Below are positions 1 to 64,000 of a DNA stretch of 64,000 bases, piece after piece. Below the pieces are notes generated by a model. That model did no database searches and was not told where the DNA came from. It saw only the letters and a program-made list of their open reading frames with translations. Positions within the stretch are counted from its first letter, which is position 1, and each line of letters starts with the position of its first letter. This stretch comes from Thiorhodovibrio litoralis. Lineage in GTDB: Bacteria > Pseudomonadota > Gammaproteobacteria > Chromatiales > Chromatiaceae. The DNA is taken from the NCBI RefSeq assembly GCF_033954455.1, contig NZ_CP121473.1, forward strand, positions 2,094,501 to 2,158,500. The letters are read 5' to 3'. A program made the position numbers and the translations under genes.

Positions 1-1119
1 GACGCCGTTGGGCAGGCGGATGACGGTGTGCAGGTGGCACTTGTCCAGCAGCTCTTCCTTGATCTTGGCCTTGATACCCTCGCCGAACAGGAAGCCGTCC
101 GGCAGTACGACGCCGGCGCGTCCGCCGCCGGTTTGATCTGGCTCTTTCAGCAGCTTGTTCACAATCAGGGTCATGAACATGTCGGCGGTTTCGCGGGTGG
201 GCAGCAGGTAGTCGTTGCCGACGGTGTCGTCTTCCATGCCGCCGAAGGGCGGGTTGGTGATGACGCAGTCCACGCGCTCGCGCTTGGACCAACTATTCCA
301 GCCGTGGGCCAGGGTGTTGCGGTGCTCGATCATGCTCGGCACCTCAATGCCGTGGAGCATCAGATTGGTGGTGCAGAGCAGGTGCGGCAGCTGCTTCTTC
401 TCCATGCCGCGAATGCATTGGGCGATGGCGCGGCGGTCGTCGGGGCCGGAGTGCGCGTCGAGCTGGGCCTCAATATGGGCGATGGTGGCGGTGAGGAAGC
501 CGCCGGTGCCGCAGGCGGGGTCGAGCACGGTCTCGCGCCCGGTTTCTCGGTTGCCCAGGCGTGGGTTGACCCGGTCGACCATGAATTCGGTGATGGCGCG
601 CGGGGTGTAGAACTCGCCGGCGTTGCCGGCGCTGCGCAGGTCGTTTAAGACTTGCTCGTAGATGTCGCCGAGCTGGCCGCGGGCCTTGAGGTCGTGGAAG
701 TCGATGGCGGCTTCAAGCTTTTCGATCACGCCCAGCATCAGGGTGCCGGACTTCATGTAGTTGTTGGCGTCGACGAAGACCTCGCGCACCACCTTGGCGG
801 CGGGGTTGCCGGCCACGGGTAGTTCCTTGAGGCCGGGGAAGACAGTGTTGTTGACGTAGCCGATCAGGTCTCCGGCGGGGATCTGTGGCTTGTCGTCGAT
901 GTAGGCGGCCCAGTTGCGCCAGCGGCAGTCCTCCGGGATCGCGGAGCGATAGGCGCGGCCTTGAGTCTCGGCGTCGTCCTGCCAGCCGTCTTCGCACTGG
1001 TCGAAGATCTTCAGAAACAGCATCCAGGAGAGCTGGCCGATGCGCTGGGCGTCGCCGTCGACGCCATCGTCCTTGCGCATGATGTCCTGGATGGATTTGA
1101 TGGTGGTGCTGAGGTTCAT
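1..1119 (-). CDS. hsdM: Type I restriction-modification DNA methyltransferase subunit HsdM (partial, C-terminus beyond left edge)
   Basis: The frame is open from an ATG at 1119 to the window edge, giving the first 373 residues. The N-terminal helical region of HsdM/N6-adenine methylases is followed by the SAM-binding motif I DPACGTGGF near residues 200-208 and the catalytic motif IV NPPFGG near 289-294. In the family HsdM, with HsdS and HsdR, methylates adenine in a bipartite target. The start codon overlaps the stop of the upstream PIN-toxin gene (ATGA, 1116-1119), so the two are probably translationally coupled. No HsdS is visible and it would be expected past the left edge. The family call is secure. 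Confidence 0.95.
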   Translation of the reverse strand, partial: MNLSTTIKSIQDIMRKDDGVDGDAQRIGQLSWMLFLKIFDQCEDGWQDDAETQGRAYRSAIPEDCRWRNWAAYIDDKPQIPAGDLIGYVNNTVFPGLKELPVAGNPAAKVVREVFVDANNYMKSGTLMLGVIEKLEAAIDFHDLKARGQLGDIYEQVLNDLRSAGNAGEFYTPRAITEFMVDRVNPRLGNRETGRETVLDPACGTGGFLTATIAHIEAQLDAHSGPDDRRAIAQCIRGMEKKQLPHLLCTTNLMLHGIEVPSMIEHRNTLAHGWNSWSKRERVDCVITNPPFGGMEDDTVGNDYLLPTRETADMFMTLIVNKLLKEPDQTGGGRAGVVLPDGFLFGEGIKAKIKEELLDKCHLHTVIRLPNGV

Positions 1120-1559
1120 TGGGTCGTATCGGTGGTGCCGGTTGCGGAGACCGGCTGGTCGAAGGGCAGGACTTCCAGCCCGGGGACGCGGCTGAAGTCG
1201 CCCACGTCGGTGGTCAGTAAGGCGTGGCCGCTGGCGAGCGCGGTGGCGGCGATGTAGGCGTCGTTGGCACCCAGGGTGAGACCTTTCTGGCGCATGGCGG
1301 AAACCAGCTCGGCGTGGACACGAGCAATCTCCAAGGTGACGTCGAGGATGGGCAACGCGGCAAGCATGGTTTCCACCGATGCAGAGCGACAGATGCGCCG
1401 GCCTTCCGACGCCGAGCGATGCACGCCCACCAACAACTCCGATGCCGTGACGACACTGATGGCGGCATCGCCGTAATTCTGCCAGGGTGAGAAATCCAAC
1501 GCTGCGCTGGTGCTGCGCTCGACACGGATCAATACGCCGGTATCGATGATTAGGCCCAT
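1116..1559 (-). CDS. PIN-domain toxin (VapC-like), type II toxin-antitoxin
   Basis: 147-residue PIN-domain protein, predicted Mg2+-dependent RNase of the VapC type. The acidic residues expected for the active site are visible: D6 (IIDTGVLI), E41 (ASELLVG), D100 (GANDAYIA) and D118 (TTDVGDF). I chose the ATG at 1559 because the PIN fold begins there and a GAGG lies about nine bases upstream; the frame is open further upstream to 1739 but that part looks like non-coding shadow. It follows a Phd-type antitoxin gene by about 76 bp, and its stop codon overlaps the hsdM start. Position inside the hsd locus is unusual. Confidence 0.9.
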   Translation of the reverse strand: MGLIIDTGVLIRVERSTSAALDFSPWQNYGDAAISVVTASELLVGVHRSASEGRRICRSASVETMLAALPILDVTLEIARVHAELVSAMRQKGLTLGANDAYIAATALASGHALLTTDVGDFSRVPGLEVLPFDQPVSATGTTDTTQ

Positions 1560-1635
1560 CGGTCTCTGCCTCGGAGATGTCTTGGATCGATGGCCCGAGT
1601 TGGACGGATGCTGGGTGGGTGCCGGGCCGGGGAGA

Positions 1636-1908
1636 TCAGTCTTCCCAGGGGTCGCGATCCGGCACGATGGCGGATTGCGCATCGGCGATATCGCGCTCGA
1701 AGGCATCGGCATCGTCGCCGAGCTTCGGGATTTGGGCAAAGATGTCGTTCAGCTCCGAGACCTTGACGCGCTGCGGCGGTCCGGCGGGTACCAAGCGGGC
1801 GATGCGGCGTCCGCCCCGGGTGAGCTCGAAGCTGGCACCCTGGTAAGCGACCCGGTTTAGCATATCGGACAACTGTCGGGCGGCTTGGGTGACCTTGACT
1901 TGTTCCAT
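1636..1908 (-). CDS. Phd/YefM-family antitoxin
   Basis: 90-residue protein starting MEQVKVTQAARQLSDML, the usual opening of the Phd/YefM fold in which the N-terminal half binds DNA and the C-terminal tail wraps the toxin. The C-terminus is acidic and aspartate-rich. I placed the start at the ATG at 1908; the frame is open to 1962 but the extra 18 residues do not belong to the family. It precedes the PIN toxin at 1559-1116 and would be expected to repress the pair and neutralise the RNase. It sits between hsdR and hsdM, about 160 bp downstream of hsdR. Confidence 0.85.
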   Translation of the reverse strand: MEQVKVTQAARQLSDMLNRVAYQGASFELTRGGRRIARLVPAGPPQRVKVSELNDIFAQIPKLGDDADAFERDIADAQSAIVPDRDPWED

Positions 1909-2071
1909 GATGATTGGTCCGGGGTGCTTGTTCTGAGCTGTTGGGCGATGAGCAACTGCCAATGGGACATTTTGGGCAGCAGATAATCAGATAATCAGCG
2001 AATCAGGCGTTGTTGTAAAGACCGAATTGAGGGGCGGGGCGGCTTCGCCGTCCAAGGTTTTTCGCAAGTGC

Positions 2072-4534
2072 TCAAGCGCTGTCCTGGTAGAGCTGTTGCT
2101 CCAGCTCAGTCAGGGCCGCAGAAAACTTTTCGGGACTGCCGAAGATGCCTCGGCGAATTTGCGTCTTGCTGCCGAGGCGGTCGAAGGGTGGCAGCTCCAG
2201 AATCTTGGGGTCTTCAATGTCGGCGATGCCGTGGTCGGCGTACTTATCCAGCAGGGCTTCGAGCACGGCACGAGCCTCGGCTCCGTACTTTGCAAAGACG
2301 TTGCGCTTGCGAACCTTCTCGGCTCGCTCCCGGCGACTGAGGGGCGCTTGATCGAAGGCGATGTGTGCCACCAGGTCGAAGACGTCCAATGTCGCGCCAT
2401 TGGGCACGGCCTCGCGTAGAACCTCAATCGGTAGCCCCTGGTCTGCAAGCTCATCGAGCACGGCTTGCTTGCGCTCGGCGCCGGTCCAGCGGCGCAGGAA
2501 GTCGTTCAGAGATGCGAACTCTCGGCGCAGGTTGTGCTTGATGTCGTCGCGCAGCAATACGCGGTAGTTTTCCGTGACCAACTTGCCCTCTGCGTTGAGG
2601 TATTGAGAACGCTCGATGGCGGTGCGGACCTTGACATCGTCGATGATGTAGCGGGGACGGACTCCGGGGTCCTGGGTCCGCAGGCTGGCGGAATCGGTGG
2701 CAGTGGTTTCCTCTGCTTGGCCCTCGGTTCCAGTTCCGTCGCAGCCCGGATCGTCGGCGATGGCATCTTCCGGGATCAGGTCTTCGGGCGGGACGATGGG
2801 GTCGTCAGGCCCCGGCTCATGGACGGTCACCGGTTCGCCATCGAACTCCGGATCCTGGAACAACCGGGTGGCGTTCTTGAAGTCCATGATGGTGAAGTAG
2901 AGCTTGTTGTAGTCCTCGCGGATGCGGGTGCCTCGCCCAAGAATCTGCTTGAACTGGGTCATGGAGTTGATGTTCTGATCCAGCACGATGAGCTTGCAGG
3001 TCTTGGCATCGACGCCGGTGGAGAGAAGCTTGGAGGTGGTCGCAATGACCGGATAGGGCTCGTCGTTGTCGATGAAGTAGCCGAGCTGGGCTTTGCCTTC
3101 AGTGTCGTCGCCGGTGATGCGCACGACGTATCGACGGTTGGCGGCGGCGGCCGGGATCAAGTTGACCAATGCCTGGCGCATGCGCTCGGCGTGGGGCTGG
3201 TCGTCGCAGAAGACGATGGTCTTGGCCATGGGGTCGGTGGCCTTGAGGTACTCCCAAACGCGGCGGGCGACCAGCTCGGTACGTTGGGTCAGGGTGAGGC
3301 TGCGGTCGAAGTCCTTGGTGTTGTATTGGCGCTGCTCGACCAACTGGCCGTCGCGGTCGACCTTGCCCTGCTCCGGTGTGTAGCCGAGGGCGTCGGCGTC
3401 TGTCACCACGCGGATGACCTTGTAGGGGGCGAGGAAACCGTCCTCAATGCCCTGGCGCAGCGAGTAGGTATAGATGGGATTACCGAAGTATTTGAGATTG
3501 TACTCGGGGTCTTCGATCAGAGTTTTGCCCTTGGCCGGTCGCTTCTCTTTCGGCGTGGCAGTGAGACCGAGGTGGGTGGCTTGGTGGAAGTAGTCCAGCA
3601 CCTCGCGCCAAGCGGAGTCCTCGGCGGCGCTGCCGCGGTGGCACTCGTCTATGACCACCAGGTCGAAGAAGTCCGGCGGGAACTGGCGGTAGATCTGCTT
3701 CCACTCCTGATTGCCGGTGACCGCCTGATAGAGACTGAGATAGACCTCGTAACGGCGCTCGACAGTGCGATTACCGATCTTGTGCATCACCTCGCCGAAC
3801 GGGGCAAAGTCCTGCTGGATGGTCTGGTCGATGAGGATGTTGCGGTCGGCCAGGAAGAGGATGTGCCGCTTGCGCTTGGCCTTCCACAACCGCCAGATGA
3901 TCTGAAACGCGGTGTAGGTCTTGCCGGTGCCGGTGGCCATCACCAAAAGTATGCGCTCTTGACCGCAGGCGATAGCCTCAATGCTGCGGTTGATCGCGAC
4001 GCACTGGTAATAACGGGGCTCCTTGCCGCTGCCATCGGTGTGATACGGTTGAGCAACGAGTTCCTGCTGTGGTGACGACTTGATGCCCTTCCACTGTTGG
4101 TAAAGAGCCCAGAGATCATCGAACGCCGGAAAGGCGTCCATGGTGAGTTCACGCTCCACCGGTTGGGTGATGCCGGTGCGATCATGTAGCAGCAGAGACT
4201 TCCCGTTGCAGCTTGCGGCAAAGGGGGCGTCGAGCATCTCTGCATAATCCAGCGCCTGCTGCATGCCGTGGCCGACCGGGAAAACCGCGCGCTTGACCTC
4301 AATAACCAACAACGGAATGTTTCCGTTGGCATAGAGCACGAAGTCCGCCCGCTTGGGGCCACCCGTGACACCGGGTGTCTGTAGTCGATAGGCAAGGTTG
4401 CCGCGGACCATGACCCGGCCCGCAGTCAGGCTCACTTCTTCGCGAAACTGCTGCTGTGTCCAGCCCGCGGCGATCAGCGCTGGCGTAACGCATTTGGTGC
4501 AGATGTCGCGTTCGCTGAGGTCTCTGATTTCCAT
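2072..4534 (-). CDS. hsdR: Type I restriction enzyme R subunit HsdR
   Basis: 820-residue restriction and translocation subunit. In order: an N-terminal PD-(D/E)xK nuclease domain with RADF (D64) and IEVKR (E79, K81); an SF2 translocase with Walker A MATGTGKT at 199-206 and the DEAH-like box DECH at 296-299; the RecA2 motif ILGRGTR; then a helical C-terminal region for assembly with HsdM. The start ATG at 4534 (MEIRDLSER) follows GAGAAACGAGC, a plausible ribosome binding site; the frame is open upstream to 4636 but without family similarity. The family cuts unmethylated DNA after ATP-driven translocation. hsdM lies downstream on the same strand, separated by the Phd/PIN pair. Confidence 0.95.
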   Translation of the reverse strand: MEIRDLSERDICTKCVTPALIAAGWTQQQFREEVSLTAGRVMVRGNLAYRLQTPGVTGGPKRADFVLYANGNIPLLVIEVKRAVFPVGHGMQQALDYAEMLDAPFAASCNGKSLLLHDRTGITQPVERELTMDAFPAFDDLWALYQQWKGIKSSPQQELVAQPYHTDGSGKEPRYYQCVAINRSIEAIACGQERILLVMATGTGKTYTAFQIIWRLWKAKRKRHILFLADRNILIDQTIQQDFAPFGEVMHKIGNRTVERRYEVYLSLYQAVTGNQEWKQIYRQFPPDFFDLVVIDECHRGSAAEDSAWREVLDYFHQATHLGLTATPKEKRPAKGKTLIEDPEYNLKYFGNPIYTYSLRQGIEDGFLAPYKVIRVVTDADALGYTPEQGKVDRDGQLVEQRQYNTKDFDRSLTLTQRTELVARRVWEYLKATDPMAKTIVFCDDQPHAERMRQALVNLIPAAAANRRYVVRITGDDTEGKAQLGYFIDNDEPYPVIATTSKLLSTGVDAKTCKLIVLDQNINSMTQFKQILGRGTRIREDYNKLYFTIMDFKNATRLFQDPEFDGEPVTVHEPGPDDPIVPPEDLIPEDAIADDPGCDGTGTEGQAEETTATDSASLRTQDPGVRPRYIIDDVKVRTAIERSQYLNAEGKLVTENYRVLLRDDIKHNLRREFASLNDFLRRWTGAERKQAVLDELADQGLPIEVLREAVPNGATLDVFDLVAHIAFDQAPLSRRERAEKVRKRNVFAKYGAEARAVLEALLDKYADHGIADIEDPKILELPPFDRLGSKTQIRRGIFGSPEKFSAALTELEQQLYQDSA

Positions 4535-4739
4535 GCTCGTTTCTCGCCAACCCTGAATGTGATCGCTACAGCCAGCGCGCCGGGCAGGGGCGCAACTAGC
4601 GACCATCATACACTCAGTCACCGCACAGATGCTCAAACGCTCGGTCGATACCGCCGCGACGCAAGTTGCTGGTCAATTCGATCGATTCCGCAAGGGTTTC
4701 CTCATCCAGGAAACCGGGGGCGTACCACGTTCACCTCGC

Positions 4740-4772
4740 GGGAAATAGGCGGGAAATAGGCGGGAAATAGAG
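4740..4772. repeat. 11-bp short tandem repeat, three copies
   Basis: GGGAAATAGGC recurs at 4740, 4751 and 4762, an exact 11-bp period. It lies in decayed DNA between hsdR and the hsdM remnant. Confidence 0.8.
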
Positions 4773-4782
4773 GACGCACCAC

Positions 4783-4885
4783 CAAAAACTTGAGCATCCA
4801 GGCGACCTGGCCGATGCGCTTGGGCATCGCCATCGTCCTTGCGCATGATGTGCTGGATGAATTTGATGGTGGCGTTGAGGTTCAT
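4783..4885 (-). pseudogene. hsdM 5' remnant (frameshifted second copy of the HsdM N-terminus)
   Basis: Starting at the ATG at 4885 the translation reads MNLNATIKFIQHIMRKDDG, nearly the same as the start of the hsdM at 1119 (MNLSTTIKSIQDIMRKDDG). DNA similarity continues to about 4783 (RIGQVAWML), but an extra G shifts the frame after the GDAQ codons. The rest of the gene is absent. This is what is left of another hsdM copy; an XRE antitoxin-like gene lies directly upstream, as the PIN toxin does for the intact copy. Confidence 0.8.
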
Positions 4886-4922
4886 GGGTTCCGTGCTGCA
4901 GCGGGAATTTGGCTTTGTGGCT

Positions 4923-5309
4923 TCAGCGCTGGGCCTCGAGTCGCACGACGGTGCGGTTGCCGGTGGCGCTCGCATAGCGTTCAAGGGTGCGCAGGCTCGG
5001 CAGCGTTCGCCCGCTTTCCAGCCGCGCGATGGTGGATTGGGATGTGCCCATCCGTTCTGCGACCTCTGCTTGGCTTAATCCAGCTCGGATTCGAGCGGCG
5101 ATCAACTCGCGTGCAATGGCAAACTCGGTTTCAAGCGCGTCGTTCTCGTCGCGGGTCTGCGAATCGGCGAGCAGGCGTTTTTTGAGGGTGGTCCGTCTCC
5201 GGCATTTTGAGATCTTCGGGAACGGCGGAGTTGGCGGAATCACAGAGATTAGTCCCCGGCTCTTTGACGGTGGCAGTTTGTTGATTTGAGTCCGAGCAAG
5301 CGTCAGCAA
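4923..5309 (-). CDS. XRE-family helix-turn-helix antitoxin-like protein (HigA type), start uncertain or lost
   Basis: The C-terminal 75 residues are a clear Cro/C1-type HTH of the HigA kind: AARIRAGLSQAEVAERMG followed by TSQSTIARLESGRTLPSL. Relatives usually begin with an ATG just before TLKKRLLAD; here that codon is CGG, and the only in-frame ATG lies at 5309, giving a 53-residue leader of no recognisable family. The gene is therefore either started far upstream or has lost its start. No toxin partner is intact upstream. It ends 37 bp before the hsdM remnant. Confidence 0.6.
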   Translation of the reverse strand: MLTLARTQINKLPPSKSRGLISVIPPTPPFPKISKCRRRTTLKKRLLADSQTRDENDALETEFAIARELIAARIRAGLSQAEVAERMGTSQSTIARLESGRTLPSLRTLERYASATGNRTVVRLEAQR

Positions 5310-5506
5310 ACAGATCAGTTTGCTGCTGGCACCGGGCGTCGTTCAGTACCTGCCTCCAGTCCTTCTGTTGCATGCTGTAGCGGTCATCCTCAAAGTCCTC
5401 GGGACGGCCCTTATCCGTGAATTGGACAAGCTCATCGTTGTCAAAATAATAACGATACTCGCCGAAGTCGCTCTTGCGGAAATAGAACAGGGGTTTGCCA
5501 CCCTTT
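5131..5506 (-). pseudogene. Open frame without a start, probable gene remnant of unknown family
   Basis: A frame open from a stop at 5507-5509 reads KGGKPLFYFRKSDFGEYRYY and continues for about 60 protein-like residues before drifting into the region that overlaps the XRE gene in another frame. It has no start codon at its upstream end; the first ATG is at 5373. I do not recognise the family. It looks like the 3' part of a gene cut off by rearrangement next to the chemoreceptor promoter. Confidence 0.3.
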
Positions 5507-5653
5507 TAGAACCGGCAGCGCGTTGCGGACTCATGATAGTCAATCGCAGAGCGGTCGCATCAGCTACACTCTTCATGGGGCTTATTGGATTCCTGGCCTC
5601 TTGTGTATCGGATTCTCCCGGCTTTCCCTCAGACAATCAGAGCTAGCAGAACA

Positions 5654-8600
5654 ATGACTCACGCATCAGTTCGCCGTTTGCCCTTGCGTTACCGTTTGTT
5701 ACTTTCCTTTCTGCTGGTGGGCATTCTGCCGGCGACGGTGGTCACTGTCATTACCACCTGGAACGCGGCGGGAGCGCTGGAGGCTGGCGCGTTCAGTCGT
5801 TTGGAGTCGATCCGGGGGATCAAGCAGGCCCAGATTGAACGCTATTTTGAGGAGCGCAAGGGCGATATGGGCGTGCTGGTCGACCTGATCGGCACGCTGC
5901 GCAGCGAAGCCTTTCACCGCTTGACCGCCGTGCGCGAGATCAAGCGCGCCGCCGTGGAGCGCTACCTGACGGATGTGCTGAACCAGTCCCGCACCTTTGC
6001 CTCCGACGGCATGATCGTGGAGGCAATGCAAGGTTTCACCGGGGCTTTTGCGGAGCAAGGCCCGGCGGTGGCGGCTGTTCCCGGCGAGGTCGAGCGCCTG
6101 CGTGCCGCCTTGGCCGACTACTACCAGGGCCCCTTTGCGGAACGCTATGCGGAGCTGAACGGAACGCCGCCAGATTGGCAGGCGCTGCTCGATCCGCTGC
6201 CGGGTGCCGCTCTGGCCCTGCAAAATCTCTACATCGGCGATAACCCCAACCCCTTGGGCGAGAAACACCGCCTTGATGCCGCAAGCGACGGCTCGGCCTA
6301 TAGCGCACTGCATCGGCGCTTTCATCCGTGGATTCGCAGTTATCTGGAGGCCTTCGGCTACTACGACATCTTTTTGGTCAATAGCGGCAGTGGCGAGATC
6401 GTGTATTCGGTGTTCAAGGAGCTGGACTACGCCACCTCGCTGATGGATGGCCCATACGCCGAGACCAACTTTGCCGATGCCTTCCGCCGCGCCGATGCGG
6501 CACCGCCCGGGGAGGTGGTGTTGGTCGATTTCGCGCGCTACACGCCATCCTACGAGGCCCCCGCGGGCTTTGTCGCCACGCCCATCTTCAATGGCGATCA
6601 GCGCCTTGGAGTGGCTATCTTTCAGTTCCCCATCGACCGGCTCAACGCCATCATGGGTGAACGCGCGGGCCTCGGCAAAACCGGGGAAACCTATCTGGTC
6701 GGGGAAGATGGGCTGATGCGCTCCGATGCCTTTATCGATGCCGACGGTCGCAGCGTCGATGCCTCCTTCCGTCATCCCGAGCAGGGAGAAGTCGATACAG
6801 AAGCGACGCGCGAGGCTTTCGGCGGTCAGGCCGACACCCGCGTTATAAAGGGCTATGACGGCCACCCGGTGCTGTCCGCCTATGCCCCGCTGAATGTGGC
6901 CGGACTGCATTGGGCCATTCTCGCCGAGATTGACGTGGCCGAAGCCTTCAGCCCGCAATTGGCCGGCGAGGACTTTTACCGCAAATACATCGACCAGTAC
7001 GGCTACTACGACCTGCTGTTGGTCAATCCCGATGGTTACGTCTTCTACACCGTGGCCAAAGAGCCGGATTACGAGACCAACCTGAGCGACGGGGTTTATG
7101 CCCGCAGCAACCTCGGCGAGTTGTTCGGCCAAGTCTTGCAAAGCGGGGAATACGGCTTTGCTGACTATGCCCCTTATGCGCCTAGCAACGACCAGCCCGC
7201 AGGCTTTATTGCACAGCCGATCGTATACGATGGCCAGACCGAGCTGGTGGTGGCCCTGCAACTGCCGCTGGAGCCGATCAACCGCATCATGGCCATTCGC
7301 GACGGCATGGGCGAGACCGGCGAGTCCTATCTGGTCGGCCCCGATCATCGCATGCGCTCGGACTCTTTCCTCGATCCCACCGGCCGCAGCGTCGCCGCCT
7401 CTTTCGCCGGAACGGTCGACAAAAACGGCGTGCTGACCCAAGCGACCAAGGAAGCGCTGGCGGGCAAGAGCGGGACGCAAGTGATCGCCGATTACAACGA
7501 CAATCCGGTCCTCTCAGCCTATGCCCCGCTCGAGGTGGAAGGGACACGCTGGGCGCTGGTGGCGGAAATCGACGAGACCGAGGCCATGGCCGCAGTCAAT
7601 CGCCAGATCAAGGTGGTCGCCCTGGTGCTCGGCGCCGCCCTGCTGGCGATTCTGGCAGTGGCCCTGAGCATCACCCGCAGCATCACCCGCCCGCTCGGCG
7701 GCGAGCCGGAGCAGATGCTCGAGCTCAGTGAAGGCATCGCCAATGGCGATCTGTCCATGACCCTGGATGACCCGGATCGGCACACCGGCGTCTATGCGGC
7801 GATGGGGCGCATGGCGCACCGCTTGCGCGACATGGTTGAGCACATCCGCCAAACCAGTCAGGAGCTCTCCTCAGCGGCGGAACAGACCTCCGCCATCACC
7901 GAGCAAACCAGCCGCAGCGTCGACACCCAACAGAATCGCATCGATGAGCTTGCCACGGCGGTGAATGAAATGGCCGCCACGGTGGAGGAAGTCGCCCGCA
8001 ACGCCGCCGGTGCGGCCGAGGCCGCGCGCGAGGCGGATGACGCCAACCGCCAGGGTAGCGAGGTGGTGCAGCGCAGTATTTCCGCCATCGAAGAGCTGGC
8101 CGGTCATGTGCGCCAGGCCGCCACCGTGATGGCGGACGTAGAGTCGAGCAGCACTGAGATCGGATCCGTGCTGGAGGTGATTCGCTCCATCGCCGAGCAG
8201 ACCAATCTACTCGCGTTGAATGCCGCAATTGAAGCCGCTCGCGCTGGCGAGCAGGGCCGCGGCTTCGCCGTCGTGGCCGATGAGGTGCGCACCCTGGCCG
8301 CCCGCACCAGCGACTCCACCACCAACATCGAGCAGATGATTCACCAACTGCAAGACTCGACCCGGCGGGTCGTCGCCACCATGCAGAGCGGCAACGAGGC
8401 TTCCACCAAAGCCGTGGCGCATGCCGGCGAAGCGGGCAACGCGCTGCACAACATCGGCACCGCCACCTCGCGCATCAGCGAGATGAACATGCAAACTGCC
8501 AGCGCCGCAGAAGAGCAATCTGCGGTTGCCGAGGAGATCAACCGCAACATCACCGGAATTAGCGACGAGACCCATCAAACCGCCAATGGCGCACGCCAGA

Positions 8601-8674
8601 CGGCCGAGGCCAGTGGGCAACTCGCCGAGATGGCAGCGCGGCTGAGCGAGCTGGTGGCCTTTTTTAAGACCTGA
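5654..8674 (+). CDS. Methyl-accepting chemotaxis protein with duplicated periplasmic Cache-like sensor
   Basis: 1006-residue chemoreceptor. A transmembrane helix at about 11-35 is followed by a very long periplasmic region, a second helix near 652-675, a HAMP linker and a signalling domain whose tip ([18 protein letters not shown]) lies near 845-870. The periplasmic part holds two copies of one module: each has a GYYD..LVN segment, a YET/YAT-N segment, a PAGF stretch, a GETYLVG or GESYLVG.. DxxMRSD stretch and an [10 protein letters not shown]-type ending. The ATG at 5654 is chosen because the helix follows directly; an upstream TTG at 5585 is possible. It should signal to CheA through CheW. 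Ligand unknown. It is convergent with a hybrid histidine kinase. Confidence 0.9.
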
Positions 8675-8709
8675 GGCGGGCCTGTCGCTTTTATACCCCC
8701 GAACTCAAC

Positions 8710-11142
8710 TCAACAACATTCATCATAACGAAGGTCTGCCCGCTGGAGAATGTCACACCCGGGCGATTCTTGGACGCGGTTTGACAGTCGTTTTTCTGAA
8801 TTCTGACGCGCGACCGAACGGTGTACAACTTCTCGCAGTGCTTTGACCTCGACGGGCTTTGGCAGGTAGTCATCCATGCCGGCGGCGAGGAAGCGGTCGC
8901 GATCGCCTTTCATCGCGTGAGCGGTGAGGGCGATGATGGGAATGGACGGGTCCAGGTTGCCGGCGACGTTCTCCCGGATTTGCCGGGTCGCCTCGACCCC
9001 ATCCATGTCCGGCATCGAGACGTCCATGAACACCAGGTCGAATGGCTGACTTGCGAGGGCTTCCAGCGCCTGGCGACCATTGGACGCGGAACTGCTTGCA
9101 TGGCCCATTTTGCCGAGCACCATGGTCAGAACCTTCGCATTGGTTGGTTCGTCATCCACCACGAGGATGCGCAGCGCCTTGGGCGGTCCCGCCGCGACTG
9201 GCCGGTCCGCAGGGTCCGCCTCGCTGGTGACCGGGTCCTCGGCGGCGATTCCCAGCGCGATATCGAATTGCACCGTCGTGCCCTGGCCTGGGGCGCTTTC
9301 GATGTCGATTTGCCCATCCATGAGGTTTACCAGTCGCTTGACGATGGCCAAGCCCAGGCCTGTACCTTTGAAGCGGCGGGTGCTGGAGCTGTCGACCTGG
9401 GTGAAGGGCGAGAACAGCTCGCCGATCCGGTCTGCGGGGATGCCAATGCCGGTGTCAGTGATGGCGAATCCCAGGCGCAAGTGCCGGGCATCCATTTGTT
9501 CCAGAACACGGACGTCCAGGCGCACGGCGCCATGTTCGGTGAATTTGATGGCGTTGCCGACCAGATTGAACAGCACCTGACGCAGCCGAATCGCATCGCC
9601 AATCACGGCGGCAGGGACGCCGGGGGCAATGTCCAAGTCCAGGGTCAGGCCTTTGGATGCCGCTTGCTGGGTGAAGGTGGCCTTGATCGATCTTAGCAGT
9701 GCGTCCAGCTCGAAGCCGTCGCGATCAATCGTGATCTTGCCCGCCTCGACTTTCGAGAGGTCGAGGATGTCGTTGATCACGGTGAGCAGGTTCTGCGAGG
9801 ACTCCATGGCGATGTCGACGTACTCGTCCAGCTCCGGCCCCGGCTCGGCGCCTTTCATGAGCTGCAGCATGCCTTGAACCCCGTTCAGGGGCGTGCGGAT
9901 TTCGTGGCTCATGGTGGCGAGGAACTCCGACTTTGATCGGTTCGCCCGCTCCGCGGCCTCTTTGGCGTGGATGATGTCCTCTTCCGCCTTCTTGCTGCGG
10001 CTAATGTCGCGATTCGATCCGCGGCGTCCCACGAGCCGACCGGCGTCATCGAGAACGGGCCGGCACACATGGCCGATCCAGCGTTCGCTGCCGCCGGGAA
10101 GGAGAATCCGGAATTCCAGCTCGCCCTGGCGATTCGACTCATACAGGGTCTTTTTATGCGCGTCCCAGGCCGAGCGGTCATCCGGGTGGATGATCTCTTC
10201 GAGCAGGAGCGGGCGTCGGAAGAACTCGGCCGATTCGCGCCCGGTCACATCGGCACAGGAGGGTGAGGAATAAAGGAAGGCGCCGCTGCGGTCCGTCCAG
10301 TATTCCCAGTCATGGGTGTTGTCCGCGACGACGCGGTACTTGTAGGCGTTCTCGATCAGCGTCCGTTCGGCTTCGAGATAGGTCTTGATCACCAGCCAGA
10401 GGACGATCAGATAGGCGGTGAGCCGCAGGAAATGCCAGTACCACCAGTGGCTGTCCCACAGCATGGATTCGGAAAAGAAAAAGCTCCCGAGGCTGAACAG
10501 CAGGGCGGTGGCCAGATAAGCGAGCCTGTCGCGGTCGCCGGTGTGCGCGAAATCGAGCCCGAAACGCCCGGCAGCAACCAGATAAAACAACCCCGCGAGC
10601 GCATTCACACCGATCGCCAAGGGCGTGAAGTCGCCATTGTCCACCATCAGCGGCAGCTGGCTTGGAAAGGCCAGCGCCCAGGTGCCGAGAGCGGTCATCA
10701 GGCCGATCATCGCCAGCGTCGCGCGGACTTTGCAGCGAACGGACGAGCCGCAGAGCGCCACCCAACTCAAGGCGAAACCGACCGCGCCGGCCAGATTCGC
10801 GAAGCTCTTAAGAAACACAAACGCCTGCCCGGGCGGGGCCATCGCATGCAAGCCATCGCCAATGGCAAGCGCGGCCAGGCCGAGCGCGACGCCGGTGGTG
10901 TTCCATTGTTTTGCTTGGCGATTGGCTTGGCCGCTGGCTTGGATGGGGTGAAGCAGGAGGTAAGCGAGGAGCAGGGCGGCCACCGCACCCACCGTCTCAA
11001 CCATCGCATGGACTTCGACATTGGCCCAGCGCCAATCGGGACTGAGAAGTTCCGACAGGCCGACGGCCAGGGTCACGAACATCCCCGACGCCAAGGTGGT
11101 GAGCAGGATCGACTTGCGCCTTGGCGCGTTTGGGTTGTCCAT
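8710..11142 (-). CDS. Hybrid sensor histidine kinase with multi-pass membrane sensor, PAS, HisKA, HATPase and receiver domains
   Basis: 810 residues from the ATG at 11142; a TTG at 11202 would add 20. The N-terminal ~260 residues form about seven or eight hydrophobic segments. A PAS domain follows (YKYRVVADNTHDWEYW, about 270-390), then HisKA with FLATMSHEIRTPLNG and phospho-accepting H413, an HATPase domain with N (VGNAIKFTEHG), G1 (DTGIGIP) and G2 (GTGLGL) boxes, and a C-terminal receiver with phospho-accepting D707 (FMDVSMPDMDG) and the KP pair (LPKPV). No HPt domain or output regulator is adjacent, so the phosphorelay partner lies elsewhere. It ends 35 bp from the convergent chemoreceptor; a functional link is not shown. 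Confidence 0.92.
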   Translation of the reverse strand: MDNPNAPRRKSILLTTLASGMFVTLAVGLSELLSPDWRWANVEVHAMVETVGAVAALLLAYLLLHPIQASGQANRQAKQWNTTGVALGLAALAIGDGLHAMAPPGQAFVFLKSFANLAGAVGFALSWVALCGSSVRCKVRATLAMIGLMTALGTWALAFPSQLPLMVDNGDFTPLAIGVNALAGLFYLVAAGRFGLDFAHTGDRDRLAYLATALLFSLGSFFFSESMLWDSHWWYWHFLRLTAYLIVLWLVIKTYLEAERTLIENAYKYRVVADNTHDWEYWTDRSGAFLYSSPSCADVTGRESAEFFRRPLLLEEIIHPDDRSAWDAHKKTLYESNRQGELEFRILLPGGSERWIGHVCRPVLDDAGRLVGRRGSNRDISRSKKAEEDIIHAKEAAERANRSKSEFLATMSHEIRTPLNGVQGMLQLMKGAEPGPELDEYVDIAMESSQNLLTVINDILDLSKVEAGKITIDRDGFELDALLRSIKATFTQQAASKGLTLDLDIAPGVPAAVIGDAIRLRQVLFNLVGNAIKFTEHGAVRLDVRVLEQMDARHLRLGFAITDTGIGIPADRIGELFSPFTQVDSSSTRRFKGTGLGLAIVKRLVNLMDGQIDIESAPGQGTTVQFDIALGIAAEDPVTSEADPADRPVAAGPPKALRILVVDDEPTNAKVLTMVLGKMGHASSSASNGRQALEALASQPFDLVFMDVSMPDMDGVEATRQIRENVAGNLDPSIPIIALTAHAMKGDRDRFLAAGMDDYLPKPVEVKALREVVHRSVARQNSEKRLSNRVQESPGCDILQRADLRYDECC

Positions 11143-11299
11143 CGTTGACGCTAGCTGTTCAAAGTCAACCGGTCGAGAAGCTTGCGCACGGGCGGAGATC
11201 AACGACTGCCATTGGGCAGCGATCGACTTCCTGCATTGCAGCCATTTCAGCTGATTGAGCGCGCGAGCGGTGTTTGGCCGGTCGCGCGCTCGTGGAGAA

Positions 11300-11319
11300 C
11301 CCTGATGCCGGGATCAGGG
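11300..11319 (-). terminator. Hairpin downstream of hynL
   Basis: A 7-bp stem CCCTGAT/ATCAGGG with a 6-base loop lies 35 bp past the hynL stop. It overlaps two GATCA motifs 12 bp apart. There is no T run on the minus strand, so it may be an attenuator or an mRNA end rather than a classical terminator. Confidence 0.3.
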
Positions 11320-11353
11320 CCGGGATCAGATCCGGAAGAGAGAGAATTCAACC

Positions 11354-13096
11354 TCAGACCACGCGAACCGTGATCGAATCGCCGCCGTCTGGATCATGCA
11401 AATGCACGGCGCAAGCGATGCAGGGGTCGAAGGAGTGGATGGTGCGCAGGATCTCCAGTGGCTGCGCCGGGTCGTACAGCTCGGTGTTGTCCGCGAGTGC
11501 TGCCTCGTAGGCGCCGGGGACGCCTTCAACATCGCGCGGGCCGGCGTTCCAAGTGGAGGGGACCACGGCCTGGTAGTTGCTGATGCGCCCGTTTTTGATC
11601 TCGATCCAATGGCCGAGGGCACCGCGCGGTGCTTCCATGAAGCCGGCACCGCGTGCTTCGGCTGGCCAGCTTGAGGGGTCCCAGAGTGCCTCGTTGAAGG
11701 TCTTGGTGTCACCGGCGCGAATGTTGGCGACCAGGGCGTCGTACCAGCCTTGCATGGCATCGGCGACGATCTGCGACTCTAGCGTGCGCGCGGCGGTGCG
11801 CCCGAGGGTGGAATAGAGCGCGGTCACGGGCAAGTCGAGCTGGCTCAGGGTGGAGTCGACCAGCTCCTTGGCCTGCGCGTGTGCCTGGGCGCTGGTGTCG
11901 GCATAGAGCAGCAGCATGCGCGCGAGTGGTCCGACCTCGACGGCATGGCCCTTCCAGCGCGGGGATTTGAGCCAGGAGTAGCCTTCCTCGACATTGAGTT
12001 GCTTGTAGGGGGGTTCGGGGCCGCCGCGCTTGTCGTATTCAAGGTTGGTCTCGCCCTGATAGGGGTGCAGACCCTGGTCGTTGCCGGCCTTGTAGTCGTA
12101 CCAGGAGTGGGCGACGAATTCTTGAATCTCGCCTTCGGCGTCGAGATCGACCGGATGAATGGTGCTGAGATCGCGCCCGAGAATGGCCCCGCGCGGGAAC
12201 AGAAAACCACTGGGGTCGTTGAGGTCGGTGGTCGGCAGATCGCCATAACAGAGGAAGTTGCCGAGCCCCTCGCCGCGCTCGCCCCAGTCCTTGTAGAAGC
12301 TGGCAATGGCCAGGGTGTCGGGCAGATACACCTGCGAGACGAAGGTGCGCATGTTGGTGATGATCTCGGCGACCTGGGAGAGTTTCTTGGAATTGATGGC
12401 CGAGTCCGAGTTGAGATCAATCGGTGAGGGCAGGCCGCCGACGACGAAGTTCGGATGCGGATTCTTGCCGCCGAAGATGGTATGCAGCTTGGCGACCTCG
12501 CGCTGCCAGGCCAGGGCCTCCAGGTAATGCGCCACGGCCATCAGATTGGCCTCGGGCGGCAGCTTGTAGCCCGGATGTCCCCAGTAGCCGTTGGCAAAGA
12601 TACCCAGTTGGCCGGATTCGACAAAGGTCTTTACCCGCTGCTGCACCTCGGCAAAATAGCCGGGCGAGGACATGGGCCATGAGCTCAAGCTCTGCGCCAA
12701 GTCGGCCGTGGCCTTGGGGTCCGCACTGAGCGCGGAGACTACATCCACCCAGTCGAGCGCGTGCAGGTGATAGAAGTGCATCACATGGTCGTGGATGTAC
12801 TGGGCGCCGATCATCAGGTTGCGCACCAGTTGCGCATTGGGCGGGATGGGGTAGTTGAGCGCATCCTCAACGGAGCGCACCGCCGCCAGACCATGCACCA
12901 GGGTGCAGACACCGCAGATGCGCTGCACATAGGCCCAGGCGTCGCGCGGATCGCGCCCGCGCAGAATGTTCTCAATGCCGCGCACCATGGTGCCGGAGGA
13001 ATAGGCCGAGGCGATGCGCCCGCCGTCCAGTTCGGCCTCAATGCGCAGATGCCCCTCAATGCGGGTGATGGGATCGACAACAATGCGCTCGGTCAT
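11354..13096 (-). CDS. hynL: [NiFe] hydrogenase large subunit HynL
   Basis: 580-residue catalytic subunit carrying the Ni-Fe(CN)2CO centre. The two cysteine pairs that bind the metals are present: RICGVC (C61, C64) and DPCIACAVH (C559, C562, with H565). Maturation proteases of the family cut just after this histidine, which would remove the last 15 residues here. The protein pairs with HynS; substrate is H2 and protons. Start and stop overlap with isp2 by ATGA. No maturation protease gene (hynD/hupD type) follows; downstream is a hybrid kinase on the same strand after a 211-bp gap. Confidence 0.97.
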   Translation of the reverse strand: MTERIVVDPITRIEGHLRIEAELDGGRIASAYSSGTMVRGIENILRGRDPRDAWAYVQRICGVCTLVHGLAAVRSVEDALNYPIPPNAQLVRNLMIGAQYIHDHVMHFYHLHALDWVDVVSALSADPKATADLAQSLSSWPMSSPGYFAEVQQRVKTFVESGQLGIFANGYWGHPGYKLPPEANLMAVAHYLEALAWQREVAKLHTIFGGKNPHPNFVVGGLPSPIDLNSDSAINSKKLSQVAEIITNMRTFVSQVYLPDTLAIASFYKDWGERGEGLGNFLCYGDLPTTDLNDPSGFLFPRGAILGRDLSTIHPVDLDAEGEIQEFVAHSWYDYKAGNDQGLHPYQGETNLEYDKRGGPEPPYKQLNVEEGYSWLKSPRWKGHAVEVGPLARMLLLYADTSAQAHAQAKELVDSTLSQLDLPVTALYSTLGRTAARTLESQIVADAMQGWYDALVANIRAGDTKTFNEALWDPSSWPAEARGAGFMEAPRGALGHWIEIKNGRISNYQAVVPSTWNAGPRDVEGVPGAYEAALADNTELYDPAQPLEILRTIHSFDPCIACAVHLHDPDGGDSITVRVV

Positions 13097-14460
13097 GAGG
13101 GGGCTCCTTCCTTAACAGGGGCGGCGGCGGTGGGTGGCGCATCTTCAACCAGATGCTCGGCGATCATTTCGGTCAGCCCGACCACCGGGATGTCCATGGT
13201 GTATTCCTCCAGGCCCTCTTCGAGCTGAGTGCGGCAGGTGGCGCACATGGTCACCAGCCGGTCGGGGCGGATCTCTTCGATCTGTGCCTTCTTGCGCCGG
13301 AAGGCGGCCATTTTCAGCTCCTCGGCACGCTCGTTGGAACTTACGCCGCCGCCGGCACCGCAGCACCACTGGTACTTGCCGTGCTCTTTCATGTCGACGA
13401 AGTCCTCGGCGACCAGATTCATCAGGCGGCGCTGTTCATCGATCACGCCGCTCTTGCGGGCGAGATTGCAGGGATCGTGCATCGACAGGCGGTCGGTCTC
13501 CATGCCCTCGGTGCGCAGCCGGCCGTCGGCGCGCAGTTGGTCGAGCACCTCAATGATATGGAACACCTTGAACGGATAGCGCTGACCGATCACATTCGGC
13601 CCCTCCCAGCGGATGCCGGTGTAGGCATGGCCGCACTCGGGGCTGATGACGTTTTTCACGCCGAGCTTGACCGCGGCATCCACCACCCGGCGCACGAGCA
13701 CCGCGGCGATGTCCTTGGAGCCGATCTGCACCCCGGCATTGGTGGCCTCGAAGCAGTCCTTGCTCAGCGTCCAGGACACCCCGGCATGGGCGAAAATCTT
13801 GGCGATGGCCTCGAGGTACTCGGGGAAGTTGATGATCTCCATCGATGAGAGCAGCACCAGATAATCGGCGCCAGCCTGGTCGATCGGTACGGTGAGTCCA
13901 CTGGCGGACTCGACATGCCCGATTTGCACGTCGAGCGTTTTCCACTGCAAGCCCATCGGGCTGCCGGTATTAACCGCGCGCACCGAGGCGGCGATCAGCC
14001 CCTCGGGCGAATGGCCGCTGGCCACCATGCCCTCACGGGTCTTGCGGACCATCGCCTGGATGTCATTGCCGACCGGGCACACCAAGGAGCAGCGCCCGCA
14101 CATGGAGCAGGAGTCGTACAGCAGTGGCTCCCATTCCTCGAGCAGCGCATCGTCAATCGGCTGGCTGAAGCCAAGGCGCACCTTGAGCTTGCCCCACAGG
14201 GTAAATTCCTGCTCCCACAGCCGGCGCAGCGGCTCGAGCTTATGTATAGGGGTGTATTTCGGGTCGCCGGTTTCGACGAAAAACGGGCAGGACTGGGCGC
14301 AGAGCCCGCAATGCACGCAGCTTGAGAAAAAGGCCGCGGTGGGTGCGTCCATCTCCTCGCGTAATGCCTGCAAGCCGCGCTCAAGCGAGAAGGGCCCGAG
14401 AGCAGATTCGCCTTCTGAGGCGGCTGCGGTGTTGGCAGTGGCTGTGTTGTCTGTGCTCAC
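13093..14460 (-). CDS. isp2: Hydrogenase-associated iron-sulfur protein Isp2 (heterodisulfide-reductase-like)
   Basis: 455 residues. Two [4Fe-4S] motifs of the CxxCxxCxxxCP kind lie at C48-C58 and C118-C128, followed by two cysteine-rich CCG-type regions (PECGHAYTG and WCCGAGGG), the signature of the HdrD/GlpC family. In Thiocapsa and Allochromatium the matching gene sits between hydrogenase small and large subunits and is thought to carry electrons between the hydrogenase and the membrane subunit Isp1. The gene overlaps isp1 upstream and hynL downstream by four bases each (ATGA), so the subunits are made in one coupled series. Confidence 0.95.
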   Translation of the reverse strand: MSTDNTATANTAAASEGESALGPFSLERGLQALREEMDAPTAAFFSSCVHCGLCAQSCPFFVETGDPKYTPIHKLEPLRRLWEQEFTLWGKLKVRLGFSQPIDDALLEEWEPLLYDSCSMCGRCSLVCPVGNDIQAMVRKTREGMVASGHSPEGLIAASVRAVNTGSPMGLQWKTLDVQIGHVESASGLTVPIDQAGADYLVLLSSMEIINFPEYLEAIAKIFAHAGVSWTLSKDCFEATNAGVQIGSKDIAAVLVRRVVDAAVKLGVKNVISPECGHAYTGIRWEGPNVIGQRYPFKVFHIIEVLDQLRADGRLRTEGMETDRLSMHDPCNLARKSGVIDEQRRLMNLVAEDFVDMKEHGKYQWCCGAGGGVSSNERAEELKMAAFRRKKAQIEEIRPDRLVTMCATCRTQLEEGLEEYTMDIPVVGLTEMIAEHLVEDAPPTAAAPVKEGAPS

Positions 14461-15119
14461 GATTGCACCCCCTTGCGCCCGAAGGTCGCACCGTTGTACC
14501 AGCGCGCCACAAAGGCCGTGACCATGTGGGTGAGCTTGGTGAAAGGCGCGACGATCAAAAAGATTTCCACCGACAGGATATGCAGCCCGAGGATCAGCGG
14601 ATAGGGGTTGATCATCCGGTGATAGGCCAGGTAGCCGGTCAGCAGCGGCAGAAATGTCAGGGCCCAGACCAGATAGTCCTGCGGCGTGGACAGGAAGCGC
14701 TTCACGGGATCGCGCAGCCGCTGCACCAGGGCGGCAAACAGCGCCAGCAGGGTGATCACGGCAATGGCGTCGATCATGGGGTTGGGGAGTGCTGGCCAGG
14801 CGATGCCGAAGGTTTTGCGGATCAGCTCCACATGCGGGATGAACAAAAACAGCGCCACGATGAAACCGACATGCCAGAGGATGCCGATAACGACATCGAA
14901 GGGCGCGCGCTCGAAGGTGCCGGGGTCGGGGGAGAAGCGGCGATAGACAGTTCTGAAACCGCCCAGCATGGCCGAGCCGCGCGGCTCGGCGAAATTTCGC
15001 GCCCGTCCCAGCATCAGGATTTCGACCAGGCGAATGCCAAAGCCGAGCATGAAGATGGCCACCGCGACCACGAACAGCGGGCCGCGCACCAGTAGCAGGA
15101 AGTCCATTGGTGTCATCAT
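14457..15119 (-). CDS. isp1: Hydrogenase-associated membrane cytochrome b subunit Isp1 (NarI-like)
   Basis: 220 residues with about five transmembrane segments and several histidines in or near them (for example WHVGFIVALFLF, GLHILSVEIF, YHRMINPY), as in the NarI/DsrM family of haem-b quinone-reactive subunits. It begins MMTPMDFLLLVRGPLFVVAV. It should anchor the HynS-HynL enzyme and Isp2 to the cytoplasmic membrane and link H2 oxidation or evolution to the quinone pool. It overlaps hynS and isp2 by ATGA on both sides. Confidence 0.93.
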   Translation of the reverse strand: MMTPMDFLLLVRGPLFVVAVAIFMLGFGIRLVEILMLGRARNFAEPRGSAMLGGFRTVYRRFSPDPGTFERAPFDVVIGILWHVGFIVALFLFIPHVELIRKTFGIAWPALPNPMIDAIAVITLLALFAALVQRLRDPVKRFLSTPQDYLVWALTFLPLLTGYLAYHRMINPYPLILGLHILSVEIFLIVAPFTKLTHMVTAFVARWYNGATFGRKGVQS

Positions 15120-16264
15120 AGTTTCTGCTCCAGTTCGTCAGCGGTCACCTTGCGATGCGCGGTGCGCGCGTCCTTTTTCGCCCGTCCGCTGAGGTAGCCG
15201 CCGACGGCACCAGCCGCCACGCCGGCCAGACCTGCCACTGCGGCGGTGCCGCCAATGTTGCCGGTTGGCACCGACAGCGCCTTGTAGAAACCGCCGGCAT
15301 CCCAGAAATCCGGCTCCGAGCAGCCCAGGCACGGATGCCCGGACTCGATCGGCCAGCTGGTGCCGCCGTTCCACTTCATGGTGGCGCAGGCGTTGTAGGC
15401 CATGGGCCCCTTGCAACCGAGACGGTACAGGCACCAGCCCTTCTTCGCGCCCTCGTCATCGAAGGTTTCGGCAAAGCGCCCTTTGTCGTAGAAGGGACGG
15501 CGATAACAGCGGTCGTGAATCGACTGACCGAAAAAGGCCAGCGGCCGACCGTATTCGTCCAACTCCGGCAGCTTGCCGAAGGTGAGATAGTGCGCCAGCA
15601 CCCCGGTGATGACCATCGGCAGCGGCGGGCAGCCGGAGACATTGATCACCGGCTTGTCGCGCACCACCTTGGACACCGGCACCGCGCCGGTCGGGTTGGG
15701 GTCGGCCACCGGCAATCCGCCAAAAGCCGCGCAGGTGCCGACTGCGACCACAGCGGCAGCACCGGCGACGGTTTCCTCCAGCATCTGAAGATTGCTGATA
15801 CCGGCGATGGTCGAGTAGCCAGGATTGGATCCCGGACCCGGCAGGGAGCCGTCAATCACCACCAGATATTCCCCCTGGTTGGCGTGCATGGCTTGCTCGC
15901 GGGCCAGTTCGGCGGCCTCGCCAGCGGCGGCCTGCAGGGTGTGGTGATAGTCGAGCGAAATGGTCTCCAGGATCAGATTCTCGAGTGTGGGCGCGAAGCT
16001 GCGGGTCAGCGACTCGGTGCAGCCAGTGCACTCCTGAAATGACAGCCAGATGACCGACGGGCGGCGCGCGCTCGCTAAGGCCTCGGCAATCGCTGTCGCG
16101 GCCGTCGGCGGCAAGGCCATCAATGAGGCGGTCGTCACGCAGAATTTCAAAAAGCCACGACGGGAGATGCCGTTACGTTCGAGCGTCTCGCCAAGGGTCA
16201 TGCTGTGGTGCCCCCCCGGAGAATCAAGCGTTTTTTGCAGGTTAGGGGTTGGGCGGTCAGCCAT
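15116..16264 (-). CDS. hynS: [NiFe] hydrogenase small subunit HynS, Tat-exported
   Basis: 382-residue iron-sulfur subunit that passes electrons from the NiFe site. A Tat signal SRRGFLKF lies at residues 34-41, followed by a hydrophobic segment. The mature part opens with the cluster-binding QECTGCTES (C79, C82) and carries further conserved cysteines for three clusters (CGCPP-like SGCPPLP, HPCLGCSEPDFW). A hydrophobic stretch near the C-terminus (GLAGVAAGAVGGYLSG) can act as a membrane anchor. The ATG at 16264 is chosen for its GGGAG ribosome binding site; an ATG at 16201 directly before the Tat region is the alternative. It overlaps hupH by 8 bp and isp1 by 4 bp. Confidence 0.97.
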   Translation of the reverse strand: MADRPTPNLQKTLDSPGGHHSMTLGETLERNGISRRGFLKFCVTTASLMALPPTAATAIAEALASARRPSVIWLSFQECTGCTESLTRSFAPTLENLILETISLDYHHTLQAAAGEAAELAREQAMHANQGEYLVVIDGSLPGPGSNPGYSTIAGISNLQMLEETVAGAAAVVAVGTCAAFGGLPVADPNPTGAVPVSKVVRDKPVINVSGCPPLPMVITGVLAHYLTFGKLPELDEYGRPLAFFGQSIHDRCYRRPFYDKGRFAETFDDEGAKKGWCLYRLGCKGPMAYNACATMKWNGGTSWPIESGHPCLGCSEPDFWDAGGFYKALSVPTGNIGGTAAVAGLAGVAAGAVGGYLSGRAKKDARTAHRKVTADELEQKL

Positions 16265-16883
16265 GATGTTTACTCCCTGCTACGGACGGGTTGGAAAATG
16301 GGTTGCCCTCGGGATGGGACACTGCCGGGGATGCCGGATTGGCCGAAGGCATGGTCGCGAGCCTTGCCGCCAGCGCATCAAGGGAAGCCGGCAGCCCCTC
16401 GGGCGGGGCTTGCAACAGACGCGGCACCGTCGCGATCTCGATCTGCAGGCCGATGCGCTCGCCCTCGGTGTTGTAGTAATCGACCAGCCAGACGCCGCTA
16501 TAGCGGGTCTCCTGAATCCGCGTCTCGCCGAGCGCGTCGATGCTCGCGCGGACCTCGCCGGAACCTAGCGCATCGAGCAGCTGCTCCTGGTCGCTGGGGC
16601 CGAAGGGCAGCGCGGCGAGGTCGATGCAGGTCGGCTCGCCGGTCTCGATCAAGCGCGCGAGCGCATGGCGGATTTCATGCAGTACGGCAGGTGCTGAGCC
16701 GAAGCGCTCCGGCTGAACTGCGCAAGCCGGCGCGGATGGCTGGGCGGACGCTGTTGGTCCGGAGGATGGACCCGGTGCCAAAGGGATCGGCGACTGACCA
16801 GGTGTCGAGTCAGCTATGCGATCAGTTGCCTGATCGGAGGCGCTGTCGGCTTCAGTATCGGAAAGAAAATTTACAACATCCAT
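16257..16883 (-). CDS. HupH/HyaF-family hydrogenase expression or maturation protein
   Basis: 208 residues. The first ~60 are proline- and serine-rich and poorly conserved. The rest matches the HupH/HyaF type: SGEVRASIDALGETRIQET, then YSGVWLVDYYN and IEIATVPRLLQAP. Members are needed for maturation of exported [NiFe] hydrogenases, probably in small-subunit or cluster assembly. It is the first gene of the hyn operon here and overlaps hynS by 8 bp. Members more often lie downstream of the structural genes, so the leading position is notable. The FNR-like box at 16949 lies 66 bp upstream of its start. Confidence 0.85.
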   Translation of the reverse strand: MDVVNFLSDTEADSASDQATDRIADSTPGQSPIPLAPGPSSGPTASAQPSAPACAVQPERFGSAPAVLHEIRHALARLIETGEPTCIDLAALPFGPSDQEQLLDALGSGEVRASIDALGETRIQETRYSGVWLVDYYNTEGERIGLQIEIATVPRLLQAPPEGLPASLDALAARLATMPSANPASPAVSHPEGNPFSNPSVAGSKHHG

Positions 16884-16919
16884 ATAACGCCAATGGTAGC
16901 CCTTTCAGAGCGCAGCGCA

Positions 16920-16962
16920 GCCATATTGGAGGAAAATCGAGCGAATCTTTGACGAATGTCAA
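16920..16962 (-). promoter_or_regulatory. FNR-like operator and candidate promoter of the hyn operon
   Basis: A perfect inverted repeat TTGAC-GAAT-GTCAA lies at 16949-16962. It has the arm length and 4-bp spacer of the FNR/ANR box (TTGAT-N4-ATCAA) with one base changed in each arm. If the box is centred at -41.5, transcription would begin near 16914, with CAATAT about ten bases before it and a leader of about 30 bases to the hupH ATG at 16883. The hyn operon of Thiocapsa roseopersicina is known to depend on an FNR-type regulator. The promoter placement is inference. Confidence 0.55.
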
Positions 16963-17029
16963 TTAGCGGCGGCCGTCAGCCTGGAATTTGCGGCACCTTG
17001 CGATAGGCGAAGATTTGCCAAGCCTGAAC

Positions 17030-17115
17030 ATCAGGACGCCGGCCAGATCTTCCGCCTGGCCTGCGCCGGCCTGCGCCGACCTTCGCCGGCCAGTGCAGGC
17101 CGGTTCAGGCCGGTG
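17030..17115. repeat. GC-rich GCCGGCC-type repeats between hyn and the next gene
   Basis: The stretch repeats CTGCGCCGGC and CAGGCCGG motifs (for example GGCCTGCGCC twice and AGGCCGGT twice) just past the stop codon of the gene at 17124-17585. It can fold into several hairpins. Function is unknown; it could end transcription from the minus strand. Confidence 0.5.
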
Positions 17116-17123
17116 TAGGGCGA

Positions 17124-17585
17124 TTAGCGCCCCGCCGCAAATTTCGAGGCGATCTGGTACTGACGCTCGATCTCTCCTTCCGCACTTGAGTCTTCGGCCT
17201 CGACGAGCTCGCAATTATTGGCCATGCGCGCCTGCATCGCGGCCTTCCATGCGCGGTTGACCTTTTCCGTTATCAGCTCATCCGGTGTGAGCGCCGCGGC
17301 CGTGGCTGCGGCGACAAAATGATCCGCCTGCGCGAGCCAATCGGTCTCCTTGCCGCAGTCGGTATAGGTCTTGGTGGCCCAGGCCTTGGCGGCGCGATAA
17401 GCGTCCTCCAGCGCATCCGGGCTGGCGTCATCGCGCAAGCCGGTGGCGATCGCGCGCTTCACCCGATCATCCTGGCACAGATGAATCACGCTCTCGACAA
17501 ACCCAAGTCCGAGGCGGCGTTGATCGTCGCCAGACAGAGATTCAAGCAGGGCACGCAGTTGTTGATCGTTCGCGATGGTGGTCAT
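17124..17585 (-). CDS. Alanine-rich protein of unknown function
   Basis: 153 residues starting MTTIANDQQLRALLESL from the ATG at 17585, which has CAGGAG a few bases upstream; the frame is open to 17675 only because the leader repeats carry no stop. No signal peptide or membrane segment is seen. It is helical and rich in A, with repeated A-x-x-A-A spacing (DAYRAAKAWATKTY, HFVAAATAAALT) and an acidic C-terminal part. The pattern faintly resembles alanine-rich putative immunity proteins, but I do not claim the family. It stands alone between the hyn operon and a GGDEF-EAL gene. Four copies of a 13-bp repeat occupy its 5' leader. Confidence 0.7.
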   Translation of the reverse strand: MTTIANDQQLRALLESLSGDDQRRLGLGFVESVIHLCQDDRVKRAIATGLRDDASPDALEDAYRAAKAWATKTYTDCGKETDWLAQADHFVAAATAAALTPDELITEKVNRAWKAAMQARMANNCELVEAEDSSAEGEIERQYQIASKFAAGR

Positions 17586-17599
17586 CGAATGGCTCCTGA

Positions 17600-17651
17600 T
17601 CTGGTGATAAGGTCTGGTGATAAGGTCTGGTGATAAGGTCTGGTGATAAGG
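17600..17651. repeat. 13-bp tandem repeat, four copies, in the 5' leader of the gene at 17585
   Basis: TCTGGTGATAAGG is repeated four times without change at 17600, 17613, 17626 and 17639, followed by a partial copy. It ends about 15 bp upstream of the start codon, next to the ribosome binding site. An exact repeat this close to a start could affect translation or vary in copy number. Confidence 0.95.
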
Positions 17652-17742
17652 TCTGTTGACGGGCGCTGGTGACAAGCCAGCCTACAGCAATAACCAGCGC
17701 AATGTCCGATGCATTTTTACCCTTAGTTGATGGTCATACTGC

Positions 17743-19482
17743 TCAATGGGGTGTTTTTACTCTCCCCATGAAGGCATCCGCATCCCAGGCTTGTGTCCAG
17801 GAAATATAGTCGCTGACAGGCATTGGCCGCGCGAGTCCATAGCCTTGCCCATACTCGCAGCCGAGTCCGGCGAGGGTTTGTGCGATGGCATCGGTTTCCA
17901 CGCCTTCTGCGACCACTTGACGGTTATTGGCATGCGCGAGCGCCAAGATGCTTCTGACCAGTGCCAGGCTGTCGGCGTCCGAGTTGAGGTGCTTGATAAA
18001 GCTCTGATCGATTTTCAATTTCCCGATAGGTAGAAAGTGAAAATGCGTCAATGAGGAATAACCGGTGCCAAAGTCATCAAGGGAGAAGCTGATGCCGAAA
18101 GCCTTGCATCGGCAGAGAATCTCATTCGTCCGCTCGAAATTCGTAATCGATGAAATTTCCAGAATTTCGATTTCCAAGTCCTGACCTCGAACACCGGAAC
18201 TTTTTAATAGCGACTCAAGGAGCTCTGGAAAATCACGATCTTCAATGGTGCTCGGGTTGATGTTTAGGCTGAACGGCCCATCGATCCCATGCGCGCGGAA
18301 GGTCTCGTGATGCTTCAGTAGCGTTTCAGTGACCCACCTATCCAGTTGCCATTCCAGTGGGGTTCCGCTGATCGCTGCGATTACATCCAAGGGAGATACC
18401 GGGCCCGTCGGCGTGAACCAGCGCAGCAAGGCCTCAGCCCCCGCAAGCGTGCCATCGATCAAGCTGACTCTGGGCTGAAAATACAACGCGAACTGGTCGT
18501 CCGTGAGCGCGATCTCGATATCGCGTTGCAACTGATGCCGCGACCAGTTTGAGCGGTAGCGATCGGTGTCGAAGTACCGAACGCGCGACTTCCCGCGTTC
18601 TTTTGCTTCATACATCGCCTGATCGGCATGGCGTAGCAGGATGTCGGGTTCCGCGCTATCGCGTGGATACATTGTGACGCCAATGCTTGCGGTGACATCA
18701 AAGCTGCGCGTTCGCGTCTGGTAGGTTCCGTCGATGGTTTGTTTAACCTTTTCGATTGCCACGTCAACCTCGGCGTCGCCGACGCCGATGAGAACACCCG
18801 CAAATTCGTCACCACCAATTCGCGCGAAGGTGTCACCGGTTCGGCTGCAGGAGCGCAGTTGATGGGCGACGCCGACAAGCACCTCGTCACCGACATCGTG
18901 TCCATAGCGGTCATTGATGAGCTTGAAGTTGTCCAGATCAATGAACAACACAGCAAGGTTAGTCGCGTCTTGCTCGGCCAATCGGACCGCGGTATTCATG
19001 CGGTCTGAAAACAGCTTGCGATTGGGTAAATCCGTTAGCGCGTCATGATAGGCCAGGTGCTCGACTTGCTGCTGTGCCGTGATGATTTCCGTGATGTCCT
19101 GCGCGGTGCCGATGGACCGATCAGGCACGCCCTGGTCATCGTAATGCGTGACCCCTCTGGCTTCTATCCATTTGACTGAGCTCCCCGCTTTAATCCGGTA
19201 GCGAATGTTATATTCCTCTCCGGACTCGACAGATGATCGGTAGGTTGTATCGACAAGCTCGCGATCCTCATCATGAATGAGGCGCAAGAAGAGATCATAG
19301 TTGGGCTCTGAGGCGTTTCCGCTCAGTTCATAGATGGCGTAGATTTCTTCCGACCAATAAAGCAACCCTGCCTGGTGGTCAAGCTCCCAGAATCCGACGC
19401 CGGAGAGACGCTGGGTCTCCTGGCGCCGACGTTCGGCAATCATCAGCGCGTGTGAAAGATCAATAACGTGTTTTTCGGTCAC
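17743..19482 (-). CDS. PAS-GGDEF-EAL cyclic-di-GMP turnover protein
   Basis: 579 residues, cytoplasmic, no membrane segment. A PAS/PAC region occupies about 25-135, then a GGDEF domain with the intact motif RIGGDEF (223-227) and an allosteric I-site RTGD at 214-217, then an EAL domain with EAL at 350-352, LNINPST, DDFGTGYSS, KIDQSF and EGVET. All key residues of both activities look present, so it may make and break c-di-GMP with the PAS domain choosing the direction. The start is a GTG at 19482; no strong ribosome binding site is seen and an internal ATG at 19443 is possible. It is a single gene, not in an operon. Confidence 0.93.
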   Translation of the reverse strand: MTEKHVIDLSHALMIAERRRQETQRLSGVGFWELDHQAGLLYWSEEIYAIYELSGNASEPNYDLFLRLIHDEDRELVDTTYRSSVESGEEYNIRYRIKAGSSVKWIEARGVTHYDDQGVPDRSIGTAQDITEIITAQQQVEHLAYHDALTDLPNRKLFSDRMNTAVRLAEQDATNLAVLFIDLDNFKLINDRYGHDVGDEVLVGVAHQLRSCSRTGDTFARIGGDEFAGVLIGVGDAEVDVAIEKVKQTIDGTYQTRTRSFDVTASIGVTMYPRDSAEPDILLRHADQAMYEAKERGKSRVRYFDTDRYRSNWSRHQLQRDIEIALTDDQFALYFQPRVSLIDGTLAGAEALLRWFTPTGPVSPLDVIAAISGTPLEWQLDRWVTETLLKHHETFRAHGIDGPFSLNINPSTIEDRDFPELLESLLKSSGVRGQDLEIEILEISSITNFERTNEILCRCKAFGISFSLDDFGTGYSSLTHFHFLPIGKLKIDQSFIKHLNSDADSLALVRSILALAHANNRQVVAEGVETDAIAQTLAGLGCEYGQGYGLARPMPVSDYISWTQAWDADAFMGRVKTPH

Positions 19483-19735
19483 GGGAGCTAGTAAAAGTGT
19501 TTAATGTGCTTGAGAAAAGAATCTTCGCCCAAGGCAAGTATAAGTCAACGGAAGAATATGGCCCGCCGCGATTGTTTGCAGGCGCTGGGCCGGCGGGGGT
19601 GCAAAATGCCCGAGCCGTTGGCCGCCTTTTGGCATAATCTTGAGCTGCAATATGATTGCACAGCCGGCTGCAAGGTGCGCTCCCTGCGGATTTTGTCGGT
19701 CGAAATCATCGGTCATAACACGAGGCAATCACGCA

Positions 19736-20413
19736 ATGAACGACCAAGAACGCGAGATGATTGAGGGACTGTTCGCCCGTCTGCGCCAGGCCGAAACCCA
19801 AAGTGGCCCGCGCGATCCGCAGGCCGAAGCTCTGGTCAACCAACAGATGGCCGAGCAGCCTGCCGCGCCCTACCTGCTCGCGCAAGTCGTACTGGTGCAG
19901 GAAGAAGGCCTACGCCAACTCCAACAGCGCGTCGAGCAACTGGAAAAAGACCTGGCCGCGCAGCCCTCAGCCGCCCAAGCGGGTGGCTTTCTCGGTGGAC
20001 TCTTTGGCGGCAGCGCACCCGCGGCCTCCGCACCACCGCCGCCGCCCAAGCCGTCGAGCCCGCCCAAATCCTCCGGCTGGAGCAATCCAGGAACAGCCTC
20101 GGCTCGACCCGGCGCCGCTTTTGCCAACGCCCCCGGCGGCGGCTTTCTCGCCGGTGCGATGCAGACGGCTATGGGCGTCGGCGCCGGCGTGCTGCTCGGC
20201 AATGCCCTCGGCGGGCTGTTCGCCAGCGATCATGCCGAAGCTGCAACCCCCGAGCCCGCTCCCGATCCACTCGCCGCAGATCCAGTTGCCAGTGACAGGG
20301 CACCAGCTGATTTTGCCGAAGCCCCGGCGGAGGCCGAACCGCCCGAAACCGATGGCGGCGGTCTTTTCGATGGGTTCTTCGATGGCGGCTTCGATGGTGG
20401 GGATGATTTCTGA
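19736..20413 (+). CDS. DUF2076 family protein
   Basis: 225 residues. The N-terminal 75 residues (MNDQEREMIEGLFARLRQAE to LEKDLAAQ) form the helical, coiled-coil-like start typical of DUF2076; a proline-rich linker (about 95-120), a glycine-rich hydrophobic stretch (GGGFLAGAMQTAMGVGAGVLLGN near 140-165) and an acidic C-terminus with GGLFDGFFDGGFDGG follow. GAGG lies a suitable distance before the ATG at 19736. The function of the family is not established; members occur near periplasmic or ligand-binding genes. It is convergent with ssb and shares a probable bidirectional terminator. Confidence 0.85.
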   Translation: MNDQEREMIEGLFARLRQAETQSGPRDPQAEALVNQQMAEQPAAPYLLAQVVLVQEEGLRQLQQRVEQLEKDLAAQPSAAQAGGFLGGLFGGSAPAASAPPPPPKPSSPPKSSGWSNPGTASARPGAAFANAPGGGFLAGAMQTAMGVGAGVLLGNALGGLFASDHAEAATPEPAPDPLAADPVASDRAPADFAEAPAEAEPPETDGGGLFDGFFDGGFDGGDDF

Positions 20414-20481
20414 TTGATCCGACAACCGCAGGAGCGTGTTAGAGCTACCTGCCTGTATCCTTGTCAGTATCGCTTAGAAAT

Positions 20482-20529
20482 AAAATCCCGATGATGTCCA
20501 GGGTTGAGACCGTGACTTGGCGGGATTTT
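20482..20529. terminator. Bidirectional terminator between the DUF2076 gene and ssb
   Basis: AAAATCCCG at 20482-20490 pairs with CGGGATTTT at 20521-20529 across a 30-base loop. T-rich tracts follow the stem on both strands, which suits the two convergent genes. The long loop lowers confidence. Confidence 0.5.
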
Positions 20530-20554
20530 GTTTTCAAAGCCGGTTTGGTCCGAG

Positions 20555-21172
20555 TCAGAAGGGGATGTCGTCGTCGAATGGTTCGTTGATTGGTGGGGCG
20601 CTAGGAGGGTTGCTGTTGGACGGAGCAGCATTTTCCGGACTTGAGTTTTGCGGTGCGGGCTGGGGATTGGCTGCTTGGTTTGGGTATGGGTTGTTCGACT
20701 GATAAGTCGGGCCGCCAGCTGCGGCCATACCTGCTCCAGCCGCGGCCATACCTGCTCCCCCGCCGGCGGCTTGGCTACTGTTGCTCCAGCTGTCGCCGTA
20801 AGACCCGCCGCCTTCGCCGCCGCTGCGGGTGTCGAGCATCTGCATGCTTCCGCCAAGGTCGACGATAACCTCTGTTGTATAGCGATCCTGCCCGTCCTGG
20901 CCCTGCCATTTGCGGGTGCGCAGTTTTCCCTCGATGTAGACCTTGGAGCCTTTGCGCAAGTATTGCTTGGCGACCTCAGCGGTGCGGCCGAAAATTGCGA
21001 TGCGATGCCATTCGGTTCTTTCCTGGCGCTCGCCGGTGTTCTTGTCTTTCCAGCTCTCGCTGGTGGCGAGAGAAAAATTGGTGACCGGATCGCCGCTTGG
21101 CATGTAGCGGGTGTCAGGATCGTTACCAAGATTGCCAATAAGAATTACTTTGTTGACGCCACGTGAAGCCAT
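20555..21172 (-). CDS. ssb: Single-stranded DNA-binding protein
   Basis: 205 residues. An OB-fold of about 110 residues starts [16 protein letters not shown] and includes [10 protein letters not shown] and [11 protein letters not shown]; a long linker rich in G, A, N, Q and P follows, and the acidic tip DDDIPF closes the protein, as in bacterial SSB where it recruits partner proteins. GAGAGGA precedes the ATG. The protein binds single-stranded DNA during replication and repair as a tetramer. Part of the linker (GAGMAAA twice) comes from a 21-bp direct repeat at 20721-20762. No uvrA is adjacent. Confidence 0.97.
20721..20762. repeat. 21-bp direct repeat inside ssb linker
   Basis: GCGGCCATACCTGCTCC begins at 20721 and again at 20742, a 21-bp in-frame duplication that codes for the repeated GAGMAAA segment of the SSB linker. 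Confidence 0.85.
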
Positions 21173-21319
21173 TCCTCTCTCCGCGACAGTGGGTTTGCGT
21201 TGGTGTCATCTTGCCGAATTGGCGGGAGCTTTGTCCAGCCCTGCGCATGCAGGTGGACCTGAGGCGTTCGAGAATTTTCTCAACCGGGGCGCCTGGCTGG
21301 GCACGAAATGCACCGAGCC

Positions 21320-23401
21320 TTAGTCGACGTAGACTTGGGCTGTTGCTTTGGCACCGGCGGCATCGATGAGCAGAATGCGGGCGTAGCCGCGCCCGTCGGG
21401 TTGCCAGCGGCTGGAGCGGGCGAAGGCCTCGGCGGCGATGGGCTGGTCGTTGACGACCCAGCGAAAGGGTGGTTGACCGCCGCGGGCCTTGAGAACCAAC
21501 GCGGGTGTTGCGCTGGGGCCATCGCCGGAGTGGAGATCAATGCGGGCTCCATCCGGGGGATAGGCAATTTGTACCGGGTGCGCAGCGGACTGGCCGCTGC
21601 CGCGGCTACCGACGCGCTTCAAGGGCGGGGGTAGGCGGTCGCTGCCGGAGGTGAGAACACCCTCAGGCGCGGCGGGCAGCGGAACCGGTGGGCCAATGCG
21701 GGCAAAGGTATCGACTAGAATGGGCACGCCAGTTCCCGCGCCTGTCAGTCCGCTGACTGGCACCCCGTCGGGGCGTCCGACCCAGACGCCGACAACATGG
21801 CGCCCGTCGAAACCAATGGCCCAGGCATCGCGATAGCCGAATGAGGTGCCGGTCTTGATCGCAATGGAGTCGGCGCCTGTGTGCATGGCATCGGCACCGG
21901 AGAGAATGGAGGTCAGATACCAGGCGGCGCGTGCATCGAGAACTGGCGGTTTGGGGCTGCTCGGCGAGTCGGGTGAGGCCTCGCCGGGCGCCAGCAACTC
22001 GCGCGGCGACACCGGCTGTCCGCCGCGGGCGATGGCGGCATAGAGCGCAACCAGATCGCGCAGGCGCAGGCCAATGCCGCCAAGCGCGATGGCGAGTCCG
22101 GCAGGGCGGTTGCCTGGGAGTTGGGGCGCGGCGCCGGCGCGCCTGAGCCGGGCGAGCATAGGTGCCGGGCCGACTTGCTGGAGCATGGTGACGGCGGGGA
22201 CGTTGAGCGAGCGCTGCAGCGCCTCGCGCACCGTGACGGTGCCGGCAAAATCGCCGGAGAAATTGGCCGGCGCGTAATAATCAAAGCCGGTCGGGCGGTC
22301 CTCGATCAGGCTTTCCGGGTGGGCGATGCCAAGCTCAAATCCCAGGCCATAAATCAACGGTTTCAGCGTTGATCCAGGAGAACGCACGGCGTCTGTCATG
22401 TCGATAAAGCCGTCGCGCGCGACATCGGTATAGGCGGCCGAGCCGACCGATGCCAGCACCTCGCCGCTGCGGTGATCGAGGACCAGTATGGCGAGCGAGA
22501 CCCGCCTGTCCATGGTGTCTGCGCGCTCTCGGGCGAGGGTTTCGAGTGCGCGCTGCAGGGGTGCCGACAGGGTCAGCTGCAGCACCTGGGCGTCGGGCAG
22601 GCGCTGTAGCCAGTGCTCGCTGCGGTGGGCGGCCAGGCGCGGCAGCGGGCGGCGCTGGCGCGGGATAGGGGTCGCCATGGCCTGCTTGGCAATCGCACTG
22701 TCGATGACTCCGCGCTCGGCAGCGCGGGCTAGGACACGATTGCGCGCCTCCTTGGTCGCAGTCGGGAAGCGATCAGGACGGCGCCGCTCAGGTGACTGTG
22801 GCAGGGCAACCAATAGGGCCGCCTCGGCCGCGTTAAGACGTCGCGGCTCCTTGCCAAACCAGGCCAGACTGGCGGAGCGCACGCCTTCCAGATTGCCGCC
22901 ATAGCCGGCATGCTGCAGATACGCCTGCAGAATTTCTTCTTTGCTCGCCTGGCGCTCCAGTGCCAGGGCGCCCAGGACCTGGCGCCATTTGCCGGCGAGA
23001 GATCGCGTCGGTGTGCGCTCAAGCAGTCGCACCAACTGCATGCTGAGGGTGGAGCCACCGGAGACGATGCGGCCTTGGCTCAGCATCTGCGTCAGCGCGC
23101 GCGTCATCGCTGCCCAATCGATACCATGGTGGAGATAGAAGCGCCGGTCTTCCCACAGCAGCAGCATGTCGATCAGCAGAGGGTCGAGCTCGCTCAGGCG
23201 CAGCGGCAGTCGCCAGCGTCCATCGGCAACAGGAGCGGCGCGCAGCAACTGGCCGTCGCGATCAAGCACCAGCCGCGAGACGGGGGTGTTCAGCTCCGGC
23301 GGGGGTGTCAGGCGACTGCCAATGCCGAGCACGGCGAGAAAGCCGAGCGGCAGGACAATGGCCGCGGCGAGACCCCAGCGAAGGACGGTGCGATCGATCA
23401 T
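21320..23401 (-). CDS. pbpC: Penicillin-binding protein 1C (bifunctional glycosyltransferase/transpeptidase)
   Basis: 693 residues. A membrane anchor at about 9-28 is followed by a GT51 peptidoglycan glycosyltransferase with the catalytic EDRRFYLHHGID (E84) and GGSTLSMQL, then a transpeptidase domain with SPGSTLKP (S344, K347), SLN and KTGTS (516-520), and a C-terminal beta domain (from about 610) of the PBP1C type. It acts on lipid II at the outer face of the inner membrane. The alpha-2-macroglobulin gene often paired with pbpC is not next to it here. A divergent permease gene starts about 190 bp away. Confidence 0.95.
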   Translation of the reverse strand: MIDRTVLRWGLAAAIVLPLGFLAVLGIGSRLTPPPELNTPVSRLVLDRDGQLLRAAPVADGRWRLPLRLSELDPLLIDMLLLWEDRRFYLHHGIDWAAMTRALTQMLSQGRIVSGGSTLSMQLVRLLERTPTRSLAGKWRQVLGALALERQASKEEILQAYLQHAGYGGNLEGVRSASLAWFGKEPRRLNAAEAALLVALPQSPERRRPDRFPTATKEARNRVLARAAERGVIDSAIAKQAMATPIPRQRRPLPRLAAHRSEHWLQRLPDAQVLQLTLSAPLQRALETLARERADTMDRRVSLAILVLDHRSGEVLASVGSAAYTDVARDGFIDMTDAVRSPGSTLKPLIYGLGFELGIAHPESLIEDRPTGFDYYAPANFSGDFAGTVTVREALQRSLNVPAVTMLQQVGPAPMLARLRRAGAAPQLPGNRPAGLAIALGGIGLRLRDLVALYAAIARGGQPVSPRELLAPGEASPDSPSSPKPPVLDARAAWYLTSILSGADAMHTGADSIAIKTGTSFGYRDAWAIGFDGRHVVGVWVGRPDGVPVSGLTGAGTGVPILVDTFARIGPPVPLPAAPEGVLTSGSDRLPPPLKRVGSRGSGQSAAHPVQIAYPPDGARIDLHSGDGPSATPALVLKARGGQPPFRWVVNDQPIAAEAFARSSRWQPDGRGYARILLIDAAGAKATAQVYVD

Positions 23402-23594
23402 TCGGGTGAAAAAACCGCGACTCAGCGGTGTCTGCTAAGGAAAGCGATAGTGGGGCCTTATCCGCTCCAGCGCGTGTCGCCCGCTTCTGGACAGGCGGAC
23501 ATCCCATGTTTTTGGGTTTTCAAAGACTGCAGAATACGCGAATATCCACAATCGTCCATCATCCATCCTTTATCTTCCACGAAAGGCAGCACTT

Positions 23595-25382
23595 ATGGCC
23601 GAGTTCCTCGGGCTGGGCTGGCAGGGAATCTTCACCTTGGGGCTGGTTCTGGTCTGCTTCGGGCTGCTGGCGGGAACCCGCATCGCCCCGGATATCGTCA
23701 CATCCGGCGTTCTGACACTGCTATTGGTGATGGGAATTCTGACCCCGACGGAGGCGCTGGCTGGTTTTTCCAATGCTGGCATGCTGACGGTGGCGGTACT
23801 CTATGTGGTGGTGACCGGACTGACCGAAACCGGTGCAGTGGGGTGGATCAGCCAGTCGCTGCTGGGCCGGCCGCGCAGCGACATGGGCGCGCAGCTGCGG
23901 CTGATGCTGCCGGTGGCGGGCCTGAGCGCCTTTCTGAATAATACCCCGGTGGTGGCCATTTTTATCCCAGCGGTGACCGACTGGGCCAAACGCAACCGTC
24001 TGCAATTATCCAAACTGCTGATTCCGCTCAGTTACGCCAGCATCGCCGGAGGTGCCTGCACGCTCATTGGCACTAGCACCAATCTGGTCGTCAATGGGCT
24101 TTATGTGGAGCGTACCGGCGGCCCCGGCTTTGGCCTGTTCGACCTGGTATGGATTGGACTGCCGCTGGTGGTGACGGTGTTGTCTTTTCTGGTGCTTACC
24201 GGGCGCTGGCTGCTGCCGACACGGGCGTCCGCGGCGGCGGTGTTCGCGGATGTCCGGCGCTATACGGTCGAGATGCTGGTTGAGCCGAACAGTGCACTGG
24301 TTGGCAAGAGTATCGAGCAGGCCGGATTGCGGCAGCTGCCTGGGCTGTTTCTGGTGGAGATTGAGCGTCAGGAGCGCATTATCCCGGCCGTCTCGTCCCA
24401 GGAACCCCTGTACGCGAGCGATCGGCTGGTGTTCGCCGGGGTGATCGATTCAGTGATGGATTTGCAGCGTATCCGTGGTTTGGTGCCAGCGACAGATCAG
24501 GTGTTTAAGCTCGACGGCGCCCGGCGCGACCGTTGTTTCGTCGAGGTGGTGTTGTCGAACAAATGCCCACTGATCGGACGGACGGTGCGCGAGGGACGCT
24601 TTCGTGCCCGCTACAATGCCGTCATCATCGCCTTGTCGCGCAATGGCGAAAGGGTGCGGGGAAAGATCGGCGATATTGCACTGCAGCCGGGCGATACGCT
24701 GCTACTGGAATCGCGCCCGGATTTTGTGTTTCAACAGCGCGATTCGCGCGATTTTCTGGTTGTCAGTCAGCTTGGCGACCAACATCCGCTCAGCCACGAG
24801 CGCGCGCCCGTGGCCATCGCCATTGTGGTGGCCATGGTGGCGGCGGCCGGTTTTGGCGTGCTGACGATGCTTGAGGCTGCCTTGCTGGCGGCCGGCGCCA
24901 TGATTGTCAGCCGTTGCACACCGGGGCGGGTGGCGCGTCGCGCGCCAGATCTCCAAGTATTGACGGTGATCGCGACATCGTTCGGTATCGGGGCGGCGCT
25001 CGAGAAAACCGGCGGCGCGACGGTGCTGGCCAGCTCGTTGATTGGCCTGGCGCAAGGCAGCCCCTGGTTGTCCTTGGCGCTGCTGTTTCTCGCCACTGCG
25101 GTGCTGACGGCGATCGCGACCAATAATGTCGCGGCGGTCCTAGCCTTTCCGATCGCGCTCGACACCGCGGCCCAGATGGGCGTTGATCCGGCGGGCTTCA
25201 TGGTGGTGGTGATGATCGCCGCGTCCGCCAGCTTCGCCACGCCGATCGGATATCAGACCAATCTCATGGTGTTTAGTGTCGGCGGCTACAAATTCTCGGA
25301 CTTCGTACGCGTCGGCGTGCCCTTGACCGCGCTGGTCGGCGCGGTGACCGTGCTGCTGGTCCCCTTGATCTGGCGGTTTTGA
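23595..25382 (+). CDS. DASS/SLC13-family permease with two RCK_C (TrkA-C) domains
   Basis: 595 residues. Hydrophobic helices at about 8-190 carry the first family half with the SNT-like AFLNNTPVVA and GTSTNL loop; two RCK_C domains lie in the cytoplasmic middle (VGKSIEQAGLRQL and IGRTVREGRFRAR, about 220-390); the second membrane half includes ATNNVAAVLAFP and the GYQTNLMVF loop. The architecture matches bacterial YfbS/SAC1-like transporters of sulfate, dicarboxylates or related anions; the substrate cannot be told from sequence. In a sulfur bacterium an anion such as sulfate is a reasonable guess. The stop codon at 25380 is the first copy of a 15-bp tandem repeat. Confidence 0.88.
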   Translation: MAEFLGLGWQGIFTLGLVLVCFGLLAGTRIAPDIVTSGVLTLLLVMGILTPTEALAGFSNAGMLTVAVLYVVVTGLTETGAVGWISQSLLGRPRSDMGAQLRLMLPVAGLSAFLNNTPVVAIFIPAVTDWAKRNRLQLSKLLIPLSYASIAGGACTLIGTSTNLVVNGLYVERTGGPGFGLFDLVWIGLPLVVTVLSFLVLTGRWLLPTRASAAAVFADVRRYTVEMLVEPNSALVGKSIEQAGLRQLPGLFLVEIERQERIIPAVSSQEPLYASDRLVFAGVIDSVMDLQRIRGLVPATDQVFKLDGARRDRCFVEVVLSNKCPLIGRTVREGRFRARYNAVIIALSRNGERVRGKIGDIALQPGDTLLLESRPDFVFQQRDSRDFLVVSQLGDQHPLSHERAPVAIAIVVAMVAAAGFGVLTMLEAALLAAGAMIVSRCTPGRVARRAPDLQVLTVIATSFGIGAALEKTGGATVLASSLIGLAQGSPWLSLALLFLATAVLTAIATNNVAAVLAFPIALDTAAQMGVDPAGFMVVVMIAASASFATPIGYQTNLMVFSVGGYKFSDFVRVGVPLTALVGAVTVLLVPLIWRF

Positions 25383-25454
25383 TCGAGCCGACTTTGATCA
25401 ACCCAGTTTTGATCGACTCAGTCTTGATCGACCCGGTTGTGATCAACGGCAACC
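25377..25454. repeat. 15-bp TGATC-core tandem repeat spanning the permease stop codon, five copies
   Basis: TGATC occurs at 25380, 25395, 25410, 25425 and 25440, an exact 15-bp period, with degenerate flanks of the kind TTTTGATCGACYCAG. The TGA of the first copy is the stop codon of the upstream gene. No stem-loop explains it. Confidence 0.9.
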
Positions 25455-25739
25455 CGTTCGACGCGGGCTTGCTCAGCGCGAAATTGGTCGCTGACGGGGC
25501 GGCGTGGTGCTGGCCGGCCCGACGCGGCCTATCTATAAGGTCGAAATATCGGCCTCGCACTCCCACGATCCAACTATTTCCGCACTTAACCTGCGCCAGG
25601 TCAGTTTTTTTCTTAACACCCAAATTGCAAAAGGTTAATATTAGGGGGGTGAGCCGCAGAGCTCCAAGTCCGTCGCTCGATCGATCTGCCGTTCGGCTGA
25701 CGATCTACTTACCATCGATCTATCATGGGAGGAAATTCC
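25383..25739. other. Intergenic region: repeat array, then promoter and leader of the next gene
   Basis: The first 70 bp hold the tandem repeat. The remainder has no convincing open frame; it holds a candidate sigma70 promoter at 25613-25641 and a leader of about 90 bases. Confidence 0.6.
25613..25641 (+). promoter_or_regulatory. Candidate sigma70 promoter for the membrane protein at 25740
   Basis: TTAACA at 25613-25618 and TAATAT at 25636-25641 are separated by exactly 17 bp. Transcription would begin near 25648, leaving a leader of about 90 bases. The surrounding DNA is AT-rich compared with its neighbours. Confidence 0.5.
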
Positions 25740-26393
25740 ATGTCCCAGTCGCCAAGCACTGTCGCCCAAGGGGCCTCAACCGGATCTTCGTCCGGCAAGT
25801 CTAAGGGTGGCAGCTCCATGCTGCTCGGCCTGACACCGTTGCTCGTTCTTTTCGGTGCCGTTGTCCTGCTTTACAGTCTGACCAAAGGAGGCTTCTCTGA
25901 GGCCTTCCGCTATTGGGAATACTTTATTCCCATTATCGCTCTGTTCTCGCTCGGGTCCGGGTGGAGTCAGGCGTATCTGAACAATAACTCCAGCATGTGG
26001 TACCTGATCAGACAGATCATCCACTGGGGTGCACTGATTGGTTTGGTCTATGTTCTCAACACTCAGGGTATCCGTGAGCTGATGAATGATCAGCAGTACA
26101 CTATCCTTTTGGTGTATCTGGTCGCGTTCGCAACCTTGATCGCAGCGATTCAGATGGATATCAAACTGGTATTCTTCGCGGTATTTCTGGTTTACTGTGC
26201 TTTCCTGATCGCTGTTCCTGAAAACAATCCCGCACTCATCAAACTGGGCGAGACCTTCGGCGTGGCCGATGCGCAAACCAAGCCCTTTATCATGACCGTC
26301 TGGGTCGCTGTCGCCGGTTTTGTCGGCACGCTGTTTTTCAGAGCATCAATGCGCGGTGCCATCTCAGCAAAGCGCGTTGCCAGCCGGGGCTAG
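25740..26393 (+). CDS. Multi-pass membrane protein of unknown function, monocistronic
   Basis: 217 residues. A polar serine- and glycine-rich N-terminus of about 30 residues is followed by five or six hydrophobic helices (LLGLTPLLVLFGAVVLLYSL, YFIPIIALFSLGSG, IHWGALIGLVYVL, TILLVYLVAFATLIAA, LVFFAVFLVYCAFLI, VWVAVAGFVGTLFF) and a short basic tail. The start ATG at 25740 has the near-ideal GGGAGGAAATTCC in front. A candidate promoter and a strong terminator frame the gene, which points to a separately and probably strongly expressed unit. I do not recognise the family and see no catalytic motif. The codons look less GC-rich than those of its neighbours. Confidence 0.85.
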   Translation: MSQSPSTVAQGASTGSSSGKSKGGSSMLLGLTPLLVLFGAVVLLYSLTKGGFSEAFRYWEYFIPIIALFSLGSGWSQAYLNNNSSMWYLIRQIIHWGALIGLVYVLNTQGIRELMNDQQYTILLVYLVAFATLIAAIQMDIKLVFFAVFLVYCAFLIAVPENNPALIKLGETFGVADAQTKPFIMTVWVAVAGFVGTLFFRASMRGAISAKRVASRG

Positions 26394-26404
26394 CTAATCA
26401 GCCC

Positions 26405-26447
26405 AAATAACCGCGTCGCGACTGCTCGCGCGGCGCGGTTATTTTTT
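26405..26447 (+). terminator. Rho-independent terminator of the membrane protein gene
   Basis: AAATAACCGCG at 26405-26415 pairs with CGCGGTTATTT at 26434-26444, followed by more T residues. It starts 12 bp past the stop codon. Confidence 0.9.
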
Positions 26448-26922
26448 GGCTATTCGGAAAAGAATGCGGGGAAACCGTTCAGGGGTAGTCCGGTCGGAGG
26501 TGGAACGCTCAGTCGAACTCGCCTGCCCCGAGCTTGCGCAACAATCTTGGAAATTTGCGCGTCGTTCTGCGCACCCTGAACTCACTGGATAAGCTCGTAC
26601 TCGAGAGACTGATTCCCCCGCCTGTCCGTAGCGAGCCCAACACTCACCTGCTCTCGGACAACTTGCCGCCATATCGACGGTTCACCCGCTGCACCTGCCA
26701 CCCAGGCCAGGGGAAGTTCCTAACGCGACTGCCCGGGTTGGACCGGCATCGGGGCTAGACCGAACGCTGGCGACATCAGCCGGCATTTGCACCTTTCCCT
26801 TGTCCGCTTCCGACCCACAGCAGACATTGCACTTGGATTGGGTAGAAGCGCACGAGGCTAAGTGCGCGCTGCCCCCGGATTATTTACATGCCTGGTAAGA
26901 ACCGTCCTGATGAAAGATAAAA
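26448..26922. other. Stretch without a recognisable gene
   Basis: About 475 bp with short open frames on both strands, none with a ribosome binding site or protein-like composition. I see no RNA gene, repeat or mobile-element end. It could be a decayed gene. Confidence 0.5.
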
Positions 26923-27276
26923 CTACAACGTTTTGGTCAACGGGCAATTTTCAGTGTTTTCATCTTCCAGCCGCTGGGCGGTCTGGCGAATCCAGGTGCG
27001 AATCCCTTTAATGGTCTTGTGCGAGGACAGTTGGCGATCAAGGAGCTTGCCGCGTAACCAGGTCGCCCCCAGCATGGTTGGAACGGCGGTTAGCGCGAAT
27101 ACTGCGTAATTCCATTCGAACTGTTTGTCAGAGACGAAGCTTTGAAACAGTGAAACACAGCCAAAAGCAAGGCTGATCAGGGTGAACAACCAGCCCAGAT
27201 AAAACAGTGCTTCGAGCAGCACCAGCGGCAGGACCAAGGCGAGGATCATGAGTTCAACCACCGAGAGTTGAAGCAT
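26923..27276 (-). CDS. Small membrane protein of unknown function
   Basis: 117 residues with two or three hydrophobic segments (VELMILALVLPLVLLEALFY, LFTLISLAFGCVSLF, YAVFALTAVPTMLGATWL) and a polar, charged C-terminal third. Last gene of a three-gene minus-strand operon, 15 bp after the preceding stop. No family recognised. Confidence 0.65.
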   Translation of the reverse strand: MLQLSVVELMILALVLPLVLLEALFYLGWLFTLISLAFGCVSLFQSFVSDKQFEWNYAVFALTAVPTMLGATWLRGKLLDRQLSSHKTIKGIRTWIRQTAQRLEDENTENCPLTKTL

Positions 27277-27291
27277 GGAAGCCAGCCAGAG

Positions 27292-27549
27292 TCACGCCCA
27301 AATGCGAGGTGTTAGGAGACGTCGATGACGCGCCGCGTCATAGAAGACGAACAATCCTGGGAGCGCAAAAAAAAAGAACGATGTCCCGATGACCGACTCG
27401 ATGAGGGCACCCTCTGACACCATCACCGCCGAGGCCATTATCGCGATGAACAGCGCGGATTCGAAGAGGTTGAGGAAAAGATTTTGCCTGTGCCGCCCGG
27501 CTCGGGTTGCTGCCTTCGACATCCGCCGGTCTGATGAACCTCTGTTCAC
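27292..27549 (-). CDS. Small membrane protein of unknown function
   Basis: 85 residues from a GTG at 27549 that overlaps the stop of the upstream gene (GTGA), which suggests coupling; an ATG at 27522 would shorten it by nine residues. Two hydrophobic segments (ALFIAIMASAVMVSEGALI and SFFFFALPGLFVFY) and basic ends are seen. No family recognised. Middle gene of the operon 28568-26923. Confidence 0.65.
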   Translation of the reverse strand: MNRGSSDRRMSKAATRAGRHRQNLFLNLFESALFIAIMASAVMVSEGALIESVIGTSFFFFALPGLFVFYDAARHRRLLTPRIWA

Positions 27550-28568
27550 TGGCGTGCTTCGATCTCGGCGATAGCGGCCTTGGCCGCGGCTTCATGTTCG
27601 CCAAACACTGAATTCAGCACAGTGAGTTCACCCGGGCCGCCGACCTTGGCGAGTGCCTCGATGGACTCCGCGATTCGTTCCCGGGTCATGATTGCCATGC
27701 TAAGACGACTGCGGACGTCCTGACGGTCGTCACCGGCCGCAGCCAGCATCAGCGCGGCCTCGAGGGAGCGAGGTGTGTAGTATTCATCCAGTGCCTCGAG
27801 CGCATTTTCAGGCGTGACGGGCTCGGGCGCGGCGGAAACGTTTGCCATTAATGCATCCGCGTTGATTGCCCTCGTGTTCATCGCCTCGGCGGCTGCGGCG
27901 CGAACCCCCGGCAAAGGGTCCTTCTCAGCGCGTTCGCGGAGCGCAGCGGATTGATCATTGGACAACCGCAGGGCTTGAGCCGCGGCCATTCCGGCATCGA
28001 GTAAGGCACCGATCTTCTCCGCATTCGTCACACGACCGGATTTCCGGTTGCTCCAAGTAAAATCCTCGAGCTCCCAGCCGGCTTTAGTCGCGGTAATGAC
28101 CGCGGAACGGGCCTCGGCATCGAGATGCGCGAGCAAGGTGGCCTGGTCGCCCTCGAGAAAAACGGCCTCGTCAAAGGCCGGATCACCGATGATGAGCGAT
28201 TCTGCTCCTGTCATGCCAGCAATGACGTTCTGCCGGATGCCTGCACCGACAATTCGGCCAGCTGGCTGGTCGGGCGCGCGAATTTCAAAATCCGTGAAGT
28301 ACCTGATATCGCCAGCGACTCTTTCGCTTGTCGTTTCCACGGCGATGTCAATGTCGTCGATACGACCGCGTAACTGGTGTTGACGCCCCTTTTGATGCAC
28401 CTGGAGTCCCAGCTCCGAGGCCACCTCGGCCATCGCATCGCCGCTGGCATCGATTCTCCAATGCGTCACCCAAGAACCCAGCCCAATGGCGACGATTCCG
28501 GCGATGCTAAGCAGGACGATGCGTCGCTTGCTTGGCAAGTTCTTCTCGCCCGATTTCTGCTCACCCAT
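27546..28568 (-). CDS. Membrane-anchored protein with HEAT-like C-terminal half
   Basis: 340 residues. One transmembrane helix near the N-terminus (RIVLLSIAGIVAIGLGSW, about 17-34), then an extracytoplasmic beta-rich region (about 60-160) and a helical, alanine-rich C-terminal half with a HEAT-like unit (DPLPGVRAAAAEAMNTRA). The ATG at 28568 is preceded by GGAGGTTAGC and is clearly better than the ATG at 28580. First gene of a three-gene operon; the next gene overlaps it by GTGA. It is divergent from the DUF3592 gene cluster at 28.75 kb. Function unknown; it may be a scaffold. Confidence 0.75.
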   Translation of the reverse strand: MGEQKSGEKNLPSKRRIVLLSIAGIVAIGLGSWVTHWRIDASGDAMAEVASELGLQVHQKGRQHQLRGRIDDIDIAVETTSERVAGDIRYFTDFEIRAPDQPAGRIVGAGIRQNVIAGMTGAESLIIGDPAFDEAVFLEGDQATLLAHLDAEARSAVITATKAGWELEDFTWSNRKSGRVTNAEKIGALLDAGMAAAQALRLSNDQSAALRERAEKDPLPGVRAAAAEAMNTRAINADALMANVSAAPEPVTPENALEALDEYYTPRSLEAALMLAAAGDDRQDVRSRLSMAIMTRERIAESIEALAKVGGPGELTVLNSVFGEHEAAAKAAIAEIEARQ

Positions 28569-28750
28569 GCTAACCTCCAATGGTCTTGGCGCCAGTGGTC
28601 AGGTCAATTGCGATGGAGATTCGGCGATTGCAATGCACCCGCTGGCTCGTAATGCCGTGAAGAGGCGACCTTAGCGCGCGATGGGTTCGAGGTCAAAGGC
28701 GACACTGGTGGTGTTGGATGTGCGTTTCCAGGCTGAAAGCGCGGACTCGC

Positions 28751-29530
28751 ATGGGTAGGCGAATGTTTCCGAGTAACAGGTTATGGCAATTGCTCAAGTT
28801 GCTTGTCAGCGCGGTCGCTGGATCCGTCGCCCTGATGATGGTTGCTGCGCTCGGTCTGCTGGCACTTCTCGCCGGGGTGAAAGGTGTGACCCAGCCCACA
28901 ACCGGCTATCTGCCGGTCGCCGGCACAGTCATCGACTATCGCGCGCACCTGTACCGAGGTAACCCAAACAGTTCGAGTCGCAACCAATGGAATCTGGAAA
29001 TCACCGTGGCCTATACCTATACCATCGACGGCACCAGTTACCCGGGGCGCGACACCCTCTTTCCGGCGACCCTTGGGAGCAAATCCGAGGCCGAGCAACT
29101 CGCCGCGGACCTCGCCCGCCGTTTTGCGCAGGGCGCCCCCATCGAGTTGTTCTACAACCCGAGCAAACCGTCCGAGAGCGCCCTCGAGCATCGCTCCTGG
29201 CTTCTCGGCACTCCAGCTTTGGTGTTCGGAGCGCTTTTTCTTGGCGGCGCCCTGGGCTTGGGTGTGATCGGCGTTATCGAATTGCTTCGCAGGCTGCTCA
29301 AGGGCCCGCAAAGCGAACCCTGGAAAGCAGAGTTGGCGCTTTGGCAATGGCTCAAGAAAGCCGCCATCGGGCTCACCGCACTGATCTTCCTGGCTGGACT
29401 GGCTGCCGGCTGGTCTCTCTACCCGACTCAAGTCGCTTTTGTGGTGACCGTCTGCACTGGATTCGCGGTGATCCTGGGATTAGGTATCTGGCGCAATAAG
29501 GCAAGGCGCTCCAACCCGTTCGGTCCGTAA
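28751..29530 (+). CDS. DUF3592-domain membrane protein
   Basis: 259 residues from the ATG at 28751 (alternatives at 28718 and 28763). A transmembrane helix (LLKLLVSAVAGSVALMMVAALGL in two parts, about 12-40) leads into an extracytoplasmic DUF3592-like domain: YLPVAGTVIDYRAH, TVAYTYTIDGTSYPGRD, and PIELFYNPSKPSESALE. Three further hydrophobic segments follow (LGTPALVFGALFLGGALG, IGLTALIFLAGLAAGW, FVVTVCTGFAVILGLG). The role of DUF3592 is not known. First of three same-strand genes, the second of which also carries a DUF3592-like domain. Confidence 0.75.
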   Translation: MGRRMFPSNRLWQLLKLLVSAVAGSVALMMVAALGLLALLAGVKGVTQPTTGYLPVAGTVIDYRAHLYRGNPNSSSRNQWNLEITVAYTYTIDGTSYPGRDTLFPATLGSKSEAEQLAADLARRFAQGAPIELFYNPSKPSESALEHRSWLLGTPALVFGALFLGGALGLGVIGVIELLRRLLKGPQSEPWKAELALWQWLKKAAIGLTALIFLAGLAAGWSLYPTQVAFVVTVCTGFAVILGLGIWRNKARRSNPFGP

Positions 29531-29594
29531 AACCGGTTTGCCATGCAGAGCAAGCAACACATTTTCCGGAATGCCAAGAGGAGGGGCGGCCACC

Positions 29595-30407
29595 GTGGAA
29601 GATCATCAGCTATCACCGCAAGCACGGCAGGCGCGCGATGAAATTCTTGACCTGTTGCTGCAGGGACAAAAAATTCACGCCATTCAGCGATATGTCCAGG
29701 CTTCCGGAAAAGGCCTGGCGGAGGCCAAGACCGTCATCGACCGGCTGAGCCAAGTGCTCGAAAAGCCCGGGCTTGATGAGGCTGAACAGGCGTTCTTGGC
29801 GGGATTTCGCGCCAGCCTGCATGGCGGTGAGCCCGTTTCGCGGGAACAGCCGGCGCCAAAAAGATCGCGGACACCCTCAGCGCGGGATTCTGATGCGGAC
29901 ACCCTTTTGCCGGCTCCGGCGCCGAAGGGACAGTCAACGCCGAGAAGCGTGAAGATAAGTAATCGGTTGTATGGCTTGGCGGGCTTGTTGTTGGCCCTGA
30001 CAGGTCTTTTCTTCGTCGGAAAGAACTTTTTTCTTGCTTCAGGCCAGGACCAGTGGGTGCCAGTCCCAGCTGTCGTGATGCAGTCCTACACTTCGAAAAG
30101 CAGCTCCAAGGGGTCAGTGGATAAGACCTTCGTCAACTTCCACTTCAAGTACAGATACCAGGTTGACGGAACAATATACACTGGAAGTCGTTACTCTTTC
30201 TCGACGCTTGCAGGGGAGCAGAAAGCGGGCGTGGACCGCTTCAGACCTGGTGACAAGCTGACGGCTTACCATCACCCGACATGGCACCACTATGCCGTGG
30301 TTGAGCGCAAGTCGCCTTCCTTCTTCACCTGGGCGTCCGTGCCATTGTTGTTATTGATCGCCATCCCATCAGGCTGGATGCTGTGGACGGGAAAATCCAA
30401 TGGCTAG
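29595..30407 (+). CDS. L7/L12-like helix motif fused to a DUF3592-like membrane protein
   Basis: 270 residues from a GTG at 29595 with GAGGGG eight bases upstream; ATG codons at 29571 and 29538 are alternatives. Residues 24-52 (GQKIHAIQRYVQASGKG then LAEAKTVIDRL) show the KI..I..R..TG.GL.EAK spacing of the ribosomal protein L7/L12 C-terminal domain. A charged linker, a transmembrane helix (LYGLAGLLLALTGLFFVGK), a DUF3592-like domain (FHFKYRYQVDGTIYTGSRY, KLTAYHHPTWHHYAVV) and a second helix near the C-terminus follow. The N-terminal domain would be cytoplasmic. It overlaps the next gene by 8 bp. No function is known. Confidence 0.72.
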   Translation: MEDHQLSPQARQARDEILDLLLQGQKIHAIQRYVQASGKGLAEAKTVIDRLSQVLEKPGLDEAEQAFLAGFRASLHGGEPVSREQPAPKRSRTPSARDSDADTLLPAPAPKGQSTPRSVKISNRLYGLAGLLLALTGLFFVGKNFFLASGQDQWVPVPAVVMQSYTSKSSSKGSVDKTFVNFHFKYRYQVDGTIYTGSRYSFSTLAGEQKAGVDRFRPGDKLTAYHHPTWHHYAVVERKSPSFFTWASVPLLLLIAIPSGWMLWTGKSNG

Positions 30408-32013
30408 CAGGCCATCACTGGAAAAATCCCGGCGCATAGGCGGGCGTTCCAAGGGAATGCGCCATAAGCACCGCGCCGTGACAATAGCGCAACGAGACAG
30501 CCTGCCCGAGTCCTTCGAGTCGTGGCTCGATCCAGACCGTGCGTTACCGGAACCTTCACGCTTCTGGCCAACGGATTTCGGTCGTCCCTGGTGGACGGGC
30601 CCCATCGTGTTGCTCACGGTGATCATCACCTACGCCCTTGTGCAGACAGACGTTTCGGATAAGGCGGATCTGGATTATCTCGCCGTGATGTTCGTCGCGG
30701 CCTGCCTCCCTCTATTCGCCGCCAGCGCGATCGCGCTGCGTCGCTGGATTCCGGCGACTCGCGCAAGATGGCTGAGGAAAAAAGGACGCTGGCGCGATGG
30801 GCTCCATCTTCTCAGCGACAGTCTGCTCTATGTTCGCGGGAACAGTGTCACCATCATCGAGCGCGGCCGGTTAAGTGCGTTGCGCACCAAGCAGGACGCT
30901 GATCAGATCAACAAGAGAGAGAAACGCGATGGGAAGCATCGCCTGCGACCGGCGATCGGATATAGGGATGATCGGGGAGAACAGGCATTCTTGGTGATTG
31001 ATGAGAACCGAGAACTCTGGTGGTCATTGCTCGCCGCCCGCTGGGATGACTGGCGTCGCACTGGAAAGCCACCGCGGGCAGTTGAACCGACACAGGCGCG
31101 CAAGGTGTTAGCTAAGTGGTTGCCAAACATCATTTATTTACAACTTCTTTACATTGTCATGGTGCTCTTAGGCGTCATGCTGTTTTTGATCTTGGCGGAC
31201 TTTGTCGATCCCAACACCGCATTCATCGTGAATGCTGGGCTTGGTGTTTCGATGATGATATTTGGTTTCATTGGCGCCGCAATTGCGCTTCAAAAGCCCT
31301 TGCGCCGCTGGTTCCCGAATCTTAATGTGGAAAACTACGGCAGCGGCTACGCGGGCTTGCTTGGTGCATTTACGATGGTGAGCGTTCTTTACGTCGGCAG
31401 CCAAGGCAATGCCTGGTGGCAAACCGCTTTTGCTGATCGAATACCTGATATCAATTTGGCTGAGGCGATTCAGTACAAGGGCGAAAACTTCATGCTCGGT
31501 CTGCGCGATGTCCGCGTCGCGCAAGGCAGCTTCGGCGTCGACTACGGCGCATATCAGCCTGAGGTCTACAACCATTCTAGCCGCAGATCTGAAACCGGTC
31601 GCTATCACTATGTGGCGCGACTCGTCTCGACCCGTTCCCCAGAAACCTGCGTGTACTTGGGCGCTGTCGAGAATGATCCACGCATTAAGACTAAGCGCCG
31701 AAGCAGCGCGGAGCGCCTCCTAACGCTGGCACCCTATTATCGCGAACCCCTTGATCTGGGCCCCCTTGATCTGGGTTCCCTTGATTTGGGCCGCACGGAC
31801 ACGGCAAGCGCATTCAAAAAGGCACTCGACGACCTGGAAGGCGGTGAAATCCGAAGGTGCCGTAATATGCTCCTCGAACCAATCGCGGATCCAGATGCGC
31901 TTGCCGGAGAAGAGTTGCGCAAGCTTTGGTGGGTCATCCTAGCTCTGCAGCTTTCCCCCTTGGTGCTGTTGTCGATCTGGACTTGGTTCAAATGGGAAAA
32001 CCGCTGGCTCTAA
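30400..32013 (+). CDS. Large membrane protein of unknown function
   Basis: 537 residues. A basic N-terminus of about 65 residues is followed by two helices (IVLLTVIITYALV, YLAVMFVAACLPLFAASAIAL), a cytoplasmic region with a PH-like look (LLSDSLLYVRGNSVTIIERGRLSALR), then three more helices (IIYLQLLYIVMVLLGVMLFLI and following), an extracytoplasmic region of about 150 residues and a last helix near the C-terminus. A 15-bp tandem repeat adds three LDLG units near residues 450-465. It starts inside the preceding gene (8-bp overlap). No family recognised. Confidence 0.7.
   Translation: MASRPSLEKSRRIGGRSKGMRHKHRAVTIAQRDSLPESFESWLDPDRALPEPSRFWPTDFGRPWWTGPIVLLTVIITYALVQTDVSDKADLDYLAVMFVAACLPLFAASAIALRRWIPATRARWLRKKGRWRDGLHLLSDSLLYVRGNSVTIIERGRLSALRTKQDADQINKREKRDGKHRLRPAIGYRDDRGEQAFLVIDENRELWWSLLAARWDDWRRTGKPPRAVEPTQARKVLAKWLPNIIYLQLLYIVMVLLGVMLFLILADFVDPNTAFIVNAGLGVSMMIFGFIGAAIALQKPLRRWFPNLNVENYGSGYAGLLGAFTMVSVLYVGSQGNAWWQTAFADRIPDINLAEAIQYKGENFMLGLRDVRVAQGSFGVDYGAYQPEVYNHSSRRSETGRYHYVARLVSTRSPETCVYLGAVENDPRIKTKRRSSAERLLTLAPYYREPLDLGPLDLGSLDLGRTDTASAFKKALDDLEGGEIRRCRNMLLEPIADPDALAGEELRKLWWVILALQLSPLVLLSIWTWFKWENRWL
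31750..31794. repeat. 15-bp in-frame tandem repeat, three copies
   Basis: TTGAT occurs at 31751, 31766 and 31781, an exact 15-bp period (unit like CTTGATCTGGGCCCC). It adds LDLGP, LDLGS and LDLGR to the protein and resembles the repeats at gene ends at 25.38 and 42.23 kb. Confidence 0.9.
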
Positions 32014-32452
32014 TCGATGCGTCCGCTTCTGGCCGAAACCGGCCGCAAACGTCGCGCGGAACTTTGTGTGACAGTTGTTCGTGTACCATTGTGGGACTTG
32101 ACAACTAGCCTCGAATAATTTGCGACTACTGCAGCCTCAGGATTGGGTTTTTGTATTGCTCCGCCTGGAAGCTGGCTGCCCGCATTTCTCGATAGAGGCC
32201 AACACTACAATCCGAGTTTTCAAGTAAGTGCAGACTGACTCACTTCCAATAGCCGAATAGCCGAAGCGGACGCGGGCTGCTGACACTACCAGGGCCGAGC
32301 GCCTTAACCAACAGTAGATTCCGAATACCCCATTTTTTGTCCGTTCGTTTCTCCAGGGCCGAAACCATTTGCCGATCATTCCCCGCTTGATGATCCCTAG
32401 CATGGTTATCCCAGGTCCGGTCGTTTTCAGCCAGAATGTCAAACTGGCCTTG
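32014..32452. other. Stretch without a recognisable gene
   Basis: About 440 bp between the membrane protein operon and tadA. Short frames on both strands lack start signals and family similarity. No RNA gene or mobile element was recognised. Confidence 0.5.
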
Positions 32453-34536
<2,084 letters not shown>

Positions 34537-34538
34537 GC

Positions 34539-36329
<1,791 letters not shown>

Positions 36330-37241
36330 TTGCGGCAAATTGCCTGGGGCCGCACCAGCCTGATGCTGATCGCGCTTAGCCTATTTCTGAGCGCCTGCGG
36401 ACATGCGCCACGAACTCAAGAATCGGCGGACATCGCTGCCCCTAGCGCCAAGGTCAGCGATGGTGCGCAAGCGCAGCCGCAGGCGCAGGCGCGAGATATT
36501 GGCCCGGTACTGGCACGCCCGCAGGGCGACGGGTTATGGCCGTACGGTCAGCAAGGCGATACTCTTGCCGTGTTTCCACCTTTGCCTGCTGCCGAGCGTC
36601 TTGGCCGGGCAAGCGAGCATCGACCGGGTTCTGTTTACACCTATGTGCTCTACGGGCTCGGCGATGGGCGCAGGCCGCAGCAGACCCGCCCCTGGCGGCA
36701 CACGGAGCTTGAGCTGCTGCGCCTGATCGACACCTATGTGATCGGGGCCCCGGAGGTCGCTAATCAGGATGCTGTCGCGGCGAGTCACGAATTTCTTGTC
36801 CCTGTTTATGCCGGGTTAGACCCGCTGCCGCTTGCCGAGCGCAGCGCACCCGACCTCGCCGATGGCGCGCGCGAAGCGCTGGCCGCGCGGCTCGATGCAC
36901 GGCGCCAGGCCGCGCTGGCAAATCGCTTGAGATCGGCTTCCGGACCTTTTCTGGTTTCGCGCACCACTCCCGAACTCTTGCCCGGGAATGGCGAGGCGCC
37001 GCTGCTACTAACTGACCTCAGCAGCATCGGGCCGGAGAACCTCTATGCTGTGGTCGACGCCTATGACCGTCCGGTTTCGGCAGGCGTTGCCGGCACCAGC
37101 GCCGCATTGGAAGAGCTGCGCCAGCGGCTCGCGCGCATGGGCGCATCGCCGGGGCGCGGCAAAGATGACGCCTGGGTCCATTTGCTCGAATCTTCAGCCG
37201 GCGGTTCGCCACAGATGTCAAAGTCCATGCGCGGAAGCTGA
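36330..37241 (+). CDS. Predicted lipoprotein of unknown function
   Basis: 303 residues from a TTG at 36330 with GGAG nine bases upstream; the ATG at 36210 is the alternative and would add 40 residues. The TTG start gives a compact lipoprotein signal ending in the lipobox LSAC with the acylated C23. After a Q/A-rich linker (AQAQPQAQAR) the mature part includes VYTYVLYGLGDG, LLRLIDTYV and ENLYAVVDAYDRPVSAG, with no family I recognise. It should be anchored to the outer or inner membrane facing the periplasm. A small membrane protein gene follows 98 bp downstream. Confidence 0.7.
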   Translation: MRQIAWGRTSLMLIALSLFLSACGHAPRTQESADIAAPSAKVSDGAQAQPQAQARDIGPVLARPQGDGLWPYGQQGDTLAVFPPLPAAERLGRASEHRPGSVYTYVLYGLGDGRRPQQTRPWRHTELELLRLIDTYVIGAPEVANQDAVAASHEFLVPVYAGLDPLPLAERSAPDLADGAREALAARLDARRQAALANRLRSASGPFLVSRTTPELLPGNGEAPLLLTDLSSIGPENLYAVVDAYDRPVSAGVAGTSAALEELRQRLARMGASPGRGKDDAWVHLLESSAGGSPQMSKSMRGS

Positions 37242-37339
37242 GCGGACGCTTGTCTGCTTCGGGTGGTCCGGTCGTCGCTTGCGCCGCAACGCCGGATGCC
37301 TGAGCAGTCAACGCGTGGTTTATTACAACGGAGGATGCA

Positions 37340-37924
37340 ATGTTTGGCCATCGCCTCGGCAGTCTGTTTCGGTTTCTGATAGGCACCCTGGTGCTGCAGG
37401 GTGCGACCGTGCTGGTCACCTATACCGCGCTGCAGACCGACATTGCGATGACCTGGCCGCTGTTCGTTGCAGTTGGCGCCAGCTCTGGGGTGTTGGTGAC
37501 CCTATGGTTCGAGTCGATTGCCGGTAATGTCAGCGACAAGGTGCTGTCGCGCGCACAGCAGCGCCATTCGCGCGAGCGCGAGAAAATTCGTGTCGAGGCC
37601 GAGCGCCAGCGCGCCAAACTCACAGTCAAGCAGACCAAAATGAAGGGCAACGCCGGCATTAAGCTGCGCACCGGGATCGCTGTCGGCGGCATGGCGGGTG
37701 TTGGCGTTGCCATGATAGTGGCTCAGTTCATGACGGTCGGGCTCTTGACCATTGCGACTGCTGGCGGTGCGGCACTTGGCTACGGGGTGCGGGTGCGACA
37801 GGAACGCCGCCTGCGCAGCCGACTCGAAGATAATCAGAACCTGCTGCTGTCGGAACCGCAGGACGCGCTGCTGGCGCTGGAAGAGCAGCCCAGTAAGCGC
37901 TCGCGCCGCAAGAAACTGACCTGA
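37340..37924 (+). CDS. Small membrane protein of unknown function
   Basis: 194 residues. Two N-terminal helices (LFRFLIGTLVLQGATVLVTY, WPLFVAVGASSGVLVTLWF), a charged central helix of coiled-coil type (QQRHSREREKIRVEAERQRA, about 72-100), then two more helices (GIAVGGMAGVGVAMIVAQF, GLLTIATAGGAALGYGV) and a basic tail. GGAGG lies five bases before the ATG. No family recognised. Its TGA stop at 37922 is the first unit of a 13-bp tandem repeat. Confidence 0.75.
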   Translation: MFGHRLGSLFRFLIGTLVLQGATVLVTYTALQTDIAMTWPLFVAVGASSGVLVTLWFESIAGNVSDKVLSRAQQRHSREREKIRVEAERQRAKLTVKQTKMKGNAGIKLRTGIAVGGMAGVGVAMIVAQFMTVGLLTIATAGGAALGYGVRVRQERRLRSRLEDNQNLLLSEPQDALLALEEQPSKRSRRKKLT

Positions 37925-37973
37925 TCGATTGGTCTGATCGATTGTTTTGGTCGAGTGCTCTGGTCGACTGGCT
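37922..37973. repeat. 13-bp tandem repeat starting at a stop codon, four copies
   Basis: TGATC at 37922 and 37935 and TGGTC at 37948 and 37961 give an exact 13-bp period (units like TGATCGATTGGTC). The first TGA is the stop codon of the preceding gene. Confidence 0.9.
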
Positions 37974-38178
37974 GCCGCGTCTTGCAGCGGGCGCGAAAAG
38001 GCACCTTCCAGACTAAAGTATCTCAAGTCGGCGGATTCCCAGTCGTTACCCATGTCATGAATAAATGGCCGGTCTGGGCATGTCAGCCGCCGGCGGCTCT
38101 TTCGTGATGGCCGCTCCCAACGCAGACAAAGGTTGCGGGTTGGTCGCTAAATGATCGGCTAAAGCCGCGGAGTCGACA

Positions 38179-39438
38179 GTGTTTTCTTTCGATCCATCTG
38201 CCAGCTTGATGAACCCCCTGATGCAAGGCCAGGTCAACCCCGGCCGCGCTCGGGATTCCAGTGTTGAGGGTGCCCAAAGGCGCGACGAGGCCTATCGTGC
38301 GCAATCGGGCGGTCCCGCCGGGGCGGCCATGGCGAAGCTTCAGGAAAACCTGATGAACCGCCTGGTCGAGCAAATCCCCGGCGTTGAGGTCGCGGACCTA
38401 CAAAAACGTGATCCGGCGGACTTCTCCCCGGAGGCCATTGCCGACCGGATCAGCTCCTTTGTGGGCAGAGGGTTGGAGAATGCGCGGACCCAGGGCCGCA
38501 GCGACAAGGAAGTGCAATCGCTGTTCGATAGCGCTGTGCGCGGCATGGAGCAGGGCCTGGCGGAAGCCAAGGATATCCTCTCGGGGCTGAAAATGCTCCA
38601 GGGCGGGGTGGCTGAGCAGGTTGACGAGACCGCCCAGCGCACGCGCGATGCCTTGGCGGAGCTTGACCCTAGCCGTCGGCGTGAGCAACTCGAGGTGAGT
38701 AGCGGAGGCAGCGCCGCGCTGTCCATGGCTGAGCGGTATTCGAGTGCGTCCTCGTTTGAGATGCAGGTGCGCACTCAGGATGGCGATCAGATCACCTTGA
38801 AATTTGGTCAGAGCAGCGAATTTTCTTCCAGCGCCGCCGCCTATGCGGATAGTAACGGCAATCGTGCTGCGGCCTTCTCGATGAGTCGCAGCGAGCAGGT
38901 CGGGTACTCCTTCAGCTTTGAGGGGGGGAACCTTAGCCAGGATGAAATGACCGCGATGAGCGATTTGGTGCGCGATGTGGGTCAGATGGCCGATGATTTC
39001 TTCGGCGGCGACATACAAAAGGCTTTTGATCAAGCCGGTGGCTTGAGCTTCGACGGTTCTCAGATTGCCGCCTTCGAGCTCAATATGAGCCAGTCGCAGC
39101 AATATACCGCGGCTAAAGCCTATCGCCAGACCCAGCAGATTGAGGCTCCGGCGGAAGAGCAGCGGCCCGGAATGCGCCTCGGCCAGTTGATGAACGAGAT
39201 GCGTGATCGCTTCAGTCAGTCGGTGCTGGATTTCCTCGACAACCCAAACGAAGCCGGCACTGGCATCATGCGCGGACTGGTGGAGCAGGACACTCGCATG
39301 CGGGATGCGCCCGCTGAAAGCCAACAGCGGATGCAGGCAAATCTCAATGATCTGCTGAGCAACTTCTACCAGTCGCAGAACCAAGAGAAAACCGCGAATC
39401 CGGCTGATTCTGAGGCGACTTCGGCAGCTGCGGTTTAG
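38179..39438 (+). CDS. DUF5610-domain protein
   Basis: 419 residues from a GTG at 38179 with GGAG six bases upstream. No signal peptide or membrane helix is visible. The region at about 50-155 (DFSPEAIADRISSFVGRGLE, then MEQGLAEAKDILSGL) fits DUF5610. A polar, serine-rich middle (SSASSFEMQVRTQDGDQITL) and a Q-rich C-terminal third follow. The family is known from gammaproteobacteria but its role is not; a secreted or surface role has been suggested for similar Q- and S-rich proteins, which is only inference here. A terminator follows. Confidence 0.8.
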   Translation: MFSFDPSASLMNPLMQGQVNPGRARDSSVEGAQRRDEAYRAQSGGPAGAAMAKLQENLMNRLVEQIPGVEVADLQKRDPADFSPEAIADRISSFVGRGLENARTQGRSDKEVQSLFDSAVRGMEQGLAEAKDILSGLKMLQGGVAEQVDETAQRTRDALAELDPSRRREQLEVSSGGSAALSMAERYSSASSFEMQVRTQDGDQITLKFGQSSEFSSSAAAYADSNGNRAAAFSMSRSEQVGYSFSFEGGNLSQDEMTAMSDLVRDVGQMADDFFGGDIQKAFDQAGGLSFDGSQIAAFELNMSQSQQYTAAKAYRQTQQIEAPAEEQRPGMRLGQLMNEMRDRFSQSVLDFLDNPNEAGTGIMRGLVEQDTRMRDAPAESQQRMQANLNDLLSNFYQSQNQEKTANPADSEATSAAAV

Positions 39439-39509
39439 CGACGCAAGTCCTCACCTCGCAGGCAGTAAAGCGCGGGGAGGGCTCCATCACATGGTCTTTT
39501 CTTCTTCGG

Positions 39510-39537
39510 CGGCACAGGGATGTGCCGTTTTCTTTTT
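39510..39537 (+). terminator. Rho-independent terminator of the DUF5610 gene
   Basis: CGGCACA pairs with TGTGCCG across the tetraloop GGGA, followed by TTTTCTTTTT. It lies about 70 bp past the stop codon. Confidence 0.85.
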
Positions 39538-39630
39538 CTGTTCTAATTCTGCTCTAAACGTCCCTGACCCGCATGGTCCAGACTCCCGACCAGCCCGCGG
39601 AATGTCCGTGTGATTCACACGGAAAAGCCG

Positions 39631-42126
39631 CTAGAGGCTGATCGGCTCGGGCTCAACTTGCCAGATGCGCTCGGCGTACTCCTGAATGGCGCGGTCTGAT
39701 GAAAACTTGCCGATGCGCGCGACATTCAAAATCGACATGCGCGTCCAGCGTTCCTGCTCGCGATAGGCGTCGGCGACTTGCCGCTGGCAATCGACATAGG
39801 CGCGGAAGTCTGCCAGCACCATGAAGGGATCGTTGTAGATCAGGTTGTCCACCAGTGGTCGGAAGAGTGTGGCATCGCCATGCGAGAACAGGCCTGATCC
39901 GATCAGATCGACCAGCGATTTGATCTGCGCGTCGGTGCTGTAGATTTCATAGGGGTCATAGCCTGCGGCCTGACGTTGCTGGACTTGCTCCGCCGTCATG
40001 CCGAACAAGAAGAAATTCTCCTCTCCCACCTGCTCGCGGATCTCGACATTGGCGCCATCAAGGGTGCCAATGGTGAGGGCGCCGTTCATCGAGAATTTCA
40101 TGTTGCCAGTGCCCGAGGCCTCCTTGCCGGCCAGGGAGATCTGCTCGGAAAGGTCCGCCGCCGGGTAAAGCCGTTGCCCGCGCTTGACGTTGAAGTCGGG
40201 CATGAAGATCACCCGCAGGGTGCCATTCACTGCCGGGTCATTGTTGATGACATCGCCGACCGCATTGATCAGCTTGATGATCAGCTTGGCCATGAAATAA
40301 CCGGGTGCCGCTTTGCCGCCGAAAATAAAGGTGCGCGGCACGACATCGGTACCGCCCTCGTTTTTGATCTGCTCATAGAGCAGCAGGATGTGCAGCAGAT
40401 TCAAATGCTGGCGCTTATATTCATGAATGCGCTTGGCCTGGATGTCGAACAGGCTGTTTGGGTTGGGCGCCACGCCGGTTTCCTGCCCCAGCCAGTTGGA
40501 GAGGTCCGTTTTGTTGGCTGTTTTGACATCGCGCCAGCGGGTTTGAATCGCACTGTCCTCGGCGTGTGGCTCGAGCGCGCTCAGGCACTCGAGATTGCGA
40601 ACCCAACGATTATCGCCGCAGATCTCGGTGATCAGGTTGCTCAGGCGCGGATTGCTCAGCACCATGAAGCGCCGCGGGGTAACACCGTTGGTGATGTTAT
40701 GGAAGCGTGCCGGGTGCATCTCATAGAAGTCCCGCATCACGGTGCTTTTGAGCAGTTCGCTGTGCAGCTCGGCGACGCCGTTGATGGCGCAACTCCCGAC
40801 AGCGGCCAGGTGGGCCATGCGCACGCGACGGCCGTTGTTCTCGTCGATCAGCGACATGCGCCGCACGCGCTCGTCGTCCTCAAAGAACTTCAGCCGCACC
40901 TGATCGAGAAAATCCTGGTTGATCTGGTAAATGATCTCCATGTGCCGCGGTAGCAGTCGCTCGAACAGATCGATCGGCCAGGTCTCGAGTGCCTCAGGCA
41001 GCAAGGTGTGATTGGTGAAATGGCAGGCGTGGCGGGTGATCTCCCAGGCCTGTTTCCAGTCCATCAGATGCTCGTCGATGAGCAGGCGCATCAGCTCTGC
41101 AACCGCCAGGGACGGATGGGTGTCGTTGAGCTGGATGGCAAACTTTTTGTGAAAGTTCTCGAGCGTGTCGGCGTAGCCGAGCTCCAGGCGAATCATGTCG
41201 CGCAGGGAGCAGGAGACAAAAAAGAACTGCTGCTTCAGCCGAAGCTCCTTGCCGACTTCCGGGTCGTCGTTCGGGTAGAGCACCTTGGAGATGGTCTCGG
41301 CGCCGATTTTCTCGTGCACCGCGCCATAGTAATTGCCAGTGTTAAAGGCCTGGAAGTCGAAGGACTCAGGTGCTTCGCATTTCCACAGCCGCAGCAGGTT
41401 GACGTTATTGACACCATAGCCAGGGATGGGGGTGTCAAAGGCAACGCCGTTGACCATCAGCTCTGGTATCCAGCGCGTGCGGGTGATGCCGGAAGGATCA
41501 GTATGCTGCTCGGTATGGCCGCCGAAGCCGACGGGGAAGCAGATCTTGGGGCGGTGGATTTCCCAGGGGTTGCCGTTGCGCAGCCAGGTGTCACCCTTTT
41601 CGACCTGCCAGCCGTCGATGATCAGCTGATCAAAAATGCCGAACTCATAACGGATGCCATAGCCGATGGCCGGAATCTGCAAGGTGGCCATGGAATCCAT
41701 GAAACAGGCCGCGAGACGCCCCAGCCCCCCATTGCCCAGGCCTGGTTCCTCTTCGGTCTCGAGCAGGGCGTCGAGGTCAAGGTCCAACTCCTCGCCCGCC
41801 TCGCGCGCGGCCTCGGTAATACCGAGTTTGACCATATTGAGCGCAAGCTGTGGGCCGATAAGGAATTCGGCTGACAGATAGGCGACGGTGCGTGAGTTCT
41901 TTTCCTTATATGTGCGGGCCGATTTGAGCCAGCGTTCGAGCATGCGGTCGCGAACCGTATAAGCCGCGGCCAGGAACAGATCATAGGGCGTGGCAACCTC
42001 GCGGAAGCGCCCCTGCACATAAAACAGATTGTCGCGGAAGGCTTGAACCAAGGTGTCCTTGGATAAACCCGTGCGGATGGGTTCCTGACCCTCGGCGGTG
42101 GTTCGAACGGATGCTTTGAGACTCAT
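39631..42126 (-). CDS. glgP: Glycogen/maltodextrin phosphorylase
   Basis: 831 residues, the normal length of GT35 phosphorylases. It includes EEPGLGNGGLGRLAACF and the PLP-binding EASGTGNMKFSMNG with K677. The enzyme releases glucose-1-phosphate from glycogen with inorganic phosphate in the cytoplasm. In purple bacteria stored glycogen is used in the dark. The gene follows the phosphoketolase gene on the same strand after about 135 bp that hold a 15-bp repeat array, so they may be co-transcribed. Confidence 0.97.
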   Translation of the reverse strand: MSLKASVRTTAEGQEPIRTGLSKDTLVQAFRDNLFYVQGRFREVATPYDLFLAAAYTVRDRMLERWLKSARTYKEKNSRTVAYLSAEFLIGPQLALNMVKLGITEAAREAGEELDLDLDALLETEEEPGLGNGGLGRLAACFMDSMATLQIPAIGYGIRYEFGIFDQLIIDGWQVEKGDTWLRNGNPWEIHRPKICFPVGFGGHTEQHTDPSGITRTRWIPELMVNGVAFDTPIPGYGVNNVNLLRLWKCEAPESFDFQAFNTGNYYGAVHEKIGAETISKVLYPNDDPEVGKELRLKQQFFFVSCSLRDMIRLELGYADTLENFHKKFAIQLNDTHPSLAVAELMRLLIDEHLMDWKQAWEITRHACHFTNHTLLPEALETWPIDLFERLLPRHMEIIYQINQDFLDQVRLKFFEDDERVRRMSLIDENNGRRVRMAHLAAVGSCAINGVAELHSELLKSTVMRDFYEMHPARFHNITNGVTPRRFMVLSNPRLSNLITEICGDNRWVRNLECLSALEPHAEDSAIQTRWRDVKTANKTDLSNWLGQETGVAPNPNSLFDIQAKRIHEYKRQHLNLLHILLLYEQIKNEGGTDVVPRTFIFGGKAAPGYFMAKLIIKLINAVGDVINNDPAVNGTLRVIFMPDFNVKRGQRLYPAADLSEQISLAGKEASGTGNMKFSMNGALTIGTLDGANVEIREQVGEENFFLFGMTAEQVQQRQAAGYDPYEIYSTDAQIKSLVDLIGSGLFSHGDATLFRPLVDNLIYNDPFMVLADFRAYVDCQRQVADAYREQERWTRMSILNVARIGKFSSDRAIQEYAERIWQVEPEPISL

Positions 42127-42219
42127 GGGATGCAGCCTGTGTGATGGTGCCGTAAAAAAATGCGCGTGGAGATCGGTGTTGCCCGATATCCAACGCGCAT
42201 TCGCAGCCGGGGCCTGACG

Positions 42220-42264
42220 CGCAAGCTCAGATCAAAGAAGCCCAGATCAAAGAAGCTGAGCTCA
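42220..42264. repeat. 15-bp tandem repeat starting at the phosphoketolase stop codon, three copies
   Basis: Read on the minus strand, TGAGC (containing the stop codon, from 42264) is followed by TGATC at 42249 and 42234, an exact 15-bp period with units like TTTGATCTGGGCTTC. Confidence 0.9.
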
Positions 42265-44697
42265 AAACGGCCAGGTCCAGTTGTCGATCTCGGGCGTATC
42301 GATGCCGTACTTGTGTGCGTGATTGCGGCACTCGATCTGCTTGTCGCGCAACCGCTCGCGCACATGGGCACCTTTCACCTGCAATTCTGGCAGGCGGTTG
42401 ATGGCATCGATGGCGAGCGTGAAGCGGTCGATCTCGTTGTTGATGGCGAGTTCCATCGGGGTGTTGATATTGCCCTTTTCCTTGTAGCCGCGCACATGAA
42501 AATTATGGTGATTGGTGCGGGCATAGGTCAGGCGATGGATCAGCCAGGGATAGCCGTGGAAGTTGAAGATCACATGGCGGTCCTTGGTGAAGAGCCCATC
42601 GAAGTCGCGATCCGACAGGCCATGCGGATGCTCGCGCTCGGGCAGCAGGCGCAGCAGGTCCACCACATTGATGAAGCGGGTTTTCAACTCCGGGAAGTTT
42701 TCCCGCAGCAGCGCAGTGGCGGCCAGTGCTTCCTTGGTGGGGATGTCGCCGCAGCCGACCATGACCAGATCGGGTTCCGCGCCCTCGTCATTGCTGGCCC
42801 AGTCCCAAATCCCCAGGCCCTTGGTGCAGTGGCGAATCGCCGCGTCCATGTCGAGAAACTGCAGGTGCTGCTGCTTGTCGGAGACAATAACGTTTACATA
42901 GTCACGGCTTTTCAGGCAGTGATTGGCGGTGGACAGCAGGGTGTTCACATCCGGGGGCAGATAGATGCGAATTACATCCGGGTCCTTGTTGACCACCACA
43001 TCGAGAAAGCCCGGGTCCTGATGGGTAAAGCCATTGTGGTCCTGACGCCAGACGGTGGAGGTGATCAACAGATTGAGCGAGGAAATGGGCGCGCGCCAGG
43101 GAATGTCCTGGGTGATGGACAGCCATTTGGCATGCTGATTGAACATGGAGTCGATCACATGCACAAAGGCCTCGTAGGTTGAGAAGAACCCATGGCGGCC
43201 TGTCAGCAGATAGCCCTCCAGCCAGCCTTCGAGTGTGTGCTCGGAGAGCATTTCCATCACCCGGCCATCGGGGGACAGCTCGCCGCCGTCGTCATCCTCG
43301 GGCAGGTAGTCCTCCAGCCACAGCTTCTTGCTGACCTCATAGATGGCTTGGAGCTTGTTGGAGGTATTCTCATCCGGTCCGAAGACGCGGAAATTGGTCA
43401 TGTTCTCGGCCATGATGTCGCGCAGGAAGACCCCAAGCGGATAGGTGTTGCCGGCGCGCTGCACCCCAGGTTTGGGCACATCCAGGCCATAGTTCTGGAA
43501 GTCCGGCATGCGCAGGCTGCGGCGCAGCAGGCCGCCGTTGGCATGGGGCGTGGCGCTCATGCGCAGGGTGCCGGTCGGGGCCAGTGCTTTTAGCTCGGGG
43601 ATGAGCTTGCCTTCCTCATCGAACAACTCCTCGGGCTTGTAGCTGCGCAGCCAGGCTTCCAATTGCGCCAGGTGCTCCGGATTGCCGTGCATGCCGGACA
43701 GGGGCACCTGATGGGCGCGCCAGAAGCCTTCCACCTTGTGGCCGTCGACCTCTTTCGGCCCAGTCCAGCCCTTGGGCGAGCGCAGTATGATCATCGGCCA
43801 AATGGCGCGCTTCGTCTGATTGAGCAAGGGACCGCCATCGCGCGCCTGCTGCTGAATGGAGCGAATCTTGGCGTGACATTCATCGAGCGTGGCGGCCATG
43901 GCCTGGTGCATGGTCATGGGGTCATCGCCCTCGACGAAATGCGGCTCCCAGCCATAGCCGCGCATCAGTGCGGCCAGTTCCTCATGCGGGATACGCGAGA
44001 GCAGGGTAGGGTTGTTGATCTTATAACCGTTCAGATGCAGCACCGGCAGCACCGCTCCGTCGCGGATGGGATTGAGGAACTTACTCGAATGCCAGGATGT
44101 GGCCAGCGGGCCGGTCTCGGCCTCGCCGTCACCGACCACCACGGTGACTAGCAGGTCCGGGTTGTCGAAAGCGGCGCCAAAGGCATGGGAGATGGAATAG
44201 CCCAGCTCACCACCCTCGTGAATCGATCCGGGCGTCTCGGGCGTGCAGTGCGAGCCGATGCCGCCGGGGAAGGAGAACTGTTTGAAGAAGGACCGCAGCC
44301 CTTCCTCGTCTTCGCTCTTGTTCGGATAGATTTCCGAGTAAGTCCCTTCCAGATACACAGGCGCGAGCAAGCCCGGAGCGCCATGGCCCGGGCCGGCAAG
44401 GAAAATGGCTGACTGCTGGTGCTCGCGGATGAGGCGGTTCATGTGCACATAGACGAACGCCAGGCCGGGGCTCGCACCCCAGTGGCCGAGCAGACGCTGC
44501 TTGATGTGATCCTCGTTCAGCGGCTCGCGCAGAAGCGGGTTGTCGCGCAGGTAGATCATCCCGGCGGCGAGGTAGCAGCAGGCGCGCCAGTAGGCGTCCA
44601 TGGCGGTGAGCTGCTCGCTTGATGGCGCCGCCGTGGTTGGCTTGGTGTGCGGTGCTGGCGTGATGCGGTCGCTAGTGATCTGCGGGGATGCCGTCAT
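42262..44697 (-). CDS. xfp: Xylulose-5-phosphate/fructose-6-phosphate phosphoketolase
   Basis: 811 residues. Family signatures are visible: [52 protein letters not shown], and the thiamine-diphosphate-binding [16 protein letters not shown]. The enzyme splits xylulose-5-phosphate (and fructose-6-phosphate) with phosphate into acetyl-phosphate and a sugar phosphate. AGGAGAACATC precedes the ATG. It lies between gluQ and glgP on the same strand. Together with glgP it suggests a route from stored glycogen to acetyl-phosphate. No acetate kinase is adjacent. Confidence 0.97.
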
Positions 44698-44800
44698 GAT
44701 GTTCTCCTGCGAGTCGTGAAGCGAAGGCGTGGCCGCGGTGCATGCGCGACCCAGGCACGGTGCGAGTTGAGTAAGATCAAAACCGAAAACTCAGTTGGGC

Positions 44801-45724
44801 TCACTTTACATGTTCTTCGTGACGCGCCGATGAAGCCGGCGCCGATCCTGTTGGCACGCGCTCGGGCGACCAGTGCCTGATGGCGAAGGCCCAGAAATCT
44901 TCAAGCTGATCAATTTCGCCAGGCAATTGTGTCTGCCCGAGAAAGGCCCATGCGGGGCTCAGGCTGGCCAGCGGATCGGCGGTCTCGAGCGGCGTGTCCG
45001 ATGCTGATTTCGACAGCTTGCGTCCCTGGCTGTCAAGTGCCAAAGGTAAGTGGGCGTATTCAATGGCGGGCAGGTCGAGCGCCTGCTGCAGTAGGCGCTG
45101 GCGCAGCGTGCAGAGCAGCAGATCGGCCCCGCGGACGACGTGATTGACGCCCTGCGCGGCATCGTCCACCACTACTGCGAGCTGATAGGCCGGGATGCCG
45201 TCAGCGCGATGGAGCACGAAGTCACCAAGCGCTGCGTTCACATCCAGCGAGACCCGCCCGCGGATGCGGTCGATGATTGAGACTTCGCCCGGCGGAACGC
45301 GGAATCTTTGGGTTCGCGCCTTGGCGCCAGGCTTGAGTCCGTCGCGGCAGGTGCCGGGATAGATCGGGCCATCCGAACCAACGCGGGCCGTGGCGGCGAT
45401 CATTTTGCGCGAACAACTGCAAGAATAGGCCAGGCCGCGCTGCGTCAGGTCAGCCAGGGCATCGCGATAAAGTGGCAGGCGCTGGTGCTGGTAGTCGACC
45501 GATCCGTCCCAGTGCAGGCCAAGCCGCTCAAGCGTGCGCAGAATCGATGCCGCAGCCCCGGGGACCTCGCGGGTGCGATCGAGGTCTTCCATGCGCACCA
45601 GCCATTCGCCGCCGGCTGCGCGTGCGTCGAGAAAGCTGCCCAGTGCCGCAACCAAGGAGCCAAAGTGCAACGGGCCCGTGGGTGAGGGTGCGAAGCGTCC
45701 GCGATAAGCAGCCGGGTCGGCCAA
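44801..45724 (-). CDS. gluQ: Glutamyl-Q tRNA(Asp) synthetase
   Basis: 307 residues, a truncated relative of glutamyl-tRNA synthetase lacking the anticodon-binding domain. The HIGH-like motif is FAPSPTGPLHFGSLV, the zinc site uses YSCSCSR and YPGTC, and the second class I motif is KLSKS. It attaches glutamate to queuosine-34 of tRNA-Asp. It follows dksA by 15 bp, the common gammaproteobacterial pair. Confidence 0.96.
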   Translation of the reverse strand: MADPAAYRGRFAPSPTGPLHFGSLVAALGSFLDARAAGGEWLVRMEDLDRTREVPGAAASILRTLERLGLHWDGSVDYQHQRLPLYRDALADLTQRGLAYSCSCSRKMIAATARVGSDGPIYPGTCRDGLKPGAKARTQRFRVPPGEVSIIDRIRGRVSLDVNAALGDFVLHRADGIPAYQLAVVVDDAAQGVNHVVRGADLLLCTLRQRLLQQALDLPAIEYAHLPLALDSQGRKLSKSASDTPLETADPLASLSPAWAFLGQTQLPGEIDQLEDFWAFAIRHWSPERVPTGSAPASSARHEEHVK

Positions 45725-45739
45725 TGCAACGGGATGGTG

Positions 45740-46174
45740 TCAGCCGCGTTGCTTCTCGCGAATCTCGTCGAGCGTCTTGCAGTCGATGCACAGAGTGGCG
45801 GTGGGTCGCGCCTCTAACCGGCGGATGCCGATCTCCACGCCGCAGGCCTCACAGTAGCCATAGTCGTGGTCGTCGAGCCGCTCGAATGCCTCGTCGATTT
45901 TTTTGATCAGCTTGCGCTCGCGATCACGCGTGCGCAGCTCCAGGCTGAACTCTGACTCTTGCGTGGCGCGGTCGTTGGGGTCTGGAAAATTGGTCGCCTC
46001 ATCCTGCATGTGATGGACGGTGCGATCGACCTCTTCCATCAGGCTGCGTTTCCAAGCGAGCAGGATATCGCGAAAATGCGCCTCCTGGTCCTGGTTCATG
46101 TACTCTTCGTCGCTGCCGGCCTGATAGGGCTCGAAGCCGAAGGCTTTGGCGCCTTCTTTTTGTGCGTCAACCAT
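45740..46174 (-). CDS. dksA: RNA polymerase-binding transcription factor DksA
   Basis: 144 residues. Coiled-coil arms flank the tip [11 protein letters not shown] (D65, D68, A70), which enters the RNA polymerase secondary channel. The four-cysteine zinc finger is complete: C108, C111, C129 and C132 ([15 protein letters not shown]). With ppGpp it controls rRNA and amino-acid promoters. TCGGGAGAAACGCA precedes the ATG. First gene of dksA-gluQ. Confidence 0.98.
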
Positions 46175-46515
46175 TGCGTTTCTCCCGAAACAATGGATCT
46201 CTAACCTTAGTGCTTAGTGCGATCCGTGCATATTTTGTTACACATGATGCCTGGTCTCTGCCGTCGCGGGCCCAGTGCGCTCGCGCCAGCAAACCCGCTT
46301 TTCTACCAGATGATGATGGTCTCGGCAATCATTGACGGGCGAAAATCTATCGCGCGGCCATACGATGGTGCAGTTTGACAGCATCGCCCGAGCGTCAGCC
46401 GGCGCTGCGACACGATACTCTAATAGTGATCTGGATCGTGAGCCAGAATCGGTTTTCGGTCGCGGACCGGATTCTCATGTTGTTCGGATAGCACAGACAT
46501 GTGCGGAGGTGTGAG
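46175..46515. other. Divergent promoter region of dksA and the CbbY-like gene
   Basis: About 340 bp without an open frame that looks coding. It must hold the dksA promoter (minus) and that of the HAD phosphatase (plus). No operator recognised. Confidence 0.4.
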
Positions 46516-47343
46516 GTGAAGCAACCGCGGGCGCTGATTTTCGATGTGGATGGAACCCTGGCGGATACGGAACGAGACGGCCACCGGGTGGCGTTCAACG
46601 CCGCCTTTGCTGAGGTTGGCTTGGACTGGCAGTGGTCGGAGTCGCTCTATGGCGAGTTGCTGCAGGTCGCCGGCGGCAAGGAGCGCATCGCCCGTTATAT
46701 CGATTTGCATTGTCCGGGATTCTCGCCGCCAGAGGGGCAGGTGCTGGGCGATTTCATTGCCGGTTTGCACCAGGCCAAGACGCGCCATTATGTGGCCCTG
46801 CTGGCACAGGGCGGTGTCCCGCTGCGAAGCGGCGTGCTGCGCCTGCTGCGCGAAGCGCGCGCCGCCGGCGTGCGTCTCGCCATCGCCACCACTACCACGC
46901 CAGAGAATGTGACCGCGTTGCTCGACAACGCGGGCGAGCCATGCCTGCGCGACTGGTTCGAGGTCATCGCCGCCGGTGATGTGGTGCCACGCAAGAAGCC
47001 GGCGCCGGATATTTTCACGCTGGCGCTCGAACAACTCGGGCTTAAACCTGAAGATTGCGCCGTGATCGAGGATTCAGACAACGGTGCGGCGTCGGCCTTA
47101 GCGGCGGGCCTAAAAAGCCTGGTCGTGACGCTGAGCCATTACACGCGGGAGCAGGACTTCGGCGCCGCAGCGCTGGTGGTCGATGAACTCGGGGAGCCGA
47201 ATGCGCTGGGGCGGATCGCTGGGGGCGTGGCTGTTGACTCGCTAGGCGTCGAGGAACTCGCTGGCATCTGCGTCGATCTGGCGTTGATCCAGCGCTTGCA
47301 CCAAGCGGTTTGGGGCGGCTCAAGCGCACGCGAGGGCAACTGA
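46516..47343 (+). CDS. HAD-superfamily phosphatase, CbbY-like
   Basis: 275 residues from the GTG at 46516, which has GGAGG six bases upstream; a GTG at 46501 would place the ribosome binding site inside the gene. Motif I is FDVDGTLADTE (D10, D12), motif II AIATTTTPENV, motif III RKKPAPD and motif IV EDSDNGAASALAAG. The family member CbbY removes xylulose-1,5-bisphosphate, an inhibitor of RuBisCO, which would suit an autotroph. No cbb genes are adjacent, so the substrate is not certain. It is convergent with the SCP2 gene. Confidence 0.88.
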   Translation: MKQPRALIFDVDGTLADTERDGHRVAFNAAFAEVGLDWQWSESLYGELLQVAGGKERIARYIDLHCPGFSPPEGQVLGDFIAGLHQAKTRHYVALLAQGGVPLRSGVLRLLREARAAGVRLAIATTTTPENVTALLDNAGEPCLRDWFEVIAAGDVVPRKKPAPDIFTLALEQLGLKPEDCAVIEDSDNGAASALAAGLKSLVVTLSHYTREQDFGAAALVVDELGEPNALGRIAGGVAVDSLGVEELAGICVDLALIQRLHQAVWGGSSAREGN

Positions 47344-47387
47344 ATTGTCTTTTAGACCAGGTGCGGCAAATTCAGACGGGGTGCCGC

Positions 47388-47433
47388 AAAAAAACGCCGA
47401 CCTCGCCCCTCCGGATGGAGCGCGAGGTCGGCG
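47388..47433 (-). terminator. Rho-independent terminator of the SCP2-domain gene
   Basis: On the minus strand CGCCGACCTCGC and GCGAGGTCGGCG form a 12-bp stem followed by seven T residues. It lies about 30 bp past the gene end. Confidence 0.92.
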
Positions 47434-47464
47434 TGGGAGCACGCGCGTGGCGTGCTGGCCGTGC

Positions 47465-47878
47465 CTAGCTGAGCTCGTCGGCGCCGACTTGCTGCATCAG
47501 GCCAAAGCTCTTCACAAAAGGCCCGGCCATGCGTGGGTCTTTGATCATTGCGGTATAGTCGCCCACCTTGAACTTGAGCTTACCGGTGGCGTAGGCGGTG
47601 CCGAGGCCCATCATGCCGATGCCTTTCTCGACCCACTTGAGCCAATCTTTCATATCGGCACGCATGTCCCAGTCCGGCTTCTCGCCATTCCAGTCCCCGG
47701 CGCTGGTGCAGATGCCATTTTCAACCACGAAGACACCGCGCGGATTCTCCTCATCCTTAAAGCCGCAGCTAATCGTGGAGCTGAAGTTGATGTCAGCCAG
47801 CTTCTGGCTGACCTCAGGATCGGCATTCCAGGCATCTTTGAGCTGATTCATCCAGTCGGCGGAAAAAAGTTGAGCCAT
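47465..47878 (-). CDS. SCP2 sterol-binding-domain protein
   Basis: 137 residues, one SCP2-like lipid-binding domain: MAQLFSADWMNQLKDAWNAD, a middle with FVVENGICTSAG and WDMRADMKDWLKWV, and KLKFKVGDYTAMIKDP. The ATG at 47878 has GGGAGG nine bases upstream; the frame is open further but without similarity. Such small proteins bind lipids or fatty acyl chains; the ligand is unknown. Monocistronic, with a strong terminator. Confidence 0.88.
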   Translation of the reverse strand: MAQLFSADWMNQLKDAWNADPEVSQKLADINFSSTISCGFKDEENPRGVFVVENGICTSAGDWNGEKPDWDMRADMKDWLKWVEKGIGMMGLGTAYATGKLKFKVGDYTAMIKDPRMAGPFVKSFGLMQQVGADELS

Positions 47879-48132
47879 ATCGGTCAGACCTCCCTCAGTT
47901 TGAGCGTGTGGGTGTTGGTTTGGATTCTTATCTTGCGTCTTGCGCGCGAACAATCTTACGCGCGGACAAGTTTTCGCACCAATGCTCCCTTTCAGAGCCC
48001 GGGTGTTCAGCGCCCCTGGGGTTGTGCGCCAGAGTGCTGCGAGAGGCGCGAATTGCCCTGGAGCCATGGGATTCTAACAGGAAGTGATCAGGAACAAAGA
48101 GCCCTGTCGAATCGAGCCGCGACAGCCGCGGG

Positions 48133-48627
48133 CTATTTGGTGTCGGGCCAGTCGCGGCATAGGTCGGGGAGCAGGCGCGATCGCCAGAGGTAAGTGAGCC
48201 CGGCAAAATTGAGCAGGGCTGAGATGAGGACGGGTTGGGTCAGGCGCTGCTCGAGTGGGCCAGATGCAGCGAACAGGCTGCTGGCAAGCAGGCCGATATA
48301 AAGAAGAATAGACAGGCTGAGCAGCGCGCGGGCGCGGCGCCAGACGGCGGGCATCCAGGCCGGTCTTTTGCTGGCGTGGCGGCGGATGGCGCTGATGAAG
48401 ACGGGCAGGGCGATGGCGTCGGCGAGCAGATACTTAGGAAGGATCAGCTCGCGCAGGACGGTGATCTCCTTGCCGGTGGTGGGCATGAAGGTAATGATCA
48501 ACAGCAGCCCGTGGCGCAGCAGCAGCGCCATGATGAGCCACAGAGTCGCCGGGATGCGCAGGTTGAGCTCGGCATCGTAGCGCTCGGGCGGGTAGGGCAG
48601 TCGGTTGATCGCGGGCGGTGAGTGCAT
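48133..48627 (-). CDS. DUF2919 family membrane protein
   Basis: 164 residues. The N-terminus PYPPERYDAELNLRIPATLW matches the start of DUF2919 (YfeZ-like); about four hydrophobic segments follow. Function unknown. It starts 8 bp after the cyclopropane-synthase-like gene and is the last gene of that four-gene operon, so it may act with membrane lipid modification. Confidence 0.8.
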   Translation of the reverse strand: MHSPPAINRLPYPPERYDAELNLRIPATLWLIMALLLRHGLLLIITFMPTTGKEITVLRELILPKYLLADAIALPVFISAIRRHASKRPAWMPAVWRRARALLSLSILLYIGLLASSLFAASGPLEQRLTQPVLISALLNFAGLTYLWRSRLLPDLCRDWPDTK

Positions 48628-48635
48628 GGCACGAC

Positions 48636-49943
48636 TCAGCTGGCCGACGGGCTCTCGAGCACCACCTGCATCACGTCGATGCGGCCATCGCGAAAACCTG
48701 CTTCACAGTAGGACAGGTAATAGCGCCACATACGAATGAAGGTATCGTCGTAGCCGAGTGCGCGCACCTGGTCGAGTTGCTCCATGAAGCGTTGGTGCCA
48801 GATGGCCAGGGTGCGGGCATAGTCCTGTCCGAACCAGCGCCGTGCGCCGATGGTGAAGCCCGCCTGCGTGGCAGCCGCATCGAAGCGCTCCGGCGTCGGC
48901 AGCATGCCACCAGGAAAGATGTATTTCTGGATGAAATCCGGGCTTGAGCGATAGCCGTCGAAGATGCGTTCGTCCATGGTGATGACCTGCAGCGCGGCGC
49001 GTCCGCCGGGGCGCAGCAGCTGTCGCAGCTTGTCCATGTAGACCGGCCAGTAGCGCTCGCCGACGGCCTCGAACATCTCGATGGATACAATGTGGTCGAA
49101 CTGGCCGTCGAGGTCGCGGTAGTCGCGCAGGTGCAGGTCGACCTGTCCGGTGGCGCTCGGGGCGGTCAGGGTCTCACGTGCCCAGGCGAGTTGCTCGGAG
49201 GACAGGGTGATGCCGCTGATGCGATGGCCGGCGGCGACGGCCTCGCGCGCGAAGCCACCCCAGCCGCAGCCGATTTCCAGCAGGTGTGCGCCGGGCTCGG
49301 CGTCGAGCATCTCGAGCAAGGACTGGTACTTTTGCCTCTGCGCCTGCTCCAGGCCGATGTTCGTCGTCTCGGCAGACGCATCGTTGTGCTCCTCGACCCG
49401 TTGATCGACATGTCCATCGATCTCTCCATCGACCTGTTCACCGAACAGCCCGGCGGAGTAGGTCATGCTCGGGTCGAGCCATAGACGGTAGAAGGCGTTG
49501 CCCAGATCGTAGTGATGGGCGATGTTGCGTCGGCTGCCGCTGCGGGTGTTGGCATGGCGGCGATGATGCAGCAGCGCGCCGAGGCGCCCGAGCCAGCTGC
49601 CATACTCGATGCTAGCCAAGGACTGCTCGTTGACTGCGAGCAGATGAATCAGGCTAGTCAGGTCCGGGCTGTCCCAGTCGCCTGCCATATAGGCTTCGCC
49701 CAAGCCTAAATGGCCGCGCGCGGCGATGCGCTTGGCGAAGGACAGCGGCCGGTGCAAATGCATCTCGGCCTGAGGGCCGGGGGCTTGCCCCTCAATTCGG
49801 TGCAGACGCTCGCCGATGAAGAGCTTGAGCTGTCCGGCGTGAAACTGCCGCTTGAGCAGGTGGTCGATGAGACCGCTGAAGGGCCGGAATGTCAGACCCT
49901 TGCGCCAGGGAAGAGCCGCCTCGGCGGATTTCTCGCTTGCCAT
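48636..49943 (-). CDS. Cyclopropane-fatty-acyl-phospholipid synthase-like SAM methyltransferase
   Basis: 435 residues, close to the length of CFA synthases. An N-terminal domain with GLGEAYMAGDWDSPDL is followed by NIAHHYDLGNAFYRLWLDPS, the SAM-binding LEIGCGWGGFA, FDHIVSIEMFEAVGERYW and IFPGGMLPT. It should methylate acyl chains of membrane phospholipids. Start and the upstream DUF1365 stop share TGATG. A 48-bp insert at 49386-49433 adds four 4-residue repeats (VDGE, IDGH, VDQR, VEEH) right after TYSAGLFGE, where relatives have only a short loop. Cyclopropane synthase and related enzymes (for example the furan fatty acid methylase) cannot be told apart here. Confidence 0.9.
   Translation of the reverse strand: MASEKSAEAALPWRKGLTFRPFSGLIDHLLKRQFHAGQLKLFIGERLHRIEGQAPGPQAEMHLHRPLSFAKRIAARGHLGLGEAYMAGDWDSPDLTSLIHLLAVNEQSLASIEYGSWLGRLGALLHHRRHANTRSGSRRNIAHHYDLGNAFYRLWLDPSMTYSAGLFGEQVDGEIDGHVDQRVEEHNDASAETTNIGLEQAQRQKYQSLLEMLDAEPGAHLLEIGCGWGGFAREAVAAGHRISGITLSSEQLAWARETLTAPSATGQVDLHLRDYRDLDGQFDHIVSIEMFEAVGERYWPVYMDKLRQLLRPGGRAALQVITMDERIFDGYRSSPDFIQKYIFPGGMLPTPERFDAAATQAGFTIGARRWFGQDYARTLAIWHQRFMEQLDQVRALGYDDTFIRMWRYYLSYCEAGFRDGRIDVMQVVLESPSAS
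49386..49433. repeat. 12-bp in-frame tandem repeat in the CFA-synthase-like gene, four copies
   Basis: Units of 12 bp (like GTCGATGGAGAG on the minus strand) add VDGE, IDGH, VDQR and VEEH. ATCGA recurs at 49404, 49416 and 49428. Confidence 0.85.
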
Positions 49944-50752
49944 CAAGTAACCTCGTGTTCAGGGGCAGGTGGTGTTGGACACATGGGTGCTCCGCGCAGC
50001 CAGATTTTAAGCGCCTGCCAGTGAATGGCGGCAATGACCTTGATGGTCATCAGCGGCATGCGCTTCAAGGCACGCCGAAGACTTCGCTCGGTCAGCGGCT
50101 CGCCGGTGCCGCCCTGGCTGGCGACCAACTTTAGCCGTCCGTCGCTGTGGAATTGCCGAATCATAACCGACAGGTCGTCGTCGGGCTCGGACAGGCGGAA
50201 GCGATAATCGCCGCCCATGTCCATGAGCGGCGAGACGTGAAAGCATTTCTCCGCGCGCGCTCGCAGCGGCCAGGTGATCGGCTTGCCCTCCTCGGCGAGC
50301 AGATAGAAATGCTTCTCGCCGAAGGTGTTGCTGACTTCAGCGATGGCTGCGCGCAGGCTGCCGTCGCGGTGCTCGCAATACCAGACACTGAGCGGATTGA
50401 ATCCGTAGCCGAGCACGCGCGGAAAGCACAGCAGCCGGATGCGCCCGCCGTCGAGCTCAATGCCGCGCGCCCGCAAGACCTGCTCGGCCCAGGGGCGCAA
50501 TGGCGAGCCGTCGCTGGGGCCGTGGTCGGCGGGATTGAAGCGCACCAGCTGAAAGCGTCCGATGCGCGGGCCGCGCGGCAGTTGCTCGAGCGCGTCGATG
50601 TCGATCAGCAGGCTGAAGACCTTGTAGATGAACTTGTAATTGACCGGAAACAGGCGCCTGTGCATCACCCGGGTGAAATAAATCCGGTGTGGATTGCTGT
50701 CCTGGGGATCGGCGCCCTGCCGGGGTGAGTGCTGCTTGCTGGGGGTTGGCAT
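49943..50752 (-). CDS. DUF1365 family protein
   Basis: 269 residues. Typical features: YFTRVMHRRLFPVNYKFIYKV, LCFPRVLGYGFNPLSVWYC, EVSNTFGEKHFYLL and CFHVSPLMDMGGDYRF. DUF1365 genes nearly always lie between an FAD-dependent amine-oxidase-like gene and a cyclopropane-synthase-like gene, as here; a role in handling the acyl chain or ketone-type lipids is assumed but not known. Its TGA stop overlaps the ATG of the next gene by one base. Confidence 0.92.
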   Translation of the reverse strand: MPTPSKQHSPRQGADPQDSNPHRIYFTRVMHRRLFPVNYKFIYKVFSLLIDIDALEQLPRGPRIGRFQLVRFNPADHGPSDGSPLRPWAEQVLRARGIELDGGRIRLLCFPRVLGYGFNPLSVWYCEHRDGSLRAAIAEVSNTFGEKHFYLLAEEGKPITWPLRARAEKCFHVSPLMDMGGDYRFRLSEPDDDLSVMIRQFHSDGRLKLVASQGGTGEPLTERSLRRALKRMPLMTIKVIAAIHWQALKIWLRGAPMCPTPPAPEHEVT

Positions 50753-50801
50753 GGATCTGTGATCCCAAGTCCTAACTGTGCTTGTCCAAAATGCTCTTGT
50801 A

Positions 50802-52277
50802 CTACCTGCGCTCGGCTGCGCTGCTTGGCTGCCCGCTGGCCGATGAGTCTGTCAGCCAAGCGGTATCAATACCCATGCGCCCGGCCATGTCGACAGCGGC
50901 GCGCAACGCGTCCTCGTGGAAGCCGTAGCCGAAGTAACTGCCACAGAACCACAGACCACCCTGACCTTGCAGTTTGTGCAGTTCCTGCTGGGCATCCATG
51001 GCGCGCTGATCGAAGACGGGGTGGTGATAGACCATCTCGGCGATGCGCGTCTCTGGGCGGGGCGGTTCCGGCGGGTTGAGCGAGACCAGATAATCCGTGC
51101 TGGTCTCAAGCCCTTGCAGCCGATTCATCCAATAGGTGACGGATACCGCGGCTTGCCCATCCTGCGCGCGGGTGGCGAGGTAGTTCCACGACGACCAGAC
51201 CGCGCGCCGCCGCGGCATCAGCCGGGTATCGGTGTGCAGCCAGGTCTGATTGGCCTGGTAGCGGAAGCAGCCCAGGAGCCGGGTCTCATCGGCGCTTGGT
51301 TGCTGGATCATCGCCAGCGCCTCGTCGGCATGGCAAGCGAATACGACCTGGTCGAAGCGACGCGCGGTGCCAGAGGCCAGTGTCACCTCGACGCCCTGGT
51401 CACCATCGCCATCCATTGCGCCCGCGCTGTCGCCGGACGCGCCGCCGGGCTTGTCCGTCGTGAGACGCCGCACTCGCACCGCCGGGTCGTGCAGGACGTT
51501 CTCGCGGCCGATGTCGGCGATGATTTTCTCCACATACGCATGACTGCCGCCGGTCACCGTGCGCCAGAGCGGCCGTTGCAGAATATTGATCAGTCCGTGA
51601 TTTTTGAAAAAGCGCGCCAGACTCTCAATGGGAAAGTCCATCATGGTGCGTGTCGGGCAGGACCAGATAGCAGCGGCCATGGGCAGCAGGTAGTGATCAC
51701 GAAAGACCGGACCAAGCCGTTCGCGCTTGAGAAACTCACCCACGCTGAGCTCGTCGAATCCACCGCGCTCCAGGCACCGGCGGCAGCGGCGGTTAAAGCG
51801 CACGATATCGGCCAGCATGCCGATGAAGCACGGGCTCAAAAGATTGCGCGGCTGTGCGAACAGTGTCTTCAGACTGTCGCCCGAGTATTCAATCTCTCCG
51901 CTGCCGCTGTCCAGGCCGCTGTCTGATTCAGCTCCCGCTCCTAGGCCCGATCCGGTGCCGGACTCGATCGATGACCTAATCGAGGCAGCAAAGGACATGT
52001 CGCCCTCGCGCGTGGCCACGCCGAGGCGCTCAAACAAACGCACCAGTAGCGGATAATTCGCCTCGTTGTAAACGATAAAGCCGGTATCGACCGGCAGTGG
52101 GCGGCCGTCGTCATCCACCACAATGGTGTGCGTATGCCCGCCGACGTAGTCGTTGCGCTCGATCAGCGTCACCTGATGGCGACCGGCAAGCAGCCAGGCA
52201 CTGGCCAGTCCGGCAATGCCGCTGCCGATAACGGCGATCTGCTCTTGTTTTGCGGTGGGGGCTGATTGATCGGGCAT
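50802..52277 (-). CDS. FAD/NAD(P)-binding amine-oxidase-like oxidoreductase
   Basis: 491 residues. The dinucleotide-binding motif is IAVIGSGIAGLASAWLL with ERNDYVGGHTHT; FDQVVFACHADEAL and GLWFCGSYFGYGFHEDALRAA are typical of the family that precedes DUF1365 and cyclopropane-synthase-like genes. Start taken as the ATG at 52277; a TTG at 52295 is possible. An insert of G, S, D and E residues (GTGSGLGAGAESDSG, about 105-125) interrupts the domain and looks like a species-specific expansion. In Rhodobacter similar clusters respond to singlet oxygen. First gene of the four-gene lipid operon. Confidence 0.9.
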   Translation of the reverse strand: MPDQSAPTAKQEQIAVIGSGIAGLASAWLLAGRHQVTLIERNDYVGGHTHTIVVDDDGRPLPVDTGFIVYNEANYPLLVRLFERLGVATREGDMSFAASIRSSIESGTGSGLGAGAESDSGLDSGSGEIEYSGDSLKTLFAQPRNLLSPCFIGMLADIVRFNRRCRRCLERGGFDELSVGEFLKRERLGPVFRDHYLLPMAAAIWSCPTRTMMDFPIESLARFFKNHGLINILQRPLWRTVTGGSHAYVEKIIADIGRENVLHDPAVRVRRLTTDKPGGASGDSAGAMDGDGDQGVEVTLASGTARRFDQVVFACHADEALAMIQQPSADETRLLGCFRYQANQTWLHTDTRLMPRRRAVWSSWNYLATRAQDGQAAVSVTYWMNRLQGLETSTDYLVSLNPPEPPRPETRIAEMVYHHPVFDQRAMDAQQELHKLQGQGGLWFCGSYFGYGFHEDALRAAVDMAGRMGIDTAWLTDSSASGQPSSAAERR

Positions 52278-52631
52278 GAAGTGAAGCGTCCTCAAAGCTG
52301 TCGGATGTTGTCTTGGCTTGCCTTGGGCGGCTCACGTATTCCAGACCCGTATTCCAAACCGGCGCTCGCCAGCCGCAGCTGATTGATGAAATCATAAACC
52401 CGCCGCGTGCTGAATCAAGTCCGGAACAAAGTCAGGACAAAAACGCGGTTTTCAATATCGCGGCGCCGCTGGCGGCCATCCCCCCACTGTGGTAACTGGT
52501 CAGGTACCTCAGGAGCAGCCGCATAGGCGACATGCTGGGCAAGTGATAGGAAGGGACTGCGCCCGCCCTCGATCATGTTGGCCATATCAACTCCTTCCAC
52601 CCATAAGCGGCCAATCCGCTACACTCGCCCC
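52278..52631. other. Intergenic region with a 13-bp direct repeat
   Basis: About 350 bp between the lipid operon and the pseudogene region. CGTATTCCAGACC at 52335 is repeated as CGTATTCCAAACC at 52348. No coding frame is supported. The lipid-operon promoter should lie here. Confidence 0.5.
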
Positions 52632-53132
52632 ATGAGTCGCGACACACGCATTCTTTGGCACGAACTGCTTGGCAAAGCCCTGGCCGATGTCCTCATCGGA
52701 CTGCCCTATCACGTCAGCACCGAAGAAGAACTAGCGCTGCGCAGCCAACGTTTGGACGTGCTCATCATCGAGTAACTGCCAGTCGGGAGTTGTCAAAGCA
52801 CCGAAAAGCCCGGAATCTATCGACTGATCAGCGGCACCCGGGACGTGCGCCTGGTCGTACTCAACGACCTGGCAGTCCACCCGCGCAACGCTCCCTGGGG
52901 CCTGTTCGCCACCAATGAAACACATCGGCGCACCGCACTGGCACAATATCGCCCGCGCAGCGAAGTGGGCACGCACCTGCGCAACCAGATGTCCTACCAC
53001 ATACTTGGAGAAGGCAACATGGCTTACACCTATGAAGACATGCAACGCGAGGCCCGCGAGTGGCTCAAGGGTTACCTGCCCCAACTCGATCCCGAGGAAC
53101 CCTGGTTAAACAAACAACGCCGGGATCACTGA
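52632..53132 (+). pseudogene. Decayed gene of a PD-(D/E)xK nuclease-like family, interrupted and internally deleted
   Basis: A 47-codon start, MSRDTRILWHELLGKALADV, runs to a TAA at 52773 just after the RLDVLIIE stretch. The C-terminal part of the same family then appears at about 52812-53132 (GIYRLISGTRDVRLVVLNDL, NAPWGLFAT, YTYEDMQREAREWLKGYL). The middle, which in relatives spans about a hundred residues, is missing. Families of this kind are abundant in Chromatiaceae and are predicted nuclease-like proteins; the family assignment is from memory of the pattern. Confidence 0.6.
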
Positions 53133-53207
53133 TCCGCACGCACCAGCGTCCCGCGCTCGAAGCCAAACCTTACCCGACCCGACCCCAGTATATGCATAGC
53201 AAAAACC

Positions 53208-53477
53208 ATGGAATTCACATGGACCACTGCCAAGCAGCGAATCAACCGAAACAAGCACGGCCTTGATTTCGCCGACGCCGAGCAGGTTTTTGCTGGCCCG
53301 ACCTGAACCCATGAGGACGCGCGGGTCGATTACGACGAGCAGCGCTTCAATACGACGGGCTTGCTCGGCACAAACGCTGTCGTCATCACTCACACGGAAA
53401 CGAAGGACACCATCCACATCATCTCCATGCGCAAGGCAGAGTCCGATGAAATCGAAGAATTCTTCTCCTACCTCTAA
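53208..53477 (+). pseudogene. BrnT-family toxin gene with an in-frame TGA
   Basis: The 90-codon frame from the ATG at 53208 is a good BrnT (RelE-like RNase) reading: MEFTWTTAKQRINRNKHGLDF, DAEQVFAGPT, then VDYDEQRFNTTGLLG and HIISMRKAESDEIE. Codon 33 is TGA (53304-53306). The rest of the frame is undisturbed, so the lesion is one base and probably recent. The overlapping brnA antitoxin is intact. Truncation at 32 residues would remove most of the toxin. Confidence 0.85.
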
Positions 53478-53688
53478 GCCCAGGTTGCGCGTCGGCCTCA
53501 AAGATGCGGCCCGCGAGGAGTTCGCCGCAGCGGTGCAGGAGCGCCTTGGTAAGCAGCGCGTCACCATCATGCTTGACGCCTCGGTCATCGCCTACTTCAA
53601 GGCCAAGGCGGGTGAGCGCGGGTATCAGACACTGATCAACCAGGCCCTGAACGAAGCCATGGCAAATGACCAGTTCGAAGCGACATAG
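53446..53688 (+). CDS. brnA: BrnA-family antitoxin
   Basis: 80 residues from an ATG at 53446 inside the end of the brnT frame. The C-terminal half is the ribbon-helix-helix part: RVTIMLDASVIAYFKAKAGE followed by RGYQTLINQALNEAM, standard for BrnA/CopG-like antitoxins. It would bind the BrnT toxin and the operon promoter, but its toxin gene here carries a nonsense codon. AAGGCAG lies upstream at a usable distance. Confidence 0.8.
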   Translation: MKSKNSSPTSKPRLRVGLKDAAREEFAAAVQERLGKQRVTIMLDASVIAYFKAKAGERGYQTLINQALNEAMANDQFEAT

Positions 53689-53765
53689 CAGCTCGTCATT
53701 CGCGACAAGACAATAAACACGAAAAAAATTGAGCCGATTCTCGCCCTATGGACCCGCACATCAAA

Positions 53766-53852
53766 AAAAGATTCTTCTTGCAGCCGCCCACCGGCAAAGG
53801 CCAATGCCGCCTGAATGTCCTCACGCGTCACGTCGTATTCCGCCGCATTCTC
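53766..53852 (-). pseudogene. DUF433-type antitoxin, C-terminal remnant
   Basis: On the minus strand a short frame reads EYDVTREDIQAALAFAGGRL, the usual end of DUF433 antitoxins (TREDIQAALAYA). A stop codon lies just upstream (53853-53855) and the frame continues into unrelated sequence. Only the last ~25 residues of the domain remain. Confidence 0.6.
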
Positions 53853-54007
53853 CTAGCCGAGAGGAGACGGGGGTTTCTTGCTTGTTTCGAGGGTAAGGAT
53901 TCAGCGAAAGCGGCTCCGCTTTTCTCTCACGCAAACTTTTGTTGGGTTTGCGCCCGTATTTTTTATCTTTTATATTGAATACGGGAATCTTACGTGAGGT
54001 TGCGAGT

Positions 54008-54280
54008 ATGACCCAAACCACAACGATGACGGTGCGCCTTAACGCGACGCTCAGTGAGTTCGTCGCGGCGAACGTTAGCGATGATGGCGCCTACGAGAAT
54101 GTTAGCGAGTATATGCGTGACCTGATCCGACGCGACATGGAGCGCAAGGAGAAAGCGGCATTCGAGCGGCTTAAGACCGAGCTAGTCCACGCATTCTCCG
54201 CGCCTGAAATGGCCTATAGGCACTTGTCAGCAGCGGATGTGATCGCGCGCAACACCCGCCGTGACCTGAAAGGCACCTGA
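54008..54280 (+). CDS. ParD-family antitoxin
   Basis: 90 residues: MTVRLNATLSEFVAANV, then AYENVSEYMRDLIRRDMERK, the ribbon-helix-helix of ParD/CopG antitoxins, and a C-terminal toxin-binding tail. The ATG at 54008 has GAGG about nine bases upstream. It ends 3 bp before the parE-like gene. Both look intact, the only complete pair in this decayed region. Confidence 0.92.
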   Translation: MTQTTTMTVRLNATLSEFVAANVSDDGAYENVSEYMRDLIRRDMERKEKAAFERLKTELVHAFSAPEMAYRHLSAADVIARNTRRDLKGT

Positions 54281-54283
54281 CCG

Positions 54284-54607
54284 ATGCCCACCGTGCGCAT
54301 CCAAGAGGCGGCATCCTGGCGATTGGATGAGATCTATCGCTACACGCGAGACAAATGGGGCGAGGCGCAGGCGAATCGCTACCTCCACGGGCTGTTCGAG
54401 GCATTCGAGAGCATTGATGCACATGGAGTAAATTCCAAGCCAGTCCCTGCGGACTTTGGGGTCGACGGATTTTTCTTTCGCCATGAGCGACACTTCGCTT
54501 ACTGGAAGAGGCTGTCGAGCGGCGATGTTGGTATCGCAACCATTTTGCATCAGCGCATGCACCAGATTGCACATTTAAGAGAAGAATTCTTTGGGGGGCA
54601 AGAGTAG
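54284..54607 (+). CDS. ParE-family toxin
   Basis: 107 residues of the RelE/ParE fold: IQEAASWRLDEIYRYTRDKW, GEAQANRYLHGLFEAFE, then FRHERHFAYWKR and ATILHQRMHQIAHL. ParE proteins poison DNA gyrase. It follows the ParD gene by 3 bp and should be neutralised by it. Confidence 0.93.
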   Translation: MPTVRIQEAASWRLDEIYRYTRDKWGEAQANRYLHGLFEAFESIDAHGVNSKPVPADFGVDGFFFRHERHFAYWKRLSSGDVGIATILHQRMHQIAHLREEFFGGQE

Positions 54608-54730
54608 CGCCGAGACGGAAGAAAGCGGCATGATTTTATGGATCTGGGAGATTTTTCAGCCGGCACAGCCGCCGAAACAGATCTAAACTCAAGGCAGAAA
54701 AAATTTCTCATATCGTTCTGGAGTCCCCGA

Positions 54731-55582
54731 ATGAGCACGCTCGAATCACTCAAGGAAACCGTCAAGCGCGAACTGCCCGTGTGGCTCGAATCCGACCCGG
54801 CTTTTCGCAAGGCCATTCTCGCGCTGACCAATCATCGCTACAGCCCACGCGCGGAAACCAGCGACTGGTTCCATCAGACGCTGGAGGAAATGCGCCGCGA
54901 GCGCGAGCGCCAGGATGCACTGTGGCGCAAAAATGACGAGCGCCTGGAGCGCGAACGCCTGGAGGCCGACCGCAAGTGGGAAGAACAAAACCGCAAGTGG
55001 GACGCCAACCAAGCCGAACTGGCTGCCCTGCGCTTGGAGCAAAGCAGCAAGTGGGAAGAACAAAACCGCAAATGGGAAGAACAAAACCGCAAGTGGGAAG
55101 AACAAAACCGCAAGTGGGATGCCAATCAGGCAGAACTCAAAGCCCTGCATCAAGAAAGCCTGGCGCTGGGCAAACGCATTGACCGCAGCATCGGCGCCCT
55201 GGGCGCGCGCTGGGGGCTGCGCTAAGAAAAAGCCTTTCGTGATGCGCTCGCCGGAATTCTCGAAAAGACCTTCGGCGTCGAGGTGCTCAATGTCTGCGAA
55301 TACGACGACGATGGCGAGGTCTTCGGTCGCCCCGACCAGATTGAACTCGACGTCATCATCCGCAACGGCCTGCTGATTATGTGCGAACTCAAATCCTCAA
55401 TCGACAAAGCCGGCATGTACAGTTTTGAGCGCAAGGCTCGATTCTACGAGCGGCGCCATGACCGTCAGGCAAACCGGCTGATCGTCATCTCCCCGATGAT
55501 CGACAGCCGCGCCATGGATGTCGCCAAGCGTCTAGGGATTGAAACCTACGGCGAACCTGAGGAGGTCTCGAACCAAGCCTAG
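54731..55582 (+). pseudogene. DUF3782 PD-(D/E)xK nuclease-like gene with one in-frame TAA
   Basis: The frame starts at the ATG at 54731 (GGAG eight bases upstream) with MSTLESLKETVKRELPVWLE, runs through a coiled-coil built of KWEEQNR and KWDANQAEL repeats, and meets TAA at 55223-55225 right after GALGARWGLR. The same frame goes on without a further stop to 55582 with the nuclease-like part: FRDALAGILEKTFGVEVLNV, VFGRPDQIELDVII, MCELKSS and FERKARFYERRH. A single base change therefore breaks an otherwise whole gene of about 283 codons. The D and ELK residues of the nuclease core are kept. Confidence 0.8.
54974..55132. repeat. 21-bp coding repeats (KWEEQNR units)
   Basis: AAGTGGGAAGAACAAAACCGC occurs at 54974, 55049, 55070 (one change) and 55091. 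A KWDANQAEL unit follows at 54995 and 55112, so both a single unit and a larger block were duplicated. The units fit a heptad coiled coil. Confidence 0.92.
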
Positions 55583-55769
55583 CGCGCTTGAAACCCAAAC
55601 CAACCGCCAACCGCCCAGCCGGAAAATCCTACCCCTAGTCGCCACAGCCCCCGCCTAATCGCCCAACCACCCCCGCCAGTCCCGAATACCCTCTACAGCG
55701 CCCCGCGATTTGCTAAGCTCAAAGGCAGGAAGAAGCCTTAAGCGCCAGCGCCGCCGGAAGACCACCGGA

Positions 55770-55791
55770 TGGCAGCCTGATGGCAGCCTGA
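55770..55791. repeat. 11-bp direct repeat upstream of the first fimT
   Basis: TGGCAGCCTGA at 55770-55780 is repeated directly at 55781-55791, with a third partial match next to it. Confidence 0.8.
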
Positions 55792-55868
55792 TGACAGAAA
55801 GCGCCGGCGCTGGCAGAGGCGAATTGGGAAAAAACTCGACCTTGGCCCAATCGAGAGGAAACCACCCA

Positions 55869-56432
55869 ATGAAACGACACTTACCAGTCATCCTTGCGCG
55901 TACATGCCAGCGCGGCACGACCCTGCTGGAATTGTTAGTGACCTTGTCGATCGCAGTCATCCTGATGAGTATCGCGGTTCCAAGTTTCCAAAACCTGATC
56001 CGAACCAACCGGATCGCATCGGTAACTAACGAAATGGTGCGAGCATTGCATTTAGCCAGATCAGAAGCCGTCAACCGCGGCGTGAGCGTCAGTATTTGCA
56101 AATCCGACAACCCCGGCGCGCCCACTCCCGCCTGCGACGAAAACGCCGCTTGGGACGATGGCTGGCTAATCTTCGAAGATCCTGACCGGGATGCAAAGCT
56201 CGCTGATCCAGCCGACTTAATTCGCGTCGGTCAGTTAGCCATGAAAGATACCGATCTATCCATCACCAGCAACAATTACGCGAAATACGTGACTTACAGT
56301 CCAACAGGTACCCCGAAAGGAAATGGCAACCTGAGCAATACCTCAATCTGGATCTGCATGCCGCCGGATGAGCGTTCCATCATCATCAATATTACTGGTC
56401 GGATTCGCACCGAAACCGGCAACTGCTCATGA
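55869..56432 (+). CDS. fimT: FimT/GspH-type minor pseudopilin (copy 1)
   Basis: 187 residues. A class III leader ends at G16 in CQRGTTLLELLVT with glutamate at mature position 5; the helix SIAVILMSIAVPSFQNLIRT and the family stretch NEMVRALHLARSEAVNRGVSV follow, then a beta-rich globular part. The ATG at 55869 has GAGAGG upstream. The usual FTLIEL is TTLLEL here. Minor pilins prime type IV pilus assembly. The next gene, a second copy, overlaps it by four bases (ATGA). Confidence 0.92.
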   Translation: MKRHLPVILARTCQRGTTLLELLVTLSIAVILMSIAVPSFQNLIRTNRIASVTNEMVRALHLARSEAVNRGVSVSICKSDNPGAPTPACDENAAWDDGWLIFEDPDRDAKLADPADLIRVGQLAMKDTDLSITSNNYAKYVTYSPTGTPKGNGNLSNTSIWICMPPDERSIIINITGRIRTETGNCS

Positions 56433-56977
56433 ACAAGCTTTTACACCGATCTTTCCCGTCTTTACAGCGCGGCACAACGCTGCTCGAATTGCTGGTGACC
56501 ATCTCTATCGCCGCGATCCTTATGAGCGTGGCGGTGCCGAGTTTTCAAAGCATGATGCGCACAAATCGCATTGCCTCGGTGACAAATGAGATGGTGCGGG
56601 CATTGATGTTGGCGCGGTCAGAGGCGGTCTCTCGTGGGTTAAACGTATCGCTTTGTAACACTGCTAATCCTAACGCCGATTCGCCCAGTTGTGCGGGAGG
56701 TACTTGGGCTACTGGATGGATTGTATTCATAGACCAAAGCCCTTCAGATGGAATAATTGCAAATCCTAATCAAGATGTCTTACGAGTCGGATCGTTCAAT
56801 ATCGATGGCGCAGAGATAACCAGCAGCGACTATCCAAGCTATTTAACCTATGTGCCAACAGGGCGTCTCAATGGTAACTTTAGCGGTCCAAAAGTATTCA
56901 ATGTAACGGTCGATTCAGAACAAAAGGTCGTAGAAATTGAAAATACTGGTCGCGTGCGCTCGTATGATCCAGATTGA
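56429..56977 (+). CDS. FimT/GspH-type minor pseudopilin (copy 2)
   Basis: 182 residues, a paralogue of the preceding gene: leader cleavage after G15 in QRGTTLLELLVT, then NEMVRALMLARSEAVSRGLNV. The first 70 residues are very similar to copy 1 while the globular parts differ, so the pair arose by tandem duplication and then diverged. The start overlaps the stop of copy 1. The DNA after about 56650 becomes richer in A and T. Confidence 0.92.
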   Translation: MNKLLHRSFPSLQRGTTLLELLVTISIAAILMSVAVPSFQSMMRTNRIASVTNEMVRALMLARSEAVSRGLNVSLCNTANPNADSPSCAGGTWATGWIVFIDQSPSDGIIANPNQDVLRVGSFNIDGAEITSSDYPSYLTYVPTGRLNGNFSGPKVFNVTVDSEQKVVEIENTGRVRSYDPD

Positions 56978-57037
56978 AACGCCTGGCAAAATGTACGCTG
57001 GAAAACACAAATTCACGGCCAGTTTGGTAAGTATTAA

Positions 57038-57604
57038 ATGAAAAAACTGATTTTCAAGTTAAAAAAGGCTCCGGCCAATTTTCCATGCGGGTACTCATCT
57101 ATAATCCGTAGTGAGATTACAAGGCAGCGTGGCTTTACCCTGATCGAAGCACTCGTAGCAGCAATCGTCTTATCAGTAGGCTTGCTTGGTCTCGCCGGAC
57201 TTCAAGCAACTTCCCAAAAGTTAGCATATTCCGCAAACATTCGCAGTCAAGCAGTAAACCTCGGATTTGAAATCGGGGATGCGATTCGAGCGAATGCGGC
57301 GAATGCAAGCAGTTACAACGAAACATTGTCAGCCACATGCGCTCAAATCTATCCCCGTCCTGATACGGGTGACGCCGCCGCAGATGACCTTGACGAACTG
57401 GCTAACCGTATCGCGTGTTTGCTACCTGGGAACAGCGCTGGCGATTTGCCGCGTGCAGAAATAACAGTCAATAGTGACAACACAGCCGACATTAGCATCT
57501 TCTGGGATGAAAGTCGCGCTCGATTAGTCGATGATGATGGCCAAATCATTGCAGATGTTGCGGAAGATCAGCGGCAGGTTTATACGACACAAATACACTA
57601 CTAA
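57038..57604 (+). CDS. pilV: Type IV pilus minor pilin PilV
   Basis: 188 residues. The leader is long (32 residues) and ends in RQRGFTLIEALVAAIVLSVG, with glutamate at mature position 5; ALVAAIVLSVGLLGLAGLQ is typical of PilV. The globular part holds two cysteines (C109 and C135 approximately). It should sit in the priming complex with FimT, PilW, PilX and PilY1. It lies 60 bp after the second fimT. Confidence 0.92.
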   Translation: MKKLIFKLKKAPANFPCGYSSIIRSEITRQRGFTLIEALVAAIVLSVGLLGLAGLQATSQKLAYSANIRSQAVNLGFEIGDAIRANAANASSYNETLSATCAQIYPRPDTGDAAADDLDELANRIACLLPGNSAGDLPRAEITVNSDNTADISIFWDESRARLVDDDGQIIADVAEDQRQVYTTQIHY

Positions 57605-57664
57605 ACCTCTGGTTTGTAGAACGCACTTTATGATGCCGAACAACCAGTTTTTAAAATAGACACA

Positions 57665-59116
57665 ATGAATAATCGGTGTTTTATGAAAACCAATGTCAGG
57701 TTACGCTCTGCTCGTGGAGTGACAATGGTCGAGCTTTTAGTCGGCATGACCATCGGTCTTTTTCTGACCGGTGGGATCATTGCGCTCTTGCTTGGCACAA
57801 AGCAAAGTTATCGCTCTAATGAAGCGCTCTCAGAAGTGCAAGAAAACGGTCGTTTTGCAACAGAGCTATTAGCTCAACAGCTGCGGATGGCAGGTTCGCT
57901 TGGTTGCCAGCGATCCTTGATGTTGCAAAACACCGCAGCAACGCAAAATCCGTTGATGCATGATTTTGAGGCCAGGCCATTGCGTCTCTATAACACCTTA
58001 GCCCTAGTAAGCGATCCAGAACCGACGCCGCTAACACCAACCAGTTCCGAAGATGTTGGGTATTTGTGGCTGTACAATCTGAATGATCGACCTGCTGTTG
58101 AAGGCTTTGAAGGGGAAGGAACTTCCTTTGCGGCATCCTCCTCACATCCCACGAATCTTCCAATTTCAACGATTCTCTCTGGGCTCTCCGTATCAGAAGC
58201 AGAAACTGGCCAAGATATGGTGACAATTCGGGGGATCAATGGTCGAGGGGTTCCGGTTATAGGACAAGCCTCTCCATCAGTTGTTGGGAATACTGATGGC
58301 TCTCTTTATGTGCTAGGAATTGAAGGCGATGACGATGAATATGACGATGATGACGATTGCGTTTTTTTTCGCGCTACCTCCAATTCTGCTGCTATTTCCC
58401 TATGTATAGGCCAGATAGAAGTCGTCAGTACTTGCGAAAATGCAACAATTTTTCAAATTTCAGATGTTAATAGAAATACCCCCTGTGATGGAGTTCATGA
58501 AATAAAGTTTGAAGCCCTATCGCCTTCTAATGAAGACTTTTGGGAGCCTGGTAATTATGATTACCGCAATGGAGTAAATAATAATGTCGATCTCGGCGTC
58601 TTATATTCTCCTGAGACCAATCCTTGCCCAGCTCCAACTGGTAACGCGCGAAAAGCATTAATCACATCGGCACCTGCATCAATCTACTCACTTGATACTA
58701 GGATATATTATATCCGAAACAACTCGGAAAACCTGCCAGCTTTGTATATTAAAGAAGGGTTAAGGAATAGCGAACAGCTTATCTCCGGAGTTTTCAATCT
58801 TGCGATGTATTACGGTGACAATGTTAATGCTGAGGGCATGTCAACCCGAGAGCCGTCAATAGGTAGCTATGTTGAAGCTGATCAAGTGGCTGATTGGCGT
58901 GAAATCAATGCTGTGAAATTCTATATGTTGGCAGCAAATACAGCTCCCGAACTGAGCAATGCCGTAGATGAGCCCATGAAAATTACTTTCCCAGATATTG
59001 ATACCGCCGGGAATCCATTTGATGCTACATCGCTGAGTACAGATTTTCAGCGGCGCTTCTTTCAGTCTTTTTCGACAACGGTTTATCTCCGCAACAAACT
59101 GCCCTTTGATCCCTGA
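57665..59116 (+). CDS. pilW: Type IV pilus minor pilin PilW
   Basis: 483 residues. The class III leader ends at G18 (SARGVTMVELLVGMTIG) with E23 at mature position 5; YRSNEALSEVQENGRFA and LLAQQLRMAGSLGCQRS are typical of PilW. An ATG at 57683 is a possible later start. The globular part is long and has an acidic loop (DDDEYDDDDD, near 220) that could bind calcium. The gene is clearly AT-rich compared with its surroundings. Confidence 0.93.
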   Translation: MNNRCFMKTNVRLRSARGVTMVELLVGMTIGLFLTGGIIALLLGTKQSYRSNEALSEVQENGRFATELLAQQLRMAGSLGCQRSLMLQNTAATQNPLMHDFEARPLRLYNTLALVSDPEPTPLTPTSSEDVGYLWLYNLNDRPAVEGFEGEGTSFAASSSHPTNLPISTILSGLSVSEAETGQDMVTIRGINGRGVPVIGQASPSVVGNTDGSLYVLGIEGDDDEYDDDDDCVFFRATSNSAAISLCIGQIEVVSTCENATIFQISDVNRNTPCDGVHEIKFEALSPSNEDFWEPGNYDYRNGVNNNVDLGVLYSPETNPCPAPTGNARKALITSAPASIYSLDTRIYYIRNNSENLPALYIKEGLRNSEQLISGVFNLAMYYGDNVNAEGMSTREPSIGSYVEADQVADWREINAVKFYMLAANTAPELSNAVDEPMKITFPDIDTAGNPFDATSLSTDFQRRFFQSFSTTVYLRNKLPFDP

Positions 59117-59209
59117 TGCGTCGATGAATATCGAGTCTATGTTTTTTCCGAAAGCGGCTTAACCCATATCAACTAACAACAGAAAGCCATAATTTTTACC
59201 AGGTGCTTA

Positions 59210-59689
59210 ATGCTTATGATAACGCTAAACCAAAATCAAGCGGGCGTCGTTTTAGTTATTGGATTAATCTTCCTACTAGTGATGACGATCATAGGCGTAA
59301 CAGCGGTGACAAATTCAACCTTCCAAGAGCGCATGGCAAGGAATACAAGCGAGCGTAGAACTGTTTTTCAAGCCGCTGAAAGCGCACTGATTGCTGGGGA
59401 AAATCAAGTTATGAGCGCTGCTAGCTGTAATGCAGTAAAGGCGCTTTTTGCTAGCGATGGAATACCAGATCCAGACTCTATGGATAGCGAGACCAGTGGC
59501 ACTTTTCTTATAAATGGTATTCCTCGAAACAGCGCAGAAGATTTTGACGAACTTGGCAGACCTTGCAGTGACACATCCAGCGGCGTCGATTGCGCATTTT
59601 ACCGCGTTACTGGAGTCGGAAAAGCTGATAATGGCGCTGTAGTGGTGCTTGAATCGACTGTGTTTAAAAACTGCGGGACAGAAATTTAG
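59210..59689 (+). CDS. pilX: Type IV pilus minor pilin PilX
   Basis: 159 residues. The start QAGVVLVIGLIFLLVMTIIG is the PilX kind, in which mature position 5 is not glutamate. NSTFQERMARNTSERRTVFQ and AAESALIAGE follow as in PilX. It lies between pilW and pilY1. Absence of Glu5 is normal for PilX and not a defect. Confidence 0.92.
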   Translation: MLMITLNQNQAGVVLVIGLIFLLVMTIIGVTAVTNSTFQERMARNTSERRTVFQAAESALIAGENQVMSAASCNAVKALFASDGIPDPDSMDSETSGTFLINGIPRNSAEDFDELGRPCSDTSSGVDCAFYRVTGVGKADNGAVVVLESTVFKNCGTEI

Positions 59690-59766
59690 TAGTTTTTTGC
59701 TTTGCTTAACAAAAGAAAAATACTAAACCGAAAAAATCTCACTACAGATCAAATGCTTTTAACACA

Positions 59767-62700
59767 ATGCGAGTGTTCAACATGAAAAAGAATTCTTTTT
59801 CGATCCTTCAGCGTAAAGCTAAAATTTCTCATTTTTGGGTTGCTGCCGGCATCACGATCTCAACCGGCGCAATGAGCAACGAGCCAACCCAAATTCCTCT
59901 GTTTCTGAGTGGCATGGCACCAGTTAAACCCAATATCGTGCTGTCAATTGACGACTCCGGTAGCATGGATTCTGAACTGCTTGTGCCGACTAATGATGGA
60001 GCGCTTTGGTGGCGTACTGACGACTTCGACAGTTTTGTGGGGCTGGATGCGAACGACGACGCCGAGTCAGGCATTCTGAACTTCAACAAGGTTGGCGGGG
60101 CAAATGGTGATTGGAAAAAATATATTTATCTTTTCCCTAACGGTACAGGGGATGGGAAGCGTGTATATGGCGACAGTAGTAATGATCACTATGCCATACC
60201 ACCTATCGGACCGTTAGCCTTTGCTCGAAGTCCGGATTACAACGGCATGTATTATGACCCGGCCATAAACTACGAGCCTTGGCCTTCAGAAGGTGGGCAT
60301 ACCTTTAGCGATGCGCCAGCCGCTTCTGCGCCTTCTGATCCGGTAAAAGGGTCATCGACCTTTAATTTAACTGTCGTGCATCGGGATACAGATGGTAACG
60401 CAAAATTTCGCATACAAGAAGATCAAGTGATTCCCGCTGGTACTGTTCTGAATGATGATGGTGCTTGGCGGGAGCTGTCCACGGACGAAAAATGGGGTGA
60501 AGATAACGAAGAAGGAACCGACAGTTTTGGAATTGAATATTATCCTGCAACATATTATTTGAAAGAACCCACCTTAGCAGGTGGGGAATACCAAATTGAA
60601 AATAAAAGCGGTGTGGTGGTTACGAATACTTGTGACAACCCCCAAGCAGAACATTACACTTGGTATGAAAATCGGCCCAGCTCACTTGTCTCGATTGGAA
60701 CTGACGCAGCGCGCGTTGATTCTCTCGCGTATGATGGTGGGTGTTTACAGCGGATTGAAATCCAATCAGCTGACGATGAGCCTTTTCCATCTGGGCGCAG
60801 CTATGACGATGAAATTCAAAATTTCGCGAATTGGTTCACTTACTATCGGAAACGCCATATCGCGACTCGCGCAGGTATTGGACTCGCTTTTGAGGAGCTA
60901 GAAGGTCTCCGTATCGGTGCTTTTACCATCAATAGCCGCTCCCTGCGAGGAGTTTGGGACTATGATACCTCGGCTGATCGGGAAGACTTTTTTGACTACA
61001 TCTACGGTCGCGGAGGCAATAGTGGCGGCACACCAAACCGCTACGCGTTAAAATATGCGGGGGATCAATTTAACAGCAACAGCAACCTAATCACCCATGA
61101 GTGTCAACAAAACTTCACTCTTCTATTTACAGATGGTTTCTCGAATCCTGATAATACCAGTGTCGGAAACCAGGACGAAAATATGGGTGAACCCTATGAG
61201 GACAGCTACAGTAATACCATTGCCGATGTCGCAATGAAATACTATAAGAATCGTTTGCGCACAGGTCTTACTGCTGGACTCTCGCCAGTGGCCCCTGGCT
61301 GTCCGACCAATACCACCGACTACATCGGCCCGCTCGATTGCAACAAAAATCTCCACATGGTGACCTTTGGAATAACCCTTGGCGCGCAGGGCCATCTATT
61401 CGGAGTCACCCATGAGAGCGTTGAAGACGCTTACGATGATCCGCCTGTGTGGCAAAACCCGACGGAAATGCGTAACCCGGTACAAGTCGATGATCTCTAC
61501 CACGCAGCGGTTAATTCCAAGGGGCAGATGTTAAATGCCCGCAATGCCCAAGAACTGGTCACCAAACTGGGCGAAGCGTTGCAGCTTATTGTCAAACGAA
61601 CCGAAGGCACCGCATCGGCAGTCGCCGTTAGTACCGCGCGGCTTGATGCAGGCACACTTGCGTTCGCGGCTAGTTTTAGCAGCTCAAGCTGGGCCGGTAA
61701 GCTGGAAGCGCTGTCTGTAAGTCAAGACGGCCTATCGGAAACAGCTGTCTGGTCAACCGAGGACGAAGGAAAAATTCCATACGCGGACTCTCGGGTTATC
61801 TACACGACAGTTGATGGCACCGTGGAGGAGTTCGACTGGGATGAATTGAACAGCAGTCAAATTAGCACCTTGGAATCTTACGGCTATAACGAGAATATCG
61901 TCGATTGGCTTCGTGGTGATCAAACGAATGAAGAGGCGCAAGGCGGAACTCTGCGCGATCGCCCCCATCCGCTCGGAGATATCGTTAATTCCAACCCCTT
62001 TTATGATGAGAGCACTTCCACTCTTTATGTTGGAGCGAACGACGGCATGCTCCATGCGTTTGATGCCACAAAAGAAAATGGAGGCACGGAAAAATTCGCT
62101 TATATTCCAGAGGCAGTGCTTGAGAATCTTAGCGGAATTAGCAGTACAAACTACAGCCACCAATACTCAGTCGATGGTTCTGCAACAGTCACGACTGTTG
62201 ATGGTCGTCGCATTTTGATAGGCACGCTTGGTGCGGGTGGTCGCGGAATTTTTGCCCTGGATGTTACTGATCCTGACAATTTCGATGCCAGCGATGTGCT
62301 TTGGGACCATACCGCGTCGGACACAGGTTTTAGCGAACTCGGCTACATGGTGGGGCAGATGAGTGCTGGCAGCATTATTGGGCAGTGGAATGGATCAACT
62401 GTGGTCGTCTTTGGCAATGGTGTCGCAAGCGGTCAAGGGGCTTGGCTATTCGCCGTAAACGCCAAAACAGGCGCCTTGGAAGCGAAATTGAATCTTGGAA
62501 GTGGCAGTGATAATGGGCTTGGCGGAGCGGCGCTGCTGCTTGATTCTGATCGCAATATCTATGCGGCCTATGCTGGAGACCAAAAAGGAAATCTTTGGAA
62601 AGTTGATTTCACCGGTTCAACCTTGCAAACAACCGCAAATGGAGATCCGTTGTTTTCCGCGGAAGATAGCGATGGAGATGCGCAACCAATTACTGCGGCA

Positions 62701-63414
62701 CCGAATGTGGGTCGCCATCCAGAGTCGGGGTACATTGTTGCTTTTGGTACCGGGCAATATATCTACTCAAGTGATATCGGGGATGAATCGGTGCAAACGA
62801 TATATGGAATTTGGGATTCAGCCACTCTCACTACAAGCGAGGATAGCATGGTATGGACGGGCGGGGAGGCTGATCCTGCGGATCGTGAAGATCTACTGGC
62901 TCAGTCGCTTCGCAATGAGGATGTCATTCATGGCGTAACATGGAGGACAGTTACTGAAAACGAGATGGACTGGTCTAGCAAGCGAGGATGGTATGTTGAC
63001 CTCATCTCCCCTGAATACGGAGAGATTGGTGAGCGGGTTGTTTATCGCCCTGCGGTCAACTCTAGCACTGGTGTCGTTCGCTTTACCAGTGTAGTACCCG
63101 AAGTTTCGGTTGACGCTTGCAAACCTGGCGGTGCGGATCGCTGGTTCACAGATGTCGATATTGCTTCCGGGGGAATCTCAAGCTGGACTCGCTTCGATGT
63201 GACCGGAGCTGATGGGGAAGGCCCTGATGGAGTTTTTGATAACTCTGATATGAAAGATGGTGTGAGATATACCAGCCAGAAGATGGAAATGGGTGGTGCA
63301 ACCGCGAGCGTGGGCGATGGAAACGACGAACTTGTGATCACGGGCGGCGCCGGTCAGCCAATTACCACTGGAATCGGAGGCCCACCTCGGCAAAGTTGGC
63401 GGCAACTTCGTTAA
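59767..63414 (+). CDS. pilY1: Type IV pilus tip adhesin PilY1
   Basis: 1215 residues, near the usual size. A signal region (AGITISTGAMS, about 28-38; the second ATG at 59782 is an alternative start) leads into a von Willebrand A domain with the MIDAS motif DDSGSMDSEL near 62-71 and FTLLFTDGFSNPD. The C-terminal beta-propeller has NPFYDESTSTLYVGANDGML, HAFDATKEN and the calcium-loop-like DSDRNIYAAYAGDQ. PilY1 caps the pilus, helps extension and senses surfaces. It ends the pilV-W-X-Y1 run. No strong ribosome binding site is seen. Confidence 0.95.
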   Translation: MRVFNMKKNSFSILQRKAKISHFWVAAGITISTGAMSNEPTQIPLFLSGMAPVKPNIVLSIDDSGSMDSELLVPTNDGALWWRTDDFDSFVGLDANDDAESGILNFNKVGGANGDWKKYIYLFPNGTGDGKRVYGDSSNDHYAIPPIGPLAFARSPDYNGMYYDPAINYEPWPSEGGHTFSDAPAASAPSDPVKGSSTFNLTVVHRDTDGNAKFRIQEDQVIPAGTVLNDDGAWRELSTDEKWGEDNEEGTDSFGIEYYPATYYLKEPTLAGGEYQIENKSGVVVTNTCDNPQAEHYTWYENRPSSLVSIGTDAARVDSLAYDGGCLQRIEIQSADDEPFPSGRSYDDEIQNFANWFTYYRKRHIATRAGIGLAFEELEGLRIGAFTINSRSLRGVWDYDTSADREDFFDYIYGRGGNSGGTPNRYALKYAGDQFNSNSNLITHECQQNFTLLFTDGFSNPDNTSVGNQDENMGEPYEDSYSNTIADVAMKYYKNRLRTGLTAGLSPVAPGCPTNTTDYIGPLDCNKNLHMVTFGITLGAQGHLFGVTHESVEDAYDDPPVWQNPTEMRNPVQVDDLYHAAVNSKGQMLNARNAQELVTKLGEALQLIVKRTEGTASAVAVSTARLDAGTLAFAASFSSSSWAGKLEALSVSQDGLSETAVWSTEDEGKIPYADSRVIYTTVDGTVEEFDWDELNSSQISTLESYGYNENIVDWLRGDQTNEEAQGGTLRDRPHPLGDIVNSNPFYDESTSTLYVGANDGMLHAFDATKENGGTEKFAYIPEAVLENLSGISSTNYSHQYSVDGSATVTTVDGRRILIGTLGAGGRGIFALDVTDPDNFDASDVLWDHTASDTGFSELGYMVGQMSAGSIIGQWNGSTVVVFGNGVASGQGAWLFAVNAKTGALEAKLNLGSGSDNGLGGAALLLDSDRNIYAAYAGDQKGNLWKVDFTGSTLQTTANGDPLFSAEDSDGDAQPITAAPNVGRHPESGYIVAFGTGQYIYSSDIGDESVQTIYGIWDSATLTTSEDSMVWTGGEADPADREDLLAQSLRNEDVIHGVTWRTVTENEMDWSSKRGWYVDLISPEYGEIGERVVYRPAVNSSTGVVRFTSVVPEVSVDACKPGGADRWFTDVDIASGGISSWTRFDVTGADGEGPDGVFDNSDMKDGVRYTSQKMEMGGATASVGDGNDELVITGGAGQPITTGIGGPPRQSWRQLR

Positions 63415-63469
63415 GCGAGACGTCAGTAGTATTGACTACTGAGGAAAAGGAGGAAAAGGGAGGAAAAGG

Positions 63470-63535
63470 GGCCTGGGTCGAATTGTTGTTCGCACTAATT
63501 CTAAACGAAACGCATCCTTCAATTTAACCCAGGCC
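63470..63535. repeat. Inverted repeat between pilY1 and pilE
   Basis: GGCCTGGGT at 63470-63478 and ACCCAGGCC at 63527-63535 are perfect complements with a 48-base spacer. A run of AGGAAAAGG-type repeats (63441-63469) lies directly before it. There is no T run, so it is not a standard terminator. Confidence 0.6.
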
Positions 63536-63588
63536 TACTCAATTCTTGCAGGGCAACCAATAAACTGATACTCAAACAGGGTTTGTTC

Positions 63589-64000
63589 ATGGTTAAGATT
63601 TCCATTCATCGCGGCTTCACGCTGATTGAACTCATGATCACGGTCGCAATCGTCGGCATACTCGCCGCCATCGCTTATCCTTCTTACCAGGAGCATGTGT
63701 TGAAATCTTGGCGTGCCAATGCGGCAAGTTGTCTACTTGAAATGGCGAATCGCATGGAGCGGCGGTATACCGGGAGTTCCAGCTATGCTGCTCCGACGGA
63801 TGACGCCCTGACCACATCCGGCTGCGCCACTGAGGGCGATATGCCAGGTCGCTACGGTTTCGCTTATAACGGCACGCCGAACGCCACCACCTTTCAAATC
63901 GATGCTACTCCTGAAAGTGATGGGCCTCAAGTCAGCGACGACTGCGGAACTTTGACCATCAACCAATGGGGGCAAAAAGGAGCAGCGGGAGCCGATCCTA
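63589..64000 (+). CDS. pilE: Type IV pilin PilE-like (partial, C-terminus beyond right edge)
   Basis: 137 codons are visible. [20 protein letters not shown] has cleavage after G9 and glutamate at mature position 5; [18 protein letters not shown] and [18 protein letters not shown] are typical of PilE minor pilins of the pilV-W-X-Y1-E cluster. The disulfide cysteines C49 and C79 (approximately) and a later [10 protein letters not shown] near the end are present. The stop codon is not reached. Confidence 0.93.

Follow-up and report, generated by a model that had tools for sequence, protein, structure and literature searches.

Three genes in the window, the whole 64,000-nucleotide stretch analysed here (positions 2094501-2158500 of a single-contig genome of 5,466,623 bp, referred to as G000), end in short tandem repeats built around the core TGATC, and in each case the first TGA of the repeat is also the stop codon of the gene. 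This arrangement raises the question of whether a local process or selection acts on TGATC at gene ends, as proposed in the first-pass annotation, or whether ordinary repeats simply come to lie there. The genes, the arrays and the motif that may have given rise to one of them are located as follows:

23595-25382, plus strand: CitMHS/TrkA_C permease gene (Pfam CitMHS, 1.9e-72; TrkA_C, 1.3e-22)
25365-25370, plus strand: TTGATC within the permease tail, read as Leu-Ile codons; candidate seed; the next TTGATC, which overlaps the stop, starts 14 bp later at 25379
25380-25454, plus strand: permease array, five imperfect 15-bp units of the form TGATC-N10; the permease stop is the first TGA, by direct reading of the sequence
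37340-37924, plus strand: gene for a small conserved protein, with no Pfam match
37922-37973, plus strand: small-protein array, four imperfect 13-bp units; the small-protein stop is the first TGA
42220-42264, minus strand: phosphoketolase array, three imperfect 15-bp units (TGAGC, TGATC and TGATC); the phosphoketolase stop is the first TGA
42262-44697, minus strand: phosphoketolase (XFP) gene (Pfam XFP_N, 2.5e-175; XFP; XFP_C)

The repeat registers and the coincidence of the first TGA with a stop codon, as originally reported, are both confirmed. Direct reading finds TGATC five times at 15-bp steps from 25380, the series TGATC, TGATC, TGGTC and TGGTC at 13-bp steps from 37922, and, on the minus strand, TGAGC, TGATC and TGATC every 15 bp from 42264, and Tandem Repeats Finder calls arrays at all three loci (25393-25447, 37921-37971 and 42223-42266). 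The full pentamer is thus present at two of the three array stops, that of the phosphoketolase gene being TGAGC, and the units are loose copies of one another, with a mean pairwise identity of 0.63 in the permease array and 0.73 in each of the other two. All three genes are real, the permease and phosphoketolase being recognized by Pfam and the small protein having a match in 11 of the 38 genomes searched (its own genome counted); the closest named relative of the permease belongs to Rhabdochromatium marinum (83%), followed by other Chromatiaceae, which makes a purple sulfur bacterium of this family the most likely host. The three arrays are beyond chance, because the detector finds none in order-1 Markov sequence (a single sequence of equal noncoding length, 0 arrays at every setting tried), and random 260-nt sequences, 400 per setting, likewise returned 0 arrays.

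A background for these arrays was drawn from 2.40 Mb of G000 lying beyond the window, scanned at three detector settings, with expectations taken from 300 random placements; genes were called with our own script, not a standard annotator, over 1.664 Mb including the window and over a further 0.80 Mb. Short tandem arrays are common in the noncoding DNA of this background, with 85 at the strict setting, equal to 207 per noncoding Mb, and 121 or 117 at the others, and array units across the genome are diverse in sequence. Outside the window, the period of an array within a gene is almost always a multiple of three (74 against 0, 112 against 5 and 123 against 1 at the three settings), which supports the gene calls. 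The scan of these 2.40 Mb for arrays at stops, along the lines of the genome-wide check originally suggested for the proposal, came out negative: arrays spanning a stop codon occur at the level of random placement, with 7, 15 and 17 observed against 9.3, 12.4 and 15.0 expected (p 0.84, 0.25 and 0.33). A bump in the recurrence of 5-mers and 6-mers about 27-35 nt past stops, seen in the first sample, was absent from the second and was dropped.

Outside the window, 24 stop-touching cases were found (23 arrays, one of which touches two converging genes), a density that predicts 0.64 per 64 kb and places three or more such arrays in about 2.3 of about 85 windows. By our own detector the window holds a fourth, an unrelated 10-bp array at 17124; since four or more have a probability of 0.004 per window and are expected in only about 0.36 windows per genome, the window lies on the array-rich side. 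Within the window alone, 3' ends host 4 of the 7 noncoding arrays where 1.3 would be expected (p 0.023), a figure to be read with the fact that the window was picked for them. The 5 arrays of the window whose period is not a multiple of three amount to 78 per Mb, compared with 17.1 per Mb outside it; elsewhere, 150 kb of E. coli K-12 contain no such array, the 17 kb of Rhabdochromatium a single one, ten other Chromatiaceae loci (147 kb) also one, and the remaining permease-relative loci (866 kb, two more of them labelled Chromatiaceae) 9. From these small samples, the genome studied here may be somewhat richer in arrays than the compared loci, but not strikingly so. The stops in the 24 outside cases are 10 TGA, 9 TAG and 5 TAA, a share of TAG above that of the genome (in the first sample, TAG accounts for 220 of 1297 stops).

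TGATC itself does not stand out against this background. Of 1262 stops, 799 of them TGA, 66 occur in this context, the fourth commonest, and TGATC is mildly over-represented relative to a third-order Markov expectation (945 against 818 in noncoding and 3129 against 2531 in coding DNA). Among pentamers that form arrays of three equally spaced copies, it ranks 17th by noncoding count, within a large tie, with two clusters each in noncoding and coding DNA over 1.664 Mb. None of the 24 stop-touching cases outside the window has TGATC at its stop, and the pentamer at a stop, whichever it may be, recurs 11-16 bp away for only 14 of the 1109 stops examined, whereas offsets from +20 to +80 give 22.2 on average (stops outside the window, with at least 60 free nt downstream and away from stretch ends). 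On the strength of this rank, this absence and this shortfall, the suggestion that a special process or selection acts on TGATC at gene ends is not upheld. Past 849 stops, TGATC was counted 151 times on the sense strand and 131 times on the complement (five bins summed).

Clusters of three TGATC-N10 units were also counted in related genomes, namely G001 and G002, which are species of the same genus, and G006, which belongs to another genus of the family (one genome per species). There are 7 in G000, 8 in G001, 2 in G002 and 2 in G006, and those that start at a called stop amount to 1 of 7 in G000, which is the window's own, and 0 of 8 in G001. The flanks were inspected for the six non-window clusters of G000, all eight in G001 and both in G002. 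The G000 clusters comprise four in called genes, the window's own, one upstream of a gene and one with no called gene nearby; in G001, called genes contain three clusters and no cluster starts at a called stop, although the one at locus L264 may follow a gene that was missed, and G002 has one in a called gene and one in a spacer. A backward control pattern gave zero matches, which was striking at first and was then discounted, the 26 forward matches stemming from only 7 places. The TGATC core at the three stops appears to be a coincidence and not a signal. This is a clean negative, in that a motif at three gene ends dissolves once the genome background is counted: there is no evidence for a TGATC-specific process, and the arrays are real but ordinary, independent of one another, and begin where coding constraint ends.

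Replication slippage, one of several causes originally put forward, is judged the best explanation of the arrays; it is inferred, as are their seeds and their neutrality, and they are very probably young, neutral and slippage-born tandem duplications in spacer DNA, minisatellite-like and otherwise ordinary. A chance short direct repeat near a gene end would allow the replicating strand to slip and duplicate 13-15 bp, further slippage would add units, and later point mutations would blur them. For the two 15-bp arrays the seed was probably the gene's own tail, which in the permease would consist of the Leu-Ile codons (TTGATC) and, 14 bp further on, the TTGATC in which the final base of the Phe codon joins the stop. 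The permease tail agrees with its array consensus at 10 of 15 positions, a match equalled by 11 of 1297 gene tails, its own included, and the XFP tail at 9 of 15, equalled by 15 of 1297, each match being the best of three registers in three uncorrected tests. The small-protein tail agrees at only 5 of 13 positions, as well as 662 of the 1297 tails do, and the tail-seed idea fails for the 13-bp array. Other points that speak against this explanation are the surplus of TAG among stop-touching cases, the richness of the window in arrays, the excess of arrays near 3' ends and the unrelated array at the small-protein end of G006, the last two set out below. Growth would be tolerated from the stop codon on, because within the gene only protein-preserving multiples of three survive. 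The first TGA would then be the stop almost necessarily, as any TGA-bearing array that reaches a gene end has the stop as its first in-frame TGA; stop-bearing arrays look 'anchored' since the gene end is, by definition, the first in-frame stop.

Comparison with the relatives bears on the age of the arrays. In G001, G002 and G006, respectively, the encoded proteins are 94, 93 and 93% (XFP), 88, 88 and 83% (permease) and 96, 84 and 80% (small protein) identical to those of the window. Searching plasmids with the phosphoketolase contributed nothing further. No array was detected at the homologous gene end of either the permease or the phosphoketolase in any of the three genomes, and because they are absent from relatives whose proteins are 83-94% identical, these two arrays would most simply be gains in the window's own lineage. 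The 13-bp array is common to the window and G001, where it is 73 bp longer; none was detected at the small-protein end of G002, and at that of G006 (L211) stands an 11-bp array of unrelated sequence (TGACCTGAAGC), which may be a second, independent expansion at the end of this gene. Altogether, the comparison took in 12 gene ends, from three genes in each of G000, G001, G002 and G006, and 5 of them bear an array, namely the window's three and the small-protein ends of G001 and G006. The earlier view of the arrays as separate, lineage-specific expansions and not one mobile repeat is borne out, given units that differ between loci and two arrays with no counterpart in the three relatives. Further 3' of the permease, a noncoding block at about 25577-25645 (a terminator-like stem, a T-run and a TTAACA...TAATAT promoter-like site) is closely similar in G001, G002 and G006, and the spacer ahead of it varies from about 10 to 200 bp across the relatives.

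A stronger form of the slippage explanation would hold that gene 3' ends are a favoured birthplace of arrays in this genus, with conserved tail codons and the stop often forming the seed repeat and growth proceeding into the spacer. This we consider unlikely. At the strict setting, 17 arrays overlap a 3' end or start within 12 nt of one where 13.5 are expected (p 0.19); the two looser settings give 29 (18.5 expected, p 0.003) and 31 (20.2 expected, p 0.023). Both halves of the sample point the same way, with 11, 19 and 20 against 8.7, 12.1 and 13.8 in the first (p 0.26, 0.033 and 0.057) and 6, 10 and 11 against 4.5, 6.7 and 6.9 in the second (p 0.28, 0.11 and 0.073). Arrays at gene starts show a deficit (7, 13 and 15 observed against 14.3, 19.8 and 21.9 expected) that fits promoter constraint, and the 3' excess and the 5' deficit are not separated from each other. 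The 3'-end preference is at most weak and dependent on the setting, with a matching deficit on the 5' side; if it held up, it would say a little about the places where spacer repeats arise.

Functional readings of the arrays fare worse. It is very unlikely that the repeated TGA units are backup stops that catch readthrough and are kept by selection. Although the 15-bp arrays keep TGA in one frame, the 13-bp array shifts it through the frames, and the next unit is headed by a stop of the same kind in 9 of the 24 outside stop-touching cases (by a reading of the list), TGA is not enriched on the sense strand past stops, which speaks against the readthrough protection first suggested: counts of TGA and its complement TCA are 248/254, 292/247, 263/278, 264/269 and 296/305 in five bins 3-100 nt downstream of 849 stops. 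Moreover, the stop pentamer recurs less often than pentamers at other positions, as noted above, and in the 13-bp array TGA has decayed to TGG in units 3 and 4 and, in G001, to TAA in unit 2.

Transcription terminators or rut-like sites would also be placed directly past a stop, as the arrays are, and the RNA of the permease array folds better than its shuffles (z -2.33) and has slightly more C than G (C 21, G 17). In the other two arrays, however, folding does not surpass that of shuffles (z 0.46 and 1.37) and G outnumbers C (C 9, G 17; C 10, G 12), none of the three holds a terminator-like site, the one near the permease lying at 25589-25601, about 135 bp beyond the array, and the window has no Rfam match at gathering thresholds, all of which makes this role highly improbable. 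A methylation-dependent or protein-binding site, whether for Dam/SeqA-like sequestration or for another binder, would account for GATC at regular 13-15 bp spacing and for the mild over-representation of TGATC, but it is scarcely credible: PF02086 (Dam-type methylase) and PF03925 (SeqA) have no matches in G000 or G001, with an E. coli control positive for both, TGATC occurs in just 8 of the 85 noncoding arrays outside the window, and for two of the three arrays G001, G002 and G006 show no conservation. The binding site at TGATC suggested at first reading is thus judged unlikely. That the arrays are copies of one dispersed mobile repeat, for which the common TGATC core and a G001 array at 2044448 similar by eye to the permease unit might speak, is barely tenable and largely refuted by unit diversity, since unit length and sequence differ between loci and the arrays of the genome have many cores.

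The preferred reading, of slippage from chance seeds, finds its nearest parallel in prokaryotic minisatellites or VNTRs formed when replication slips between short direct repeats, which likewise have short units, a presence and copy number that vary between relatives, and in-gene periods in multiples of three. Among the de novo tandem repeats set out in one report, perfect direct repeats bordered 3 of 11, and these were attributed to slippage (PMC4169377); the short direct repeat near the first unit of the permease array fits this, but the 13-bp array does not. In contrast, the case described there arose under selection inside a gene, whereas the window arrays are imperfect and lie just past genes. 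The TAACTGA heptamers of Beggiatoaceae, whose forward repeats give stops in three frames and so overlap only ORF ends, are listed in a Chromatiaceae member as well, Thiocystis violascens (PMC4679880). As described, they resemble the window arrays in being stop-containing, short and mostly intergenic, with some overlapping ORF ends, and differ in being one fixed heptamer genome-wide, found mostly just upstream of starts (PMC4679880); in the window, unit and period differ per locus, and gene starts are not favoured by arrays in this genome (see the start-side counts above). For Borg elements, tandem repeats with perfect copies and an enrichment in A are described (PMC9879509); the arrays seen here are imperfect. 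Our literature search found no paper on tandem repeats in Thiorhodovibrio genomes or on intergenic short tandem repeats in Chromatiaceae.

Three further repeats were observed in the window. A near-perfect 13-bp array (TCTGGTGATAAGG, 4.6 copies) occupies noncoding DNA at 17600-17659 between two minus-strand genes, and its near-perfect copies suggest that it is young; at two G001 loci (L280 and L281) reached through the neighbouring GGDEF/EAL gene, no array was detected at one setting, the best G001 match being 74% identical in a family with dozens of copies. Indeed, the GGDEF/EAL protein gave 86, 79 and 79 matches in G001, G002 and G006, respectively, a large cyclic-di-GMP gene set. A TTGATC-bearing 15-bp repeat of about 3 copies lies at 31747-31792, inside the called gene at 30457-32013, and has TTGATCTGGGC in common with the phosphoketolase array, while a 21-bp repeat of 3.8 copies is found within a called gene at 55040-55119.
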